Shown: positions 1 through 64,000 of the stretch, one piece after another | Layout of the letters: the number at the start of each line of letters is the position of its first letter | Numbering within the stretch: position 1 is the stretch's first letter | From: Bifidobacterium choladohabitans | GTDB taxonomy: Bacteria; Actinomycetota; Actinomycetes; Actinomycetales; Bifidobacteriaceae | Assembly: GCF_016102005.1 (NCBI RefSeq) | Contig: NZ_JACFPL010000001.1 | Coordinates: 496,001-560,000, forward strand | Length of the DNA: 64,000 bases | Direction: 5' to 3' | Position numbers and translations under genes: made by a program | The notes under the pieces: generated by a model | What the model was told of the DNA's origin: nothing | What the model saw: the letters and a program-made list of their open reading frames with translations, nothing else | Databases searched by the model: none

Positions 1-601
1 TATCCATCGGTGGCCTTCGGCTGCGCTGCTCGAAGTAGAAATCATCCTTATTTGTGAGGATGAGATCATCGAAGGCATAAAAGTAGCACTTCGCGGCCTC
101 CCCCTCGACACCACGAACCGAATCCGCTGTTAGGCAACCGTCCAATTCCTGCAAGGCTGCCAACAGACGGGCACTCTGCTTTTTGACACGAGGCACATTG
201 ATCCGTAAAGCGTGGTCTCGGGTAGCGCGCTCCAACACCTGTCGCGCATTGAATATCTTGCCCATGACGAACGAGGCTGCAATCGAACAGACCTCATTAT
301 CATCATCGGCCATGTGATACTGACGGCGTCGCAAAAGCACATTTCTGTTAGCTTCTCCAAGCACAGACCCGTAGTACTTGCCCTGAGGAGAATAGAAGGT
401 AAATGAGACTCCAAACTCATTGCACTTACCCAGCAAGGCCGGCGAGGCACCCTTGTAACTGAAGCAAAGAATAGACTCCAAGGCACGTAGAGGAATCCGC
501 CCCATGACGCGGTCCCCCTCATTCACCACGACGTTCTCCTGCTCCAGGGAAAGGTAGGCATCCTCTGTAGTGACAAACAAGGTGTTCAACATCTGTCTCA
601 A
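1..601 (-). CDS. cas1: Cas1 integrase, type I-C, N-terminal part (cut by window edge)
   Basis: Cas1 is the integrase that, with Cas2, inserts new spacers into the CRISPR array. Translating the minus strand from 601 gives about 200 residues with no stop before the left edge; it includes NTLFVTTEDAYLSLE, YKGASPALLGKC and ERATRDHALR, which match the beta-sandwich and start of the helical domain of I-C Cas1. The metal-binding residues of the C-terminal domain lie outside. I chose TTG at 601 because it places the start exactly at the family's usual M-K/R-K-L-L-N-T-L opening and a purine-rich GAGGGAAG sits about ten bases upstream; ATG at 592 is the alternative. An in-frame TGA at 646-644 bounds it. 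It follows cas4 after a 60-base gap in the same operon. Confidence 0.93.
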   Translation of the reverse strand, partial: MRQMLNTLFVTTEDAYLSLEQENVVVNEGDRVMGRIPLRALESILCFSYKGASPALLGKCNEFGVSFTFYSPQGKYYGSVLGEANRNVLLRRRQYHMADDDNEVCSIAASFVMGKIFNARQVLERATRDHALRINVPRVKKQSARLLAALQELDGCLTADSVRGVEGEAAKCYFYAFDDLILTNKDDFYFEQRSRRPPMD

Positions 602-661
602 TGAATCATCGCTTCCCTCTGGTGTTTTTCCCTCAATAGACTCTCATTGCTCAAATTACCC

Positions 662-1381
662 CTACAGCTCTTTCAAGGTCTTTCGAATGTAGTCGGCAGC
701 GGAAGACTTATGCACAAGCTCGGGCAGGCAGATATCCTTCAATGAGCATGCCCGACATCCCGTCTTTGGCTTCACCTTTGGAGTATGGCCTCGCCGATAA
801 AGGTCCCGCATCTGCGCCAGATCATCGACTACCTGGGCGCGAAGATCATCGTTGAGTTCGACCACTTCACGGCGCTTGGTCCGCTGGTAGAACAATGCCC
901 CCTGGCCAATGCTGCAGGAGAGCATTTCTTCCAAGCACATGGCTTCGCCGCACAATTGCAAACGATCAGCATTATTGACCTTGCTGGAACCATGCTTGTA
1001 CTCAATAGGATAGGGTCTCCAACGTCCTCTTCTGCCTGTCAATGCAACTCCATCCTGAGCTGCATGAAATTCGACGATGTCACAATCGCCGACCACTCCC
1101 AGCCTTCGGGAGAATACACGCAGGTCGCGCAATATCAAGGTGTCGCCACGTTTTTCTGAAGCATGGTAGTCGTGAGCACGCCGATGTTCGAAGTCTCCTG
1201 CATATGTTCTGGTGTTGTCACGCCATTGCTCCTCTATGTGGATCAATGCCCATTGGCGCTTACAGAATTCGAAATGCTGAATGCCAGACAGGGCCAGCCA
1301 TTCATCCTCAGGATATTCGGCCGGCCCTGTGGCCATGGACAAGTCCATGGAATTATCACTCATTGCAGCAGACTCAGCCAT
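662..1381 (-). CDS. cas4: Cas4 nuclease, type I-C
   Basis: Cas4 is a RecB-family Fe-S nuclease that trims prespacers and selects PAM-containing ends for Cas1-Cas2. The 239-residue product shows the iron-sulfur cysteines: C40 in the FCKRQW motif, and C209, C212 and C218 in GCRACSLKDIC. A RecB-type YPIEYKHG motif lies near residue 125 with the catalytic Glu and Lys. The length is slightly above the usual 200-220 because of about 25 extra N-terminal residues; the start may be at an internal Met (residue 7 or 12). It overlaps the end of cas7 by 8 bases, as expected for translational coupling in the operon. All cluster residues visible in the family are kept, so adaptation capacity may persist even though cas3 is disrupted. 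Confidence 0.95.
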   Translation of the reverse strand: MAESAAMSDNSMDLSMATGPAEYPEDEWLALSGIQHFEFCKRQWALIHIEEQWRDNTRTYAGDFEHRRAHDYHASEKRGDTLILRDLRVFSRRLGVVGDCDIVEFHAAQDGVALTGRRGRWRPYPIEYKHGSSKVNNADRLQLCGEAMCLEEMLSCSIGQGALFYQRTKRREVVELNDDLRAQVVDDLAQMRDLYRRGHTPKVKPKTGCRACSLKDICLPELVHKSSAADYIRKTLKEL

Positions 1382-2306
1382 CCACCATTTCAGTCAGTTC
1401 GACCGACTGCGGAATAGCTGAAGTATCGACGGTCACATCGTAATCCGAGAAGCTGTGCGGGGTCTCAACCTCAGGCTTATGGGCCACATGAATGCTATCG
1501 AACAGCTTGTAGGAGGGAGCATCGCCAAGATCGTTGCTGTGCTTGAAGACATAGAGCTTGCGAACAGCCATCTTGCCCCTAGCTGCGGAATGATCGAACT
1601 CGAACATGTTGAGAATAGCCTGCCAAAGCATAGCCAGGTCCTCCTCACTAAAACCGGTGGTCTTTTGTGCAAGTTTGGCATTCACATAGCCATCAGCACG
1701 GTATAGACCGTAAGGAACGATGGACTTGTTACCCATCTCGTTGTTCTTGTTCTCTTGGTCTTTTTCTGTAGTAATGGCCACCCTGGTGATGGTGACAGAC
1801 CGCGGGAAAATCGGATCGATGGACTTCGAGAATCCAAGTTGCACAGGGCCACGCACCTGGCCACAGGCCAACCCGCCTTTGACGAAGGTGGTCATCACCG
1901 CGCCAAAGGTCCTGATATCGAAGAAATTGGAGCACATATAATCGAGGATTAATCTATCCAGCTCGCCGTTTTCCTTCTTGGCCTTCTTTAAAGCCTTTCC
2001 GATGCTGTCCGCATCGGGATTCCCATTGACACCAACCGCTTTCAGCGCCTCAGCATCGAGGCGGTTCAGAGGAACCTGCTGCTTGATATAAATACGCCAG
2101 GGCGCCTCATCCCCATTAATCAGCTGCACATAGTTACGTATCTTCCTCTTCAGGCAAACATCTGTAACAATTCCAATCCCGGTCTCACTATCGGTTCGTG
2201 GCATATTGCCTGAGTCCGGATCTCCGTTGGGATTGCCATTCTCAACATCGTAGAGAATGGAGAAATCATACCTATTTTGGATAGCCTTGGCTGTTTGGTC
2301 ACTCAT
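1374..2306 (-). CDS. cas7: Cas7 (Csd2), type I-C Cascade backbone subunit
   Basis: Cas7 polymerises along the crRNA spacer to form the backbone of the I-C Cascade. The 310-residue protein opens with NRYDFSILYDVENGNPNGDPD, a hallmark of the Csd2 RAMP family, and contains SNFFDIRTFGAVMT and GLACGQVRGPVQLGFSKSIDP, also typical of Csd2. Length is normal for the family. It overlaps cas8c by 8 bases upstream and cas4 by 8 bases downstream. I see no truncation or frameshift. The composition is less GC-rich than the flanking core genes, which fits horizontal acquisition of the whole locus. Confidence 0.97.
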   Translation of the reverse strand: MSDQTAKAIQNRYDFSILYDVENGNPNGDPDSGNMPRTDSETGIGIVTDVCLKRKIRNYVQLINGDEAPWRIYIKQQVPLNRLDAEALKAVGVNGNPDADSIGKALKKAKKENGELDRLILDYMCSNFFDIRTFGAVMTTFVKGGLACGQVRGPVQLGFSKSIDPIFPRSVTITRVAITTEKDQENKNNEMGNKSIVPYGLYRADGYVNAKLAQKTTGFSEEDLAMLWQAILNMFEFDHSAARGKMAVRKLYVFKHSNDLGDAPSYKLFDSIHVAHKPEVETPHSFSDYDVTVDTSAIPQSVELTEMVDG

Positions 2307-4092
2307 TTACAACTCCTTCTTCATTGTTGGTTTCCTTATTGTCGTCCTTGTTCTTGCTCTTGTAGCGCTCCTGAGTCTCGAAATAGTATCCGAGCTGGAA
2401 AGCCCCCTGTTCAGGCAGCGATAATCTCGTCGGGAAGTTCTCGCCGATTCTGATCATCAGATCGGCGATACGCTTGGTATAGTAAATCTGCGTTCCAGTC
2501 GAAAGTTTTCGCAGGTGCTTTTTCGCCAAATCGCTCAAGTGCGGGAAAACCACGGCTGGCATGGTCGATGCATTAGTGAAGAACCGATCAGCAATCGTGG
2601 TTTTGATATCAGGATTCGCAGCATGTTGTATATCCTCATACAGGGCGAACAGTCGTCCTAGGACATAGGGCACATTAGTGCTTTCTTTATTGATGGACAC
2701 TTGCAATACCTCCTTAGGGCATTGGTTGTTTGGATGACGAAGAAAATACGCTTTGATAATTGCAGCCTTGGCGCGGGGCACGTCATGCTCAACGCCAATG
2801 CGGTTCTCAACAGCAGTCAGGAGCGCCGTAGGATAGGGCGCACCTGTAAGAATGGCCTTAAAAAGGTCGGAAACTGTATGGGGGGAAGCAGGGATCCTCT
2901 TTTTCCCACCATTGGCGGGCGGTACAGTTTGCGCAAGCAGCATCCACACAGGTAGGTCACGACGCTTGTCAAATTTCGGGCGTTCGATATCCAGATCTTC
3001 ATAATGCCGACGTACATGCTCCATGTAACTGCCATAGGTGTCCTTCAAGAAGAAGGACACCGAAAGTCTGGCGGCGTTGGGGGCAAGTCCAAGGATGTAG
3101 AAATGCTCATCCGGATTAAGCCTGACACCATTGAAATCAACTGGGTTTCCTTTAGACAAGGCCGTGACAGTGGCTATCAGATCCTGTTGATCAACCCCTA
3201 CGGCGCCTTCAATACACATGTTCATCTCGGCTGAGTACTCAGCCTGTCCTGATTCTGCCCAAGAGACAATCGTCAAGGAACCATCATTGATAGTTCTTGT
3301 GTACTGATCGTCCTTCAACACAGTATTCAAAGCTGTAGTGTAGGCAAAGGCTTCGCGTTTGCTCATGGGAGCATTTTGATCCTGCTTTTTGTTGTAGGAA
3401 AGATATGCTGGGGCATTGAAAGACACCAGTGCGGATCCACTGGATTGTGCGTTGCGGACGCCTCTGATATTTGGATGAGTAAGAGCGGGAACGACGGCTT
3501 GGCCTGAAACAACACTTTGCATGGTTTCAGAACCAGCGGCCGGATCATCACCGTCCTCGTCACCCGAAGAGAACCATGAATCCCAGTATCTTTGCATGGT
3601 TGGGTTTTCAGATAAAGGTAAGCCGCTGCGGCAGAGGACGAAATTACCGGTCAAGGCCTTCTTCCAGTCCCCTTCGCCTAATTTCTCCTCGACAACTGCA
3701 GCTTGAGGCGTCCGGGAAAAGAAAGCGAGCACTGCACGGGCTTCATCATCTTCGGCGTTTGCAAGCACCTGACGATGCAATTCAGCAGCAGCTGCAAAGC
3801 GCTTAGCCGCCTTGTCTGTTGCACCGTTGGCATCTGCACCTAGCAGGTAAGAGGAGTTGTCGCAGAGGAAATTAGCCTGAATTTTCACCGTTCGTAATGC
3901 ATGTGCCGGAACAGGCATCATACGTCTGAACTGCTTGTTCTTTGTCAATGTCCCAAATGGAATGACATGGGTTATGGCCCCGTCATCCGCTATGTCCAGT
4001 CCCCACGGAACATTTTCAACGCTGTATCCATACCGCGGTGCCTGACCAGCCTCCACCAGCCGGTCGTAAAGTCTGACTAGTTCGCCAATCAT
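2299..4092 (-). CDS. cas8c: Cas8c (Csd1), type I-C Cascade large subunit
   Basis: Cas8c is the large subunit of I-C Cascade; it reads the PAM, opens the DNA and recruits Cas3. The 597-residue length is typical of Csd1. Recognisable segments are the N-terminal YDRLVEAGQAPRYGYSVENV, the central LVSFNAPAYLSYNKKQDQNAP, and LGLAPNAARLSVSFFLKDTY, all diagnostic of Csd1. In I-C systems an internal translation start in this gene also yields the small subunit (Cas11c); a C-terminal fragment of about 120-130 residues would be expected, but I could not fix its start. It overlaps cas5 by 4 bases (ATGA) and cas7 by 8. The PAM normally read by this subtype is TTC, which matters for the putative guide RNA upstream of the operon. 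Confidence 0.96.
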   Translation of the reverse strand: MIGELVRLYDRLVEAGQAPRYGYSVENVPWGLDIADDGAITHVIPFGTLTKNKQFRRMMPVPAHALRTVKIQANFLCDNSSYLLGADANGATDKAAKRFAAAAELHRQVLANAEDDEARAVLAFFSRTPQAAVVEEKLGEGDWKKALTGNFVLCRSGLPLSENPTMQRYWDSWFSSGDEDGDDPAAGSETMQSVVSGQAVVPALTHPNIRGVRNAQSSGSALVSFNAPAYLSYNKKQDQNAPMSKREAFAYTTALNTVLKDDQYTRTINDGSLTIVSWAESGQAEYSAEMNMCIEGAVGVDQQDLIATVTALSKGNPVDFNGVRLNPDEHFYILGLAPNAARLSVSFFLKDTYGSYMEHVRRHYEDLDIERPKFDKRRDLPVWMLLAQTVPPANGGKKRIPASPHTVSDLFKAILTGAPYPTALLTAVENRIGVEHDVPRAKAAIIKAYFLRHPNNQCPKEVLQVSINKESTNVPYVLGRLFALYEDIQHAANPDIKTTIADRFFTNASTMPAVVFPHLSDLAKKHLRKLSTGTQIYYTKRIADLMIRIGENFPTRLSLPEQGAFQLGYYFETQERYKSKNKDDNKETNNEEGVVNE

Positions 4093-4745
4093 GAGCTCAC
4101 CCTCGGATCAGTTGCATCCAGCACGCCGTTAATCAACTCAGCTCTGAAAAACATAGGTTGCGGATCCGCAGGATCTCTATAGTCCATGTCATATAACATG
4201 TACCCCAGATCCCGACGACCGTTTTCGAATCCCTTGGGCTGACCCTTATCGACATCCCAAAGCCGAAAATCGACAGGGAACTCCCGTGTTCCGAAATAAG
4301 GGTGGTGATAGTATTGCCCGTTCTGAGCCCGTCTATTGAACATGCTGATGAACTTAGCCGGCGTATCCCCTTCAGCTGCTTTGCTATTCATATCAAAGTG
4401 CGCCTCAATCACATAGTGAACGTCTCGCAGAATGGTGGAAGCACGCTGTTGGATGTCTGAGGAAGCATAGATCGCGCTGTCTTTGGAAGGATCATTGATC
4501 ATCGACCTGATGGTATCGGCCGAAATCACGCTGCTGACCTCATTGCGACGAACACTGGTGAATCTGATAGGATTCATAACCACGATCCTGTCAATCCGCC
4601 AGACCATGCCCGGATGCCAGAACACAGCCTCCAGAATCCCTCGTGCCGCCGACGGCGTCATCACGTCGTACGAGACCCTCTCTACTTTCATTTCCGGTCT
4701 GGTGAAGAGGGCGTACGGACCCCAGACCTCAAGTTGTACTGTCAT
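4089..4745 (-). CDS. cas5c: Cas5c (Cas5d), type I-C crRNA-processing endonuclease
   Basis: In type I-C, Cas5 replaces Cas6: it cuts pre-crRNA at the base of the repeat hairpin and stays bound to the 5' handle of about 11 nucleotides. The 218-residue product begins with MTVQLEVWGPYALFTRPEMK and contains SYDVMTPSAARGILEAVFW, the signature N-terminal ferredoxin-like fold of Cas5d. Catalytic Tyr/Lys/His candidates are present, but I cannot assign them without an alignment. The gene overlaps cas8c by 4 bases and follows the cas3 helicase frame after 43 bases. No cas6 is present, as expected for I-C. Confidence 0.96.
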   Translation of the reverse strand: MTVQLEVWGPYALFTRPEMKVERVSYDVMTPSAARGILEAVFWHPGMVWRIDRIVVMNPIRFTSVRRNEVSSVISADTIRSMINDPSKDSAIYASSDIQQRASTILRDVHYVIEAHFDMNSKAAEGDTPAKFISMFNRRAQNGQYYHHPYFGTREFPVDFRLWDVDKGQPKGFENGRRDLGYMLYDMDYRDPADPQPMFFRAELINGVLDATDPRVSS

Positions 4746-4788
4746 TGGTCTCCTTTCCTATTGCCGGTATTGCTTTACGTTTCAGTCA

Positions 4789-6933
4789 TCAATACTGCAG
4801 ACCGTTTTGAGGCAGCTGATCTTCATCGACCTGCAGACCTGTAGCACTGTCGTACATGCCCATGTCCAGCAGAATAAATGCATCGTCATCCGACTTTGCA
4901 CCATGCTCCGCCAGAGCGGATATCTTTCCGGCCTCTTTGAGTCTGTCCAGCTGCCTAGGCCAGACATTGACCGCGTACCGGCCCAATCTGCGGAACAGCC
5001 CTCGCGTATAGCAACGAGGATCAGTCAGCTGGGCACACAGGGCGCTCGCTTCTTCATTGACCGGTATATAGACGGGAACAGTTGGCGTATCAATCAGCTT
5101 GAACCGCTCAGCAATCTGAGCGAACGGCATACGGCATCCTGATATTCCACGCTCATGAGCCTTGAGAATCTGCCGCTGATCGAGACTCTCGTCCCCACAC
5201 ATTCCAAAGAGCCTGGTGAAATATTCATGAATCGCTTTTGAAGATGACAGGTCAGCATTGTCTTCCCGCACCAATTCGAAAGCCAGCATATTCTGTTTCA
5301 AAAACGAAACCTGGCCCTCATCAGTCGAAAAAACATGAACCAGCGAGGCATCCGCATCACGTCGACCTTCTCTATTGCAACGGCCAGCTGTCTGAAGAAT
5401 CGAATCAAGGCCTGTCTGTTCCCTATATGCCTCGGGGAAATCGACATTCACTCCGGCCTCTATCAAAGACGTGGATACGACCCTGCAAGATTCTCCTTGA
5501 GCGAGGCGATCCCGTATCTGCTTCAGCAAACGTTCCCTGTCATAGGCACATTGCAATGTAGTCAGGCAGAAAGTGCCGTCTTCAAAACCATGCTTTCGCA
5601 CCGCTGCGGAAATGTACTGCGCTTCCTTACGTGTGTTGACTACGCACAGGACCTGATTATGGCCTTCCACTGCTGCAGCCATCTCATCCATGTCCTTATG
5701 ACCGTCATCGACGATTCGGTTGCGCCGGAATTGCGAGCGCTCCTTTTCGCTCAATGGAGCAATTTCTGGAATTGCCAGATTTGGACGTCGAAGAGCTTGG
5801 GCAAACAAATCCTGCAAGGCCGGCTGTGTGGCTGTACACAGCACCGCAGTGACATGATAATTGGTAACCAGCTCAGCTATGGCTTGTAAACATGGTTTAA
5901 GCTGAGGCAAGGGCAATGTCTGGGCCTCATCGAAGATCACAACAGAGTTGGCTATGTTATGAATCTTCCTGAGTTTAGAAGCCTTGTTGGCGAACAGACT
6001 TTCGAAAAACTGCACAGCAGTGGTTACGATAACAGGCATGTTCCAGTTCTCAGCTGCAAAACTACGATGCAGATCGTTTGCTGTAAGCTCGTTTTCCTCC
6101 TTCAATTGGAAAGCCGCATCTGCATAGTGTGGCAAAACCTCATCTGGCCCAAGGAGGGTTTCAAATTCCTTTACCGTCTGGTCGATGATTGACGTGTAGG
6201 GCACGACGTAAATGACCCTATCCATATGATGCGTTTTGGCGTGTTCAAGCGCGAAAGTGAGTGAGGAGTCTGTTTTGCCACCGCCTGTAGGAGCGGTCAG
6301 CGTGTATAGACCTGGTTTCCATTCAGGATCGGCTCCGTGAGTAAGGCAGTCACGCAATATGGCATTGCGCTTTTCATTCAACGACGTTCTCGCCTTCGCC
6401 GACAGGAAGGATTCAGCCCTGCGCTCCATGATTTCAGCAAGCGCCATGATTCTGACCGACTGATGCTCACGCAGCTGCTCAGCCAGCGCTTTGCTTATTT
6501 CACGTAATTCCTGTGGAGGCGGCATTATAGAGCTGGACAGACGATCAGGACCGAGATCTTGAAGCAGCTGTTCGAGGAATGGTGATTCATCGCGCTCTAC
6601 TTTGCCATTGACAAAGAACTCGGCATCCAGCCGATCTGCATCCACTAGTGCTGATTCGTGCATACGGATACGCATCATATCCGAGAAATGCGATCCCAAA
6701 GAAGCGAGCGGCTTGACTTCGGGAAGAGTGATCTCATCCTTCCAATGCGAGGCATCAGGGTTCGGACGCTTCATTCTGCCGACCAAGGTGCTTGAATTCT
6801 CGGTATCAATACAATTGCCAAAATCCGGCAAACCAGCATGATGTCCTGCAATGGCAAACGTGGCTTCTTGAAGATGACGCTTATAGGCTTCTTTCATCCC
6901 GTATGAGGAGTGATTGACACTACTGCTCATCAT
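4789..6933 (-). CDS. cas3: Cas3 helicase part with C-terminal piece of the HD nuclease (frame-disrupted cas3)
   Basis: This is the larger half of the effector nuclease-helicase of the I-C system, 714 residues. It shows a superfamily 2 Walker A (TAPTGGGKT, residues 213-221), a DEAQ box (335-338) and helicase motif VI (QTAGRCNREGRR). The first 40 residues (NHSSYG, AGHHAGLPDFG) are not an N-terminus but the middle of the HD nuclease domain, normally read in one frame with the preceding 82-residue frame. A strong Shine-Dalgarno-like AGGGAGG lies 3 bases before ATG 6933 and 6 before ATG 6930, so this half may be translated separately. Relative to an intact gene, a +1 shift (one extra base, or two lost) separates the halves. 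A sequencing error remains possible. Confidence 0.93.
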   Translation of the reverse strand: MMSSSVNHSSYGMKEAYKRHLQEATFAIAGHHAGLPDFGNCIDTENSSTLVGRMKRPNPDASHWKDEITLPEVKPLASLGSHFSDMMRIRMHESALVDADRLDAEFFVNGKVERDESPFLEQLLQDLGPDRLSSSIMPPPQELREISKALAEQLREHQSVRIMALAEIMERRAESFLSAKARTSLNEKRNAILRDCLTHGADPEWKPGLYTLTAPTGGGKTDSSLTFALEHAKTHHMDRVIYVVPYTSIIDQTVKEFETLLGPDEVLPHYADAAFQLKEENELTANDLHRSFAAENWNMPVIVTTAVQFFESLFANKASKLRKIHNIANSVVIFDEAQTLPLPQLKPCLQAIAELVTNYHVTAVLCTATQPALQDLFAQALRRPNLAIPEIAPLSEKERSQFRRNRIVDDGHKDMDEMAAAVEGHNQVLCVVNTRKEAQYISAAVRKHGFEDGTFCLTTLQCAYDRERLLKQIRDRLAQGESCRVVSTSLIEAGVNVDFPEAYREQTGLDSILQTAGRCNREGRRDADASLVHVFSTDEGQVSFLKQNMLAFELVREDNADLSSSKAIHEYFTRLFGMCGDESLDQRQILKAHERGISGCRMPFAQIAERFKLIDTPTVPVYIPVNEEASALCAQLTDPRCYTRGLFRRLGRYAVNVWPRQLDRLKEAGKISALAEHGAKSDDDAFILLDMGMYDSATGLQVDEDQLPQNGLQY

Positions 6934-7168
6934 AAGCCTCCCTGATCATCCTCTGGAATTCATCCGAATACTTGCCTATGTCATGAAGAAGGCCAGTGTC
7001 CAGACCCATATCAGCCTGATCCTGGTCATACAGATAACCGGCCAGCCTGCCGGCGAAGGCTGCATCAAGGCATCCCGTCATTACCAGATGCTGCACGCAG
7101 ACTTCAAAACCATGATCTTTCGAGGTACGGGCCAGATACTCGTCTATCTCATCGCCTTCAGCCGTCAT
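6920..7168 (-). pseudogene. cas3: Cas3 HD nuclease N-terminal fragment
   Basis: This 82-residue frame contains the start of the Cas3 HD domain: QHL with the first metal-binding His, and TGLLHDIGKYSDEFQ with the HD dyad. It stops at TAG 6922-6920, 14 bases inside the following helicase frame. The later HD-domain histidines are encoded in that next frame, so neither product alone holds a complete metal site. The start ATG at 7168 is preceded by GGCAGG at a workable distance, and the operon promoter lies about 170 bases upstream. Either the gene is inactivated, the two peptides assemble in trans, or one base is a sequence error. Confidence 0.85.
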
Positions 7169-7333
7169 CTAAACAACCTGCCAAAGGATAAATCACAGTT
7201 GATTTGGGCATCATTTATCAAGCAAAAACCAGTGACCGGCTTAGGCAGGTAGACATCTTCGAATCTGAATACAACCAACTCAACCATCAACCCTTCTCCC
7301 TCGTATGGGCGAACAACTACGTTCTTTCAAATA

Positions 7334-7362
7334 AGGATAATGCCTTTCTCAGATAATGTCAA
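7334..7362 (-). promoter_or_regulatory. Sigma-70 promoter of the cas operon
   Basis: On the minus strand a perfect TTGACA (7362-7357) is followed after 17 bases by TATCCT (7339-7334), a good housekeeping promoter. Transcription would begin near 7327, leaving a 5' leader of about 160 bases before the cas3 start at 7168. The site just upstream of the -35 box resembles the spacer of the repeat-like RNA described next. Confidence 0.72.
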
Positions 7363-7380
7363 TTCGGTCTCTGACTGTTC
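7363..7380 (+). promoter_or_regulatory. Protospacer-like site with TTC PAM abutting the cas promoter
   Basis: The plus strand reads TTC (7363-7365) followed by GGTCTCTGACTGTTC (7366-7380). The segment directly following the degenerate repeat, read on the minus strand from 7501 to 7486, is GGTCTTCTGACCGTTC. The two agree at 14 positions with one single-base gap and one mismatch. The first five bases are in register; after that the match needs the gap. TTC immediately 5' of a protospacer is the usual I-C PAM, and the site abuts the -35 box. The alternative is an imperfect inverted repeat recognised by a protein. Confidence 0.5.
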
Positions 7381-7446
7381 TAAAAAGAGATACTGCGTGC
7401 ATGTATTAACACTTAAAGTTTAAGCGCAGCGTATAAAAGATAATAC

Positions 7447-7480
7447 AAAAGGCCCATCAGCCAATACTGATGAGCCCTTT
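7447..7480. terminator. Bidirectional rho-independent terminator
   Basis: A 14-base-pair stem with a 6-base loop (AAAAGGCCCATCAG, loop CCAATA, CTGATGAGCCCTTT on the plus strand) with T-runs on both sides. On the minus strand it ends the repeat-like RNA before the cas promoter; on the plus strand there is no obvious upstream gene. Confidence 0.75.
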
Positions 7481-7526
7481 CATAAGAACGGTCAGAAGAC
7501 CATTTCAACCCTCGCCTCATGGCGAC
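7447..7526 (-). ncRNA. Putative Cascade-guiding small RNA (CreR-like): degenerate I-C repeat, spacer-like segment, terminator
   Basis: Read on the minus strand, 7526-7502 starts GTCGCC, forms a CGCC/GGCG hairpin with a 4-base loop and ends with an 11-base tail AGGGTTGAAAT, the length of the handle left by Cas5 in type I-C. Its last 14 bases match the I-C repeat end GCGTGGATTGAAAT at 12 positions. A segment of about 21 bases follows (7501-7481) and then a terminator hairpin. The first 16 bases of that segment nearly match a TTC-flanked site at the cas promoter. This layout, a single repeat-like element plus a cas-promoter-matching spacer upstream of the cas operon, is that of the cas-autoregulating guide RNAs known in other subtypes. 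I found no convincing promoter for it, and the role is inference. Confidence 0.5.
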
Positions 7527-7706
7527 TTAATCCGTCTATGCACGTTGTGCCAATCTCATCTACAGGGCATATACTGCACAGACCAGATGCAATCATCCAT
7601 AAGAGTCTCTTAATTACAGCTGGACTATGCAACATTACGGACTTCTACCAAGATACTCTGCACTAGGGAACATGTAATTGACACGTTCATCGATTTAATC
7701 CATCAT
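7527..7706. other. Intergenic, no gene seen
   Basis: About 180 bases between the repeat-like RNA and the decayed AraC-type regulator. A promoter for the small RNA should lie here on the minus strand; only weak -35/-10-like elements are visible (for example TTGGCA near 7553), none convincing. Confidence 0.4.
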
Positions 7707-8220
7707 CTACAACGTACGGCGACGGTACTCCATAGGAGACATGCCTACTTGGGATTTCAGAGCGCCGCAAAAGACGGACAGCTTGTAATATCCGCAATTC
7801 AGAGCTATCTGCTTGACAGGCTTGGAGGAATTGCTGAGCATGCTGCGAGCTGCATTGATTCGCGCGTCCATAACATAGGCATGAGGCGTATAACCGGTTG
7901 CCTTTTCGAATACCCTAATGAAGCTGCGCTCCCCTATGCCAGTCATAGCGGCAAGCTGATGAAGATCGAGGGCTCATCCAGATGATTGGCAATATATGTC
8001 ATCACCATTTGAATGTCATGGTCGCCCCTGTCAACGTCATCCCGGCACACCGGCAAGCAAGCTGCGCATCGGCCAGCAGACTGGTAGAGATGGTATTAGT
8101 ACAAAGTGTGAGCTCGCCAGATTTTAAATACATGATATGAAAACTGGGACAGGTATCGCGCTCGGTGCGATGACCGTTGAGCATATAGTAAGACCTTCTT
8201 GGTATTGAGACTGCGAGCAA
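7707..8220 (-). pseudogene. Decayed GlxA/AraC-type transcriptional regulator
   Basis: The 79-residue frame at 7707-7946 is a clear AraC-family double helix-turn-helix: GERSFIRVFEKATGYTPHAYV, IALNCGYYKLSVFCGALKSQVGMSPMEYRRR. The sequence upstream, in another frame (about 7960-8030), continues the homology with HDIQMVMTYIANHLDEP, and a third frame (8002-8220) has MLNGHRTERDTC and YLKSGELTLCTN, which resemble the amidase-like domain of GlxA-type regulators (weakly). At least two frameshifts and loss of most of the N-terminal domain mean no full regulator can be made. A functional GlxA-type regulator would be about 310-330 residues. The remnant suggests that the region between cas and acpS is decaying. 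Confidence 0.75.
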
Positions 8221-8240
8221 GGGTCATGAATGCTTGGCAT

Positions 8241-8519
8241 TTACTTGTTCGTGAAGCCGAAGCCCTGCAGCAGAGTGCTCAGAAATCCGGGGATTACCCT
8301 ATTCAGGATGGCAAGGCCAATGATAACGACCACCACGAAGACGACGATTCCTATTAGCTCATCACGCTGTCGCTGACGGCGTTCAGCCTCACGCGCCGCA
8401 GCCATCCTCTTGCGGTAAACCACCGGACACGTCGTCCCTGGACGATGACGATGTACAGGACACTCTGGATCATACTGACACACACCATTAGCATAAGTCT
8501 CCTCGCCGGATCCATGCAT
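8241..8519 (-). CDS. Small membrane protein with Cys/His-rich N-terminus, unknown function
   Basis: A 92-residue product from ATG 8519 (an upstream GTG at 8570 would add 17 residues). The N-terminal part has a Cys/His cluster, CQYDPECPVHRHRPGTTC, possibly a small metal site. A charged stretch (KRMAAAREAERRQRQRDE) follows, then one strong transmembrane segment, LIGIVVFVVVVIIGLAILN, and a short tail. This suggests a single-pass protein with a cytosolic zinc-ribbon-like head. I do not recognise the family. The frame overlaps the end of the 8525-8803 frame on the same strand, so one of the two, or both, may be a remnant of a longer broken gene. Confidence 0.4.
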   Translation of the reverse strand: MHGSGEETYANGVCQYDPECPVHRHRPGTTCPVVYRKRMAAAREAERRQRQRDELIGIVVFVVVVIIGLAILNRVIPGFLSTLLQGFGFTNK

Positions 8520-8524
8520 TGGTA

Positions 8525-8803
8525 CTAGCCCGTAAGTTCCACTTGCTTCGTCCTTGTCTGGCCACACCACACAACCCCAAGATTGGGCGCGATCCAGTCA
8601 AAAACATGTTTAGCAGGGTTATACGCTAGCCAAACCAATCGCCCGAAAACGTTTACCTCCTTCAAAGACAAGGATGAAGATGTAAACTCGGTTGCATTTA
8701 CCGCAGCATTCCCTATGCCTGCCCTCATCGATAAGCCCAGAGGCACCAGCAACGACCCCATATATGCGAGTACGGAAGTCAAAGACAAAGAAGCGAAAGA
8801 CAT
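8525..8803 (-). CDS. Possible remnant of a membrane protein, unknown
   Basis: A 92-residue frame with a hydrophobic N-terminal segment (LTSVLAYMGSLLVPLGLSM) and a soluble part ending WLAYNPAKHVFDWIAPNLGVV. It reads like real protein rather than a shadow, but I recognise no family. It ends just where the next small protein begins in another frame, so it could be the front half of a frameshifted gene. Confidence 0.25.
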   Translation of the reverse strand: MSFASLSLTSVLAYMGSLLVPLGLSMRAGIGNAAVNATEFTSSSLSLKEVNVFGRLVWLAYNPAKHVFDWIAPNLGVVWCGQTRTKQVELTG

Positions 8804-9157
8804 ACCTGCTGCACTCCCACGCGACGACAGAACGATTCGAAATCACTCTGGTTGTTGGTTTTGAATTATCGTGGCGAACCTACCAGCTATACGTTCTGAA
8901 ATCTTTAAACTCAGAGTAAGCGAAGAGGATTGGACCAATGACAACGATGTTCCCCTTGATGGAATCACGCCCGCGGATGCAGGGAACGCATGAAGTCCAG
9001 TCCGGCGAGCCTGCTACAAATGTGATTATTCACACGTATGCGGGGAATGCGCGTAGTATGCACAAAAAAGTTTGCATCAGTAAGGATTATCTTCGAGGAT
9101 GCAGGCGTTCTGTCGCAGACCATACAAGGCCTGCACCATGAGGGAAGGGAATCAGTC
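8804..9157. other. Intergenic, no gene supported
   Basis: About 350 bases with no convincing coding frame. It contains the upstream region of the exported coiled-coil gene, including its ribosome binding site AGGGAAGGGA at 9141-9150. Short frames here have no recognisable features. Confidence 0.5.
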
Positions 9158-10162
9158 ATGGCATGGAAGGGGAATGCGCAGGGCGCATCGGCGAAGGCCG
9201 ACCATTGGCATTTCATCGTCGGCCTCGTGGCCGTCCTGGTGGTCGCCGCGGGCCTGTTGCTAGGGGTTTGGGCTTGGTCTTCGCACGTCAAGGCGGAATC
9301 CCTGGCCGACTGCCGGTCGCAAGCGGCTTCAGCGGCTCGGAATGTGAAGGCCTACAAGGCGGACCGGGCTGCGGCGCAGCGGCGGGCCCGGGCCATACCC
9401 CAGGGCGACGTGTCCGACGTCAAGGTCGTGGCCGCCGTGGACAAGGCCGCCAAGCCCTCCGTCCCCGCAGTGCCTTCGTGCAGCGTGGACGACTCGTGGA
9501 GTTCGTTGAGAGCCTTGGCACAGCAGGCCGCCCAAGTTGCCGCCAAGGCTGATGCCGCCGACCGCGGCGTCAAAGCGGCCTCGGAGAAGGTGGCCCATGA
9601 CGAGGCCAGGACAGTCAAGGCGCACCTGGACAAGGCAATCGCTGACGGGGACTCGCTGCTCTCGGGCAGCGACGGCCAGGTGGCGGACAACGCTGTGCGC
9701 GATGCCCTGAAGACGGTGCTCGACCAGGCCAAGGCCGTGCAGGCCGACGCCAAGGCAGACACCAACGCGCGGCGCAAGGCCATCCAGGACCTCGCCAACC
9801 AGATGCAGGCAGTCAATGACTCGAAGACCGACAAGGCCAATGCCGACCAGGAGGCCGCCGATCAGCAGGCCCAGCAGGCGGCCGTTGCGGCTCCGGCGCC
9901 TTCCTCGGGCCACACACGAGGCGGCTCTGCCAGCACTTCGGCCCGTCCCAACGGCTCCAGATATGCACGAGGCGGATCCCGCAGCGGCCAGACCGCTCGT
10001 CGGGGAGGCGGATCAGGAGGCGGCTATACCGCTCCCGCGCCTTCGTCGGGAGGTAGCGGCTCCAGCTACGCTCCCGCTCCTGATCACTACACCCAGGAGC
10101 AGATCGACGGGGCCCATCATTATCTGTGCATAATGGAACCTGACATCACCAGCGGATGCTGA
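9158..10162 (+). CDS. Membrane-anchored extracytoplasmic coiled-coil protein, unknown function
   Basis: A 334-residue protein starting at ATG 9158, chosen because AGGGAAGGGA lies just upstream; longer frames from 9038 have no such site. After about 20 polar residues comes one transmembrane segment (FIVGLVAVLVVAAGLLLGVW), so the rest should face outside. Residues about 60-240 are Ala/Lys/Asp/Gln-rich and heptad-like (coiled coil, reminiscent of FIVAR-type surface spacer repeats). The tail is Gly/Ser/Arg/Tyr-rich low complexity (RGGSRSGQTARRGGGSGGG, APAPSSGGSGSSYAPAP), ending with a Cys. There is no LPXTG motif. It stands alone, and its high GC contrasts with the cas genes, so it looks native. 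A surface or envelope role is likely but unproven. Confidence 0.75.
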   Translation: MAWKGNAQGASAKADHWHFIVGLVAVLVVAAGLLLGVWAWSSHVKAESLADCRSQAASAARNVKAYKADRAAAQRRARAIPQGDVSDVKVVAAVDKAAKPSVPAVPSCSVDDSWSSLRALAQQAAQVAAKADAADRGVKAASEKVAHDEARTVKAHLDKAIADGDSLLSGSDGQVADNAVRDALKTVLDQAKAVQADAKADTNARRKAIQDLANQMQAVNDSKTDKANADQEAADQQAQQAAVAAPAPSSGHTRGGSASTSARPNGSRYARGGSRSGQTARRGGGSGGGYTAPAPSSGGSGSSYAPAPDHYTQEQIDGAHHYLCIMEPDITSGC

Positions 10163-10179
10163 GCTTCCCGTTGCATGCA

Positions 10180-10216
10180 AAAGGGCCGTCTCTTCGGCTT
10201 CGGAGGGGCGGTCCTT
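10180..10216 (+). terminator. Likely terminator of the coiled-coil gene
   Basis: An imperfect hairpin (AAAGGGCCGTCTC, loop around TTCGGCTTCGGA, GGGGCGGTCCTTT) begins 17 bases after the stop codon. The T-run is short. Confidence 0.5.
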
Positions 10217-10544
10217 TGCGTCTTCGGCCCAAACCACGCCTCTGGCCATGCCGCACCTGAATTCCTTTGCAGACGCACAACCGAACGCTGCGCCGGAATC
10301 ATCTCCACGTAAGTAGGGAACACACCTCAAGAAGAGGCTGTATGTAGAGTCTACACGCGAACCACAGTCAACCCTTAGAGCGACGCATGTAATACATAGA
10401 ACTGACTGCATTTGTAGCCTTGAACGTCGAATTCGACTTCGACACAGTAAAAGCATCACCCCCACATGCCGAGGACTTCTATTTGGTTGTCGAACACGAC
10501 AACTAGGAATTAACGCCACATGCGCCACATGTCTTAGCCTAATT
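10217..10544. other. Intergenic with two related palindromes
   Basis: About 330 bases without a gene. It contains the perfect palindrome GTCGAATTCGAC (10426-10437) and, 48 bases on, GTTGTCGAACACGACAAC (10486-10503), a 7-base-pair inverted repeat around AACA. The cores GTCGAATTCGAC and GTCGAACACGAC agree at 10 of 12 positions, so they may be paired operator sites. Both lie downstream of acpS, and no adjacent regulated gene is obvious. Confidence 0.4.
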
Positions 10545-11036
10545 TCAGACACGCCTGCACAAAAGCACAACCGCCGAAGCCACCGGCCCGTCATGGCTGA
10601 GAGCGATGTGCCAGCACAACTGCACTCGATCGACCTGACCACCGGGTAGAGGCAAGGAATCGTAAAGCCTGGCTTCCACGGAGGACTCTAGATTTACGCT
10701 CGGCCGACCTCGGCCGTCGTCCAAGATTTCCACCCCGCTCCAAGGGAAATCATCCAGATCATAGGGCGATGGCTCAGACTCCAGCGCCTGCGACCAAGCC
10801 TTGAGCACCGACTCCTTACCGGCCCAGCGCACCGCCAAATGCGCCGTTATATCGTCACGCTTGAGCAGGGACCGCTGCTCGGCCTGCCGCCGCTCCCGTG
10901 ACGAGAACAAGCTCGTCATGCGCGTGCCAGGCATAGCCAGCTGCCGGCCGAACTCCTTCAGGTCGACCAGGTCATGTCCCAACCCCAGCACTTGTCCAAA
11001 CCCGGCATCATTCATAGGCCCGAGTATGCCTCTCAT
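10545..11036 (-). CDS. acpS: Holo-acyl-carrier-protein synthase (4'-phosphopantetheinyl transferase)
   Basis: AcpS moves phosphopantetheine from CoA to the serine of the acyl carrier domain, here presumably that of the type I fatty acid synthase encoded 3 kb away on the same strand. The 163-residue product has GLGHDLVDLKEF (the family's G-x-D-x-V-D magnesium site) and VRWAGKESVLKAW (the family's A-x-K-E-A/S-x-x-K-A). Length is slightly above the usual 120-150. The start may be 11036 or 11015 (MNDAGFGQ). FAS I of yeast carries its own transferase domain, whereas bacterial FAS I relies on a separate AcpS, so this gene is essential to the FAS module. The 3 kb of gene-poor DNA between fas and acpS is unusual. 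Confidence 0.93.
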   Translation of the reverse strand: MRGILGPMNDAGFGQVLGLGHDLVDLKEFGRQLAMPGTRMTSLFSSRERRQAEQRSLLKRDDITAHLAVRWAGKESVLKAWSQALESEPSPYDLDDFPWSGVEILDDGRGRPSVNLESSVEARLYDSLPLPGGQVDRVQLCWHIALSHDGPVASAVVLLCRRV

Positions 11037-11680
11037 CTGCCCCTACAGCAAATCATCCGGTCAGGAGCTTGGAGACCACACAACCCATGGTCCTAATCGA
11101 CGATCACTGCAATCGTGCAGAAATGACCCTGGACAGGAATAAAACCACAAGGAACAAGAGGTTAGCAAGAAGGGAAGGTATGGATAAGAATAGATAGAGT
11201 GAGAGTCTGCCACTTCTCATAGAGCGCAGTCGGCAACATACTCGGAAGTCAGCGGGCTGGGCCAACCGCACACATATCATTGAGGAACATTCAGCGCAGC
11301 AACTCAGAGACTCTTCGCAGGACCTGAAGCCACAGGAATCCCATCCAAGCGGCGATGAGTACGCATTGTCCTTAGCTTGCCACGTACCTGCGAACGGAGA
11401 TACAGAAAACAGCGGCAAAAGAATCATTAGCGGCTGGACATTGATCAGGAGTTCAAATCACTCGGCCATGTTCTCATGCCTATGCGTGAATCTCGGCCAG
11501 AGTGGTTCACACCTGTTTGTTTGTTCGGGAAGCACTGCGACTTTCTCCAGCTCGGAGTGGAGTTGCTTGAGTCCTTCGTTCTCGATGCGCAGCCGAGAGA
11601 ACGTCATCATAGACAATGCAGGACTACGCTTGTCGTACCGAAAATAAAAGCAAGAGGGTGGTGCTTGAGGGGAGGTAATA
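11037..11680. other. Gene-poor stretch, no supported gene
   Basis: About 640 bases in which every frame is short and featureless. A minus-strand frame around 11458-11769 contains FSRLRIENEGLKQLHSELEK, which looks like a coiled-coil fragment, but no family can be assigned. A good ribosome binding site (GGGGAGG) near 11669-11675 belongs to the RDD gene that follows. Confidence 0.45.
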
Positions 11681-12082
11681 ATGTCAGCTTTATGGTGGCG
11701 CAGAGTGGCGTCGTACCTGCTTCGCATAGTATTGCCTGCGTCGTTGCTATCGCAGTTGGTGGGGACCATTGCATTTGGAAGATCTTCGCCAGGAGGATCT
11801 GCTCAATCCTGGATCGATTGCGCTTCTGTGGCTGTTGCCTGCGTTATTCCCGCATGGTCCGCGCGCAATGGGCAATCCTGGGCGCATCGTCTCCTCAAGC
11901 TTCAGGTATGCGATCAGGATTCCAACCTGCCCATATCCGGTCTGAGAATGGGCGTACGAGAGATGGCGCATCTTGCTGATTTCGCATCGCTCTTCATTGG
12001 TTTTCTTTGGCCCTTATGGGATGGCAGAGGGCAGACCTTCGCCGATAAGATCATGGGAACAACAGTGACCAGAAAACAATAG
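11681..12082 (+). CDS. RDD-family membrane protein
   Basis: A 133-residue protein starting at ATG 11681, 4-5 bases after GGGGAGG. The opening RRVASYLLRIVLPASLLSQLVG matches the R-x-x-A-x-x-x-D-type first helix of RDD proteins, with the usual Asp changed. The end, FIGFLWPLWDGRGQTFADKIMGTTVTRKQ, is a near-ideal RDD C-terminal motif (W-P-L-W-D, Q-T-x-x-D-K-x-x-G-T-x-V). A middle helix, IDCASVAVACVIPAW, completes a typical two-to-three-helix protein. RDD proteins are small membrane proteins, some implicated in ion or sodium/proton transport, but most lack a known role. No operon partner is adjacent. Confidence 0.7.
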   Translation: MSALWWRRVASYLLRIVLPASLLSQLVGTIAFGRSSPGGSAQSWIDCASVAVACVIPAWSARNGQSWAHRLLKLQVCDQDSNLPISGLRMGVREMAHLADFASLFIGFLWPLWDGRGQTFADKIMGTTVTRKQ

Positions 12083-12194
12083 GCGTGCCTGCAATGTCGC
12101 GACGACGCCCTGCACCCATCGTGCAGGCATGCGAAGAAGATACGGCTTCCAACGGCAAGCACGCTGCAGGCATTAGTGCGCATGGCGCTGCAAA

Positions 12195-12539
12195 CTATAG
12201 CTGGTTTTCATCCGTATCCTGCTGGCCGCTATGTATCTGCTTTACAATGGAGAACGCCGACCGTACAGCCACGTATATCAACAGCAGCACTATAGCGATA
12301 ATCCAGTTAGTCATGGGAATGGAACCCTTGGGGCCACCCATGAAATGCAAGGAGACAAACCCCAGAATTATCAACGCCAGGCATAGCAGAACAACAAAGA
12401 CAGCCCGGCCAGTGGTCACCCCTTTGGGAAATAGGCGATTCACGCACTCGACCAGGCAAATAATTGACAGCGCAAGACCGACGGATGCTGCAATACTCAC
12501 TATCATCACCCCACCAATCCCTTGAACAATGCCCAACAA
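12195..12539 (-). CDS. Small four-helix membrane protein, unknown function
   Basis: A 114-residue frame with three or four hydrophobic segments: VMIVSIAASVGLALSIICLV, AVFVVLLCLALIILGFVSL, and NWIIAIVLLLIYVAVRSAF, separated by short polar loops. The tail is acidic and cytosolic-like (GQQDTDENQL). The regular spacing of hydrophobic blocks argues for a real protein. I do not recognise a family. It is convergent with the RDD gene. Possible alternatives are a holin-like or immunity-type protein, with no direct support. Confidence 0.45.
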   Translation of the reverse strand: MLGIVQGIGGVMIVSIAASVGLALSIICLVECVNRLFPKGVTTGRAVFVVLLCLALIILGFVSLHFMGGPKGSIPMTNWIIAIVLLLIYVAVRSAFSIVKQIHSGQQDTDENQL

Positions 12540-12983
12540 CCATCAACACCGAGGGCTACCAGCAGTGTCTTTCCTAAAGTGTTCTCGAAATTCTTTCAAT
12601 CTTTAAGGAAGCGGCAACATTCTTGCCAAGCTTCACACCTCGTAATGCACCAAGCATACTTGACTGGATATAACAACTCAATTAGCTTCCCATTCTTGGC
12701 GGTCCGTTTTATCAACTGTCCAACCTGGTCATAGGGCCCAGAGATGGTTCCAGTGGAAATACCAGTAGCCTCTCCCGTCCTGGACGATTACTATACCTAT
12801 GCAGCATCTGGAAGCCCTTGTCGTTGTAGTCAGCTGAGCATCTCCGATGCGTATCCTATCGTGTACCCATTTAACCAGTAAAGCGCCGAATGCTGGGGAA
12901 GATTTCGCTCAGTCAGACCCGATCCTGACCGCTCCAAGTTGTTGGAAAACCCGCCGAGAATGACGGAATACTTACGATAATCG
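12540..12983. other. Intergenic, nothing recognisable
   Basis: About 440 bases between the small membrane protein and tRNA-Gly. No convincing frame, hairpin or repeat was seen. Confidence 0.45.
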
Positions 12984-13057
12984 TGGAGCGGGCGACGGGA
13001 ATCGAACCCGCGTAATCAGTTTGGAAGACTGAGGCTCTACCATTGAGCTACGCCCGC
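12984..13057 (-). tRNA. tRNA-Gly (anticodon TCC)
   Basis: The minus strand folds into a full cloverleaf: acceptor GCGGGCG/CGCCCGC, D arm GCTC/GAGC, anticodon stem TCAGT/ACTGA around loop CTTCCAA with anticodon TCC, and a T arm containing GGTTCGATTCC. Discriminator T and a genomically encoded CCA complete it. It sits alone in the gene-poor region. Confidence 0.95.
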
Positions 13058-13750
13058 AAAGCCGTTGGCTCGATAAAGAGCATAGCACACGGGCCAGCCG
13101 GAACATGCAGCAAATTGGTCATCGCACGGTTTATCCCAGTAACAAACCTATGCAGACTTCACTGGGCAGTACCCCCCCCCCCCCCCCCCGCACACTCCGG
13201 TTCTTGTAAAGGCCACTATCTGCTAACCGCTCGATTTGATCGCCCAATCCGACGACATCAACAATCAGCACCTTCCTGCCTGCAGGAGTCCTGCCCACAG
13301 CTGAAGGGAAAAATATCGGCGTGGCTATGGTAATCGAGCTTCTCGCCATGAGTATTATGGCAACGAACCTCAGCCGCAGGAATTCCGTAACAGCGGCCAC
13401 TAACACTAACACTTCGCACGAGTAAGAGGCCGGACGACTGCCCCAAGACAAGTCTGGCCATTCGGGTGGCCCAGCAATAATCCCAAGTAAAACCTGGACC
13501 ACCCATTTACTTTTTATACCTTTTCACGAACGGGGTCCAATCACAATCGGGCTGTAAGGGCCACCCGTCCCTCAAGCAGCATTGAAGCATCTCAATGGCA
13601 GCAGGGAAAGATCACAATTCGCGCCCTTCTTAATCACTCCGATGCCATATATGACCCGTCTTAGCCCGTATACCTATCTGGGACTCTCTACGCTTAGGGC
13701 ACGAGGCACAACAAGTGATGGTCATAGCCAAGTCTGACGTACCCAGAGAC
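13058..13750. other. Gene-poor stretch with poly-C tract
   Basis: About 690 bases. A minus-strand frame (13131-13502, 123 residues) contains VGRTPAGRKVLIVDVVGLGDQIERLADSG and then runs through the poly-C (poly-G on its strand) to an early stop. It reads partly like protein and may be the tail of a broken membrane-protein gene, but the family is not identifiable. No other coding signal is visible. Confidence 0.35.
13172..13189. repeat. Homopolymer tract of 18 C
   Basis: Eighteen consecutive C on the plus strand, preceded by A and followed by G. Such tracts slip during replication and drive phase variation when inside or just upstream of genes. Here it lies about 115 bases upstream of tRNA-Gly and near the 3' end of a doubtful minus-strand frame. 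Confidence 0.95.
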
Positions 13751-13848
13751 ATTTCATCCACGCTCCCGTGAAGGAAGCGCCATAAGGCAAGTTCTCAGGT
13801 TCGGGCTTGGTTTTTTATTTCAATCCATGCTTCCACGAAGGAAGCAGC
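13751..13848 (-). CRISPR. Two-repeat remnant CRISPR array of type I-C
   Basis: Read on the minus strand, a 32-base repeat (13848-13817, GCTGCTTCCTTCGTGGAAGC then ATGGATTGAAAT) is followed by a 35-base spacer (13816-13782) and a 31-base repeat (13781-13751, GGCGCTTCCTTCACGGGAGC then GTGGATGAAAT). The repeats agree at 25 of 32 positions. Both keep the hairpin GCTTCC/GG(A/G)AGC, with T-A replaced by T-G in the second. The GTGGATTGAAAT-like ends and the 35-base spacer are typical of I-C. The downstream repeat is the more degenerate, as usual for a trailing end. It lies 6.6 kb from cas3 and 72 bases beyond the fas terminator. Confidence 0.75.
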
Positions 13849-13919
13849 CACCCTAGTAGGAGCAGCTGCATCTATCCATAACAAAAGGAAGATAAGGCAC
13901 AGAGAGCCTCGATTAAAAC

Positions 13920-13947
13920 GGGAGGTGAGCCGTCTGGCCCACCTCCC
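13920..13947 (-). terminator. Terminator of the fas operon
   Basis: On the minus strand GGGAGGTGGGCC and GGCTCACCTCCC form a strong hairpin followed by GTTTTAATC. It lies 82 bases after the fas stop codon. Confidence 0.8.
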
Positions 13948-14028
13948 TGATCAGCGCAGTGATTGAACTCTCACCGATTTCCCATCTCCCACTGCAGAAG
14001 ATGGGGAATCGACCAACTCAGGATGCTC

Positions 14029-17000
14029 TCAGCTCAGGTCGTAGTAGCCGTCAGCACCCAGTCGGGCCTGGGGATCCAGCAGCATGGCCTTCTCGATCTC
14101 ATGGCCCACATACCCGTGGCCGTCCTCATGGAAGCGGCGGTTGTCGATGGGCTCGTAGAGCGGGGCCCGACCCATGCGGCCCTCCTCCAGACGACGCTGG
14201 CCAGCGGCCAGACGGTCGTTGGCCCGGCGACGCCACTGGTCCAGGGCCTCCTGGCCGGAGGTCCGGAGCACAGCTGCTTCGAAGGCTCCAGGGCTGACGA
14301 TGACCCCGATGCCGGAGACGTGGCCAAAGCCCAGGGAAGTGACCAGCCCGGCCTTGATCCTGCCCACCTTCAGGGGCTGTTCCAGCCAGACCAGATGGTC
14401 GTCGCGCTTGAGGACCGGATCCACGCAGTCCAGGGAGGCATTGGCAGGGATGACCCCGGACCGGAAGAGCTGGGTGAGCCCGTTGATCTGGAAGATGCAG
14501 GCGCCACCCTTGGCATGGCCGGTCAGGCTCTTCTGGGAGATGACGTAGAGCGGGTTGCCGTCCGTCCGCCCGATGGCGTGGGCCAGGGTGTTGTGCAGCT
14601 CGGACTCGTTGGGGTCATTGGCGTTGGTGGAGGTGTCGTGCTTGGAGACCACGGCGATGTCGTCGGGATCCACCCCCAGCTTGGCCAGCGAGCGCACCAG
14701 GTCCGAGTCCCTGCCGCCCATGCCGGCGGCCAGAGCCCCCAGCCCGGGTGCGGGGATGGAGGTATGGGCGCCGTCCGCGAAGGAGTGGATGTACCCGACC
14801 ACACCAGCCACGGGCAGACCCATGCGCAGGGCGATGTCGCCTCGGGTCAGCAGGATGGTCCCGCCGCCCTGGGACTCCAGGAAGCCGCCGCGCCGACGGT
14901 CGTTGGCCCTGGAGAAGAACCGGGGCTGGATACCCTTGGCGTACATCTCGGCGGAATCGGCGGTGGCGTTCATGTTGCCGAAGCCGATGACCGACTCCAC
15001 GCCGATGTCGTCGATGGCACCCGTGACCACGAAGTCCGCCTTGCCCAGGGCGATCTTGTCGGCGCCCTCCTCGAGGGAGACCGCAGCCGTGGCGCAGGCC
15101 GAGACCGGCTGGACCATGTTGCCGTATCCGCCGATGTAGGACTGCATGACGTGCGCGGCCACCACGTTGGGCAGGGCCTCCTGAAGAATGTCCGTGGGGA
15201 TCTCCTTGCCCAGGAAGCGGTCCAGGTAGAGCTTGCGCATGGAGGCCATGCCGCCGAAGCCGGTCCCCTGGGTGGAGGCCACCTTGGATGGGTGCACGGC
15301 CTGGAGGATCTCCACCGGGGTGAATCCGGCCGACAGGTAGGCGTCCACGGTGGTCACGATGTTCCAGAGGGCGATCGGATCCACGTCCCCGACCATGGAA
15401 GCGGGAATGCCCCACTTGACCGGGTCGAAGCCCTGGGGGAACTGGCCGCCCACGGTCCTGGACATGGTGGCCCGACGCGGCACGCGGATGCGGGAGCCGG
15501 GCAGGCGGGTGACAGTCCACTCGCCGGACTGCTCGTCGCGGGCGATGCTGGTGTGGTCCGGATCCTGGGCCACGTATTCCTGAGCCATGTCCTTGGTGGG
15601 CACCGAGAAGGCCACGTCGTGATCCAGGAAGACGTCGACCTCCTCTTCATTGGTGCCCTTGCGGTAGTCGGAGCCCATGCCGTCGTCGAAGGGACGGATA
15701 CCGGAGCGGGCCACCACCTGGTCGTGGTAGCGCTCGGCGATGTCCTGCTCGGGGACCAGCTCGCCGTCGGTGTCGTACCAGCCCGGCTTGGGGCTGTCCT
15801 GCCACTCGACCAGACCCATGTTCCAGGCCAGTTCGAGGACGGCAGCGGCGCTCAGGTCGACCTGACCATCCGAGTGGATGCCCATCTCGGCCTCGAAGCG
15901 GGTGCGACCGGAGCCCCAGGGACCCATCTCACCGATGGAGACGATGACGATCTGATCCTCGGGCCGAGCGGTCACCCCCTGCCAGTCCTGCAGATCTACC
16001 GGGGCCTGGGCAGGCACCCGGGGTGTGGGCAGGGCCTTGATGACCCGGTCCGGATCCTTGTCGGCATCTGCGGATGCATCCCCGGACTTTCCGGCTGGAG
16101 TCGGTGTCGACGGATCGTCGTCCTGGGCAGCCTCGGCCTTCAGGGCCTTGAGGTCCAGCGGGCTGGAGCCCAGGCCACCGGTCAGGTCGGCCTGGAGCGG
16201 GGTCTGGAGAGCCTGCTGGCGGGCCTCTACAGTGCAGAGCTCCAGCAGGGAATCAGCCATCTGCCCGGTGGAGTAGGTGCGGATGCCGTGGCGCTCCACC
16301 ACCTGGACCAGCGGATCGTTACCGCCCATGAGCCCGGTGCCCCGAACCCAGCCGATCAGCGGGTGGGCGAAGGTGACCCGACCGGACCAGTCCTGCTCGG
16401 GTCGTGACCGATTGACGATGGCGTCCAGGGCGGCCTTGACCTCCCCGTAGGCTCCGTCGCCGCCGAACATGCCACGGTTGGGCGAGCCAGGCAGAACCAC
16501 ATGCAGACGGTGGTCGACGTCGGTATCCGCCCCGATGCCAGCGAACCCGGCGATCTGGCGTTCCAGGCTCCAGAGCATGAGCCGGGCCTGGGACTCGAAG
16601 AGCCGGCCCGAGTCGGCCATGGTCCCGTGCATGGCGGGGGCTGCGAAGGGCAGCAGCAGGGTGGGCTCGTAGGCGGGCTTGAGCACGGTGGTCGTAGCCC
16701 CCGTGGTCTTGCGCTGCTCGTTGCCGACCCAGTCGACCAGGGCATCCACATCCCGGTAGCTGGACAGGTTGGCGGGCACGATCCAGAGACGGGCACCGCC
16801 CACGGCATGGCGGCGGTAGAGGTCGCGGGCCCAGATGACGGCCTGCGGCTTCAGGGAATGGCAGACAGCGATGACCGTCGCCCCGCCCTCCAGGAGGCCT
16901 GCAGTCAGAGATCCTGCGATGGACTTGGGAGCCACTCCGGTGACCACGGCCACGTCCTTGGCGAATCGTGCGGCGGTCTGGTCCGAGTCGGCAGGGGTCA

Positions 17001-20000
17001 TGGCCTGGTCGGCGATGCCGGTGAAGACCTGGGCCAGATCCTGCTCGCCACGGTTGCGCGCCTGTTCGGCGTACCAGACGGCCTGATCGTGCACCTCGCG
17101 TCCGGCTCCTACGAAGCTCAGATGACTGCGGTCATCATCGTGCTCGTGGTAGATGTGAGCCAGATCCTCACGGGCGCTGGCCCAGCGATCGTCGAAGAGG
17201 ACGGCGCGCGAGGCCTCGAACCGTGGCGCCACCTGCTCGGGCCAGTCGCTGCCCAGCTCGGCATCGACGGCGGCCACCACGGCAGCATCCTCATTCTCGC
17301 CAGGCTGGACGACCGGAGGCTTAAGCCCCAGTTTGTCCAGGAGGAAGCGGGCAGTGGAGGCCAGCACACCCTCAGAGCCGGTCACCTGGGCTGCGAAGGC
17401 ATCCAGGGCAGCGGAGTCGACCACGGCACCGCCGGCAGCACCACCTGCAGAGGGCATGGAGACCGTGACGCCGTGACGCTGGGCCACCTGCTGAACGGCC
17501 TGGTCGATCAGAGCATTGGCGGCTGCCACAGTGGAGACGGCTTCAGTGGGCAGGAGGGCCAGGTCGCCGCCACGCGAGGAGGCACCCTCGCGGGTATCCA
17601 GAACCAGGCTGGCCACGGTGGCCGAGACCCAGCCCGCACCCAGCTGCCAGACATCGGAAACCCGCTGTTCAACCTGCTGCAGCTTGAGGCCGGAGGGGCC
17701 GAAGAGGTCGCGGATGCGCTCACGAACGATGTCGGAGAGCACCGGGCCGAAGGGCCGATAGTTGGGGGCAACCTTGTTCACCAGGGCGCTCAGGTCGGTC
17801 ATGCTGGCCTCGGCTGCGCCGTCCACACTGGCCACGCCCAGCTCGGAGCTGATGTCCATCAGCAGCTGGTTGCGCCTGGAGGAGACACCGTTGGTCAGGG
17901 TGTCTGTGGTGTCGGTCTGCCCGATCTGCTCGGGACGGATCTTGGTGGAGTAGGCCAGCAGGACGGCGATGGCGTCCGATGCCTTGAAGGGCAGGTCGGC
18001 CACATCGGCACCCGATGGACCGCCGGTGGTCGGGGCCGGAGCAGGAGCCGAATCCTCGACTGCTGCAGGGGCAGGGGCGGGCGCAGCAGCCTGAGCAGGT
18101 TCAGGGCTGGATTCCTGGACCGGGGCTGCGGGCTCCTCCTCCACTGAGGCCATGGGATCGGTGTCGGTCAGATAGACCCGGCTCTCGTCCCGGCCCAGGT
18201 TGTAGACGCTCACGTGACGCTCGCGGAAGTCGGGCAGCTTCAGGGTCTTGGTGCCCAGATTGGCCAGGGTGGGCGAATGACCCAACCCAACCTCAATCAG
18301 CTGCTCCACGCCAAGGCCGCCCTGCTCGGGGGCATCGAACATGAGTGCCTGGGTCTCGATCCAGCGCACAGGGGAGGCGAACTGCCAGGAGAGCAGCTCG
18401 GTCAGCAGCAGACGGCCCAGCTTCTGGTCGTCGGCCGCATACTGGTCCCAGACCTTGGGATCGTCCAGAGCCTGCTTGATGCGTTCGGAAGGGACCACCT
18501 CCAGGATGGAGGCCGCGAACTCCTTGGTCATCTGGAAGGGCCGTGCAACCAGGTTGGGTATGTAGCGACCCTCCAGGCGGGAGTAGTCGATATGCTCGGG
18601 CAGCAGGGCGTCCAGGGTGTCGCGGAACTCGGGCACCCCCTTGCGCAGCAGGGTGGAGTGGAAGGGCACGTCGATGCCGGGCACGTACATGAAGGCCGGC
18701 TTGCCACCCGCCTCCTTGGCCCGACGGTTGGCATCGGCACGCAGATACTCCAGACCGGCTATGGTCCCGGCCACGGCGTATTGCTGGCCGGCCAGGTTGT
18801 AGTTGACGATCTCCAGGAATTCGCCGCACTCCTTGGACACGGACTCCACATACTGCTTGACGCCGGAGTCGCCCACGCCGAACTGGTTGGGACGCAGGGC
18901 GCCCATCCGGTAGTTGCTGCGTCCCTGCTCGTCACGTTCGATCAGGGAGTGCATGGTGGACCCGCGGTGGAAGACCAGCTCCAGGACCGTCTCCAGGGAC
19001 ATGACCCCGGCGAAGGAGCTCAGGGCGTTGTACTCGCCCAGGGAGTGGCCGGCGAAGTAGGCGGGCCAGATGTCCATGCCGGACTCGCGCAGGCGGGCGG
19101 TCTGGGCGAAGGCTACTGTGGCCAGGGCCACCTGGGTGAACTGGGTCAGGTTGAGCAGACCCTCCGGATGGTGGTAGGTGACCCCCTTGGCCGTCAGGGT
19201 GTGCGGGTTGTCACGCACCACGGCCAGGATGGAGAACCCAAGCTTGCTGCGGGTCAGGGCATCGGCCCGTTCCCAGGTCTCGCGGGCGGCCGGGGACTTG
19301 GCCCGCTCGTCCAGGACCATGCCCTGCTGCTGGATCCCCTGGCCGGGATAGACGTAGGCGGTCCGTGGGGCGCGGGCGATTGCCGTGCCGCGGGAGACCA
19401 GCTGGCCGTCGATCCTGCAGGTGACCTCCAGGACCAGGCCGCCATGGCGGACCTTGCCCACACGCTCCAGGCTGATCTCCACCTTGTCGCCCAGCTGGAC
19501 CATGCCATACATGTTGTAGGTCCATCCGGCGATCTCGTAGTGGACGCCCTGCTCGTCGGTGGCCTGAGCCGCGTACTGGGCGGTGGCCGACAGCCACATG
19601 CCGTGCACCAGCGGCGCAGACAGACCCGAGACCGCAGCACCCCGCCTGGAGGTGTGGATGGGATTGAAGTCCCCGGAGGTGCGTGCGAAGGCGGTCATGT
19701 CCTTGGGGGCGGTGACGGTGACGCGGCGCAGCAGCCTGCGGGGTGTGTCCACCGTGTCGGCGCGGATGCCGCCGTACTCGGGAGCCTCCTGGGGAAGCTG
19801 GTCGCTGTAGGCACGGCCACGGATGGCGAAACGCTCGACCTCGCGTGCCAGCACGGTCCCGTCCTGGGCGGCGTGGACCACGTGGATGGTCACCACCCGC
19901 CCGGAGGCGGACTCCTGGTAGGGCTCGGCCCAGCTGGTCAGTTCAATCCGCTGGCCGGTGTGCTTCAGCAGGCGTTCCTCGGGGACCTCCAGCTCGATCA

Positions 20001-23000
20001 GGTGGTCCAGATGGACCGCGTTGAGCAGACCCTCGATGATGGGGAAGCCATTCACATAGACGGATCCCAGGGCTGCGTAGATGGCCGGCCAGGCCGGACC
20101 CACCAGGGCGTCGGGGGCGAAGCCTGAGGGGATCAGCGCATCGGGCAGGGCGCCTCCGGTGGCCGCCTCATGGTCGAAGCCCAGGTTGGATGCCAGGGTG
20201 TAACCGCTGTGGGCCAGACCGAAGGGGTGGTCAGGGTCATCGCCGTCCTTCTCGATGACAGGCATGGCCTCCAGCTTGTCGCCGGTGATGGTGATGTTGC
20301 CGATGCCGGCTGTATCGGCCAGCAAGGCGTAGACATCCTTGGGCAGGCGGCTACGGTCGACCACCGGGAAGAGGCCGACCTGGTCGCTCTTGAGGGTCAG
20401 CGGTACGACGATGTCGCGCACCGCATGCCGGTCCAGGCCGCCGTCGGGGTCGTCGTCCCAGTAGGTGTCCAGGTGGATGTCCAGGTCGTAGTGCTCGCCC
20501 TGGTCATCCCGGCCGGTGGCGGTGATGGTGTAGTTTGGGTCGTCCATGGCCGTCCCATAGGCAGGATTGGCCATCAGGTGGCCCACCCAGGAGATGTTGG
20601 GGCTGCGGCGGATGAACTCCTGTGCGTCGGCAGCGCCTGCCAGCTGACTGTAGGCCTTGGCAGGACCGCTGTCCAGGTCGCGCACCCGGTCTATGGCCGC
20701 CTGCTCGAACCGTCCCAGAATGGAGGCCACCGGCTCGTCCACCGTGGTGATGCCCGCCACAGAGATGGGTCCGGGGATGGCCCTGACCGAGTCGGCGCCG
20801 TAGCGGGGGTCCTCGGACTGCCAGAGCTGATCCTGACCCCACCAGCGCAGCAGATCGTTGTCGATGACCGGCACGAAGGGCATGGGCTTGGGGTACTCGC
20901 GTACCAGGACGGGGAACCAGGCCACATCGGTGGGCACCACCTTGAGCTCGGCTGCCTGGGGGTAGGCCTCATGCAGCCGGCGAAGCGCCTGCTCCGGCTC
21001 GGCCACATCCTGCCTGGAGGCGAAGATGGAGTCGAACTCGCCGCTCTGACGCTCGCAGACACGGGCCTCGATGCGCCGCAGCAGGTGCAGGAAGCGGTCG
21101 ATGTAGGTGTCGTCGGCCCAGGGGTAGGCCAGGTCGGCGAAACGCTGGGCCCAATCCTGGTAGGTCATGGTCTCCAGATCGCCGAAGTAGGGCTTGGCGG
21201 TCTTGTTCAGAGCCTCGATGATCTCCCCGCGGCGGGTCTCCAGCTCCTCGGGGTGCTTCATGACCCGGACCAGCAGGCGGCCGCACTCGGCGGAGGAGTT
21301 CTCCATCTCGTAGATGTCGGCGTGCAGGTGGCTCAGGCCGGAGCCCACACCCCCCACGGACTTGCCGCTGGGCACCCACTTCTCGCCCATGGGGGCGAAG
21401 GGGTCCGGATCGGGGGTGGAGGTGTCGATGCCGGGGGTGGCCACCAGAGCCCGCTTGATCTCGGGATTGGTGTGGGCCTCCTTGGCGGTCATGGCCGCTG
21501 TGCCGATCATGACGCCATCCACAGGCATGTCCGGCAGATGGTATGCCCGGGACCACTGGCCGCTGATGTAGTCGGCCGCCCGCTCAGGGGTGCCGATGCC
21601 GCCGCCGGCCACCAGAACGATGTTGGGGCAGGCGCGAACCTCGGCGTAGGTGGTCGAGAGCAGGTCGTCCAGGGACTCCCAGGAGTGATGGCCGCCGGCG
21701 GCCCCACCCTCGACCTCCATCAGAATGTGGGTGGGGGCTACCTTGCGTGCGATGGCTACGACCTGGCGGATCTGGTCCACCGTGCCGGGCTTGAAGGCCA
21801 CGTAGGGGAAGCCCTCCTCGTTGAGTTGACGGATCAGGGTGATGGCCTCGTCCAGCTCGGGGATGCCGGCAGAGATGACCACTCCGTCGATGGGGGTGCC
21901 GGAGGCGCGCTTCTTGGGCACGATGTGCTGGCTGCCGAACTGGAGGTTCCACAGGTAACGGTCCATGAACATGGCGTTGAACTCGACCGTGCGGCCCTCC
22001 TGCAGCTGGTCCTCCAGCTGGGACACATGGCGATCGAAGACTTCGGCGGTCACCTGGCCACCACCGGCCAGCTCGGCCCAGTAGCCGGCGTTGGCGGCCG
22101 CAGCCACGATCTCGGGCTCCACGGTGGTCGGGGTCATGCCGGCCAGCATGACCGGGGGCTTGCCGGTCAACCGGCTGAAGGCCGTCTCCACCCGGGGACC
22201 GGCCGGGGTCTCAAGCAGACGGGGGGCAAGCTTGGACCAGTCCTGGGTCCTGGCCGGATCCTCCTCCATGGTGGACAGCTGTGCACGCCGGGCCTGGTTG
22301 GAGGCCTCGACCACGCCCACGCCGGTTCCCTGGACCAGGTTGTCCACCAGCTTGCCCAGGGTCTCGCCCGGGCCCAGATCCACCAGCCAGAGGGAGGCGG
22401 CATCCTGCTGGTCCATGACCTCGGCGATCCGGCCGGCCCAGTCGGCATGGTTGAGCAGGACCTCTTGGGCCAGGACCCGGGCACGCTCGGTGTCCAGACC
22501 GCAGCGGGAGGCCCAATCCACGCTCAGATCCACGGCGTCCTTCATGAGCGGCGAGTGGAAGGGCAGGGTCACATCCAGGTACTCCAGAACCGGTGAGAAA
22601 GCGGTTCCACCACGGACCTTGTCCTCGCGCAGTTGGCGCTGATGCTCGCTCTCCTTGCCCGCCTCGATGGCAAAGGCGGCCAGATCCTCCGGATAGCCGG
22701 ACAGGACCAGGTTGCGATCCGAGTTGGTCACGGCCACGCTGATAGGGCCGCGAGCGCTGGGCACCCGATCGATCAGGACCTCCACCTGACGGCGGGTGGC
22801 ACCGCGCACCGAGAGCATAGGCGTGGCCTCACCCTGGCGGTGGATGCCCAGACGACGGGCCTGACGGGTGCCGGCCGCGCCGATCAGCATGGCGGTGGCC
22901 AGGATCTGGTCGATGGCGCCCTGGGCGGCTTTGAGGGACCCAGCCGCCTGGATCTCTTGGACCATGTGGACGCCGATGATGCCCTGGGAATGCCCCAGCA

Positions 23001-23358
23001 GGGCCACCGGACGAGCCTGGGCCGCATCGTAGCCCAGCTGGTCCATGTCCATGAGGGCACCCAGCTGCACCAGGGCGATGCCGGGCACGCTGACCGCCGC
23101 GTCGGCGGCCGGTCCCAGTCTGACCGGGTCAGGCTTGTAGCCGAACAGGTCCAACTGACGGCCGTTGGTGGCCAGCAGGTCGGGTTTGACCGCCCTGAGC
23201 AGGTCGGTGGCCGCCGCCATCCGCTCCCTCAGGGCCTTGTCGATGTCGGGATCGCCCTGCAGATCGGCCAGGGCCACGGTCCAGGGGTTGGACTGGCCGG
23301 CGAACATGAGCGCGTGCGGCTGCTCGGCGAGACGGTTGATGAAGAATGTACTGGTCAT
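14029..23358 (-). CDS. fas: Type I fatty acid synthase, single chain
   Basis: A 3109-residue multifunctional enzyme making long-chain acyl-CoA from acetyl-CoA, malonyl-CoA and NADPH in the cytosol. Domains in order: acetyltransferase (GHSQG, 122-126); FMN enoyl reductase (VMLAGMTPTTVEPEIV, near 405; VAGGGIGTPERAADY, near 590); hot-dog dehydratase (SGDFNPIHTSRRGAAVSG, near 1230); malonyl/palmitoyl transferase (YPGQGIQQQG, near 1330; GHSLGEY with Ser 1439); an Ala/Pro linker; carrier domain (NGVSSRRNQLL, phosphopantetheine Ser near 1823); ketoreductase (TGVAPKSIAG, near 2135); and ketosynthase (SACATAA with Cys 2755; KHDTSTNANDPNE; LTGHAKGGA). This is the fused Actinobacteria order. There is no phosphopantetheinyl transferase domain, so separate AcpS is needed. 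It follows the carboxylase beta gene after 51 bases. Confidence 0.98.
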   Translation of the reverse strand: MTSTFFINRLAEQPHALMFAGQSNPWTVALADLQGDPDIDKALRERMAAATDLLRAVKPDLLATNGRQLDLFGYKPDPVRLGPAADAAVSVPGIALVQLGALMDMDQLGYDAAQARPVALLGHSQGIIGVHMVQEIQAAGSLKAAQGAIDQILATAMLIGAAGTRQARRLGIHRQGEATPMLSVRGATRRQVEVLIDRVPSARGPISVAVTNSDRNLVLSGYPEDLAAFAIEAGKESEHQRQLREDKVRGGTAFSPVLEYLDVTLPFHSPLMKDAVDLSVDWASRCGLDTERARVLAQEVLLNHADWAGRIAEVMDQQDAASLWLVDLGPGETLGKLVDNLVQGTGVGVVEASNQARRAQLSTMEEDPARTQDWSKLAPRLLETPAGPRVETAFSRLTGKPPVMLAGMTPTTVEPEIVAAAANAGYWAELAGGGQVTAEVFDRHVSQLEDQLQEGRTVEFNAMFMDRYLWNLQFGSQHIVPKKRASGTPIDGVVISAGIPELDEAITLIRQLNEEGFPYVAFKPGTVDQIRQVVAIARKVAPTHILMEVEGGAAGGHHSWESLDDLLSTTYAEVRACPNIVLVAGGGIGTPERAADYISGQWSRAYHLPDMPVDGVMIGTAAMTAKEAHTNPEIKRALVATPGIDTSTPDPDPFAPMGEKWVPSGKSVGGVGSGLSHLHADIYEMENSSAECGRLLVRVMKHPEELETRRGEIIEALNKTAKPYFGDLETMTYQDWAQRFADLAYPWADDTYIDRFLHLLRRIEARVCERQSGEFDSIFASRQDVAEPEQALRRLHEAYPQAAELKVVPTDVAWFPVLVREYPKPMPFVPVIDNDLLRWWGQDQLWQSEDPRYGADSVRAIPGPISVAGITTVDEPVASILGRFEQAAIDRVRDLDSGPAKAYSQLAGAADAQEFIRRSPNISWVGHLMANPAYGTAMDDPNYTITATGRDDQGEHYDLDIHLDTYWDDDPDGGLDRHAVRDIVVPLTLKSDQVGLFPVVDRSRLPKDVYALLADTAGIGNITITGDKLEAMPVIEKDGDDPDHPFGLAHSGYTLASNLGFDHEAATGGALPDALIPSGFAPDALVGPAWPAIYAALGSVYVNGFPIIEGLLNAVHLDHLIELEVPEERLLKHTGQRIELTSWAEPYQESASGRVVTIHVVHAAQDGTVLAREVERFAIRGRAYSDQLPQEAPEYGGIRADTVDTPRRLLRRVTVTAPKDMTAFARTSGDFNPIHTSRRGAAVSGLSAPLVHGMWLSATAQYAAQATDEQGVHYEIAGWTYNMYGMVQLGDKVEISLERVGKVRHGGLVLEVTCRIDGQLVSRGTAIARAPRTAYVYPGQGIQQQGMVLDERAKSPAARETWERADALTRSKLGFSILAVVRDNPHTLTAKGVTYHHPEGLLNLTQFTQVALATVAFAQTARLRESGMDIWPAYFAGHSLGEYNALSSFAGVMSLETVLELVFHRGSTMHSLIERDEQGRSNYRMGALRPNQFGVGDSGVKQYVESVSKECGEFLEIVNYNLAGQQYAVAGTIAGLEYLRADANRRAKEAGGKPAFMYVPGIDVPFHSTLLRKGVPEFRDTLDALLPEHIDYSRLEGRYIPNLVARPFQMTKEFAASILEVVPSERIKQALDDPKVWDQYAADDQKLGRLLLTELLSWQFASPVRWIETQALMFDAPEQGGLGVEQLIEVGLGHSPTLANLGTKTLKLPDFRERHVSVYNLGRDESRVYLTDTDPMASVEEEPAAPVQESSPEPAQAAAPAPAPAAVEDSAPAPAPTTGGPSGADVADLPFKASDAIAVLLAYSTKIRPEQIGQTDTTDTLTNGVSSRRNQLLMDISSELGVASVDGAAEASMTDLSALVNKVAPNYRPFGPVLSDIVRERIRDLFGPSGLKLQQVEQRVSDVWQLGAGWVSATVASLVLDTREGASSRGGDLALLPTEAVSTVAAANALIDQAVQQVAQRHGVTVSMPSAGGAAGGAVVDSAALDAFAAQVTGSEGVLASTARFLLDKLGLKPPVVQPGENEDAAVVAAVDAELGSDWPEQVAPRFEASRAVLFDDRWASAREDLAHIYHEHDDDRSHLSFVGAGREVHDQAVWYAEQARNRGEQDLAQVFTGIADQAMTPADSDQTAARFAKDVAVVTGVAPKSIAGSLTAGLLEGGATVIAVCHSLKPQAVIWARDLYRRHAVGGARLWIVPANLSSYRDVDALVDWVGNEQRKTTGATTTVLKPAYEPTLLLPFAAPAMHGTMADSGRLFESQARLMLWSLERQIAGFAGIGADTDVDHRLHVVLPGSPNRGMFGGDGAYGEVKAALDAIVNRSRPEQDWSGRVTFAHPLIGWVRGTGLMGGNDPLVQVVERHGIRTYSTGQMADSLLELCTVEARQQALQTPLQADLTGGLGSSPLDLKALKAEAAQDDDPSTPTPAGKSGDASADADKDPDRVIKALPTPRVPAQAPVDLQDWQGVTARPEDQIVIVSIGEMGPWGSGRTRFEAEMGIHSDGQVDLSAAAVLELAWNMGLVEWQDSPKPGWYDTDGELVPEQDIAERYHDQVVARSGIRPFDDGMGSDYRKGTNEEEVDVFLDHDVAFSVPTKDMAQEYVAQDPDHTSIARDEQSGEWTVTRLPGSRIRVPRRATMSRTVGGQFPQGFDPVKWGIPASMVGDVDPIALWNIVTTVDAYLSAGFTPVEILQAVHPSKVASTQGTGFGGMASMRKLYLDRFLGKEIPTDILQEALPNVVAAHVMQSYIGGYGNMVQPVSACATAAVSLEEGADKIALGKADFVVTGAIDDIGVESVIGFGNMNATADSAEMYAKGIQPRFFSRANDRRRGGFLESQGGGTILLTRGDIALRMGLPVAGVVGYIHSFADGAHTSIPAPGLGALAAGMGGRDSDLVRSLAKLGVDPDDIAVVSKHDTSTNANDPNESELHNTLAHAIGRTDGNPLYVISQKSLTGHAKGGACIFQINGLTQLFRSGVIPANASLDCVDPVLKRDDHLVWLEQPLKVGRIKAGLVTSLGFGHVSGIGVIVSPGAFEAAVLRTSGQEALDQWRRRANDRLAAGQRRLEEGRMGRAPLYEPIDNRRFHEDGHGYVGHEIEKAMLLDPQARLGADGYYDLS

Positions 23359-23409
23359 GATGTCCTATTCATAGAGAGTTGGGGATTGCTGATAATGACG
23401 AGGGGAAGC

Positions 23410-24981
23410 TCATAGAGGCTGGTTGCCGTGGTGCTTGTCGTTGACCCTGACGCGCTGCTTGTCTGCCAGGAGGTCCATGGCCTGGATCAGGACCGGTCTG
23501 GTCTGCTCCGGGTCGATCATGGCGTCAAGTTCGCCCATCTCCAGGGAGAGATTGGCGTTGACGGTGCTGGTTTCATACTCCTGGGCCAGCCGGTTGCGCA
23601 GCTCATCCACGTCCCGGCCGGCCTCCTTGGCCTCCTGCAGGTCGCGCCGGTGGATGATGTTGACCGCGCCCTGGGCCCCCAGCACTGCTATCTGCGAGGA
23701 GGGCCAGGCGTAGTTGAGGTCCGCGCCGATGGCCTTGGAGCCCATGACGATGTAGGAGCCGCCGAAGGCCTTGCGCAGCACAATGGTGACCATGGGCACC
23801 TGGGCGTTGGCGTAGGCGTAGATGACCTTGGCCCCACGGCGGATGATGCCGGCGTGCTCCTGGTCCGAGCCCGGCTTGTAGCCAGGGGTGTCCACCAGGG
23901 TGATGACCGGCAGGTTGAAGGCGTCGCAGAGGCGGACGAAACGGGCCAGCTTCTCGGAGGATTCCACATCCAGGCTGCCCGCGTCCACCATGGGCTGGTT
24001 GGCCACGATCCCCACCGGACGGCCCTCCAGGCAGGCGAAGCCCACCACGATAGACCGGGCGTAGAGCTCCTGGACCTGGACCAGCTCACCGTAGTCGACG
24101 ATGGCATGGATGACGTCCAGCACGTCGTAGGGCTGCCGGTCGTTCTCGGGGATGACCGTGGCCAGTCGTTTGGCGGCCTGGCGCTCGGCATGGCCGGAGA
24201 TGAAGGCGTACCGGGGAGGCTCCTGGCCGCTGTTGGCAGGCAGGTAGGCCAGCACGGTCCGGGCATAGTCGATGGCGTCGGCCTCGTCCTCGCCCAGGTA
24301 GTGGGCCACGCCGGAACGGGTGTTGTGCACGTAGCCGCCGCCCAGCTGGTCCATGCTGATGGTCTCGCCGGTGGCGGCCTTGACCACGTCGGGACCGGTG
24401 ACGAACATGTCCGAGTTCTCCTTGGTCATGATGATCAGGTCGGTCAGGGCCGGGCAGTAGACGGCACCGCCTGCGCAGGGGCCCAGGATCAGGGAGATCT
24501 GCGGGACGAAGCCGCTGGCCTGGCAGGTCTTGCGGAAGATGCGTCCGTACTGGGTCAGGGCGGCCACACCCTCCTGGATGCGGGCGCCTCCCGAGTCGAT
24601 CATGGCCACGATGGGGACCTTGATCCGCAGGGCCATGTCCATGAGCCGGCAGATCTTCTCACCCTCGGCCCGGCCCAAAGTGCCGCCTCGAACGGAGAAG
24701 TCCTGGGCGTAGACGCCGACCTTGCGCCCGTAGACCAGGCCGAAGCCGGTGATGACCGCAGAGCCCGCCCGGTCCCCGGCGATGTCGCCGCCGGCGAAAC
24801 GGCCCACCTCCTCGAAGGTGTCCTTGTCGAAGAGCAGATCCAGGCGCTCCCGGGCGGTCTGCTTGCCCTTGGCATGCTGACGGTCGCGGGCGTGCTCCTC
24901 GGCCTGTTTGGCCAGGGCGGCGGCCCGATGGATGCCCTGGCGCACCGGCTGGGAGCCCAAGGTGGATTCGGTGACGCTCAT
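23410..24981 (-). CDS. accD: Acyl-CoA carboxylase beta subunit (carboxyltransferase)
   Basis: A 523-residue carboxyltransferase that moves carboxyl from biotin to acetyl-CoA (possibly propionyl-CoA), giving malonyl-CoA for the adjacent synthase. Motifs are RERLDLLFDKDTFEEVG, DSGGARIQEGV, LGPCAGGAVYCPALTD, FAFGG-like KAFGGSYIVMGSK and AVLGAQGAVNIIHRR, the standard crotonase-type halves of the PccB/AccD family. The start is ATG 24981 (MSVTEST), because it overlaps the alpha-subunit stop as ATGA; the open frame continues upstream without coding features. No second carboxylase is in view, so this is probably the malonyl-CoA-forming enzyme. The alternative name pccB reflects family rather than substrate. 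Confidence 0.95.
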   Translation of the reverse strand: MSVTESTLGSQPVRQGIHRAAALAKQAEEHARDRQHAKGKQTARERLDLLFDKDTFEEVGRFAGGDIAGDRAGSAVITGFGLVYGRKVGVYAQDFSVRGGTLGRAEGEKICRLMDMALRIKVPIVAMIDSGGARIQEGVAALTQYGRIFRKTCQASGFVPQISLILGPCAGGAVYCPALTDLIIMTKENSDMFVTGPDVVKAATGETISMDQLGGGYVHNTRSGVAHYLGEDEADAIDYARTVLAYLPANSGQEPPRYAFISGHAERQAAKRLATVIPENDRQPYDVLDVIHAIVDYGELVQVQELYARSIVVGFACLEGRPVGIVANQPMVDAGSLDVESSEKLARFVRLCDAFNLPVITLVDTPGYKPGSDQEHAGIIRRGAKVIYAYANAQVPMVTIVLRKAFGGSYIVMGSKAIGADLNYAWPSSQIAVLGAQGAVNIIHRRDLQEAKEAGRDVDELRNRLAQEYETSTVNANLSLEMGELDAMIDPEQTRPVLIQAMDLLADKQRVRVNDKHHGNQPL

Positions 24982-26813
24982 GCCTGCTCCTCCCCGCCCA
25001 GATCCAGGGTGACCAGGGTCTGACCCGGATCCACCCCTTGTGCCACGGACACTTCTATGGTCTTCACGCGGCCCTTGGCCGGGGCATAGACGTAGTTCTC
25101 CATCTTCATGGACTCCAGAACCACCAACAGGTCGCCCTTGTCCACCTCCTGGTCGGGGGCCACGTTGATGCGGGTGACCACCGCCTGCATGGTGGCCACG
25201 ATGACGCCGGACCGGGCCGCATCCTGCCGGGGGGCGCCGGGCTCCTGATCGCGCAGCCCGCGCCCGCGCAGGGGCTGCCGGGGCCGGGAAATGCCGCCGT
25301 GGCCGCCGACGCCGCCCATGCCGCCAAGCAGCGACTGGGGCAGAGCAAGCCTGACCCTCTTGTCGTCTATCTCCACGTTGTAGGTCTCCATGGGATCGCT
25401 GTCCCTGTCCTGTTCCTGGGCCGAAACGCCGGAGACCGAGGCGGGCTGGCCGCTCCCGTTGGAGGCAGGCTCCACGTTCAGGTAGACCCGTTCCAGCCAC
25501 TTGGTGGACACGTCGAAGGAGTGCCCGTCCTCGGCGGTGAACTCGGGGTTGGTGAAGATCTTCTGGAAGAGGCCGGCCGGGGTGGGGACCCCGCTGATGC
25601 TCATCTCACGCAGGGCCCGACGGACCCTGGCCACGGCCGCCGGACGGTCCTGGGCGGTCACGATCAGCTTGCCCATCATGGAGTCGTCCCTGGGCGAGAC
25701 CGTGTCGCCCACCTCGACACCCGAATCCACGCGGATGCCGGGGCCGGAGGGCCACTGAATCGACTCGATGGTCCCGGAGCTGGGGGTCAGGTTGGTGGCC
25801 GGATCCTCGCTGGTGATGCGCAGCTCGAAACTGTGGCCTCGGGGCGGAGGCGCCACGTTCAGGGAGCCACCGTCGGCGATCCGCAGCTGCTCGCGGACCA
25901 GGTCAAGTCCGCAGACCTGCTCGCTGACCGTATGTTCCACCTGCAGCCGGGGGTTGACCTCCATGAAGTAGACGTCGTCCCTGGGGGTGACCAGAAACTC
26001 GCAGGTGCCCAGGCCCACGTAACCCACCGTGTCGAACAGGCGGCGGGAGAACCCCTCCAGCTGGGCGATCACGTCGTCGGAGAGGAAGGGGGCCGGCGCC
26101 TCCTCAACCAGCTTCTGGTTGCGTCGCTGTACCGAGCAGTCCCTGGTGGAATAGACGGTGAACTGTCCGTGGCTGTCCCTGCCGGACTGGGTCTCCACAT
26201 GCCGGGCCCGGTCCACGAACTTCTCGATGAAGTAGTCGCCCAGGTCGCCGCCCTGAAGGGCATCATGGTTCATGTAGAAGGTGCGCAGCTCGTCGCTGTC
26301 GTTGATCAGGGTGATCCCCCGGCCGCCGCCGCCGTCAGCCTTCTTCATCATGACCGGATAGCCGTGCTCGTCGGCGAAGTCCAGCAGTGGGCGCATGTCG
26401 GTGACGGGCTCGCTCAGGCCTGGCACCACGGGCACCCGGGCCCGCTCGGCCACCTTGCAGGCGGTGATCTTGTCACCCAGCTCGTCCAGGACCTCCGGAT
26501 CCGGCCCCACCCAGGTGATGCCCGCCTCGATCACCTTGCGCGCGAAGGAGGAGAACTCGGACAGGAAGCCATAGCCCGGGTGGAGGGCGTCAGCGCCGGA
26601 CCTGCGGGCGATGGAGACGATCAGATCCTCGTTCAGATAGGTCTCCATGTTGGTGTCCCCAGGCAGCAGGTAGGCCTCGTCCGCCATCTGGGCATAGGGG
26701 GCATCCCGATCCTGGTCGGCATAGACGGCCACGGTGGCGATGCCCATCTCCTGGGCGGTGCGTACAACCCGCAGGGCTATCTCGCCGCGGTTGGCGATCA
26801 GCAGTTTTTTCAT
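24978..26813 (-). CDS. accA3: Acyl-CoA carboxylase alpha subunit (biotin carboxylase plus biotin carrier)
   Basis: A 611-residue ATP-grasp biotin carboxylase fused to a biotin carrier domain. MKKLLIANRGEIALRVVRTA opens the N-domain. KKADGGGGRGI (residues about 157-167) is the ATP-binding glycine loop, and FMEVNPRLQVEHTVSEQV is the carboxylation site motif. After residue about 450 a Gly/Pro/Arg-rich linker leads to the carrier domain with ESMKMENYV, where Lys 570 is biotinylated, presumably by the BirA encoded next upstream. AGGGGA precedes ATG 26813. It is coupled to the beta subunit by ATGA overlap. Its product feeds the fatty acid synthase downstream. Confidence 0.96.
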   Translation of the reverse strand: MKKLLIANRGEIALRVVRTAQEMGIATVAVYADQDRDAPYAQMADEAYLLPGDTNMETYLNEDLIVSIARRSGADALHPGYGFLSEFSSFARKVIEAGITWVGPDPEVLDELGDKITACKVAERARVPVVPGLSEPVTDMRPLLDFADEHGYPVMMKKADGGGGRGITLINDSDELRTFYMNHDALQGGDLGDYFIEKFVDRARHVETQSGRDSHGQFTVYSTRDCSVQRRNQKLVEEAPAPFLSDDVIAQLEGFSRRLFDTVGYVGLGTCEFLVTPRDDVYFMEVNPRLQVEHTVSEQVCGLDLVREQLRIADGGSLNVAPPPRGHSFELRITSEDPATNLTPSSGTIESIQWPSGPGIRVDSGVEVGDTVSPRDDSMMGKLIVTAQDRPAAVARVRRALREMSISGVPTPAGLFQKIFTNPEFTAEDGHSFDVSTKWLERVYLNVEPASNGSGQPASVSGVSAQEQDRDSDPMETYNVEIDDKRVRLALPQSLLGGMGGVGGHGGISRPRQPLRGRGLRDQEPGAPRQDAARSGVIVATMQAVVTRINVAPDQEVDKGDLLVVLESMKMENYVYAPAKGRVKTIEVSVAQGVDPGQTLVTLDLGGEEQA

Positions 26814-26879
26814 TCCCCTCTCCTCACTGGTTGTTCAAGGGTGATTTGGACTGACGAAAAGTATGAACAGGGTGGGGAT

Positions 26880-28007
26880 TTAGGCCCCCACAGCGGCCAC
26901 TTCGGGCAGGACGCCCACGTCTGCCGTGGACACGTCAACCTGGCCGCCGTCGGGCAACCGCACCCACAGGGAGGCGTCCGGATTGATCTGCAGGGCACGG
27001 CCCTCCACGGGCTCACCGGCCACAGGAACGACCCTGACCCGCCTGCCCAGCGTCCAGCTGAGTGCGGCAATCCGCGAGCGCAGTCCCTGCGGCCCGTTCA
27101 AGGTCCTGTCCAAGGCCCCGTCAATGCCGAAGGGGGCCATCTCCCCGCTCAGGTGCCAGCTGATGGCGTCGACCAGATCGTCGCGCAGGGTCTGGTAGTC
27201 GGGCAGGCCCTGGTAATGCAGCTGCAGGGATGTTGACTGCGCAATGGGCAGCGCCTGCCGGGGCAGAAGGAGGTTGATGCCGATGCCGACCGCCAGGGCC
27301 GACCAGTCCTGATCCACCCGGACCAGTTCGCAGAGGATGCCCCCCAGCTTGGCCCCGCGGCAGAACAGATCATTGGGCCACTTGAGGGTCAGGACCCGTT
27401 CAGGGTCGCCGCCGTCGGCCAGCGGGCAGCCGTGGTGCTCAAGCACGTCCTGGAGGCCTTCCAGAGCGGCCAGTCCCGCCACCATGGGCATCCATCCGCC
27501 AAAGGGTCCGGTCAGCAGGCTGGTGGGCAGCGGCAGGGCCCAAGTGGCCAGCAGGGAACGTCGAGGCTGATTGACCCAGGTTCGGGCAAGACGACCGCGG
27601 CACCGGGACTGCGCATCCGCAACCGCTACGCTCAGCGGCATGGTGCTCCCCCCGGCGCCCGGCCATCGCCGAATACCTTTACTTGCGACTCTTCCCTCGT
27701 ATCGTGTAGTCGTAGAAACACCCTGGAGGGCATTTTTTCGAGGCCTATCTTCGGCTTTTCCCCTTGTGCCAGAGGCCAGTCCCTTCACGGTCCCCGTGCT
27801 CGTCGTCGATTCACCGCCCCCAAACAGCCGCTCGACCCGGTCGCGCGCATCCGAATACGTCGAGGCTTCCAGAGCATGAGCCACGAGCGTATTGGTCGAA
27901 TCGACGGTGTCGAGCACCACGATCGAGGAGATTACGCCACTGTCCAGCGATGCCGATGGCTGCCACTTGATATTCTGATGAGGCACGCGTTCCACTATAC
28001 GGCACAA
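26880..28007 (-). CDS. birA: Biotin-[acetyl-CoA carboxylase] ligase, divergent
   Basis: It attaches biotin to the carrier domain of the neighbouring carboxylase. Recognisable parts are LDTVDSTNTLVAHAL (substrate-binding D-S-T-N, residues 36-40), LKWPNDLFCRGAKLGGILCEL (catalytic K-W-P-N-D and K-x-G-G-I-L), and GIGINL. There is no N-terminal DNA-binding domain, so it is a pure ligase. Two oddities: the biotinyl-AMP loop, G-R-G-R-x-G-R in most relatives, reads CRGRLAR (residues 136-142), and about 45 extra polar residues lie between STN and that loop. The start is uncertain: the frame opens with TTG 28007 and GTG codons follow at 27995 and 27986. A C-terminal SH3-like domain is present. Confidence 0.9.
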   Translation of the reverse strand: MCRIVERVPHQNIKWQPSASLDSGVISSIVVLDTVDSTNTLVAHALEASTYSDARDRVERLFGGGESTTSTGTVKGLASGTRGKAEDRPRKNALQGVSTTTRYEGRVASKGIRRWPGAGGSTMPLSVAVADAQSRCRGRLARTWVNQPRRSLLATWALPLPTSLLTGPFGGWMPMVAGLAALEGLQDVLEHHGCPLADGGDPERVLTLKWPNDLFCRGAKLGGILCELVRVDQDWSALAVGIGINLLLPRQALPIAQSTSLQLHYQGLPDYQTLRDDLVDAISWHLSGEMAPFGIDGALDRTLNGPQGLRSRIAALSWTLGRRVRVVPVAGEPVEGRALQINPDASLWVRLPDGGQVDVSTADVGVLPEVAAVGA

Positions 28008-28163
28008 GGGGTCAGCCCTGGTAGCGAGCCACCCACAAAAGCGGCGGCCGGTTTTTGTATCTTTTCACAGGGGACCCCTGGATGGCCCTGAGCGCATCCT
28101 CGGATGGGCACTGGATAAAATGGGGAAGCCGTAGACCAGGCACGACCCGCGAAAGGGGTTCTT

Positions 28164-30059
28164 TTGAGCGCAGACAGCGGAAGGGCGCAAGCGAGAGAGG
28201 CGGGCGAACAACAACCTGTGCAGACATCCGCCTTGCAGACCGGGAGGCCTGGTTCCCGTGCATCCCGGACCGTCGGCCTGGTCCTGGCCCTGCTGGCCTG
28301 CCTCTGGGTTGCCTTCTGCACCGGTCTGGGCCCCATCTACCGTCAGCAGGGTTCGCTGACACAGGTGGGCTTGCCCCAGGTGCTGATCATGCTGGGCACC
28401 CTGGCCCTCTGTCTGGCTGTAGTGCTGGTCTGCCGCCGGATTCTGCTGGGTCGCGAGCCTATCAGGATGCCACAGCGATTGACCGCCCTGGCACAGCGCC
28501 CGCGGATGCGTGCCTACGCGGCCTTCATCACCCGGCAAACCAGCGGCTGGCGGCCCATCATGCGTCTGCTCCTGCTGGGATGGGCCTGGGCCTTTCTCAC
28601 CCTGCTGGCCGCCTACGGGGCCGACCTGTACGCACAGGCCCAGGAATGCGCCAACTTCCTGGCCCAGCTGCAGGGCGATCAGCCTCCCTACGGCGGCAAT
28701 GCCTTCACCCAGATGGACGTCTACCCCATAGGCCACTACCTGTGGCCGGGGCACCCCACCTTCCTGACCGACCAGCACAACATGGTGCTGACCTTGTTCT
28801 ACGGGATGACCATCATGGCCTCCAACCATCTGACCGGATCCTATGATGCGGGCATCGTGCTCCTGGCAGGGCTGCAGGTGATCTTCGCCGCTTTCTGCTG
28901 CGCCGTCACTGCCGACCGCTTCCTGCGCGGGAGCGGAACCGAACATACCGGGGCACTGGCCCGCACCCTGGTCATGCTCTTCTTCCTCCTCTCCCCCTTC
29001 GTGGTCTTCAGCACCTTCAGCCTGACCAAGTCCCCCCTCTTCGCCTTCGCCTTCATCTGGTGGTTCGGCATCTGGCACCAGCTGGAGTCTGTGGACAAGA
29101 ACTCACCGCTCTACGCCAGCCAAGTGGCCCGACTGCGGCCCGCCCTCGCCTTGAGCACCCTGATCATGCTGATCAGCGCCAAGTACGCCCTCTACATCGT
29201 CCTGGCCCAGCTGGTCCTGGCCCTGATCGTCCACCATCGCCAATGGGCCACCATCCTGATAGGGCTTCTGCTGCCCCTGGTCCTGTTCACGGGGGTGACC
29301 GGGGCTCTGACGGCTACGGGGACGGTCATCCAGGGTGACCCTGTGGAGAGCCGCAGCATCCAGCTGCAGCAGATCGCCCGGGTGGCCCAGCGCAACCCCC
29401 AGGGGATTCCGGCCCAGGCGAGGGCCGACCTCGAGCCCATCATGGACCTGGACAATGCCGCCATCCAATACACCCCCTGGGAGGCCGACCGGGTCAAGTC
29501 CTCGGGCAACCAGCCCAAACTGATCGTCTATCGCTGGAGGACCGTCACGCCTGAGCAGCTGTCCCGGCTGAATCGGGCCTGGCTCCAGGTGGGACTGCGC
29601 AACCCGGTGATCTACCTGGATGCCTTCATGGCCGAGTCCTACGGCTACTTCGACCCCGGCGACCCTGCCTACGTGGCCATGTCCTACTACCTGAACAACG
29701 GCTACGTGCAGAACTCGGGCTCCTGGCTGGCGACCTGGTGCCACGACTGGCGCAACGGGGTGACCGGATTCGTCAGAACCTGGGCTGACACCCCCCTGCT
29801 GGGCCTGGTGGCGCGTGCCAACTTCTGGGTGGTGGCCGCCCTGCTGCTGATCGTCGCCCGCCTGGCAGCCGGTCACTGGCGCGGGGCCCTCCGCTGGTTC
29901 CCCCTCCTGCTGATCATGGGGGTCATGATCACGGCCCCAGCCAACAACTTCGAACGGCACATGCTGCCGGTGGACATGGTGGTGCCCTTCCTGATCCTGG
30001 ACATGGTCCGGCAGAGCCGCCGTGCCCGCGCCGCAAACCTGATGGACCGGCCGACATGA
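28164..30059 (+). CDS. Large polytopic membrane protein (DUF6020-like)
   Basis: A 631-residue membrane protein with about a dozen hydrophobic segments, starting at TTG 28164 after GAAAGGGG. A soluble N-terminus of about 35 residues precedes the first helix (GLVLALLACLWVAF). A large loop contains MDVYPIGHYLWPGHPTFLTDQHNMVLTLFYG, and another (residues about 390-530) is predicted outside and carries PWEADRVKSSGN. The architecture is that of GT-C-type glycosyltransferases and the bifidobacterial DUF6020 family; I assign the latter from memory, and the donor and acceptor are unknown. An envelope polysaccharide or lipid-sugar role is plausible. The stop overlaps the next start as ATGA, so the two genes are translationally coupled. 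Confidence 0.7.
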   Translation: MSADSGRAQAREAGEQQPVQTSALQTGRPGSRASRTVGLVLALLACLWVAFCTGLGPIYRQQGSLTQVGLPQVLIMLGTLALCLAVVLVCRRILLGREPIRMPQRLTALAQRPRMRAYAAFITRQTSGWRPIMRLLLLGWAWAFLTLLAAYGADLYAQAQECANFLAQLQGDQPPYGGNAFTQMDVYPIGHYLWPGHPTFLTDQHNMVLTLFYGMTIMASNHLTGSYDAGIVLLAGLQVIFAAFCCAVTADRFLRGSGTEHTGALARTLVMLFFLLSPFVVFSTFSLTKSPLFAFAFIWWFGIWHQLESVDKNSPLYASQVARLRPALALSTLIMLISAKYALYIVLAQLVLALIVHHRQWATILIGLLLPLVLFTGVTGALTATGTVIQGDPVESRSIQLQQIARVAQRNPQGIPAQARADLEPIMDLDNAAIQYTPWEADRVKSSGNQPKLIVYRWRTVTPEQLSRLNRAWLQVGLRNPVIYLDAFMAESYGYFDPGDPAYVAMSYYLNNGYVQNSGSWLATWCHDWRNGVTGFVRTWADTPLLGLVARANFWVVAALLLIVARLAAGHWRGALRWFPLLLIMGVMITAPANNFERHMLPVDMVVPFLILDMVRQSRRARAANLMDRPT

Positions 30060-31288
30060 TCGGCAAGCCGAAGCGGTCCAGACCGAAGGACGACTACCCT
30101 GCCGAGGCGCAGCAAGCTCGCCAGGTACCTGCCGCCTCCGATGCCGCCATGGAGCGGATCCTCCGAAAGACGCTGGACCATCTGGAGGAGGCGCTGCCCT
30201 GGGCCAGATCCCTGCCCGCCGACGGGCGCAGAACCTTGGAGGGGGCCATCCGAACAGCTCTGGACGACCTGCTGACCCGACTCGACTCCCAAGGCAAAGA
30301 AGAGGGCGAAGTCCCCTCCCCCGTGCCAGCCGAACTCTCCAGGAGCCTGGGCCCGCACCGGGCCATGGAGCTGACCCGGGTCATTCTGGACATGCTTGAG
30401 GAGGCTGGCCGGACCATGGAGGCCGAAGGGGAACGGTCCACGCTGGTCTACGCCCGTCAAGCCGCCACCGCAGCAGCCGGTCTCTACGCCGACCTGGCCG
30501 AGGCAAGAAACGGACGCAAGGCCACAACGGAGTCCAGGATCATCCGGCATTTGATTGAGCAAACGGCGGATACACGGACCGTTGACGATTTGGCCCAGCT
30601 GGGCTGGCCGACCGAGTTCGACTGCTTCGCCGTCGTTGGCGAGGCCCAAGGCAACGACGAGGGACAGGGCATGGAGAACGCCCGCCAGCCCATCCATACC
30701 ACGGTGGCTCATGAAGGCGGCAGGGCGCTGGTGGGCGAGAACGAAGGGCTCATGGTGGTTCTGATCGATCCCAACCGGTCGGGCACCCCGGCCGACTTCT
30801 GCGCATCCATCCTGCGCTTCTTCGCCGACGAGTCAGCTGTCTGCCTGGGACCTTTCCACCATGGAATCTCCGGTGCGGAAGCCTCCATCCGAGCCGCACT
30901 GAGCACCCATGCGGCGGCTCCAGCAGTGGCCGACCCCATCACCGCCGCCCTGCCCAGACCACTGCACGCCGACGACCTGCTGCCTGAACGAGCCCTGAAC
31001 GGGGACAGGGACGCTGCCGACCAGCTCTACCAGGAGGTCTATCTGAGCCTGGCCGGACAGGATCCGGACGGGCCCCTGCCGACCACCCTGCTCACCTTCC
31101 TGCGCTCGGGCAACTCGCTGGAGGTCACCGCCAAGAAGCTGGGAATCCATCCCAACACCGTGCGCTACCGGCTCAGGCGTTGCGTGGAGGTGACCGGCTG
31201 GGACGCCATGGACCCCCGAGAATCCTTCGTCCTGCAGGCGGCCCTGATCATCGGCAGAATCCGCAGGTCGCATCCGGGCGCCGACTGA
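30056..31288 (+). CDS. PucR/CdaR-family transcriptional regulator
   Basis: A 410-residue protein with a C-terminal helix-turn-helix of PucR type: SLEVTAKKLGIHPNTVRYRLRR (about residues 353-375), preceded by the usual LLTFLRSGNS. The N-terminal 180 residues are helical and charged; the central region (about 195-285) resembles a GGDEF-like sensor fold of CdaR proteins (DCFAVVGEAQG, LMVVLIDPNR). No ligand can be inferred. PucR-type proteins include FasR, an activator of fatty acid synthesis genes in streptomycetes and mycobacteria. The position close to fas, acc and birA makes a lipid-regulatory role an attractive but untested guess. It is coupled by ATGA overlap to the upstream membrane protein. 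Confidence 0.85.
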   Translation: MIGKPKRSRPKDDYPAEAQQARQVPAASDAAMERILRKTLDHLEEALPWARSLPADGRRTLEGAIRTALDDLLTRLDSQGKEEGEVPSPVPAELSRSLGPHRAMELTRVILDMLEEAGRTMEAEGERSTLVYARQAATAAAGLYADLAEARNGRKATTESRIIRHLIEQTADTRTVDDLAQLGWPTEFDCFAVVGEAQGNDEGQGMENARQPIHTTVAHEGGRALVGENEGLMVVLIDPNRSGTPADFCASILRFFADESAVCLGPFHHGISGAEASIRAALSTHAAAPAVADPITAALPRPLHADDLLPERALNGDRDAADQLYQEVYLSLAGQDPDGPLPTTLLTFLRSGNSLEVTAKKLGIHPNTVRYRLRRCVEVTGWDAMDPRESFVLQAALIIGRIRRSHPGAD

Positions 31289-31311
31289 CTGGCACCTGGC
31301 CAAGATATAAA

Positions 31312-31341
31312 AAGAGCGGGGACCCGAAGGTCTCCCGCCCT
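31312..31341. terminator. Bidirectional terminator between the pucR-like gene and rplA
   Basis: A hairpin of AGAGCGGGGACC, loop CGAA and GGTCTCCCGCCC lies between the two convergent stop codons, with an A-rich run (ATATAAAAAG) on its left that becomes a T-run for the minus-strand rplA transcript. Confidence 0.75.
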
Positions 31342-31362
31342 GGAAGTATCAGCCGAACCGGC

Positions 31363-32052
31363 TCAGAGCACCGCGATGTCCAGGGGGACGCCCGGGCCCA
31401 TGGTGGTGGTGACGGTGGCCTTGGTGATGTAACGGCCCTTGACCGTGGCCGGCTTCAGGCGCTTGATCTCCTCATCGACCGCGTGGAAGTTCTCCTCCAG
31501 AGCCTGCTGCTCGAAGGAGACCTTGCCCACGGGGAAGCTCAGGTTGCCGTTCTTATCCACACGGAACTCGATACGTCCGGCCTTGATTTCGGTGACCGCC
31601 TTGGCCACATCCATGGTCACGGTGCCGGTCTTGGGGTTGGGCATGAGGCCACGGGGGCCAAGCACGCGGCCCAGACGGCCGACCTTGCCCATCATGTCGG
31701 GGGTGGCCACCACAGCATCGAAGTCCAGGTAGCCGCCGGCGACCCTGGTCACCAGCTCGTCGTCGCCCACCTCGTCGGCTCCGGCCTCGGCGGCTGCAGT
31801 CGCCTGGGGGCCACGGGCGAAGACCAGGACGCGCACGGTCTTGCCGGTGCCGTTGGGCAGGCTGACGGTGCCGCGGACCAGCTGGTCGGCCTTACGGGGG
31901 TCCACGTTCAGGCGGTAGACGGCCTCCACGGTCTCGTCAAACCCGCGCTTGGGCATGCTCTTGAGCAGGGCGATGCCCTCCTCGGGGGTGTACAGGTTGG
32001 TGCGATCGACCTTCTCGGCCGCCTCGCGGTACTTCTTGGAACGCTTGGTCAT
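31363..32052 (-). CDS. rplA: 50S ribosomal protein L1
   Basis: A 229-residue L1, the mobile stalk protein of the large subunit and, in many bacteria, a translational repressor of its own operon. The sequence contains [16 protein letters not shown] at the start, [21 protein letters not shown] and the L1 signature [22 protein letters not shown]. It follows rplK after 64 bases and closes the secE-nusG-rplK-rplA cluster. Normal length, nothing odd. Confidence 0.98.
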
Positions 32053-32116
32053 CTGCTTCTCCTATCAGCAGTCGCGGTGCGGGCAAGCGTATGCCCTACC
32101 GCTCACAACGAAAATT

Positions 32117-32548
32117 TCAGTCGGTGACGGTGATGCCCATGGAACGGGCGGTGCCTTCGATGATCTTCATTCCGGCCTCGACGTCACGGGCCGACAGATC
32201 CTCCATCTTGGTCTGGGCGATCTCGCGGACCTGGGCCTTGGTGACGGATCCCACCTTGGTGGTCAGCGGGTTGCCGGCACCCTTGGAGACACCGGCCGCC
32301 TTGCGCAGCAGGTCGGCTGCCGGCGGGGTCTTGGTGACGAAGGTGAAGGAACGATCCTCGTAGACGGTGATGATGCAGGGGATGACCTGGCCCATCTTGT
32401 CCTTGGTGGCATCGTTGTACTGCTTGCAGAAGTCCATGATGTTCACGCCGTGGGAACCCAGTGCCGGACCCAGCGGGGGCGCGGGGTTGGCCTTGCCGGC
32501 CTCTATCTGCACCTTGATCAGCGCGGTGACTTTCTTCTTTGCAGCCAT
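32117..32548 (-). CDS. rplK: 50S ribosomal protein L11
   Basis: A 143-residue L11 of the GTPase-associated centre. It starts at ATG 32548 ([20 protein letters not shown]); the longer open frame upstream has no coding character. It contains [25 protein letters not shown] (thiostrepton-binding N-domain) and the C-terminal rRNA-binding part [11 protein letters not shown]. It lies between nusG (138 bases upstream) and rplA, in the canonical order. Confidence 0.98.
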
Positions 32549-32686
32549 ATGCTGGTTCTTCTTTCTACGAAGCGGTGATGTCGGAGACCATCGGTCCCCT
32601 CCCGCAACCTGTTCTTTCCAAATGCGCTCCACAGGGGAGCGCAAGCCTAACGATTATCGCATCGACCGGGGACCGGCCGACGGCGC

Positions 32687-33529
32687 TCAGACGATCTTCT
32701 CGACCTGGTCGAATCCCAGCTCCACGGGGGTGTCCCTGCCGAAGATGGAGACCAGAACGGTCAGCTTCTGTGTAGTGGGCTCCACGTCGGAGACCACGGC
32801 GGCCATGGTGGCGAAGGGTCCTTCGGTGACGGTGACCTGATCGCCGACGGCGTAGGAGACCTCCACCGTGCGCTTCTTGGCGGCCTCGGGCTTGTCCCCA
32901 GCGGCCTTCAGGGCCTCGGAGGCAATCATTGGGGCCATCATCTGGACGACCTCCTTGCGTGTCAGCGGAGCCGGCTCCTTGCTGGGGCCGACGAACCCGG
33001 TGACGCCCTCGGTATCGCGGATGATGCGGCGGGCGTTCTCGTCGGGCCACATGCGAATCAGCACATAGCCGGGCACACGCACGCGGGTGACGACCTTCTT
33101 GCCCTTGTCGGTGTGCTTCTCGACCTCCTCCATGGGAATCTCCACCTGGAAGACCTTGTCCTCCAGGCCGAAGGAGGCCACGCGGGACTCCACATTGGCC
33201 TTGACGCGCTTCTCGTAGCCCGAGTATGTGTGCAGAACGTACCACTTGCCCTCAAGGGTGCGTAGCTTCTTGGAGAACTCGTCCACGGCACGCTGACCGG
33301 GATCCTCCTGGTCGGCCTGGTCGTCGGAATCGGAAGAATCGTCCTGGGTGTCCTTGGCCTGGGCGGATTCGGCGGGTGTGCCGTCCTGCCCGGCCTGTTC
33401 AGAAGGGGACCCGAGAGACTGATCCTGGACCTGGGCATCCTCCTGCGTGGGGGCATCGTCGGACGCCGACGGGACCGACTCGGCGGCCTGATCGGGGTCC
33501 AATCCCTCTCTGGTCAGATCATCACTCAT
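32687..33529 (-). CDS. nusG: Transcription termination/antitermination protein NusG
   Basis: A 280-residue NusG. Residues 1 to about 90 form an acidic, low-complexity extension ([17 protein letters not shown]) typical of actinobacterial NusG. The NGN domain ([50 protein letters not shown]) and the C-terminal KOW domain ([21 protein letters not shown]) follow. It binds the clamp of RNA polymerase and links it with Rho or the ribosome. It sits 30 bases after secE and before rplK in the conserved cluster. Confidence 0.97.
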
Positions 33530-33559
33530 GGATCACTCCACCTTCTACCTTGTCACGGC

Positions 33560-33790
33560 TCAGCCAAATATCAGGAAGGCCAGTTTGCCCAGCCCGAAGT
33601 CCATCACGGTCACGAAGACCATCAGCAGCAGCACAAAGATGAAGACGGCCACGGACCAGCCCACCAGTTCCTTGCCCGTGGGGGTCACGACCTTGCGGAT
33701 CTCATCGATGACCTGCTTGATGAAGAGCCCGATACGCATGAAGAAGTTCGGCTTGGCTTCCTCAGCCCCATCCTTCTGTGCCATGGTCAT
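33560..33790 (-). CDS. secE: Preprotein translocase subunit SecE
   Basis: A 76-residue, single-span SecE that clamps SecY in the Sec translocon. The amphipathic stretch FIKQVIDEIRKVVTPTGKELVGWS is the SecE signature, followed by the membrane helix VAVFIFVLLLMVFVTVMDFGL. The start may be 33790 or two codons later (MAQKDG, 33784). tRNA-Trp lies just upstream and nusG downstream, the usual actinobacterial order. Confidence 0.97.
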   Translation of the reverse strand: MTMAQKDGAEEAKPNFFMRIGLFIKQVIDEIRKVVTPTGKELVGWSVAVFIFVLLLMVFVTVMDFGLGKLAFLIFG

Positions 33791-33828
33791 CCGTCCTTCG
33801 TTTGTTCTGCATCATCTGCTGCAAGCCT

Positions 33829-33904
33829 TGGCAGGGAAGGCGGGACTCGAACCCACAACCTACGGTTTTGGAGACCGTTGCGCTACCAATTGCGCCACTT
33901 CCCT
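33829..33904 (-). tRNA. tRNA-Trp (anticodon CCA)
   Basis: The minus strand gives a full cloverleaf: acceptor AGGGAAG/CTTCCCT, anticodon loop CTCCAAA in stem ACGGT/ACCGT with anticodon CCA, T arm GGTTCGAGTCC, discriminator G and encoded CCA. Its place before secE matches other actinobacteria. Confidence 0.96.
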
Positions 33905-34024
33905 ATCGGAACTTTCCACCAGCCTACTCGGCAGGGAGGAAAAACCGCCAAATCGCTAGTTTAGCCTAAAGGGTGGATTGAGTCCAACCGTGTTGCCCCG
34001 ATAGCATTTTGCCCAGGAGCCGGA

Positions 34025-35239
34025 TCAGACGCTGACCCATTCCCCAAGTCGCCGCATGCCCTCGGCCAGGTCGTCGTCGGCCAGCGCGTAGGAGAAGCGC
34101 AGGCAGCCGGGCGCACCAAAGGCCTCACCAGGCACGGCCGCCACCTGGATCTGCTCCAGGATGACCTCGGCCAGCTCGCCCGAGGTGGCGCAGACCGTGC
34201 CCTGCGGACCCACTGGCCGATTCAGCAGACCGGTCACGTCGGCAAAGGCGTAGAAAGCGCCCAGGGGTTCAGGGCAGGTCACCCCCTCCATGGCGTTCAA
34301 GGCATCCACGATGGCCCGTCGACGCAGTGCGAAGGCCGACCGCATGGCCTCAACGTCCTCCAGACCGCCGGTCAGGGCAGCCAGAGCCGCCTGCTGGGAG
34401 ACGTTGGCCACGTTGGAGGTCATATGCCCCTGAAGCTTGGCGGCCGCCTGGGCCACCGGCAGGGGTGCAACCAGCCAGCCCACCCGCCAGCCGGTCATGG
34501 CATAGGTCTTGGCAACACCGTTGACCACGATCAGCTGATCGCGCACCTGCGGCACCAGAGCGCCCGGATAGGGGGTACCCGCCCCCTGGTAGGTCAGGTG
34601 CTCATAGATTTCGTCGCTGATCACCCAGATCTGGTGTTCCATGGCCCAGCGGTCCACGGCAGCCACCAGGTCGTCGTCCCAAATCGCCCCGGTTGGATTG
34701 GCAGGCAGGTTGAGAATGATGGCACGTGTGCGCTCGGTCCGGGCCGCCTCCAGCTGTTCAAGCCTGGGGATATAGCCCTGGTCGGCTCCGCTGAGCACCG
34801 GGACCGGCCGACCGCCAGCCAGCAGGACCATCTGGGGATAGCTGGTCCAATAGGGTGCGGGAATGATGACCTCATCGCCGGGGTTCAAGAGGATCTGGAA
34901 GGTCTCGTAGACGGCCTGCTTGCCGCCGTTGGTGACCACCACCTGATCCGGGTCGATCCGGTAGCCCGAGTCGCGCAAGGTCTTGTCGGCGATGGCCTGC
35001 TTCAATTGGGGCAGACCAGCCGTAGGCGTATAGCGGTGGTTGCGCGGATCCAGACAGGCGCGGGCCGCCGCCTGCACGATGTGGTCAGGCGTGGGAAAGT
35101 TGGGTTCGCCGGCACCGAAGCTGATCACATTCATGCCCTGGGCCTTCATGGCCTTGGCTTTTGAATCCACGGCCAGGGTGGCACTGGGGGCCACCGCATC
35201 TATGCGTCTGCTCAGGGTCTGCCATTGCGCCATAGTCAT
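34025..35239 (-). CDS. aspC: Pyridoxal-phosphate aminotransferase, aspartate aminotransferase type
   Basis: A 404-residue class I aminotransferase, probably interconverting aspartate/oxaloacetate with glutamate/2-oxoglutarate. It opens with the subgroup Ib pattern RIDAVAPSATLAVDSKAKAMKAQG and VISFGAGEPNFPTPDHI. Further motifs are TNGGKQAVYETFQILLNPGDEV, NLPANPTGAIWD, the internal aldimine lysine in NGVAKTYAMTGWRVGW, and the C-terminal LRFSYAL arginine that holds the substrate carboxylate. The start is 35239 or 35233 (MAQWQ). Oxaloacetate amination supplies aspartate for the lysine and threonine genes further right. Substrate range, including prephenate or aromatic acids, cannot be told from sequence. 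Confidence 0.9.
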   Translation of the reverse strand: MTMAQWQTLSRRIDAVAPSATLAVDSKAKAMKAQGMNVISFGAGEPNFPTPDHIVQAAARACLDPRNHRYTPTAGLPQLKQAIADKTLRDSGYRIDPDQVVVTNGGKQAVYETFQILLNPGDEVIIPAPYWTSYPQMVLLAGGRPVPVLSGADQGYIPRLEQLEAARTERTRAIILNLPANPTGAIWDDDLVAAVDRWAMEHQIWVISDEIYEHLTYQGAGTPYPGALVPQVRDQLIVVNGVAKTYAMTGWRVGWLVAPLPVAQAAAKLQGHMTSNVANVSQQAALAALTGGLEDVEAMRSAFALRRRAIVDALNAMEGVTCPEPLGAFYAFADVTGLLNRPVGPQGTVCATSGELAEVILEQIQVAAVPGEAFGAPGCLRFSYALADDDLAEGMRRLGEWVSV

Positions 35240-35276
35240 GCTGCCATGCTACCGCCCAGCACCCCCAGGGCTGTGC

Positions 35277-36419
35277 TCAGACCAGGACCAGAGAGTCCCG
35301 ATGCACCAGCGGGTGGGCATAGTGGGCACCCAGTCGGCGGCGGAGCTCCTTGGTGTTCAGGCCCAGCATGTCCTGGGCCTCCTCGGAGTCGTAGCCGGAC
35401 AGGCCCTTGGCCACCTGGTGACCGGACTCATCGTGGATCCAGACCGGGTCCCCGGCCGAGAACTCACCCTGGACCGATCTGGCACCAGCTGCCAGCAGAC
35501 TGGCCCTTCCGCCGCGCAGGGCTTTGACAGCCCCCTGATCCACCAGATAGCCACCCCGGGGCCGGGAGGCGAACTTGATCCAGAGCCGGTGCGAGGAGCC
35601 CCGCGGACGGATGGGGGCGAAGAGGGTGCCCACCCGATCCCCGGCCAGGGCAGGACCTGCAAGGTCGGCGCGGGTCAGGACCACGGGCATGCCGGAGGCC
35701 GCAGCAATCCGAGCCGCCTCCAGCTTGGTGGACATGCCCCCGGTTCCCAGTCCGGAGACGGAACCCTGGGCATCCACCTGGTCCATGATGGCCGCCACAT
35801 CGGGCACGAAGCCGATTCTGCGCGCCCCTGGCCTGGATGGGGGCTCGGTGTAGAGGGCATCCACATCAGTGAGCAGGACCAGGGCATCGGCGCTGACGAT
35901 GTTGGCAATCAAGGCCGAAAGATGGTCGTTGTCGCCGAATCGAATCTCATTGCTGGCCAGGGCATCGTTCTCGTTGACGATGGGGGTGACCCCCAGATCC
36001 AGCAGACGGCAGAGGGTGCGCCGGGCGTTGCGGTACTGGACGGCATGGGTGGTGTCACGGGCGGTGATCAGGATCTGGCCAACACGCAGGCCATAGCGGG
36101 CGAAGGCGGTCTCGTACTGGGCCATGAGCAGACCCTGGCCCACCGAGGCCGTAGCCTGCTGGGTGGCCACGTCACCGGGGCGTTGGTCAAACCCCAGGGT
36201 GCCGAAGCCGGCGGCGATGGCCCCGGAGGTGACCAGGACCAGGCGAGCGCCATCCAGAGCAGCCGAGGCCAGGGCCCCTACCAGCGAGCGCAGGCGGCCA
36301 AGGTCCAGGTGCCCGTGGGGATCGGTCAGGGAACTGGATCCCACCTTGACCACCATGGTGCGGGCCTGGGCCACCCGGGAGCGGACCGCTGCCTCGTCGG
36401 ATCCCTCCCCTCCGGTCAT
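35277..36419 (-). CDS. proB: Glutamate 5-kinase
   Basis: A 380-residue kinase catalysing the first step of proline synthesis, L-glutamate plus ATP to glutamyl 5-phosphate. The amino acid kinase fold is seen in [49 protein letters not shown] and [20 protein letters not shown]. The C-terminal third (from about 290) is a PUA domain ([21 protein letters not shown]). It overlaps the obg stop by 4 bases, the common obg-proB arrangement in actinobacteria. No proA is adjacent. Confidence 0.96.
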
Positions 36420-38095
36420 TGCCCGGCCTCCTCCGAACCGGCGGACTCCGAGTCCCCGCGCCCCAGCAGACCCTGCCTGTCGTGGGGATCGTCGTCCACG
36501 GAGGGGTCGGCCCAGTGTCCCTGGCGCCGCTCCTGCTCCATGACCTGACGCACCGCCTGCCGGGCGTCCATCATCTGGTGGTACTGGCGGCGGCGTTCGC
36601 TGTTGGTACGGCGGCGGTTGAGCCCCTGGCTCTCCTCCAGACGCAGGTCACGGCCCCGGGCCACCTGGGGGGTGCCGTCCAGCATTTCGGCCCCGGCAGC
36701 CACGCTCGGATCCCAGTCGAAGGCCACCGCATCGTCACCAGGACCGATGCGGACCTCGTCCCCGGGTCTGGCTCCGGCCTTGCGCAGGGCATCCTCCACA
36801 CCCATCCGGGCCAGGCAGTCGGCCAGATAGCCCACGGCCTCCTCGTTGTCGAAGTTGGTCTGGCGCACCCAGCGCTCGGGCTTGGCTCCGCAGACCCTGA
36901 ACCAGGTCTGTCCGGACCGGGTCTGATGCCGCTCAAGAGTGAAATCGCCGGACCGGTCGCCTCTCCTGCGCCGCCGCTCCAGGGGGTGGATGACCACGCG
37001 CTCCTGCTGCCTGGCTTCCTGCTGCTCCTGCAGCTGCCTGCGCAGACGGTCCACCAGACCGGCCAGGTAGTAACCCAGTTCCTTGAGCCCCTGATGCGAG
37101 GCTGTGGAGACTATGAAGACCTTGAGACCCAGGGCCTCGAAGTCAGGCCTTACGAATTCGGCCAGTTCGCGGGCCTCCGGCAGGTCGGCCTTGTTGAGGA
37201 TGATCACCCTGGGCCGCTCAGCCATGGGGATGGCCCCCAGCGGAAGCTCCAGGCGGTCGGCATAGCGGGAGAGCTCCTCCTCCAGGGCCCGATAGTCGCC
37301 CATGGGGTCCCGATCAGGCTCCAGGGTGGCGCAATCAATGACGTGGGCGATGATCTCGGTGCGCTCGATGTGCCTCAGAAACTCCAGCCCAAGGCCCTTG
37401 CCCTGGGACGCCCCCGGAATCAGCCCTGGCACATCGGCCATGGTGAAACGGCTCTCCCCTGCCTGGACCACGCCCAGGTTGGGTACCAGGGTAGTGAATG
37501 GGTAGTCGGCGATCTTGGGCCGGGCCGCGCTCATGGCCGCCACCAGGCTTGACTTGCCTGCGCTGGGGAAACCGACCAGGGCCACATCGGCGATGGATTT
37601 GAGCTCCAGCACCAGGTCGCGTTCCTGCCCGGGGTCCCCCAGCAGTGCGAAGCCGGGGGCACGTCTGGCCTTGGTGGCCAGGGAGCGGTTGCCCAGGCCT
37701 CCCACGCCGCCCTGGGCCGCCACGAACCGGTCCCCTGCATGAGCCAGATCGGCCAGGCGCTCACCCGGCTGCTTGCGCTCGCCCTGGCCGCCCTTGGCGG
37801 TGAAGACCACAGTGCCGACAGGGACCGGCAAAATCAGATCCTGGCCACGGCTGCCGTCCTTGTCGCCACCCAGACCCATGGTGCCTGATTCGGCCTGGCG
37901 ATGCGGCAGGAAGCGGTAGTCCAGCAGACTGGTGGCGTTGGCATCGGCCTGAAGAATGACCGAGCCGCCCTGGCCGCCATCGCCCCCATCGGGTCCGGCC
38001 AGAGGCTTGTACTTCTCGCGGCGGATGGAGGAAGCCCCATTGCCGCCGTCGCCACCCTTGACATGGACGGTGACCTGATCCACAAATGCACTCAT
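36416..38095 (-). CDS. obgE: GTPase Obg
   Basis: A 559-residue ribosome-associated GTPase acting in late 50S assembly and stress control. The glycine-rich Obg fold ([32 protein letters not shown]) occupies residues 1-160. The G domain follows with the P-loop GFPSAGKSS (175-183), DVPGLI and NKADLPE. The OCT domain lies near 390-475 ([29 protein letters not shown]), and then comes a charged tail of about 80 residues, typical of the order. rplU and rpmA lie upstream and proB overlaps downstream, the classical L21-L27-Obg order. A terminator after rpmA suggests obg also has its own promoter. Confidence 0.97.
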
Positions 38096-38181
38096 AGGGG
38101 CCCATGGTACTCAATCCGGCCTGACATGCGGCCCCTGAGAGCTGAATGCCCGGCATCTCCATACATAGGCAGAACATATAC

Positions 38182-38214
38182 AAAAAGGCCACCCCTATGA
38201 CAGGGATGGCCTTT
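38182..38214 (-). terminator. Terminator after rplU-rpmA
   Basis: On the minus strand AAAGGCCATCCC, loop TGTCATA and GGGGTGGCCTTTTTG form a strong stem with a T-run, 22 bases past the rpmA stop. Confidence 0.88.
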
Positions 38215-38236
38215 GGCCGATGCCGATAAGGGGCAA

Positions 38237-38488
38237 TCAGGCGGTAAGCACGTCAACGACCTTGCGGTCACGCCGGTTGGCGAACCGAACCGTTCCGTCC
38301 GTCAGGGCGAAGAGGGTGTGGTCCTTGCCCAGGCCGACGTTCTGGCCGGGATGGAACTTGGTGCCACGCTGGCGAACGATGATGTTGCCGGCCACTACGG
38401 CCTCGCCGCCGAACTTCTTGACGCCCAGGTACTGTGCATTCGAATCGCGCCCGTTGCGTGAGCTGGACGCGCCCTTCTTATGTGCCAT
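38237..38488 (-). CDS. rpmA: 50S ribosomal protein L27
   Basis: An 83-residue L27 with the conserved opening [28 protein letters not shown] and the core [29 protein letters not shown]. Its N-terminus reaches the peptidyl transferase centre. There is no Firmicutes-type cleavable N-terminal extension. It is cotranscribed with rplU, 32 bases upstream. Confidence 0.98.
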
Positions 38489-38520
38489 GTCTGGTTCCTT
38501 TCCTACCTCGACCTAGGCCC

Positions 38521-38829
38521 TCAGGCGATGGCCGTGATCTTGACCACGGTCTGCTTCTGGCGGTGGCCCTTGCGGCGCGCCACGCCGGTCTTGTTCTTGA
38601 ACTTCTGGATGTTGATCTTGGGGCCCTTGGCCTCATCGTCCACGACCTCGCCCTTGACGGAGATCTTGGCCAGATCCTTGGCGGCCATGGTCACCTTGGA
38701 TCCATCGACGACCAGCGCGACCGGAAATTCGACCGACTCGCCCTTCCTGGCAGCCAGACGGTTGACCGTGATCTGGTCACCGACCTCGACCTTCTCCTGA
38801 TGGCCTCCGGCCTTCACAATCGCGTACAT
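38521..38829 (-). CDS. rplU: 50S ribosomal protein L21
   Basis: A 102-residue L21 starting at ATG 38829 ([25 protein letters not shown]), the universal start; the upstream extension of the open frame is noncoding. The signature [25 protein letters not shown] at the C-terminus is the rRNA-binding motif. First gene of the rplU-rpmA unit. Confidence 0.98.
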
Positions 38830-38984
38830 AGCCCTACCTTGCCTGTTGTCCAAAGCTGTATGCGCCCGGCATCCGAGTCCTGCCATGCAATTGACGAACC
38901 CGTCCAGACACCAGCTAACCAGTATAGAAGCAAACACACCGCGTCGTCAAATGTGCCTGCCCCGCCGACAAAACGAAATTCAGT

Positions 38985-41660
38985 TTATGACTCCTTGGCG
39001 ACATCCGCCGTCCCAGCCTGGGCATCGTCCTCGTCCGACGCCGCCTGGGCCGCCGCAGCGATCCTGGCCAGCTTGGCCTTGACGGCAGGAGTCGAACCTG
39101 TGGACAGGGTCTCCTTGGCAGAGGAGCCATGCCCATGCTTGTTGGTCTTGACGAAAGGATCGCCGCCCTTGACCGCGTATGGATCGGCATAGGAGGCGGA
39201 GATGGTCGGCTTGTCGTGGAGGATGAAGCCTCGGCCATGGCAGGTGGGGCACTCCTCGGAGAAGGCCTCGACCAGACCCTGGCCCACACGCTTGCGCGTC
39301 ATCTGCACCAGCCCCAGGGAGGTGACCTCGGCCACCTGATGCTTGGTGCGGTCCCGGGCCAGGCACTCCACCAGGCGGCGCAGGACCAGGTCGCGGTTGG
39401 CCGGCATGACCATATCCACATAGTCGATCATGATCATGCCGCCGATGTCGCGCAGGCGCAGCTGCCGGGCAATCTCCTCGGAGGCCTCCAGGTTGCAGCG
39501 GGTCACCGTCTCCTCCAGGGACTTGCCCTTGCCGATGAAGCGGCCCGTGTTCACATCGATGGTGGTCATGGCCTCGGTGCGGTCGATGACCAGGGAGCCA
39601 CCGGAGGGCAGGTAGACCTGGCGCTCCATACCCTTGCGCAGCTGGCTGTCGATGCTCCAGCGGTCGAAGACATCCTTGCCCTGGTGCTCGGCAGGATCCC
39701 AGTGCTCGAGCTTCTCCTCCAGGTCGGGCGCCATGGTCTCCAGGTAGTTGCGGACCCTCTCGTAGACCCCCTGGCCCTGGACCACGAGCTTGGCGAAGTC
39801 GTCGTTGAAGATGTCGCGGACCACGCGGATGGCCACGTCCGGCTCACCCTGCAGAAGCTTGGGGCGCTTGCCGTGCAGGAACTCCTTGCGCTTGTCCTCA
39901 ATCTTGCTCCACTGACGCTGCAGGTTCTCCAGGTCCTTGGTCAGGGCCTCCTCGCTGGCCCCTTCTGCCGCGGTTCGGATGATGACGCCCATGTCCTTGG
40001 GAGCCACCCTGGAGACGATGCTCTTGAGGCGGGAACGCTCATGGTCGGGCAGCTTGCGGCTGACACCCGTCATGCCGCCCGAGGGGACCAGGACCAGGAA
40101 ACGGCCGGCCAGCGTGACCTGCGAGGTCAGGCGGGCGCCCTTGTGGCCGATGGGGTCCTTGGTGACCTGGACCAGCACGGGGTCGCCGGACTTGAAGGCC
40201 AGCTCGATCCGCCGGGGCTGGCCCTCCAGACGGGTGGAGTCCCAGTTGACCTCGCCGGCGTAGAGCACGCCGTTGCGGGCCTGGCCGATGTCCACGAAGG
40301 CGGCCTCCATGCTGGGCAGGACGTTCTGGACCCGGCCCAGGTAGATGTTGCCGACAGTGGAGACCTCCTGGATGTCGGAGACATAGTGCTCGACCAGGAT
40401 GTCATCCTCGATGACCGAGATCTGGGTGTGGTGCTCCTTTTCGCGCACCACCATCAGACGGTTGACGTTTTCACGGCGGGCCAAGAAGTCCTGCTCGACC
40501 AGCTGGGACTGACGGGAACGCTCGCGGCGGTTGTCCCGCCGACGCTGCTTCTTGGCCTCCAGGCGGGTGGAGCCCTCCACGTCGGTGATCTCGTCGATAT
40601 ATTGCTGCTTGCGCGAACGGCGGGTGCCGGACTCCTCGGACTCGCCCTCAGCGGATTTGGAACCCCTGCGACGGCGACGGCGACGGGTCAGCGGAGCCTC
40701 GTCCTCGTCATCCTTGTCCTTCTCCTGCTCGTGCCCGCGACGGCGGCGACGGGTGGGAGCGGACTTCTCGGAGTCCTCGTCATCGCTCTTGGAACGGCGG
40801 CGGCGACGGGTATGGGTGCCGGACTCCTGCTGGTCCTCGTCCTGCTCCTGGTCCCCGTCGACCACGAAGGTGATGCCCTCGTGGTCCAGATCCTCCTCGA
40901 TGCGCTCCACCTCGTCGGCGGCCCTGCGCTCCTCGGCGTTGAGCCTGCGGGAACGGCGCGAGCCGCCCTCCGAAGTGTTCCTGGATCTGCTCCGGCGGGA
41001 GGTCTTGGATGACTGCTCGGTATCCTCGTCCTCCTCATCCCGTTCCTCGCGCTCATCCTGCTCAGGCCGGGAGGCGGGTATGACGGGCTCCTGGAAGAGC
41101 AGGGATGTCATGGGGCGGGGACGAGAGGCACGGGCGGCGCGCGGACGCTCATCCTGCTCCTCGGCCTTCCGGCCTGTTCTCTGGCTGCGGCCCGAGGTCA
41201 GAGCCTCCACAGCCTCGAGGGCACGTTCCTGACGGTCCTGATCAGGTTCGCCCTCCGGGGCATGCTCTTCGGTGCGTCGACGGGCAGTGGTTCGGGTGCG
41301 ACGACGAGTGGTCGTCCTGGTCGGCTTGGACTCGCTCTCATCCTCCTGGGCATCCTGGCTGGAGTGTTCCTGCACGCTCTGATCGGCAGCCTGATCCTCC
41401 TTGGGCTTGCGGGTGCGACGACGACGGGTGGCGGAGGGCTTGGACTCGTCCTCCTCCTTGGGCTTGCGGGAGGTCTTGTGCTTCTCGGCCTCGACCTTCA
41501 CGGGCACGTCGGCACCAGCGGCACCGGCCACCCTGACCACACGCCGTCCAGAGCGGCGACGAGTGCCGGAACCGGTGGTCTGGTCGACCTGCCGCCCCTG
41601 CCCATCACTGATGGCGGGCCTATTCTCCTGGGTATCCTCATTATTCGTTTTTTCGGGCAC
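38985..41660 (-). CDS. rne: Ribonuclease E/G with long disordered N-terminus
   Basis: The main endoribonuclease of mRNA decay and rRNA processing. I place the start at GTG 41660 (VPEKTNNEDTQ), because AAGGAG lies 6 bases upstream; GTG 41717 would add 19 residues with no good site. Residues 1 to about 390 are Arg/Glu/Ser/Asp-rich with several TRRRRR-like blocks (TARRRT, HTRRRRRSKSD, LTRRRRRRRGSK), a disordered RNA- or protein-binding scaffold placed N-terminally as in other actinobacteria. The S1 domain (GNIYLGRVQNVLPSMEAAFVDIG), the catalytic DNase I-like domain (MTTIDVNTGRF and GGMIMIDYVDM with the two metal aspartates) and the zinc-link CPTCHGRG follow. It ends with an Ala/Asp-rich tail. 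Confidence 0.95.
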   Translation of the reverse strand: MPEKTNNEDTQENRPAISDGQGRQVDQTTGSGTRRRSGRRVVRVAGAAGADVPVKVEAEKHKTSRKPKEEDESKPSATRRRRTRKPKEDQAADQSVQEHSSQDAQEDESESKPTRTTTRRRTRTTARRRTEEHAPEGEPDQDRQERALEAVEALTSGRSQRTGRKAEEQDERPRAARASRPRPMTSLLFQEPVIPASRPEQDEREERDEEDEDTEQSSKTSRRSRSRNTSEGGSRRSRRLNAEERRAADEVERIEEDLDHEGITFVVDGDQEQDEDQQESGTHTRRRRRSKSDDEDSEKSAPTRRRRRGHEQEKDKDDEDEAPLTRRRRRRRGSKSAEGESEESGTRRSRKQQYIDEITDVEGSTRLEAKKQRRRDNRRERSRQSQLVEQDFLARRENVNRLMVVREKEHHTQISVIEDDILVEHYVSDIQEVSTVGNIYLGRVQNVLPSMEAAFVDIGQARNGVLYAGEVNWDSTRLEGQPRRIELAFKSGDPVLVQVTKDPIGHKGARLTSQVTLAGRFLVLVPSGGMTGVSRKLPDHERSRLKSIVSRVAPKDMGVIIRTAAEGASEEALTKDLENLQRQWSKIEDKRKEFLHGKRPKLLQGEPDVAIRVVRDIFNDDFAKLVVQGQGVYERVRNYLETMAPDLEEKLEHWDPAEHQGKDVFDRWSIDSQLRKGMERQVYLPSGGSLVIDRTEAMTTIDVNTGRFIGKGKSLEETVTRCNLEASEEIARQLRLRDIGGMIMIDYVDMVMPANRDLVLRRLVECLARDRTKHQVAEVTSLGLVQMTRKRVGQGLVEAFSEECPTCHGRGFILHDKPTISASYADPYAVKGGDPFVKTNKHGHGSSAKETLSTGSTPAVKAKLARIAAAAQAASDEDDAQAGTADVAKES

Positions 41661-41896
41661 AATGCTCCTTGCGGCACGCCGCCTCGCGCCGCTCTCACGG
41701 TTCCGATCCGTCCTCACGCTGCACTCTCACTGCAACCGCGCACCTACGTACGCCCGTTCGAAACGCCTTGGCAAAAAGTCTTCCTGACGCAGGCGGACAC
41801 CGACGCCCGTACGGATCACTGGGTCTCCGTCCGGGGGGATCAACGCCTACGCTGCAAGTGGTCAGGCAGAACCACCGTCATCTAGTATGGCACAGT

Positions 41897-43126
41897 TCAG
41901 CGGCCATCAGGTCCATTGAGCCACTCGACCAGTATCGCTTCCAGCCTGACCAGGTCATCCAGGGGCACCTGTTCGTCGGCCTTGTGGGCCAGCAGGGGGT
42001 TCCCCGCGCCCAGATTGACGGCTGGTAGGCCGAGGGCTGAAAACCGCGCTACATCGGTCCATCCCAGCTTGGCGCGAGGCTGTTGACCCGTGGTCCGGGC
42101 AACCAGGTCCGCCAGCGAACGCGCCCATGGCGAATCCAGACCCGGACGGGCCGCGGGAGATTCATCGCACATGCGCACCGAGAATCCCTGGAAGACCCCG
42201 CCGCGGGCCATATGCTCGCCATTGCCCAGCTCGGCGCCTGTCCCCTGGCCCATCATCAGCTCCTTGGCCTGGGCCAGGCTCTTGTCGGGAGCGAACCGGT
42301 AGTTGACATGCACCCGGCAGCGGTCGGGAATGACGTTGGTGCCCAGACCGCCTTCGATCATGGTGGCGTTGAGCCCCTCCCGGTAGTCCAGGCCGTCCAC
42401 CCGAACCGTGGCCGGACGATACTGCTCCAGCCGGTCCAGAATGGGCGCGGCCGCGTGGATGGCATTGCTGCCCATCCAGGAACGGGCGGAGTGGGCCGCC
42501 GTACCGTGGGTGATCAGGTCGAATCGCATGGTTCCGTTACAGCCGGCCTCGATGGCGCAGTCGGTGGGCTCGCCGATGATGGCGAAATCCCCCTGCACCC
42601 AGTCGGGGTGGGCGGCCACCACCCGACCCAGCCCGTTCAGGTCGGCCTGGACCTCCTCATGGTCGTAGAAGACGAAGGTCAGGTCATAGACCGGCTCCTG
42701 CAGGGTGAGCGCCAGATGGAGGAAGACGGCATCCGAGGCCTTCATGTCGGCGGTACCCCGGCCGTAGAGCACCCGGGATCCGGGGTGGGCGGCGGCCGGA
42801 TCGGTGCGGATATGCGGATCGCCGGGCTCCAGCCAGCGCGGGGGCAAGTTCCCATCCACGGGCACGGTGTCCAGATGCCCGGCAAGGACGATGCGGTGGG
42901 GACGGCCCAGCTGGGTGGAGGCCACGACCGTGTCGCCCAGCCGACGGACCAAGAGGCCAGAGCATGAGGACAGGGCCCTCTGGACGGCATCGGCCAGGGC
43001 GGTTTCCTGACCACTGACCGAGTTCAGGGCGGTCATGGCCTCCAGTATGCTTGCCAGGGCCTGGGCTGGTTCTGCCCCCCGGGCGCCGGCGAGAAGATCA
43101 ATATCCGTCTGTGTGTTCTTGGCCAT
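41897..43126 (-). CDS. dapE: Succinyl-diaminopimelate desuccinylase
   Basis: A 409-residue M20-family metal amidohydrolase releasing succinate from N-succinyl-LL-diaminopimelate, the penultimate phase of lysine and peptidoglycan diaminopimelate synthesis. Metal-site motifs are LAGHLDTVPVDGN and LYGRGTADMKASDAVFLHLAL; the catalytic Glu pair is in FYDHEEV; the dimerisation domain contains CNGTMRFDLITHGTAAHSARSW. Length is a little above the usual 360-380. The start is ATG 43126. It diverges from the AEC transporter, whose start lies 144 bases to the right. lysA, encoded further right, uses the pathway's product. Confidence 0.92.
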   Translation of the reverse strand: MAKNTQTDIDLLAGARGAEPAQALASILEAMTALNSVSGQETALADAVQRALSSCSGLLVRRLGDTVVASTQLGRPHRIVLAGHLDTVPVDGNLPPRWLEPGDPHIRTDPAAAHPGSRVLYGRGTADMKASDAVFLHLALTLQEPVYDLTFVFYDHEEVQADLNGLGRVVAAHPDWVQGDFAIIGEPTDCAIEAGCNGTMRFDLITHGTAAHSARSWMGSNAIHAAAPILDRLEQYRPATVRVDGLDYREGLNATMIEGGLGTNVIPDRCRVHVNYRFAPDKSLAQAKELMMGQGTGAELGNGEHMARGGVFQGFSVRMCDESPAARPGLDSPWARSLADLVARTTGQQPRAKLGWTDVARFSALGLPAVNLGAGNPLLAHKADEQVPLDDLVRLEAILVEWLNGPDGR

Positions 43127-43270
43127 AGTGCCATGCTAGCGGGCCGAAGGAGCGCGGATGGACCTGCAGCCGCAAGTATGGGCTCCGGGTGGCACAATAG
43201 GGACGACGGAAGCGGTGGCCCTCCGCCTGGGAGGCCGCCGTCCACCATGCGAGACGAGGAGGATGCCGGA

Positions 43271-44215
43271 GTGCCTGGACTGCTCAGTGCCATGGAAGGG
43301 TTCTTCATCATCGGCGTGGTCATCGCCGTGGGCTATGTGGCCGCCCGCTTCCATGTAGGCGGTCCCACGGCCCAGCTGGTGCTCAACAAATACTCCTTCT
43401 TTGTGTCAACGCCCTGCCTGATGTTCGCCATCCTCTCCAAACAGAAGCTGTCGGTCATCTTCCACCCCAGCATCATCGTGGCCTTCCTGTCGGCGGCGGC
43501 CGTGGGTCTGCTCTTCGTGGCCTTGAACGCGACCAGCTTCCACCTGCCGGCCGCCGAAGCCACCATCGGCGCTCTGGACTCCCTCTATTTGAACTCCAAC
43601 AACATCGGGCTGCCTGTAGCCACCTATATTCTGGGCAATCCCACACTGGTGGCACCCATCCTGGTCATGCAACAGGCCCTGTTCACCCCCATCGGATTGA
43701 CCGTTCTGGACGCGACCACCTCCGGCAAGCTCTCGGTCAAAACCATCCTCAAACAGCCTCTGAAGCAGCCCATCCTCATCGGCTCCATAGACGGCATAGT
43801 GATATCGGCCATCAGCGCCCAGGTCGGTCATTTCGTCATCCCCGACTTCGTCTACAAGCCCATCGACATGATCGGGCAGTCGGCCGTGCCCATGATCCTC
43901 ATGGCCTTCGGCATGTCCCTGCGGGGTTCGCGACCCATGGGCCAGGGCACCGACCGTCGTGCCACCCTGTGCGCGGTGATCCTGAAGAATCTGGTCATGC
44001 CCATGATCGCCTACCTGCTGGCCCGGTTCATGATGGGCTTCAGCGGGGCTGAGCTGTACGGGTGCGTGGTTCTGGCGGCCCTGCCCACCGGCCAGAACGT
44101 CTACAATTATGCGGCCCGCTACGAGGTGGGAACCACCTTCGCCAGGGATGGCATCCTGCTGAGCACGATCAGCTCGCCCGTGATCATCGCCCTGGTCGCC
44201 CTGCTCCTGAGCTGA
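43271..44215 (+). CDS. AEC-family membrane transporter
   Basis: A ten-helix exporter of the auxin efflux carrier family, 314 residues from GTG 43271, chosen because GAGGAGG lies about 9 bases upstream; ATG 43292 (MEGFFIIG) is the alternative. Features are the paired five-helix halves, the helix-breaking motif NSNNIGLPVATYILG in the first half and PTGQNVYNYAARYEVG in the second. Bacterial relatives move malate or other organic acids or amino acids, mostly outward or by uniport. The substrate cannot be told. It is the only plus-strand gene between 31.3 and 54.4 kb and converges with the maf-nudix gene. Confidence 0.88.
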   Translation: MPGLLSAMEGFFIIGVVIAVGYVAARFHVGGPTAQLVLNKYSFFVSTPCLMFAILSKQKLSVIFHPSIIVAFLSAAAVGLLFVALNATSFHLPAAEATIGALDSLYLNSNNIGLPVATYILGNPTLVAPILVMQQALFTPIGLTVLDATTSGKLSVKTILKQPLKQPILIGSIDGIVISAISAQVGHFVIPDFVYKPIDMIGQSAVPMILMAFGMSLRGSRPMGQGTDRRATLCAVILKNLVMPMIAYLLARFMMGFSGAELYGCVVLAALPTGQNVYNYAARYEVGTTFARDGILLSTISSPVIIALVALLLS

Positions 44216-44238
44216 TACGCCTGAGCAAGGCCTCCTGC

Positions 44239-45588
44239 TCAGCCTTCGGCCGCCAGGGCCTCCAAGCGTTGCCGGAAGTGCGGCCAATCCTGTCCGAAGG
44301 CCTTGAGCAGGGGCAGGTCCACGACCTTGTCCAGGTCCACCCATTCCAGGGCAATGCTCTCGTCGTCATTCATGCGGGGATCGACCTGGTGGCCGGGACG
44401 CTCGAAGGCCAGGATGGTCGTGTAACCCCAGGGACCGTGGTCCTCCAGGTAGGAACCCACCACCTGAATGTCCTCCGGGCGGATGTTGGCCTCCTCATAG
44501 CTCTCGCGTAGGCCGCCCTCCAGGGGATTCTCCCCGTCGGAGATGGCGCCGCCCGGCACGCCCCAGGTGCCGCCCTCGGCGCTCCAGCGGGCCCGGTGCT
44601 GCAGAAGCACGCTGACGGGTGCGCCCGTGCGGGCATCACGCCTGGCCAGCAAGACGCCGGCAGCCCCGTTGAGCCCCCAGTGCCGCCTGCCACAGGCACA
44701 CTCCACCCACCCGTCGCCAGGCTGGTGGACGTTCTCCGCAGGGGCGACCAGCCCTTCAGAGCCATGCGTCGATCCGCCCGGCTGCCGCCGCTCTGGTAGG
44801 ACCCGCTGGGCCCACAGGTCAGGCCAGGAGACGCCCAGCTCCTGGGCCAGGGCGCGCAGGGTGGGCATGCTCAATCCCATCACTCCGCTGGGATCGCCCT
44901 TGATGCCCTGGATGAAAGCGCTGCCCAATCCCTCCAGGGTGAAGGAGCCGGCCACCTCCAGGGGTTCGCCGGTGGCCACATAGGCCTGCATGGAGGCCCG
45001 GTCATAGTCTCCGAAGGTCACTTGGGCGCTGCTGACCGCCCGGACCCGTCGGCCGGTGGCCAGATCAATCAGACAGTGGCCGGTGACCAGGGTGCCTGTT
45101 CGGCCGCGCATGGCCATCAGCCGCTCCAGAGCACGCTCCGGCTTATGGGGCTTGCCCATGACGGCGCCGTCCACACTGAACAGCGAGTCGCACCCCAGCA
45201 GGAGGGGCCCACGCCCGGCTCCGAGCATCCCGCCCCAGGTCCCGATGACCTGGCTCATGGGATCCCTGGAGGATACATCCGAATCGTCCTGGCTCAGAGG
45301 CCTAAAAGTGACCAGGTCGCCCCGCGAGCGCCTTTCGGCATCCTTGACGGCATCCATGGTCGTTTGGACAGCCGAAGCCTTGGCCTCAGCCAGGACGCTG
45401 ACCCGTTCGCGCACATCCAGGTCGTCCAGGTGACAGCCCAGTTCACGGGCCCGTTCCGCCAGGACGGCCGGCTCATCCACCTTTGAGGGTCGGATGATGG
45501 GGTCGATGCCCGCCTGGACCAGAAGCCGACGCCTTGAGGGGGAGGATGATGCCAGGATGAGCGGAATATGCCTGTCTTCAGTGTTCAC
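44239..45588 (-). CDS. Maf-type nucleotide pyrophosphatase fused to a Nudix hydrolase
   Basis: A 449-residue fusion from GTG 45588, preceded by GGAAGG; the frame upstream lies inside thrB. Residues about 8-265 are Maf: LILASSSPSRRRLL, LLLGCDSLF with the catalytic Asp, GKPHKPERALERL, and FIQGIKGDPSGVMGL. The Maf part has an extra insertion of about 30 residues around DDSDVSSRD. Residues about 315-449 are Nudix: CACGRRHWGLNGAAGVLL, then a full Nudix box GGAISDGE...RESYEEAN. Both halves hydrolyse nucleoside triphosphates to monophosphates, suggesting a dual-specificity house-cleaning enzyme. It overlaps the thrB end by 11 bases. Confidence 0.92.
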   Translation of the reverse strand: MNTEDRHIPLILASSSPSRRRLLVQAGIDPIIRPSKVDEPAVLAERARELGCHLDDLDVRERVSVLAEAKASAVQTTMDAVKDAERRSRGDLVTFRPLSQDDSDVSSRDPMSQVIGTWGGMLGAGRGPLLLGCDSLFSVDGAVMGKPHKPERALERLMAMRGRTGTLVTGHCLIDLATGRRVRAVSSAQVTFGDYDRASMQAYVATGEPLEVAGSFTLEGLGSAFIQGIKGDPSGVMGLSMPTLRALAQELGVSWPDLWAQRVLPERRQPGGSTHGSEGLVAPAENVHQPGDGWVECACGRRHWGLNGAAGVLLARRDARTGAPVSVLLQHRARWSAEGGTWGVPGGAISDGENPLEGGLRESYEEANIRPEDIQVVGSYLEDHGPWGYTTILAFERPGHQVDPRMNDDESIALEWVDLDKVVDLPLLKAFGQDWPHFRQRLEALAAEG

Positions 45589-46633
45589 GATTGCCTTCCT
45601 GGTCCCGTTCCACCTGGACCCCCTTGCCATCCACGTCCAAGGACAGGATCCGCCAGCGGCCGGAATCCAGATAGTCCTTGGCAAGGATCCGCAGCTCGTT
45701 TTCAGCATCCCCGTAGTGCAGGACGATAATGCAGGGCCCGGCTCCGGAGACTGCCGCCGCATAGCCCTGACGGCGAAGGAGCTGCAGGAGCTTGGTTGAG
45801 GAGGGCATGAGCCCGGCCCGGTATGGCTGATGGAGCCGGTCCTGGGTGGCTACGAAGAGCAGGGCGTTGGTCCTGGCAGGCTGCTCGGCTGCCTCTGTCG
45901 TCAGGTCATCCAGGGACCCGGGGTTCAGAGCGCCGGGGATCAGGGCCACCCGCGACAGATTGTGGACGGCATCCGCGTAAGGCACCCGGTTGGGCAGGGC
46001 CTGCCGGGCCTTCTGCGTGGACAGATGGGCGCCAGGGACGAAGATGGTGGCTTTGATGGCCGGGTCCACCTTGTAGCGCAGGGTGTGGTAGCCGCCCTCC
46101 AAGGGCGCACCCCCGGCTATGGGCAGGGAACCCACACCCTCGCCGGTGGCCAGATCGTAGGAGACGGTCAGACCCCCGTAGACGGCAGGCGCCACGTTGT
46201 CGGGATGCCCCTCGATCTGGGCGGCCAGTGCGAAGACGGCATCACGACGCAGGGGACCGGCGTGGGCGAAGGCCGCAGCCGCCGCGATCCCGGCCACGAT
46301 GGCCTCGGCGCTGGATCCCAACCCCCTGGCCTGGGGGATGCGGTTGACGGCGCGCATGATGAAGCCGAACCTTGGCAGCCCGAAGACCTGGCAGGCCCGC
46401 CGGAAGGCGGAGACGACCAGATGTGTCTCGTCTCGGGGCAGGGTCCGCTCGCCCTCACCCTTGATAACGACATAGGCGGTGGTGTCGCCCGGGTCCACGG
46501 AACAGGTGAAGACGATCTCGTCATGGTAGTCCAGCGCAAGGCCGACCGCGTCAAAACCTGATCCCAGGTTGGCGCTGGTGGCCGGCACACGCACCCGCAC
46601 AGTGGATGGACCCTCTGCAGCAGCGGTCATCAT
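45578..46633 (-). CDS. thrB: Homoserine kinase
   Basis: A 351-residue GHMP kinase converting homoserine to phosphohomoserine in threonine synthesis. Motifs are VRVPATSANLGSGFDAVGLAL, IPQARGLGSSAEAIVAGIAAA (the ATP-binding P-x-x-x-G-L-G-S-S loop) and AAVSGAGPCIIVL. I use ATG 46633 because it overlaps the hom stop as ATGA; ATG 46630 is the next codon. The open frame reads further upstream into hom without coding meaning. It is followed by the overlapping maf-nudix gene. No thrC is in view. Confidence 0.96.
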   Translation of the reverse strand: MMTAAAEGPSTVRVRVPATSANLGSGFDAVGLALDYHDEIVFTCSVDPGDTTAYVVIKGEGERTLPRDETHLVVSAFRRACQVFGLPRFGFIMRAVNRIPQARGLGSSAEAIVAGIAAAAAFAHAGPLRRDAVFALAAQIEGHPDNVAPAVYGGLTVSYDLATGEGVGSLPIAGGAPLEGGYHTLRYKVDPAIKATIFVPGAHLSTQKARQALPNRVPYADAVHNLSRVALIPGALNPGSLDDLTTEAAEQPARTNALLFVATQDRLHQPYRAGLMPSSTKLLQLLRRQGYAAAVSGAGPCIIVLHYGDAENELRILAKDYLDSGRWRILSLDVDGKGVQVERDQEGNREH

Positions 46634-47970
46634 TGGGCCTGCCGATCGAAGACACGCAGGATGGATGCCTGCCCGGTGACCGAATCGAAGGTGGAAATCC
46701 GCTCGACCACCCGCCGCAGGGTCACCTCGTCGCACAGGTGGGTGACCACGCGCAGCTGCTGGATCTCGCCGCTGTAGCCCGGGTCATGCAGGGTGGGCTT
46801 GATGTCCTGGTTGACTCCGTTGATGGAGATGCCCGCCTCGGAAAAGACCTGGGCGATGGCCGCCAGCACGCCAGGCTTGTCGTGAATGAGGAAACGGACG
46901 GCAAAGGCGGCCCGGGATGCATCCAGCGGAGCCATGGGGATGTTGGCGTACATGGGGATCCCCGGACCCATGCCATGCTGGACGATGTGGCGGGCCTCGG
47001 TGACCACGTCCCCCACAACGGCTGATGCTGTGGGCGCTCCCCCGGCACCCCGGCCGTAGAACATGAGGTCGTCGGCGGCCCTGGCGGTGACAAAAACGGC
47101 ATTGAAGCTGCCATGGACCGAGGCCAGAGGGTGGCTGTCGGGAATCAGCGCCGGGTAGACCCGGGCGGAGATGCCCTGTTCGCCACGTTCGGCCACGGCC
47201 AGAAGCTTGATGACCCGGTGTTCGGTCTGTGCTGCCGCAATATCGTCAGCGGTGATGGCGCGGATGCCCTCCACGGGGACATCATCCAGGCGCACATCGG
47301 TATGGAAGGCCAGCGTGGCCATGATGGCGGCCTTGGCGGCTGCATCCAGCCCGTCCACATCGGCAGTGGGGTCCGCCTCGGCGAAACCCTTGGCCTGGGC
47401 GTCGCGCAGGGCCTGGTCGAATTGAAGACCCTTGGTGGTCATCTCATCCAGAATGTAGTTGGTGGTTCCGTTGACAATGCCCACCAGGCTGGTGATGCCG
47501 TCACCCACCAGGGATTCGCGCAGGGGCCGTACGATGGGGATGGCCCCGCCCACGGCCGCCTCGAAGTAGATATCGACGCCCCGCTCTTCGGCAGCCCGGT
47601 AGAGCTCGGGACCGTGCTGGGCCAGCAGGGCCTTGTTGGCGGTGACCACGCTGGCTCCGGACTCAATGGCCTTGAGCAGCAGGGTGCGGGCCGGCTCGAT
47701 GCCGCCGATCAGTTCGATGACGATGTCCGCCCGGGTGACCAGACCGGCTGAGTCTGTGGTCAGCAGGGACGGATCGATCCAATCAGCCTTGACCTTGTCG
47801 GGGTGGAGGACGGCGATGCCCACCAGCTGCAGGGGACGACCCACTCGGCTGGCCAGATCCTGGCTCTGTTCCACCAGGAGGCGAGCGGTCTGGGAACCCA
47901 CGGTCCCTGCCCCTAGAAGTGCTATGCGGATAGGCCTGACGGCCTCCTGCTGCTGCGTATTCGTGGGCAT
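46630..47970 (-). CDS. hom: Homoserine dehydrogenase
   Basis: A 446-residue NAD(P)-dependent enzyme reducing aspartate semialdehyde to homoserine, the branch point to threonine and methionine. The Rossmann motif is LLGAGTVGSQTARLL, the catalytic region is NGTTNYILDEMTTKGLQFDQALRDAQ and GFAEADPTADVDG, and a C-terminal ACT domain (from about 360, FLIHDKPGVLAAIAQVFSEAGISI) probably gives feedback control by threonine. It is coupled to thrB. lysA lies 111 bases upstream. Confidence 0.97.
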   Translation of the reverse strand: MPTNTQQQEAVRPIRIALLGAGTVGSQTARLLVEQSQDLASRVGRPLQLVGIAVLHPDKVKADWIDPSLLTTDSAGLVTRADIVIELIGGIEPARTLLLKAIESGASVVTANKALLAQHGPELYRAAEERGVDIYFEAAVGGAIPIVRPLRESLVGDGITSLVGIVNGTTNYILDEMTTKGLQFDQALRDAQAKGFAEADPTADVDGLDAAAKAAIMATLAFHTDVRLDDVPVEGIRAITADDIAAAQTEHRVIKLLAVAERGEQGISARVYPALIPDSHPLASVHGSFNAVFVTARAADDLMFYGRGAGGAPTASAVVGDVVTEARHIVQHGMGPGIPMYANIPMAPLDASRAAFAVRFLIHDKPGVLAAIAQVFSEAGISINGVNQDIKPTLHDPGYSGEIQQLRVVTHLCDEVTLRRVVERISTFDSVTGQASILRVFDRQAQ

Positions 47971-48081
47971 ATGGATCCTCCATCCGCCCCAACGGGGCCG
48001 GTCACCGTGTGTTGCTCCATCTTAGAAAGCCAATCCGACACCCGTATCCACCCCGGCGGCCGTTTCCATCCGGAACGGGAC

Positions 48082-49653
48082 TCATCCCTGGTCCAAGGCC
48101 AGCAGGTCATCCATGGTCTGCCGCCGCAGCATCAGATGGGCACCGGACTGGTCCAGGCCCACCACAGGAGGGATCAGAGCCTGGTTGTAGTTGCTGGCCA
48201 TGGTCCGCCCGTAGGCGCCGGTCACCGGCACCAGGAGCAGGTCACCCCGGCGGATGTCCGCAGGCAGAGCCACATCCTGCACCAGGATGTCCCCCGATTC
48301 ACAGTGCTTGCCCACCACACGGGCCTGGATCCGGTCCCCGCTGTCACGTCGGTTGGCCAGGACGGCGGTGTATTCGGCCCCGTAGAGGGCCGGACGGATG
48401 TTGTCGCTCATGCCGCCGTCGACCGAAACGTAGGTGCGCACGCTTCCGTCAGACAGGGGGACGGGCTTGACGGTGCCCACCCGGTACAGGCTCATGCCGC
48501 AGGGAGCCACGATCCAGCGGCCGGGCTCGAAGGCAATGACCGGCATGGGCATGCCCAGGCGACGGTTGATGGCGACCATGTCAGCCCCCAGACTGGTCAG
48601 GGTCTGGTCCAGGTCCATCCGGTCCTCATCCGGGGTATAGGGCACGGAGAAACCGCCGCCCAGATCCACTTCGGGCATCAGGTAACCGTCGGTGGCCCAG
48701 AAGGTGTGCCGCAGCAGCATCATGCGCCGGGCGGCCTCGATGAAGGCCGAAGAGTCATGGATCTGGGAGCCGATATGGGTATGGATGCCCACCAGCTCCA
48801 GTTCCTTCTCGTGGGAGCGAATCTCCTTGAGCAGGGCGATGGCCGGTCCGTTGGCCAGGGCGGACATGGCTTTGATCCGTGCGGGATCGGCCGGTTCAGC
48901 GGGCCCGTTGGCAGCCGAATACAGGGCCGAAGAGGAGGGTGAGAGCACGGAATCGACAGGAGTCGAGGAACCGTTGTTCTTGGTGGCCACCGAAGTCGCT
49001 GCCCCAGCCTGTTGGGAGAAACCAGGCCCAGGCCCAAGGTCCAGCAGGCCCACATCGGTGCCCTGGGGCAGCAGGGGGATGCCGAACTTCTGATCCTCGT
49101 GGGCAGTGGAGATGTACTCGTGGCCGCCTGCGTGCACCCCCACGGTCACCCGGAGCATGACCTTGGCGCGACGTCCCTGCGCCCTTGCGGCAGCAGCGAT
49201 TCGGGCAGGCTCGTCAGGCGCATCGATGACGATGGCCCTGTAGCCCTCCTTCACAGCCAGGTCGATCTCCTGGTCGGACTTGTTGTTGCCGTGCAGGACC
49301 AGGCGGCGGCCAGGGGCGCCGGCGGCCTGGGCAATCAGCATCTCGCCCAGGGAGCAGGTGTCGATATCCAGCCCCTGGCGCAGCATGATCCGCAGGGTCT
49401 CCTTGCTGAGGAAGGCCTTGCCGGCGTAGCTGACCCTGGTGGTCGCACCACCCAGATCCCGCAGGGCCGCCTGACGGAAGGCCGAGGCCCGTTCCGCCAT
49501 CATCGCGGTATCCATCAGATACATGGGGGTGCCGTAACGCTTGGCCAGGTCCTCCATGGAGCACCCGTGCATGGTCAGCATGCCCTGGTGGTCCCGCTGC
49601 AAAGACTCTGGCCAGAACCCGTCGGGCCCCAGCCCGCACATCCCTGTTTCCAT
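48082..49653 (-). CDS. lysA: Diaminopimelate decarboxylase
   Basis: A PLP enzyme making L-lysine from meso-diaminopimelate. The 523 residues exceed the usual 420-460. Lys 79 in VSYAGKAFL holds PLP, and DLGGGFSVPYTPDED, EPGRWIV, CESGDIL and YNQ are further family motifs. A low-complexity insertion at about 215-265 (GPGPGFSQQAGAATSVATKN, SSTPVDSVLSPSSSALYS) interrupts the barrel before the conserved histidine and probably loops out. It lies 26 bases after argS and before hom in a lysine/threonine block typical of bifidobacteria and corynebacteria. Confidence 0.95.
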   Translation of the reverse strand: METGMCGLGPDGFWPESLQRDHQGMLTMHGCSMEDLAKRYGTPMYLMDTAMMAERASAFRQAALRDLGGATTRVSYAGKAFLSKETLRIMLRQGLDIDTCSLGEMLIAQAAGAPGRRLVLHGNNKSDQEIDLAVKEGYRAIVIDAPDEPARIAAAARAQGRRAKVMLRVTVGVHAGGHEYISTAHEDQKFGIPLLPQGTDVGLLDLGPGPGFSQQAGAATSVATKNNGSSTPVDSVLSPSSSALYSAANGPAEPADPARIKAMSALANGPAIALLKEIRSHEKELELVGIHTHIGSQIHDSSAFIEAARRMMLLRHTFWATDGYLMPEVDLGGGFSVPYTPDEDRMDLDQTLTSLGADMVAINRRLGMPMPVIAFEPGRWIVAPCGMSLYRVGTVKPVPLSDGSVRTYVSVDGGMSDNIRPALYGAEYTAVLANRRDSGDRIQARVVGKHCESGDILVQDVALPADIRRGDLLLVPVTGAYGRTMASNYNQALIPPVVGLDQSGAHLMLRRQTMDDLLALDQG

Positions 49654-49679
49654 CGACGACCTCCCGGTGACCTTCAGGC

Positions 49680-51437
49680 TTACATACGGTCCGGGGCCTG
49701 GACGCCCAACAGACCCAGACCGTTGGCGATGACCTGCTGCACAGCGTCATTGAGCCGTAGACGCGCCGCCGCACGGGCCGGCTGTGGATTCCTGTCCTCG
49801 TCCTGGTCCAAATCCGCCCGGCCAGTGGGCTCCATGGGCACCACGCGCTCCAGGTTGTACCAGCGGTGATAGACCCCAGCCAGCTGCTCCAGGTAGTGGG
49901 CCACCCGGTGAGGGGCCTTCTGGTCGCCGGCGGTCTGAACCACATTGGGATAGAGGGCCAGGACGCCCAGAACATCGTTGTCGGCGGCAGTGTCCAGCAG
50001 GGACAGGTCGGCCCCGGACCGGTCGATACCCGCCTGGGCTGCGTTACGATCCACGTTTTTGGAGCGGGCGTGTGCGTACTGCACGTAGTAGACGGGGTTG
50101 TCATTGGTATGCGAGGCCAGCAGATCCAGGTCGATGTCCACGCTCTGGTTGTAGTCGGTACGGGCCAGGGAATACCGGGCGGCATCCACACCCACGGCAT
50201 CCACCAGGTCGTCGATGGTGACCACGTTGCCTGCCCGCTTGCTCATGCGCACGGCCTGGCCGTCCTTGATGACGTTGACCATCTGGCCGATCAGGATCTG
50301 CATGTTCACGCCGGGGGTGTCTCCGAAGGCCGCGCAGATGGCCATCATCCGGCCGATGTAGCCATGATGGTCGGCACCCAGCATGTAAATGGCCTCGTCG
50401 CAGGGATCCTTGGCCCTGCGCCGCTTGTTCAGGTAGTAGGCGATGTCTGCCGCCACGTATGCTGCGTTACCGTCGGACTTGATGATCACCCGGTCCTTGT
50501 CGTCGCCGTAGGTGGTGGAGCGGAACCAGGTAGCCCCGTCCTTCTCGAAGATGTCGCCCTTGGCCCGCAGCTCGTCGATGGCCCGGTCCACCTGACCGGA
50601 CTCATACAGGCTGTTCTCATGGAACCAGACATCGAAGTTGACCCGGAAGTCACGCATGGACTGCTGGATCTCGGCGAACATCATGGGCACGGCCCGGGTG
50701 CGGAAGGCCTCACGCTGGGGGCTGTCACCCTCGGCGCCGTCCTGGTCGCGCACCCTGGGCATGGCCAGGATGTCCTGCCCTTCGTCGGCCGCTTCCTTGA
50801 CCACCCGAGAGGCAATCTCATCAATGTAGGAACCCTTGTAGCCGTCAGCAGGCACAGGTTCGCCGTGGGCCGCCGCCACCAAAGAACGCGAGAAGCGGTC
50901 GATCTGCGTGCCGTGGTCGTTGAAGTAATACTCCCTGACCACCTTGGCGCCGTTGGCCTCCAGGACGCGGGCCATGGAGTCGCCCACAGCCGCCCACCGT
51001 GTGCCGCCGATGTGGATGGGACCCGTGGGGTTGGCGGAGACGAATTCCAGATTGAGCGTTCGCCCGCTCAGGTGGTCATTGCTCCCATAGGTGGAACCCG
51101 CCTCCAGGACCGCATCGACCACAGCGGCCGCCGAGGCCGAGTCCAGGGTTATGTTGATGAAGCCGGGACCTGCCACGTCCACCTGGGCGATCCCGTCGGC
51201 CTCTCGCAGGGCCTCAGCCAGGGCCTGTCCCAGTTCGACAGGCCTCATGCCGGCCTTCTTGGCCAGCTGCATGGCTATGTTGGTGGACCAGTCCCCGTGG
51301 GAGCGGTCCTTGGGGCGCATGACCGCCAGATGGTCGGCGTCAGGAACCATGTCGGGCTCCAGGCCTCCCAGGCGGCCTGACTGGGCCAACTTGACGGCTG
51401 TCGAAGAGATGATACGGGCAAGTGCTTCAGGACTCAT
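49680..51437 (-). CDS. argS: Arginyl-tRNA synthetase
   Basis: A 585-residue class I synthetase. The start at ATG 51437 (MSPEALARII) is the natural one; the longer frame reaches into ridA. Motifs are the N-terminal tRNA D-loop-binding domain (1 to about 100), NPTGPIHIGGTRWAAVGDSM (HIGH signature), LGADHHGYIGRM, RMSKRAGNVVTIDDL (KMSKS-type), and the C-terminal anticodon domain ending ANGLGLLGVQAPDRM. The argS-lysA pairing is a known actinobacterial arrangement in which argS and lysA are co-transcribed. Confidence 0.97.
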   Translation of the reverse strand: MSPEALARIISSTAVKLAQSGRLGGLEPDMVPDADHLAVMRPKDRSHGDWSTNIAMQLAKKAGMRPVELGQALAEALREADGIAQVDVAGPGFINITLDSASAAAVVDAVLEAGSTYGSNDHLSGRTLNLEFVSANPTGPIHIGGTRWAAVGDSMARVLEANGAKVVREYYFNDHGTQIDRFSRSLVAAAHGEPVPADGYKGSYIDEIASRVVKEAADEGQDILAMPRVRDQDGAEGDSPQREAFRTRAVPMMFAEIQQSMRDFRVNFDVWFHENSLYESGQVDRAIDELRAKGDIFEKDGATWFRSTTYGDDKDRVIIKSDGNAAYVAADIAYYLNKRRRAKDPCDEAIYMLGADHHGYIGRMMAICAAFGDTPGVNMQILIGQMVNVIKDGQAVRMSKRAGNVVTIDDLVDAVGVDAARYSLARTDYNQSVDIDLDLLASHTNDNPVYYVQYAHARSKNVDRNAAQAGIDRSGADLSLLDTAADNDVLGVLALYPNVVQTAGDQKAPHRVAHYLEQLAGVYHRWYNLERVVPMEPTGRADLDQDEDRNPQPARAAARLRLNDAVQQVIANGLGLLGVQAPDRM

Positions 51438-51480
51438 GCCCTCAAGTCTAGCGATGGCGGGGACCAGCAGCCGGCCCGTC

Positions 51481-51870
51481 TCAGGCCAGAGCCACCACCT
51501 CGATCTCGACCAGGGCCCCCTTGGGGATGTCAGCGCCACCGAAAGCCACGCGGGCCGGCCGCACCGAGCCGATGAAAACCTGGGAGTAGGCCTGGTCCAC
51601 CTGGGTGAAATCCTCCACCCGCCGCATAAGGATGGTGGCCTTGACCACCCTCTCCATGCCGGTGCCGGCTGCATCCAGGATGTTCTTGACGTTCTTCAGC
51701 GCCTGGGTGGCCTGGTCAGCCGCAGTACCCTCCACCAGCTCGCCTGTTCCCGGGTCGATGCCCAGCTGTCCGGAGACAAAGACAAAGCCCCCGGCCTTGA
51801 CAGCCTGGCTGTAAGCCCCCAAGGCCTGGGGCGCATATGGCGTGCCGATCTCTTCCGGTCCATCTTCCAT
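51481..51870 (-). CDS. ridA: RidA-family enamine/imine deaminase
   Basis: A 129-residue RidA (YjgF/YER057c/UK114) protein. It hydrolyses reactive enamines such as 2-aminoacrylate released by PLP enzymes. Motifs are APQALGAYSQAVKAGGFVFVSGQLGIDP and the conserved arginine region RPARVAFGGADIPKGALVEIEVVA. Normal length. It lies 43 bases upstream of argS and downstream of the pyruvate oxidase gene, on the same strand. Confidence 0.93.
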   Translation of the reverse strand: MEDGPEEIGTPYAPQALGAYSQAVKAGGFVFVSGQLGIDPGTGELVEGTAADQATQALKNVKNILDAAGTGMERVVKATILMRRVEDFTQVDQAYSQVFIGSVRPARVAFGGADIPKGALVEIEVVALA

Positions 51871-51973
51871 GAGTCCGTCCTTTCTTCAGGTCCGCCGCAC
51901 CCATGCCGGGCCGAAGCCCCGGGCGGACACCGTCCACTATAGGAGCGCCCGCCCGGTAGAAGCAGCACCAGTC

Positions 51974-53728
51974 TCAGCCCTTGCGAGCCTCCTGGCCCAT
52001 CCAGTAGGCCAGGGAGCGCAGATCGCCGGCCTCGTAGGTCTTGACGAATTTCTCGACCTGGTCCGGATCCGAGCAGGTCTCCGGGAACCGCATGTAGCGG
52101 GTGTCCAGAGGGCTGGCTCCCGTCAGCTTGACATCGATGACCGAAGACCTGTCGGCCTTGCGGGCCTCGGAGAAGGCGTGGCGGGCATCGGCCACCGTGC
52201 GCACGGTGAAGCCCAATGCGCCCATGCCCTCGCCGACCTTGGCCCAGTCGGTGTCGGGCAGATCCACTCCGCTCAGAGGCTGATGGCTGTCGTCGCGCTG
52301 CTCGGCCTCGATGTAGCCCAGGGACCGGTTGGAAAAGACCACGTTGATGACCGGTGCATGATACTTGAGCTGGGCCAGCACCTCCTCGCCGAGCATGGCG
52401 AATCCGCCGTCGCCGCTCAGGGAGTAGACGGTCGATTCAGGATGCTCCAGCTTGGCAGCCAGGGCGGCCGGCACGGCATAGCCCATGGTGGCGTGCTTGC
52501 CGGAGACGGTCCAGCGGTTGGTGGGCTTCAGATGCAGCAGACGCAGGAAATCGATGTCCACATTGCCCACGTCGGGGATGACGATGTCATTGTCCTCAAG
52601 CTGCTGATCGATGACGTGGTAGACGGGCTCGGGCCGCAGGGGTGTACGGGTGTCTTCGTTGAAGGAGGCCAGCCACTGGTCCCAGTTCTCCTTGCTGCGC
52701 AGGCAGGCCCTATAGAAAACTGACTCCTCCTGGTCCTGGCCGGCGGCGGTTATTGCCTTGAGGGCCTCGCGGGCGTCGGCCTGGATGGCCAGGACCACGT
52801 TGGCCTGGAAGCGCTTGCCCAGTTTGACCGGGTTCAGGTCGATCTGGATGACCTTGGTGTTGGGAGTGACGAACATGGACCCGAAGGGGTTGTCCGAACC
52901 CACCCAGACCGTCAGATCCGAGGTGTAGATGGCCTCCGTGGCGGTCTTGGTGGCCACACGGCCGGCCGACTGCAGGTAGGCAGGATAGGTGTCCTCCACA
53001 ATCCCCTTGGCCGGGAAGGTGGAGACCATGGGCATCTTGAAACGCTCGGACATGGCGACCAGCTCATCGCGGGCCCCGGCAGCGCCCTGGCCGAAGTAGA
53101 GCAACGGCGCCTTGGCGGACTGAATGATCTCCACCGCCTTGCTGACCTGGTCGGCCGCGGGCTTCAGAGGCTCAGGCTTACGGAAGTTAGGCGCAGAAGC
53201 CACCGGGCGGTCGTCGATCTCGGCCCAGGCCAGATCCTTGGGAATGATGACCACGGAGACCCCGTTGCTGGCATAGGCGCGGCGGATGGCCTCGTCCACC
53301 AGGGTCGGCAGCCCCTGGGCGTTGGTGGCGGCCCGGGCGAATACGGCCACATCGGTAAAGATAGGCACCTCGTCCATGGCCTGGAAGAAGTCCATGTTCA
53401 TAAAGGCCTGGGGCACCTCGCCCACCAGGGCCAGCACCGGCACGCCGTCCTCGCGGGCATCATAGAGGCCGTTGAGCAGGTGGACAGCCCCTGGGCCCGA
53501 CGAGCCGAAGCAGACACCAATCCGGCCAGTCAGCTTGGCCTCGCCGGCGGCAGCCAGGGCTCCGGCCTCCTCATGACGGACCTGGATGAAGTCGATGCGC
53601 TCGCGCTCGTTGTGGATGGCGTTCATCATGGAGTCGAAGGAACCGCCGGGCAGGCCATAGATGCGCGGCACCCCCCACTGCTCCAGGACGTGAAGGACAG
53701 CATCCCCTGCATTGATTCGATTGGCCAT
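51974..53728 (-). CDS. pox: Pyruvate oxidase (thiamine diphosphate and FAD dependent)
   Basis: A 584-residue enzyme closely patterned on lactobacillus pyruvate oxidase: pyruvate + phosphate + O2 to acetyl phosphate + CO2 + H2O2. The N-domain has YGLPGGSFDSMMNAI, QVRHEEAGALAAAGEAKLTG (thiamine-activating Glu 53/54) and CFGSSGPGAVHLLNGLYDARED. The FAD domain spans about 185-340. The thiamine-binding C-domain has KHATMGYAVPAALAAKL and SGDGGFAMLGEEVLAQL (near 435) ending NVVFSN. AAGGAG precedes the start. Acetyl phosphate would feed acetate kinase as in the bifid shunt. No separate peroxidase is in view. The ubiquinone-reducing PoxB type and acetolactate synthase are less likely. Confidence 0.88.
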   Translation of the reverse strand: MANRINAGDAVLHVLEQWGVPRIYGLPGGSFDSMMNAIHNERERIDFIQVRHEEAGALAAAGEAKLTGRIGVCFGSSGPGAVHLLNGLYDAREDGVPVLALVGEVPQAFMNMDFFQAMDEVPIFTDVAVFARAATNAQGLPTLVDEAIRRAYASNGVSVVIIPKDLAWAEIDDRPVASAPNFRKPEPLKPAADQVSKAVEIIQSAKAPLLYFGQGAAGARDELVAMSERFKMPMVSTFPAKGIVEDTYPAYLQSAGRVATKTATEAIYTSDLTVWVGSDNPFGSMFVTPNTKVIQIDLNPVKLGKRFQANVVLAIQADAREALKAITAAGQDQEESVFYRACLRSKENWDQWLASFNEDTRTPLRPEPVYHVIDQQLEDNDIVIPDVGNVDIDFLRLLHLKPTNRWTVSGKHATMGYAVPAALAAKLEHPESTVYSLSGDGGFAMLGEEVLAQLKYHAPVINVVFSNRSLGYIEAEQRDDSHQPLSGVDLPDTDWAKVGEGMGALGFTVRTVADARHAFSEARKADRSSVIDVKLTGASPLDTRYMRFPETCSDPDQVEKFVKTYEAGDLRSLAYWMGQEARKG

Positions 53729-53906
53729 GTGAACTCCTTTGCTTCACCGGGGAAAGGAGGCTCCGCCACAACGCGGAAGCGTCGGTCCTCCCCGACGTTC
53801 GGTCTTACCCTTTCACTATGGCACCTGAGAACGAAGACACGAGCGGGCCAAGGGCCATGTTCCTCAAAAGCTTAGTGATTCACCACACATATCGTGACGC
53901 ATGGGA

Positions 53907-53917
53907 GGGGGGGGGGG
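53907..53917. repeat. Homopolymer tract of 11 G
   Basis: Eleven G on the plus strand, between the pyruvate oxidase promoter region and tRNA-Arg. It is not inside a convincing gene and lies about 180 bases upstream of pox. Confidence 0.9.
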
Positions 53918-54026
53918 TGCGCTTACTTCATCCAGTCAGTGCCGTAATCATAATCCCGGGCACGATGACAGACCGGAGTCACATAGCGAAAACCCTGCGC
54001 TCTTCCTGGCCCTAGGGATTTCATCT

Positions 54027-54102
54027 TGGTGGGCTCGAAGGGATTCGAACCCTCGACCTTCTGTTCCGGAGACAGACGCTCTATCCGCTGAGCTACGAAC
54101 CC
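54027..54102 (-). tRNA. tRNA-Arg (anticodon CCG)
   Basis: The minus strand gives acceptor GGGTTCG/CGAGCCC, D arm GCTC/GAGC, anticodon stem TCTGT/ACAGA around loop CTCCGGA with anticodon CCG, T arm GGTTCGAATCC, discriminator A and encoded CCA. Confidence 0.96.
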
Positions 54103-54467
54103 GACAGCCACTTTCCAGTGGACAACAGAGACCATACTAGGACACTTTGCACATTTTCGCACCCATGCGCGTCCTGACGTGTCGGTCCGGCTCCAGCCAC
54201 TCTCGGCGTGTTGCCGCAAAATTCCGGGCGTTTCGTAGGTATCGTGATGGCAAGGCTTCGTGCCACCGCCCCGGTTGCGCCATTGCATCCTCATGCGGTG
54301 GCGCGAAGCCGCCAACATTCCCGGATGATCTTCTCTCGGGATAGTCTCCACTGTAGTTCCTTCACCCGGCCATCACAAGCGGCCTTCACATACCTGGACA
54401 AGTCTGATGGGCTGTGGACGGCAAATGGTGGACGCGACAGGCCTACCGTACCATGGGAGACATGGCC
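54103..54467. other. Intergenic, no gene
   Basis: About 365 bases between tRNA-Arg and the CYTH gene. The short frames present are featureless. Apart from the likely promoter region of the plus-strand CYTH gene, nothing was seen. Confidence 0.5.
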
Positions 54468-55097
54468 ATGAATGAGGACGAGGACGATTTCGAGTTCGAG
54501 CGCAGATTCTTCTGCCGGGACCTCCCCCGGGAGCTGCTCGGGGAGAGTCGGCCGACCCTTATTGTGCAGAGCTACTACGTACATGAGGACAACTTCGCCC
54601 TGCGTGTTCGCCTTCAGGGACAGGTGGACCCGGTGGTGCCCATGACTGCCCGGACCGATGCCCTCCACACCTTGCTTGAGGAAGGCGACCACTTCGAGGC
54701 CGCCTCAATGACGGCCAAGGGCCCCTCTGTCGGCGGCACCCGCTACGAGGCCGAACGGGCCATAGACCCGGGAATCGCCCTGGAGCTGGTTCTGCGCGGC
54801 GGCGTTCCCATCGTCAAGAACCGATATGGAGTCTGGCTGGACGAGGACTGGTGGAACCTGGATGTCTTCGGGGACGGCAACACCCCCCTGGTGGTGGCCG
54901 AGGTGGAACGGACCGGTCCGGTGACCGACCTGACCATCCCCGACTTCTGCACCACGGAAATCACCGACGATCCGCGGTTCTCCAACGACGGGCTGGCCGA
55001 CCGTCCCTTCGGTGACTGGGCGACCGGCTTCGACCGGGAGCTGAAGGCCAGCGGACCGCGCTTCCTGACCAACTTCGACGGGAACCGCGAATCCTGA
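54468..55097 (+). CDS. CYTH-domain protein
   Basis: A 209-residue protein of the CYTH (triphosphate tunnel metalloenzyme) fold. The defining E-x-E-(R/K) pattern is in DFEFERRFF, followed by alternating charged strands typical of the tunnel: FALRVRLQG, MTAKGPSVGGTRYEAER, IVKNRYGVWLDEDWWNLDVF and VVAEVERTG. Such enzymes hydrolyse tripolyphosphate, thiamine triphosphate or cyclise ATP; which applies here is not visible. The start is ATG 54468 (MNEDEDD), with GGGAGA 7-8 bases upstream; ATGs at 54453 and 54462 are in frame. It stands alone and converges with the CnoX-like gene. Confidence 0.85.
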   Translation: MNEDEDDFEFERRFFCRDLPRELLGESRPTLIVQSYYVHEDNFALRVRLQGQVDPVVPMTARTDALHTLLEEGDHFEAASMTAKGPSVGGTRYEAERAIDPGIALELVLRGGVPIVKNRYGVWLDEDWWNLDVFGDGNTPLVVAEVERTGPVTDLTIPDFCTTEITDDPRFSNDGLADRPFGDWATGFDRELKASGPRFLTNFDGNRES

Positions 55098-55109
55098 CCC
55101 AAGAGCGGT

Positions 55110-56075
55110 TCAGTACATCAGCGTGGACAGACGGCGACGGGCCTTGGCCAGCCGGGGATCGGTCGGTTCGGGAATGACGAAGTACTCCAGCAGACGGCGA
55201 CGGATGGGATCTGTCTGATCCCGGTGCCCGGCCAGAAAGTCCAGCAGGCGATCAAAGGCATCCTGAATCTGGCCACCGATCATGTCCACATCGGCCACAT
55301 CCAGCTGGGCCTGCAGGTCGTCAGGGGCATCGGCAGCAGCCTGACGGACCTTGCGGACATCAGCCTTGGCCGACCTGGCCATCAGCAGGCACTTGGCCTG
55401 TTCACGCTTGGCCAGATCGTCGGTCGAGTCGGCCTGGACCAGCTTGCCATAGGCCTCGGCTGCAGCTGCATAGTCGCCCTCCTGGGCCAGCCGGTGGGCC
55501 TCTTGATGGGCAGGGGGGATGGCATCAGCCGCTGACTGGCCGGCCTGCTCATCCTGCCCTTGGTCGTTGGTCTCCTGGTAGGGGGCACTGCCGGTGATGC
55601 CGGCCTTCTGTGCCATCTGAACCACCTGGGGAATGAGCTGATCGGTGATCTGGTTCATCTCCTCGTCTGTGGGCAGCCCCTGCAGGATGGGCATGGGCCT
55701 GCCGGCCAGCAGGGCAAAGAGGGCCGGGGCGCCCTGCACCTGGAAGGTCTGGGCGATCTGCGGATTGGAAGCGATGTCGATGCGGGAGAGCTGAATGCGC
55801 CCCTCCTGGGCGTTGACGGCCTGGGCCAGACGGGTGGCCAGGGGGAAGAGACGGTCGTCGGTGGGCACCCAGAGCAGGATCAGAATGGGGAAGGTGGTCG
55901 AGGTCTGGACCATGGCCTGGAAACTGGCCTCGGTGGTATCGATCACGTAGCCGCCGGCCGCGGGCGCCCCTCCCTGTTGGCCTGGCTCGGCATCGACCTG
56001 GTGCTTGAGCGCGCCCAGGTCGACCGCTCCTGCCAACGAGACGCCCGGCTGCCCCTGCCCGTTCTTGTTCGCCAT
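55110..56075 (-). CDS. Thioredoxin-fold/TPR protein, CnoX (YbbN)-like
   Basis: A 321-residue cytosolic protein. Residues about 45-150 form a thioredoxin fold (ASFQAMVQTSTTFPILILLWVPTDDRLFPLATRLAQAV, IASNPQIAQTFQVQGAPALFALLAGRPMP), but the C-x-x-C site is replaced by PTDD, so it has no dithiol redox activity. Residues about 190-321 are TPR-like helices (HRLAQEGDYAAAAEAYGKLVQ; LDVADVDMIGGQIQDAFDRLLDFLAG; RRRLLEYFVIPEPTDPRL). This is the layout of CnoX/YbbN, a holdase that passes clients to DnaK or GroEL. The N-terminus carries VDLGALKHQVD, as in actinobacterial tetratricopeptide co-chaperones. Confidence 0.88.
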   Translation of the reverse strand: MANKNGQGQPGVSLAGAVDLGALKHQVDAEPGQQGGAPAAGGYVIDTTEASFQAMVQTSTTFPILILLWVPTDDRLFPLATRLAQAVNAQEGRIQLSRIDIASNPQIAQTFQVQGAPALFALLAGRPMPILQGLPTDEEMNQITDQLIPQVVQMAQKAGITGSAPYQETNDQGQDEQAGQSAADAIPPAHQEAHRLAQEGDYAAAAEAYGKLVQADSTDDLAKREQAKCLLMARSAKADVRKVRQAAADAPDDLQAQLDVADVDMIGGQIQDAFDRLLDFLAGHRDQTDPIRRRLLEYFVIPEPTDPRLAKARRRLSTLMY

Positions 56076-56192
56076 GTCAGTCCTCCTTAACCCCGCGGTC
56101 GCCGACTGCAGCTTCGGCCCGCCCTCGATTGCAAACTCCTGAAAGCCAATCTAGTCCAAGGCCCGGGCGTTCACCCAGCGCAATCCCGCCCC

Positions 56193-57224
56193 TCAGACCG
56201 CTTCCACCTTGATGGGCTCACGCTCGGCGCCCACGGCCCTGATGGGCTCATGCGAGTCCGCCGAAGGCACGTAAAGAGCGATTACATTGACATAGGTGAC
56301 CTTCATGGTGCTGGTGGGCTTGCCCTGCCCAAAGAGGGCCGTCTCGGCATCCGAGGCCGGCGAGGATTCACGGCCCTCCCCCGCCTGCCTGGTCCAGACC
56401 GAATCGATTCGGGCCACGACCAGGTCGCCCCCATCGGAGGAGTGCATGACGCGCAGCTGCCCCTGCGCCGGGGTGAAGGTCTGGGACTGACTGCCCTTGT
56501 TGGCTTCGATCCCCTGCTGGACCACCTGAGTCAGCGTGCCCAGGGAGTTGCGGAAGTCGTCCTGGGCGAACTCCTTGGCATACTTGCTGCCCTGGGGGTT
56601 CTGCAGGAGGTCGGCATAGCGGCGCACGGCCTCCACCGGCGTAGCCTTGAGCCCCTGGTCGTCGCCCTGCCCCATCCTGGCGCCGATGGTGGCCACCGGG
56701 AACTTGGGCAACTGGGCTCCTTGGAAGAGTCGGGCCACGCCCCAAAGCTTGTAGTTCTCATGGGCGGACTCCTGGTCCAGAACCAGGAGGCGCTTGGACT
56801 GCTGATCCTGCGTGGTAGTGGTAATCGAGAAGACCGAGCGAGGCCAGCCTGGATCGCCGGGGATGACCGTCTGGGCGATGGTGGTAGGGATGGTCGTCTT
56901 GGGATCCAGCTGCCCGGTGGCCCGGGCTATGGTCAGTTCGCTGGTGCGGATCTCCAGCTGGGGACCGCTGACCCGCTGGTCCAGCCCGGCAGGGTCCTTG
57001 GCCTCGTTGGCCTGGTCCAGAACAGCCCCGATGCTCTTGCGGATACGAGCTTCCTGGGCAGGGGTCAGGTTGGGCGCGGGAGCAGTGGTTGCAGTGCTTT
57101 GAGGCTCTGTCCGGCGGGCCTGGGGAACCTGCCCCTCACAGGCGGACAGACCTGGCAAAAGAGCCAAGGACAAGGCCAGCGCAGCTGCAACCGCCACCTT
57201 GTTCATCGATTTGTTCATACTCAT
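56193..57224 (-). CDS. Lipoprotein of unknown function
   Basis: A 343-residue predicted lipoprotein. The signal peptide is MNKSMNKVAVAAALALSLALLPG with lipobox LSAC, lipidated Cys 29. The mature domain has no recognised family; segments such as RVSGPQLEIRTSELTIARA, FSITTTTQDQQSKRLLVLDQE and YADLLQNPQGSKYAKEF look like a compact extracytoplasmic domain found in actinobacterial envelope proteins. It overlaps the stop of the upstream membrane-protein gene (ATGA), so the two are coupled and probably act together at the cell surface. Confidence 0.8.
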   Translation of the reverse strand: MSMNKSMNKVAVAAALALSLALLPGLSACEGQVPQARRTEPQSTATTAPAPNLTPAQEARIRKSIGAVLDQANEAKDPAGLDQRVSGPQLEIRTSELTIARATGQLDPKTTIPTTIAQTVIPGDPGWPRSVFSITTTTQDQQSKRLLVLDQESAHENYKLWGVARLFQGAQLPKFPVATIGARMGQGDDQGLKATPVEAVRRYADLLQNPQGSKYAKEFAQDDFRNSLGTLTQVVQQGIEANKGSQSQTFTPAQGQLRVMHSSDGGDLVVARIDSVWTRQAGEGRESSPASDAETALFGQGKPTSTMKVTYVNVIALYVPSADSHEPIRAVGAEREPIKVEAV

Positions 57225-58288
57225 TGGCGCCCCTCCTCCCCCTCGTGGGCAAGCCTGGCTAGGTAGGAGGCCATCTCCTTGCTGCTGATGACCCTGGTGG
57301 ACGACATATCATCGGCTCTCCGGTCGTCACCCTCTTGTTGGTCAGCGACCAGGTTCCGATTGCGTGGATCAATCACCACAGGCGGCCTGGGCGGGGGTCC
57401 TGGATCCCCCTGCCGCGCCTGGCCGCGGGCGTGACGTAGGCGTCGGCCGGAAGCCGGGCTACGCCGATTCCCGAGACCAGGCAGAATGGCGTTGCCCAAA
57501 GCCTGGGCCACGCTGACTTCGGGAGTCTCTTCAGCCTCCTGTTCAGGCTCGGTCTGCTTACGGCGCTTGACCGGATCCATGGCGAAGACCGTAGCCGAAA
57601 GAACAGCCAGCAGGGCCAGAAGCCCGCCGGCAAAGTAGAAGGGCATGGCGAAGTTGGGCAGTTTGTCACGCTGCCAAAGCATCTCCAGCCCCAAGGAATG
57701 AGCGCCTTGGGGAACCGCCACCAGCAGGACGGCCTGCGGATCGTCGGTCTTCAGGGACATTGACACGCTGCTGTCGGAGCAGGTGACCTGTTGCCACATA
57801 TCCGAATCCTGAAAGGCCACGCCCTGATCACTTTTGACGGCCTTGCCAGGGCTGGTGTCCCTGCCGACGGACAGGGTCTGCCAATCACCCAGGCCGCGCA
57901 CCCGGGCCACATCATGCCCGGCTGTCCAGCCAGCTGCATCCTTGGCCGTGGTCAGGGCCATACAGATGGTAGGCTTCTGTGAATCCTGATCTGCGGACGC
58001 GGCAGTTCCAGCTGATGCCGCATCCACTCGCATGGTCACTTTGCTGTCCACCAGGGGAAGCACACCTGGATCGGTCACCACATAGGCCGCCTTCGTACGC
58101 GCATGCGCATCCACATGAGCCGAAGGCTTCCAGACCGTGGCGTTGAAGATACCCAGCACTATGGCCGTTACAGCCAACAGTCCGAAGATGGGGGTGACGA
58201 TGCCGCGCATGATCATGCTGTGACGCGAGGGCTTGCCGGGCCGCGTCATCTCATCTTTTTCCTCGGGTACTTGCTCCATATCATCCAC
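57221..58288 (-). CDS. Two-span membrane protein with extracytoplasmic domain, unknown
   Basis: A 355-residue protein. A charged N-terminus precedes membrane segment 1 (GIVTPIFGLLAVTAIVLGIFNATVW, about residues 29-53). An extracytoplasmic domain of about 150 residues follows (VTDPGVLPLVDSKVTMRVDA, VARVRGLGDWQTLSVGRD), then membrane segment 2 (FAMPFYFAGGLLALLAVLSATVFAM, near 215-240) and a cytosolic, Arg/Pro-rich tail. No family recognised. The start may be 58288 or 58279 (MEQVPEE). It is coupled by ATGA overlap to the following lipoprotein and diverges from the FKBP gene. Confidence 0.78.
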   Translation of the reverse strand: MDDMEQVPEEKDEMTRPGKPSRHSMIMRGIVTPIFGLLAVTAIVLGIFNATVWKPSAHVDAHARTKAAYVVTDPGVLPLVDSKVTMRVDAASAGTAASADQDSQKPTICMALTTAKDAAGWTAGHDVARVRGLGDWQTLSVGRDTSPGKAVKSDQGVAFQDSDMWQQVTCSDSSVSMSLKTDDPQAVLLVAVPQGAHSLGLEMLWQRDKLPNFAMPFYFAGGLLALLAVLSATVFAMDPVKRRKQTEPEQEAEETPEVSVAQALGNAILPGLGNRRSPASGRRLRHARGQARQGDPGPPPRPPVVIDPRNRNLVADQQEGDDRRADDMSSTRVISSKEMASYLARLAHEGEEGRQ

Positions 58289-58361
58289 ATTCTACCGTCG
58301 GCACCCTATGAGATGGTTTCCAGCACCGGGAAATCACCCATAAGCCCTAAACTGGTCTTCC

Positions 58362-59297
58362 ATGACCATCATCGCAAGGAAATCAGGCAGCAAGCGTCTG
58401 CTGGGCGCCATGACCGCTCTGGCCCTATGCCTCGGACTGTCAGCCTGCGGCGGGGAATCCGACGGGGGCGGGCACTCGGGCGACACCATGCAGGGAGTAT
58501 CAGCCAGCGGCAAGCCTGGCAGCAAGCCCGACATCAGCTTCAAGACGCCCTTCAAGGTCGAGAACCAAACCCATCAGGTCATCCAGGAGGGCAACGGCGA
58601 AGTCATCCGCGACGGGGACCGTGTATGTACAAGGAGCCTGGCCCTGGATGCCAAGACCGGCAAGGTGATCAACTCCACCTGGGACAAAAGCAGCCCGGAA
58701 TGCTCCATCGTCATCAGCAGGAAATCCATCCCGGCCTACTATGACACCTTCAAAGGCCTCAAGGTCAACTCCACCGTGGCCGTGGGCATCGATGAGTCAG
58801 GCTCCGGCAGCAGCCAGGCGACCGACTCCTATATCATGGCCCTGACCTTCGTCTCCAGATCGAAGAACCTGACCCGCGCCCAGGGTAAGAAGGTGACCGA
58901 CCTGCCCAGCGACCTGCCCAAGATCAGCCTGGACGACAAGGGCAAGCCCTCCCTGGATCTCAACGGATACAAACCAAAGGGAGGATTGGTCGTCCAGCCC
59001 CTGATCAAGGGCGAGGGGGCCAAGGTCGGCGAGCATCAGAGCGTCAGCGCCAACTACACCGGCTGGCTGGCCTCCGACGGCAAGCAGTTCGACTCCTCCT
59101 GGGACAGGGGTGAGGCCAGCGACTTCAGCCTGGACCAGGTGGTCAAGGGCTGGCAACAGGGTCTGGCTGGACAGACCGTAGGCTCTCAGGTTCTTCTGGT
59201 CATCCCGCCCGAGCTGGGCTATGGCAGCCAGAAACAGCAGAGCATCCCGGCCAATTCGACCCTGATCTTCGTGGTCGACATCCTGGCCGCCTACTGA
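58362..59297 (+). CDS. FKBP-type peptidyl-prolyl isomerase lipoprotein
   Basis: A 311-residue exported lipoprotein with lipobox GLSACGG (Cys 29). The C-terminal domain (about 212-311) is a canonical FKBP: VSANYTGWLASDGKQFDSSWDRG, FSLDQVVKGWQQGLAGQTVGSQVLLVIPPELGYG and PANSTLIFVVDIL. An N-terminal region (about 55-165) has a similar order of strands and may be a degenerate second FKBP fold without the active-site pattern. It should act on folding of secreted proteins at the membrane. It is single and diverges from the membrane-protein/lipoprotein pair. Confidence 0.93.
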   Translation: MTIIARKSGSKRLLGAMTALALCLGLSACGGESDGGGHSGDTMQGVSASGKPGSKPDISFKTPFKVENQTHQVIQEGNGEVIRDGDRVCTRSLALDAKTGKVINSTWDKSSPECSIVISRKSIPAYYDTFKGLKVNSTVAVGIDESGSGSSQATDSYIMALTFVSRSKNLTRAQGKKVTDLPSDLPKISLDDKGKPSLDLNGYKPKGGLVVQPLIKGEGAKVGEHQSVSANYTGWLASDGKQFDSSWDRGEASDFSLDQVVKGWQQGLAGQTVGSQVLLVIPPELGYGSQKQQSIPANSTLIFVVDILAAY

Positions 59298-59332
59298 CCA
59301 GCCGATCCACCAACTCAGACGGATCAGACAAG

Positions 59333-59380
59333 CAGGGGCCCGTACCCATCCAGTCGCATTCGGATGGGTTCGGGCCCCTG
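59333..59380. terminator. Bidirectional terminator between the FKBP and ABC-transporter genes
   Basis: CAGGGGCCCG-ACCCATCC, a loop of about 9 bases, and GGATGGGT-CGGGCCCCTG form a very stable hairpin (about 17 base pairs, one mismatch) between convergent genes. Confidence 0.88.
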
Positions 59381-59400
59381 TCATAAACCAGATGGTCGGG

Positions 59401-60312
59401 TCAGTCCTTGCCACCCTCGACCACGATCTCATCGGGGTTGGCTGCGCTGCCGTAGACCGGCTCCAGGGTCTTGCGGTAGTCCTCATGGAAGAACTGCTCC
59501 TGGCCCAGCTTGACCAGCTCCTTGTTGATGTAGTCCAGCAAGGGCTTGTTCCCCTTGCGCACGGCCGGGGCGATGACCGCCTCGTCCCCGAGCTTGGTGA
59601 TGCCCACCGAGAAGCCCTTGTTGGCCTTGGCCCAGGCCAGCACCTCGGTGTTGTCGGTGCTCATGGCGTCACCACGGTGGTCCAGCAGGGCGTTGTAGGC
59701 ATCGGCGTACTGGTCGTACTTCTGCAGCTTGACTTCCGGGTAGTGCTGTTCGAAGTAGGGCTCGGCCGTGGTCCCCTTGGCGATGATCAGAGTCTTGCCG
59801 TTCAGCTCCTTGACATCCTTGATTGGCGCCGAATCCGGGGAAACCACGCCCAGGAAGACCTTCATATAAGGCTTGGCGAAGTCCACCTTGCGAGCGCGAT
59901 CATCAGTGACGGTGAAGTTGGCCAGGACCACGTCCACCTTGTTACTGGACAGCACGTCCACCCGGGCGGCCGGGTCCACCGAGGTGTATTCGGGCTTGAC
60001 ACCCAGGTCCTTGGCCAGGCGCTCGGCCAGGACCACGTCGTAGCCTTGGTTCTTGCCATCCTTGTCCACGTAGCCGAAGGGGGCCTTGTCGGTGAAGACC
60101 GCCACCTTGAGCTTCCCGGACTTGGTGATCTGCTCCGGGGTGCGTGCAGACCCGGATGCCGCCGAGGAGCCCGAGCTGCCCCCCGAACCGCTTCCAGCGT
60201 CACTGGGGGTGGCCGCCGAAGGGCCGCAGGCCGCCATGGAAGCCATCATCGCGATCGTCGCCCCCGTGGCCAGCGCCGCCCGTATCAATCGGTTCATTAC
60301 CCTTGCGGTCAT
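59401..60312 (-). CDS. Amino-acid ABC transporter substrate-binding lipoprotein
   Basis: A 303-residue periplasmic-type binding protein (SBP family 3). The start is ATG 60312 (MTARVMNRLI), with AAGAGGG upstream; the longer frame has no signal. Signal peptide and lipobox SMAAC, Cys 29. A Gly/Ser linker follows, then GKLKVAVFTDKAPFGYVDKDGKNQGYDVVLAERLAKDLG and VDVVLANFTVTDDRARKVDFAKPYM, typical of glutamate/glutamine/cystine binders. The ligand-binding Arg and Asp are present in the family pattern, but the ligand cannot be fixed. It is the last gene of a four-gene importer operon, 83 bases after the ATPase. Confidence 0.93.
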   Translation of the reverse strand: MTARVMNRLIRAALATGATIAMMASMAACGPSAATPSDAGSGSGGSSGSSAASGSARTPEQITKSGKLKVAVFTDKAPFGYVDKDGKNQGYDVVLAERLAKDLGVKPEYTSVDPAARVDVLSSNKVDVVLANFTVTDDRARKVDFAKPYMKVFLGVVSPDSAPIKDVKELNGKTLIIAKGTTAEPYFEQHYPEVKLQKYDQYADAYNALLDHRGDAMSTDNTEVLAWAKANKGFSVGITKLGDEAVIAPAVRKGNKPLLDYINKELVKLGQEQFFHEDYRKTLEPVYGSAANPDEIVVEGGKD

Positions 60313-60395
60313 GATCCCTCTTTTCCTGTTCTCTTTCCTATGGCCGCCCCTGGGGACGGTTCCGGCGAAGACCGCCGGACGAATATGTGGAGTCC

Positions 60396-61271
60396 TCATC
60401 GGGACTCCTGATCCTGGTCCTGATTCCGCCTGCGCTCATAGGTGAAGGTGGACAGGAAGCGTTGCGCCCGGTCAGTGGTCGGGTGGGTGAAGAAGGCCTC
60501 CGGATCGTCGGACTGTTCGACCAGGGTGCCTCCATCCAAAAGGACGATATGGTCGGCGATGCCCCTGGCGAAGGCCATCTCGTGGGTGACGATCATCATG
60601 GTCAACCCCTGGTCGGCCAGCTCCAGAATGACCTGAAGAACCTCGCGGACCATTTCAGGATCCAGAGCCGCGGTCACCTCGTCGAAGAGCATGATCTCGG
60701 GATGGAGGATGAGCGCCCGGCAGATGGCCACCCTTTGCCGCTGGCCGCCCGAGAGCTGGCTGGGCCAAGCATCCCGGCGGTCGGCCAGCCCCACCCGGTC
60801 CAGCAGCTCCAGAGCCTCCTGACGCGCCTGGTCCCGCTTGCGCTTCTGAACCAGGACAGGTGCCAGTGTCACGTTGTCCAGCACCGTCCTGTTGGGAAAG
60901 AGGTCGTAGCTCTGGAAGACCATGCCGATCCTGGTGCGTAGATCGGAGCTGCGGCTGCCCGACATCAGGCCGCCAGGACCTCCGCTGCGCTTGCCCAGGG
61001 GATGACCGGTCTCCACCACCTGACCGTCCAGAAGAATCCGGCCACCCTGTATGGGTTCCAGTCCGGCTATGGTCCGCAGCAGGGTGGACTTGCCTGAGCC
61101 CGAGGGACCCAGGACCACAAAGACCTTGCCCTTGGGCACCTGGAAGGAGATGTCATTGAGCACAGGGCTCTGCGCCTGCGGATACTGCTTGACCAGATGC
61201 TCGACGGTCAGCACCGCCCGCTCCGCCTGTTCGTCCTGTGGCTGGTTCGCCGTCGTTTGCCCCTCAGTCAT
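60396..61271 (-). CDS. Amino-acid ABC transporter ATP-binding protein
   Basis: A 291-residue ATPase of the GlnQ/HisP class. Walker A GPSGSGKST, Q-loop GMVFQSYDLFPN, signature QLSGGQRQRVAICRAL, Walker B IMLFDEVTAALDPE and switch VTHEMAFAR are all intact. About 20 extra residues (GKRSGGPGGLMSGSRSSDLR) lie between Walker A and the Q-loop. It overlaps the upstream permease by 8 bases. Confidence 0.95.
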   Translation of the reverse strand: MTEGQTTANQPQDEQAERAVLTVEHLVKQYPQAQSPVLNDISFQVPKGKVFVVLGPSGSGKSTLLRTIAGLEPIQGGRILLDGQVVETGHPLGKRSGGPGGLMSGSRSSDLRTRIGMVFQSYDLFPNRTVLDNVTLAPVLVQKRKRDQARQEALELLDRVGLADRRDAWPSQLSGGQRQRVAICRALILHPEIMLFDEVTAALDPEMVREVLQVILELADQGLTMMIVTHEMAFARGIADHIVLLDGGTLVEQSDDPEAFFTHPTTDRAQRFLSTFTYERRRNQDQDQESR

Positions 61272-61968
61272 GGGCCCACCTCTTTTCCAGATGCCGGGCC
61301 ACCAGGGACAGGGGCCAGCAGATGAAGAAATACATGAAGAAAATCACCCCATAGATCCACAGGGTCGCCTGGGGATAGGCGAAACGGTTGGCATCGATGA
61401 TCTGCTGACCCACCTTGATGACCTCGATGACGCCCAGCAGAGCAGCCAGGGATGTGGTCTTGACGATCCTGGTGGCCAGGTTGACACTGGCCGGCAGCAG
61501 TCGGCGCAGGGCCTGCGGAAGGATGATCCTGGAGAAGGTCTGCCAGGACCCCAGCCCAAGCACATAGGCCGACTCCACCTGGGTGCGGGGAATGGACTCC
61601 AGGGCCCCGCGGACCAGGTCGCCCAGCTCGGCCCCGCCCCAGAGCACAAAGACCAGCAGGCAGGCGCCGGTGGCGTCCAGATTCAGGTTCCAAGCCCTGG
61701 ACAGCCCGTAGAAGGCGATGAAGAGCAGGGCCAGCTGGGGCATGATGCGGATGAAGTCCAGGTAGATCCTCATCAGGAAGCGAACCAGGCTGTTGCGCAG
61801 GGTCATCAGCCATCCGACCACCAACCCCAGGGGCAGGGAGAGCAGGACCGAGACGCCGGCTATCCAGACGGTCACCCAGAGCCCCTGGAAGAGCCTGGGG
61901 ATGACCCCCGGCTGGAAGAGCACCTCAACGCCTTGCATAGTCGAACCTCCGCTCGAGAACGGTTCCAA
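61264..61968 (-). CDS. Amino-acid ABC transporter permease 2
   Basis: A 234-residue HisMQ-type permease with about five helices and the EAA-loop motif ELGDLVRGALESIPRTQVESAYVLGLGSWQTFSRIILPQALR. It overlaps permease 1 by 44 bases at its 5' end and the ATPase by 8 bases. The N-terminal frame includes FQPGVIPRLFQGLWVTVWIAGVSVLLSLPLG, the usual first helix. With permease 1 it forms the heterodimeric channel. Confidence 0.93.
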   Translation of the reverse strand: MEPFSSGGSTMQGVEVLFQPGVIPRLFQGLWVTVWIAGVSVLLSLPLGLVVGWLMTLRNSLVRFLMRIYLDFIRIMPQLALLFIAFYGLSRAWNLNLDATGACLLVFVLWGGAELGDLVRGALESIPRTQVESAYVLGLGSWQTFSRIILPQALRRLLPASVNLATRIVKTTSLAALLGVIEVIKVGQQIIDANRFAYPQATLWIYGVIFFMYFFICWPLSLVARHLEKRWAHD

Positions 61969-62578
61969 TGACGGAGATGGGCAGCAGAATTACCAGATAG
62001 GTGACGATGAGCAGGGTCAGGGACTCATAGGTGTCGTAGGAGGTGCCCATCAGATCCTTGGTGACATACATGACGTCGGCCAGAGCGATGGCCGAGACCA
62101 CCGAGGACTCCTTGATCAGGAAGATGATGTTGGCCACCACGCCCGGTATGGCGCTGCTCAGGGCCTGGGGCAGCACAATTCTGGACAGGGTCTGGGCTCG
62201 CGTGAATCCCAGGACGCGGGCGGACTCGATCTGAACCCGAGGCACCGCTTCCAGTCCGCCACGCATGGCCTCGGCCATGTAGGAGCCGCCCAGGAAGGCC
62301 AGCCCGACGATGGCACAGGTCTGGGCGCTCCAGTTGACCCCAAGCTTGGGCAACCCGAAATAGAGGAAGTAGAGCTGAACCAGGAGCGGGGTGTTTCTTG
62401 ACAGCTCGATGTATACCCTGGCCACTTGCGTGAGCAGGGGAATCCTGAAGACCTCCAGCCCGGCGCAGACCAGCCCGATCAGCATGGAAAGCACCACGCC
62501 GAAGAAGGAGATGAAGACCGTTACATAGGCCGCATTGACGAAGAAATGCAGATTCTGCGCCATAAAGGTCCAATTCAT
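61925..62578 (-). CDS. Amino-acid ABC transporter permease 1
   Basis: A 217-residue HisMQ-type permease, first gene of the importer operon, with GGGAGGTGAG upstream of ATG 62578. MAQNLHFFVNAAYVTVFISFFGVVLSMLIGL is helix 1; YIELSRNTPLLVQLYFLYFGLPKLG and MAEAMRGGLEAVPRVQIESARVLGFTRAQTLSRIVLPQAL carry the permease signature and EAA loop. Confidence 0.93.
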   Translation of the reverse strand: MNWTFMAQNLHFFVNAAYVTVFISFFGVVLSMLIGLVCAGLEVFRIPLLTQVARVYIELSRNTPLLVQLYFLYFGLPKLGVNWSAQTCAIVGLAFLGGSYMAEAMRGGLEAVPRVQIESARVLGFTRAQTLSRIVLPQALSSAIPGVVANIIFLIKESSVVSAIALADVMYVTKDLMGTSYDTYESLTLLIVTYLVILLPISVIGTVLERRFDYARR

Positions 62579-62942
62579 GCCCTCACCTCCCTACTTGCTC
62601 GCATCTTGTTCATCGTCTTCTCTTCACCGCTTCCCGCCCGCTTCCCGTCGACCGCGGCATATAGTCGACAATCCTAGGGAAGGCGGGCCGCTTTCCTCTG
62701 CTTTTGGATATACGAATACCGGATACCGCGTTATCATCCGCGCTCACAGCAACCTGAACGACAATCCGCAATCATGCCGAGACCGCCCGCGTTGCCAGAC
62801 AATTCATACAGCAACTGGGCAGTACTGATGGGATGGCTTCAGTCGGCAAAGGCTGACCGACGCCTTCAGATCGTGGCTGCCGAAAACTGGCAGTAGATTC
62901 CACGTTTTTGATTAGCCCCACTGCTCACCAAGCCATGAAAAA
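62579..62942. other. Intergenic upstream of the ABC importer
   Basis: About 365 bases without a gene. Two copies of the palindrome GTCGAC lie 17 bases apart at 62648-62653 and 62665-62670, about 70-90 bases upstream of the importer start, and could be an operator. The rest is featureless. Confidence 0.4.
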
Positions 62943-62972
62943 AGCCCGGTCCACATATTCGTGAACCGGGCT
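62943..62972 (-). terminator. Terminator of nrdH
   Basis: On the minus strand AGCCCGGT...ACCGGGCT encloses a small loop region and is followed by TTTTTT, 13 bases after the nrdH stop. Confidence 0.9.
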
Positions 62973-62985
62973 CCGAGTACTTTGA

Positions 62986-63228
62986 TCAGGCAAAGACCTT
63001 GGCGCTCTGCGCTACCTTCCTGATCAGATCGGGGCGATACCCGCTCCACGTCTCCTGGTCAGTGACTACGATGGGGGTCTGCTTGAATCCCTGGGCGATG
63101 AACTGGTCGATCAAGGTCTGATTCTCGGTCAAATCCACCTGCTCGAACTCCAGCCCCTGCTTGGTCAACTGACGCTTGGTGGCGTCACACTGGGGACAGT
63201 GCGCCTTGGTGTAGACCGTGATGGACAT
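62986..63228 (-). CDS. nrdH: NrdH-type glutaredoxin-like protein
   Basis: An 80-residue redoxin that reduces class Ib ribonucleotide reductase, using thioredoxin reductase as electron source. It starts at ATG 63228 after GGAGAGGCG. The active site is C11-P-Q-C14; the C-terminal part has QTPIVVTDQETWSGYRPDLIRKV, with the NrdH signature W-S-G-(F/Y)-R-P-(D/E). It is alone here: nrdI, nrdE and nrdF do not follow within the window, where a terminator and the ABC importer follow instead. Confidence 0.93.
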   Translation of the reverse strand: MSITVYTKAHCPQCDATKRQLTKQGLEFEQVDLTENQTLIDQFIAQGFKQTPIVVTDQETWSGYRPDLIRKVAQSAKVFA

Positions 63229-63463
63229 AATCGCCTCTCCCGTAAATGTAGCCGTGTCTTCCAAGCTCCATAGCCCTCTGCTTGGAACCTGTTGATTGCA
63301 CTCTACACACTCCCAGGCGTGAGCACAATACCACCTGTAGTGGCGTGTCAGGCCATAAACCCCAATATCTAGTAGCTTTTCGGGTCTTTTCGAACCAACC
63401 GAGAATCTATGTGAGCTGCCCGACATATTGCCTGTGCAAGTCCATGCAAGACTGAACACTGCC

Positions 63464-64000
63464 TCAGAAGAGGGTCAGTTCGTCGCTGTCGGCGCCCTTC
63501 ATGGCCTCGTAGTCCAGAATCAGGCACTCGAATCCCCTGTCCTCGGCAAGGACCCTGGCCTGGGGGGTGATGGTCTGGGCCGCGAAGATCCCGCGGACAG
63601 GAGCCAGCAGGGGGTCGCGGTTGAGCAGGCGGCAATAGCGGGTCAGCTGTTCCACTCCGTCGATACCCCCATGCCGCTTGATCTCGATGGCCACATGCCG
63701 TCCCTGGCCGTCCACGGCCATGATGTCCACCGGACCGATGGGCGTGGGATACTCCCTGCGCACCAGGGTGGCCCCCGGGCCGATCCGGTCGATCTGTTCG
63801 GCCAGATAGCGCTGCAGATGCGCTTCCACACCGTCCTTGACCAATCCCGGATCCACCCCCAGGTCGTAACTGTCGTCGGCATAGACCTGGTAGAGCCTGA
63901 TGGTGAGCACATCGCTGGATTTGACGGCCGAGACACGCAGAACCTTACGGACGGGCCGAGACTGGTCCTGATCCTGCTCCTGGGCGATCAGTGCATCGGG
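63464..64000 (-). CDS. nucS: Endonuclease NucS (EndoMS), C-terminal part cut by window edge
   Basis: The visible 178 residues contain the whole catalytic domain of NucS, the mismatch-specific endonuclease that replaces MutS/MutL repair in actinobacteria and archaea. Motifs are [60 protein letters not shown] (catalytic E-x-K), [17 protein letters not shown], and the C-terminal DSDELTLF, which matches the clamp-binding tail. The open frame continues without interruption to the right edge, so the GTG at 63910 is internal rather than the true start. The N-terminal DNA-binding domain lies outside. Confidence 0.94.

Follow-up and report, generated by a model that had tools for sequence, protein, structure and literature searches.

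A guide that covaries with the cas promoter suggests a Cascade-guided autorepressor in the type I-C CRISPR locus of Bifidobacterium choladohabitans

Introduction

CreR, a cas-regulating RNA, was reportedly described by Liu et al. in 2023 (Cell Host Microbe). Passages of three reviews name CreRs of types I-B, I-E and V-A, and present a model in which repression is relieved when crRNAs or anti-CRISPRs take Cascade away (PMC13131331, PMC12948488, PMC12737573). Other degenerate repeats guide repression elsewhere; according to excerpts of PMC9458426, CreA of CreTA is a crRNA-like RNA from ectopic degenerate repeats that aims Cascade at the promoter of a toxin, and scaRNA of Francisella novicida combines a degenerate repeat with about 15 bp of pairing to direct Cas9 to a lipoprotein operon. 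Solitary type I-C-like repeats also occur in bifidobacteria as phage-borne decoys (Racr), among them RacrIC1 of a Bifidobacterium pseudocatenulatum prophage (excerpts of PMC10651486).

Here we describe an element upstream of a type I-C cas operon that resembles CreR in its mini-CRISPR form, its degenerate repeat near cas, its limited complementarity to the cas promoter and its expected Cascade-guided autorepression, but differs in being of type I-C, with predicted processing by Cas5c, and in that this strain's promoter site is without one base. Unlike CreA, its guide faces the promoter of the cas operon rather than that of a toxin; unlike scaRNA, it would work with Cascade on cas; and unlike Racr, it adjoins cas and has a conserved guide-site pair. 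We propose its assignment to CreR from anatomy and covariation. The open literature searched (titles, abstract openings and passages) names no type I-C or bifidobacterial CreR, and the single mention of type I-C in PMC13131331 concerns another matter; with few subscription papers covered, this absence is weak evidence of novelty.

Results

Organization of the element and the cas operon

The genome, of 2.08 Mb, is assembled in 10 contigs; the window, which is the whole 64,000-nt stretch of DNA analysed, lies within contig 3. Its features are as follows.

662..1381, minus strand: cas4 (TIGR00372)
1374..2306, minus strand: cas7 (TIGR02589)
2299..4092, minus strand: cas8c (TIGR01863)
4089..4745, minus strand: cas5c (TIGR01876)
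4789..6933, minus strand: cas3, second frame (rest of the protein, helicase)
6920..7168, minus strand: cas3, first frame (start of the HD domain; TIGR01596, below the curated cut-off)
7334..7362, minus strand: cas operon promoter, TTGACA (7362-7357), 17 nt, TATCCT (7339-7334), score 10/12
7363..7365, plus strand: TTC, the type I-C PAM, adjoining the -35 box
7366..7381, plus strand: promoter target site (protospacer), one base missing at guide position 6
7447..7480, minus strand: intrinsic terminator of the predicted small RNA, also in relatives
7485..7501, minus strand: guide (spacer-like), 17 nt matched to the cas promoter site, starting at 7501
7502..7526, minus strand: degenerate solitary type I-C repeat (psi-repeat) GTCGCCATGAGGCGAGGGTTGAAAT, 25 nt, with a 5-bp hairpin followed by the 11-nt handle AGGGTTGAAAT (7512-7502); conserved in loci L010, L011, L012, L043 and L050

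Read along the minus strand upstream of cas3, the psi-repeat is followed by the guide, a 15-bp terminator and the cas promoter, an order put forward in a preliminary description whose placement of all four parts held. The strain's true array lies to the left of the window and has 123 copies of the repeat GTCGCTCCCTTCACGGGAGCGTGGATTGAAAT, with which the psi-repeat has a GTCGC start and a TTGAAAT end in common; the earlier doubt whether the real array repeat ends in a similar handle is thereby settled. As in CreRs, the degenerate repeat stands outside the array and adjoins the cas operon.

The terminator is the only one detected between 7250 and 7720, where shuffled sequences gave an expectation of 0.2. 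A promoter scan found three candidates against 1.0 expected, the two besides the cas promoter both being on the plus strand. For the small RNA itself the scan found no good promoter in the window, the best match upstream of the repeat scoring 7/12, and this weak point of the preliminary description persists; scores elsewhere were 7-8/12 in the five relatives described below and 10/12 in locus L034. The predicted RNA of this strain folds into three stems, corresponding to the repeat hairpin, a guide hairpin and the terminator (z -5.6). When the predicted RNAs of relatives were folded likewise the terminator formed; the repeat hairpin was clear in L043 alone, those of L011 and L012 not showing it clearly at minimum energy. 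An Rfam scan of 6900-8300 with E values up to 1 gave no matches.

Several neighbouring frames were recorded. The frame after cas4 should, by its position, be a putative cas1. In all six genus loci (the window, L010, L011, L012, L043 and L050) the coding sequence of cas3 breaks within the HD domain, giving two frames that overlap, with an ATGATG restart just before the first stop; in 7 of 7 loci of other Bifidobacteriaceae cas3 is a single frame of 779-895 aa. The split looks kept rather than a chance frameshift, and the two frames are perhaps translationally coupled. A 40-codon leader frame (7165-7287, minus strand) lies between the cas promoter and cas3, its stop overlapping the cas3 start (ATGA); like-placed frames have 41 codons in L010 and L011, a longer one is present in L012, and that of L043 stops early. 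Next to the element, an 88-codon open stretch among stops (7710-7973, minus strand) matches an AraC-type helix-turn-helix (PF12833, E 1.2e-21) and is probably the remnant of a regulator.

Match between guide and promoter site

When a gap at position 6 is allowed, guide positions 1-17 differ from plus-strand 7366-7381 only at 6 (the gap) and 12, and the positions expected not to be flipped out by Cascade match in 15 of 15 cases, solely if the site is without one base at position 6. Compared ungapped, guide and site match at 6 of 14 positions. With a one-base shift allowed, the best match beside TTC, TTT or CTC in the 588-nt region is 14/14, and 400 dinucleotide shuffles of the region reach at most 11. 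The near-identity reported earlier is thus borne out, as are the TTC before the site and the contact of the site with the -35 box, but its extent was set one base short, at 16 rather than 17 guide positions. Searching the strain's genome for TTC plus guide with up to 3 mismatches returned 15 places, including the guide itself, versus 13 for a reversed control, and no better target among them. Since the ungapped match is only 6/14 and the gap matters, relatives must decide whether the pairing is real.

Covariation of guide and site in relatives

Within the genus, 27 genomes were searched (this one included), and a strong Cas5c match was found in six and a weak one in a seventh. The closest named relatives, with Cas5 98-99% identical, are Bifidobacterium asteroides ESL0199 and ESL0200, Bifidobacterium sp. 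7101 and B. apousia W8102. Four of five relatives (L010, L011, L012 and L043) have all four parts (repeat, guide, terminator and site) in the equivalent position, in upstream DNA that has otherwise diverged and matches only in short pieces, at 71-85%. In the fifth, L050 (Cas5 72% identical), the arrangement is the same, with a guide and a site unrelated to those of the others; within positions 1-15 these two differ from each other at position 7 only. The PAM beside the -35 box is TTC in the window and in 4 of 5 relatives, and TTT in L010. All five relatives thus show the PAM-flanked, limited complementarity to their own cas promoter that characterizes CreRs.

Among the five syntenic loci (the window, aligned with its gap, and L010, L011, L012 and L043), guide positions 4, 5, 7, 8, 9, 11 and 13 vary, and the site varies identically. 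With the window aligned in this way, pairing each guide with its own site is the best of 120 possible assignments (63/65 matches, the runner-up having 61). Across the four syntenic relatives, all 8 cells at positions 6 and 12 are mismatches between guide and site, compared with 2 of the 52 cells at the remaining positions of 1-15 (Fisher p 1.8e-8); those two are L012 at position 10 and L010 at position 15. In-register covariation spans about 15-16 nt and breaks at 6 and/or 12 in these four relatives, and at 7 in the fifth. Anatomy, conservation, guide-site covariation and six-base phase are established by these comparisons; repeat, spacer and promoter site, whose joint conservation across related I-C loci had been suggested as a check, are all co-conserved, and the covariation supports the reading of the element as a Cascade-guided autorepressor.

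In type I-E, one crRNA base in six is flipped out and unpaired (excerpts of PMC5904413). The six-base phase resembles a footprint left by Cascade on the site, and because guide and site differ at 6 and 12, the positions at which a base would be flipped out, we infer that the site has been preserved as a target of Cascade and not of a protein. Base flipping in type I-C would then resemble that in type I-E, as the mismatch pattern itself suggests. It had been counted against the element that only 5 seed bases precede the gap; the gap falls on a position that Cascade would flip out.

A wider survey of Cas5c loci

The survey comprised 69 loci with a Cas5c-like protein, namely the window, 40 from genome contigs, L050, 7 from other Bifidobacteriaceae and 20 from other Actinomycetota. 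A strict scan took 61 of these, leaving out five without a 500-aa frame and three with short upstream DNA, and demanded three things: a repeat handle, a guide and a site flanked by TTC. Two positions six apart were left free, and among the rest of positions 1-15 no more than a single mismatch was tolerated. Of the 61 loci, 9 passed when 6 and 12 were the free pair; with each of eight other free pairs 2-3 loci passed, and with no free pair, 2. None of 1220 shuffled regions passed. The nine loci are L011, L012, L043 and L050, L034 (Megasphaera), L036 (Eubacterium aggregans), and L116, L118 and L120 (Actinomycetota). No strict-rule pair was found in the other 52 of 61, among them 7 of 7 loci of other Bifidobacteriaceae. 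The window fails through its gap and L010 through its TTT.

A looser rule had first been applied to 42 of 49 loci, six of the others having no frame of cas3 size and one having short upstream DNA. It gave hits in 8 loci, none of them among the 7 from other Bifidobacteriaceae, against 8 in 840 shuffles; one of the eight, L019, was an AT-only low-complexity match inside its own repeat-like stretch and is not counted. The window's ungapped site fails both scans. L018 is alike by eye, but matches at 10/13 and also fails both. Matches of 11/13 in L110, L111 and L112 in a 5.6-kb scan were taken as chance, and matches of 11-12/15 found in many loci when no PAM was required look like chance as well.

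Over 11 loci (the nine strict loci with L010 and L018), mismatches number 0-2 at each of positions 1-15 except for 9 at position 6 and 9 at position 12, then 4 at position 16 and 7-10 from 17 to 27, in a tally where L034, L036, L018, L116, L118 and L120 were selected by a score that ignores 6 and 12. The unselected test is that on the four syntenic relatives, and the strict scan with other free pairs controls for phase. The end of the PAM is 0-2 bp from the -35 box in the window, the five relatives and L036, 8 bp in L034 and 9 bp in L118; no clear promoter was found beside the site in L018, L116 or L120.

Two of the distant loci have features of their own. About 2.7 kb upstream of cas5, L116 has a CreR-like unit whose site precedes a small gene upstream of cas3, named helix-turn-helix-like by eye, and this gene may be the target of the unit. 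The L120 locus carries, about 2.4 kb upstream of cas5, a mini-CRISPR whose spacer is followed by another repeat-like stretch; this mini-CRISPR seemingly lies in the cas3 leader. Its site, with a mismatch at position 1, is just upstream of the mini-CRISPR itself, and RNA and operon might share one promoter.

State of the element in this strain

The window's guide is colinear with those of relatives, and the base was therefore most simply lost from the site. Changes specific to this lineage appear at positions 7, 11 and 13 in guide and site alike, which argues that selection maintained the pair until recently, or maintains it even now; the copy would be either recently damaged or tolerant of a bulge. 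The window's guide also folds on itself at -8.3 kcal/mol, compared with -2.4 to -3.4 in four relatives. A base-call error may lie behind the missing base, a single strain of the species having been compared.

These observations bear on the strongest alternative, that the element here is a relic, a former CreR disabled by the loss of one base from its site, with cas autorepression lost in this strain and kept in relatives. The base missing opposite a colinear guide, the self-folding of that guide and the absence of a good RNA promoter in the scan all speak for it, but the matched changes at 7, 11 and 13 indicate pairing kept until recently, and the lost base is one that Cascade would not pair. 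We put this reading a little below an even chance, and hold that there are about even odds that this strain's copy still works as predicted.

Discussion

We consider it highly likely that the element is a one-repeat mini-CRISPR encoding a CreR-type, Cascade-guided autorepressor of the type I-C cas operon. A transcript would begin close to the psi-repeat and end at the terminator. Cas5c, the crRNA-processing protein of type I-C (excerpts of PMC7684278), would cleave it below the hairpin and leave the TTGAAAT handle, and Cascade (Cas5c, Cas8c and Cas7) would load the RNA and bind the TTC-flanked site adjoining the -35 box, presumably excluding RNA polymerase from the cas promoter. In Neisseria, type I-C Cascade placed at a promoter site with a TTC PAM represses that promoter, and TTT also serves as a PAM there (excerpts of PMC10865793). 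For type I-E, passages of PMC5904413 report that a PAM and 5 nt of seed pairing suffice for binding in vivo in E. coli, that maximal affinity is reached with a match of no more than 18 bp, and that robust interference needs a longer R-loop. Given these data, the 15-17 nt observed here fit a guide that lets Cascade bind but not cut; pairing of this length would hold Cascade tightly and is probably too short for attack by Cas3. By analogy with published CreRs, repression would be relieved by an abundance of array crRNAs or by an anti-CRISPR that disables Cascade.

Apart from the relic discussed above, three readings of the same region were weighed. A guide of CreTA or CrePA kind would repress a toxin rather than cas at this promoter. 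In favour of this, the window, L010 and L011 each have a frame of 40-41 codons between the promoter and cas3, and L012 has a longer one. Against it, an early stop breaks the frame in L043, L050 has no comparable frame listed, and the frame shares a transcript with cas3, whose start it overlaps; the promoter leads into cas3 with only this frame between. Judged from this frame, we regard an antitoxin as very unlikely.

A remnant of a former array, or a lone repeat unit acting as a Racr-like decoy, in either case with a functionless spacer, would account for the degeneracy of the repeat and for a further repeat-like piece upstream in L043, and solitary I-C repeats are indeed anti-CRISPRs in Bifidobacterium prophages (excerpts of PMC10651486). 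A functionless spacer, however, would show no covariation with the cas promoter, least of all in the phase of Cascade. Racr units are phage-borne, away from cas and without a working guide, whereas this element adjoins cas and its guide-site pair is kept in the genus; such an origin for its present state is highly improbable. The piece in L043, GTCGCTCTCTTCACGGGAGC, lies about 90 bases upstream of the psi-repeat (at 7204 in that locus), and together with the full-length psi-repeat there resembles the early decay of a real repeat-spacer unit.

A protein operator, or a DNA inverted repeat next to the promoter, has next to no chance of being the explanation, even though guide and site form an inverted repeat and the window's guide is a short palindrome in itself, since a protein site would not diverge freely while keeping mutual pairing that skips 6 and 12, and a PAM and a repeat handle stand beside the pairing.

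A bolder proposal can be made only tentatively, and we think it unlikely to hold in full: that I-C systems of Actinomycetota and Bacillota carry several diverged CreRs, whose guides and promoters co-evolve at 15-17 nt and are tuned to bind and not to cut, and that in this strain the sixth, flipped-out target base is dispensable, not merely unpaired.

Judged from sequence comparison, the defence complex very probably turns down its own production via this guide. If this is right, self-repression guided by RNA reaches a type I subtype that is both minimal and common, and natural guide-site pairs are an evolutionary record of how Cascade reads DNA, over about 15-16 positions with every sixth ignored. 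The loss of one base in this strain would offer a natural test of whether Cascade needs the flipped-out target base. The element also suggests that crRNA supply and anti-CRISPRs, and not a dedicated protein regulator, determine I-C cas levels in these bacteria.
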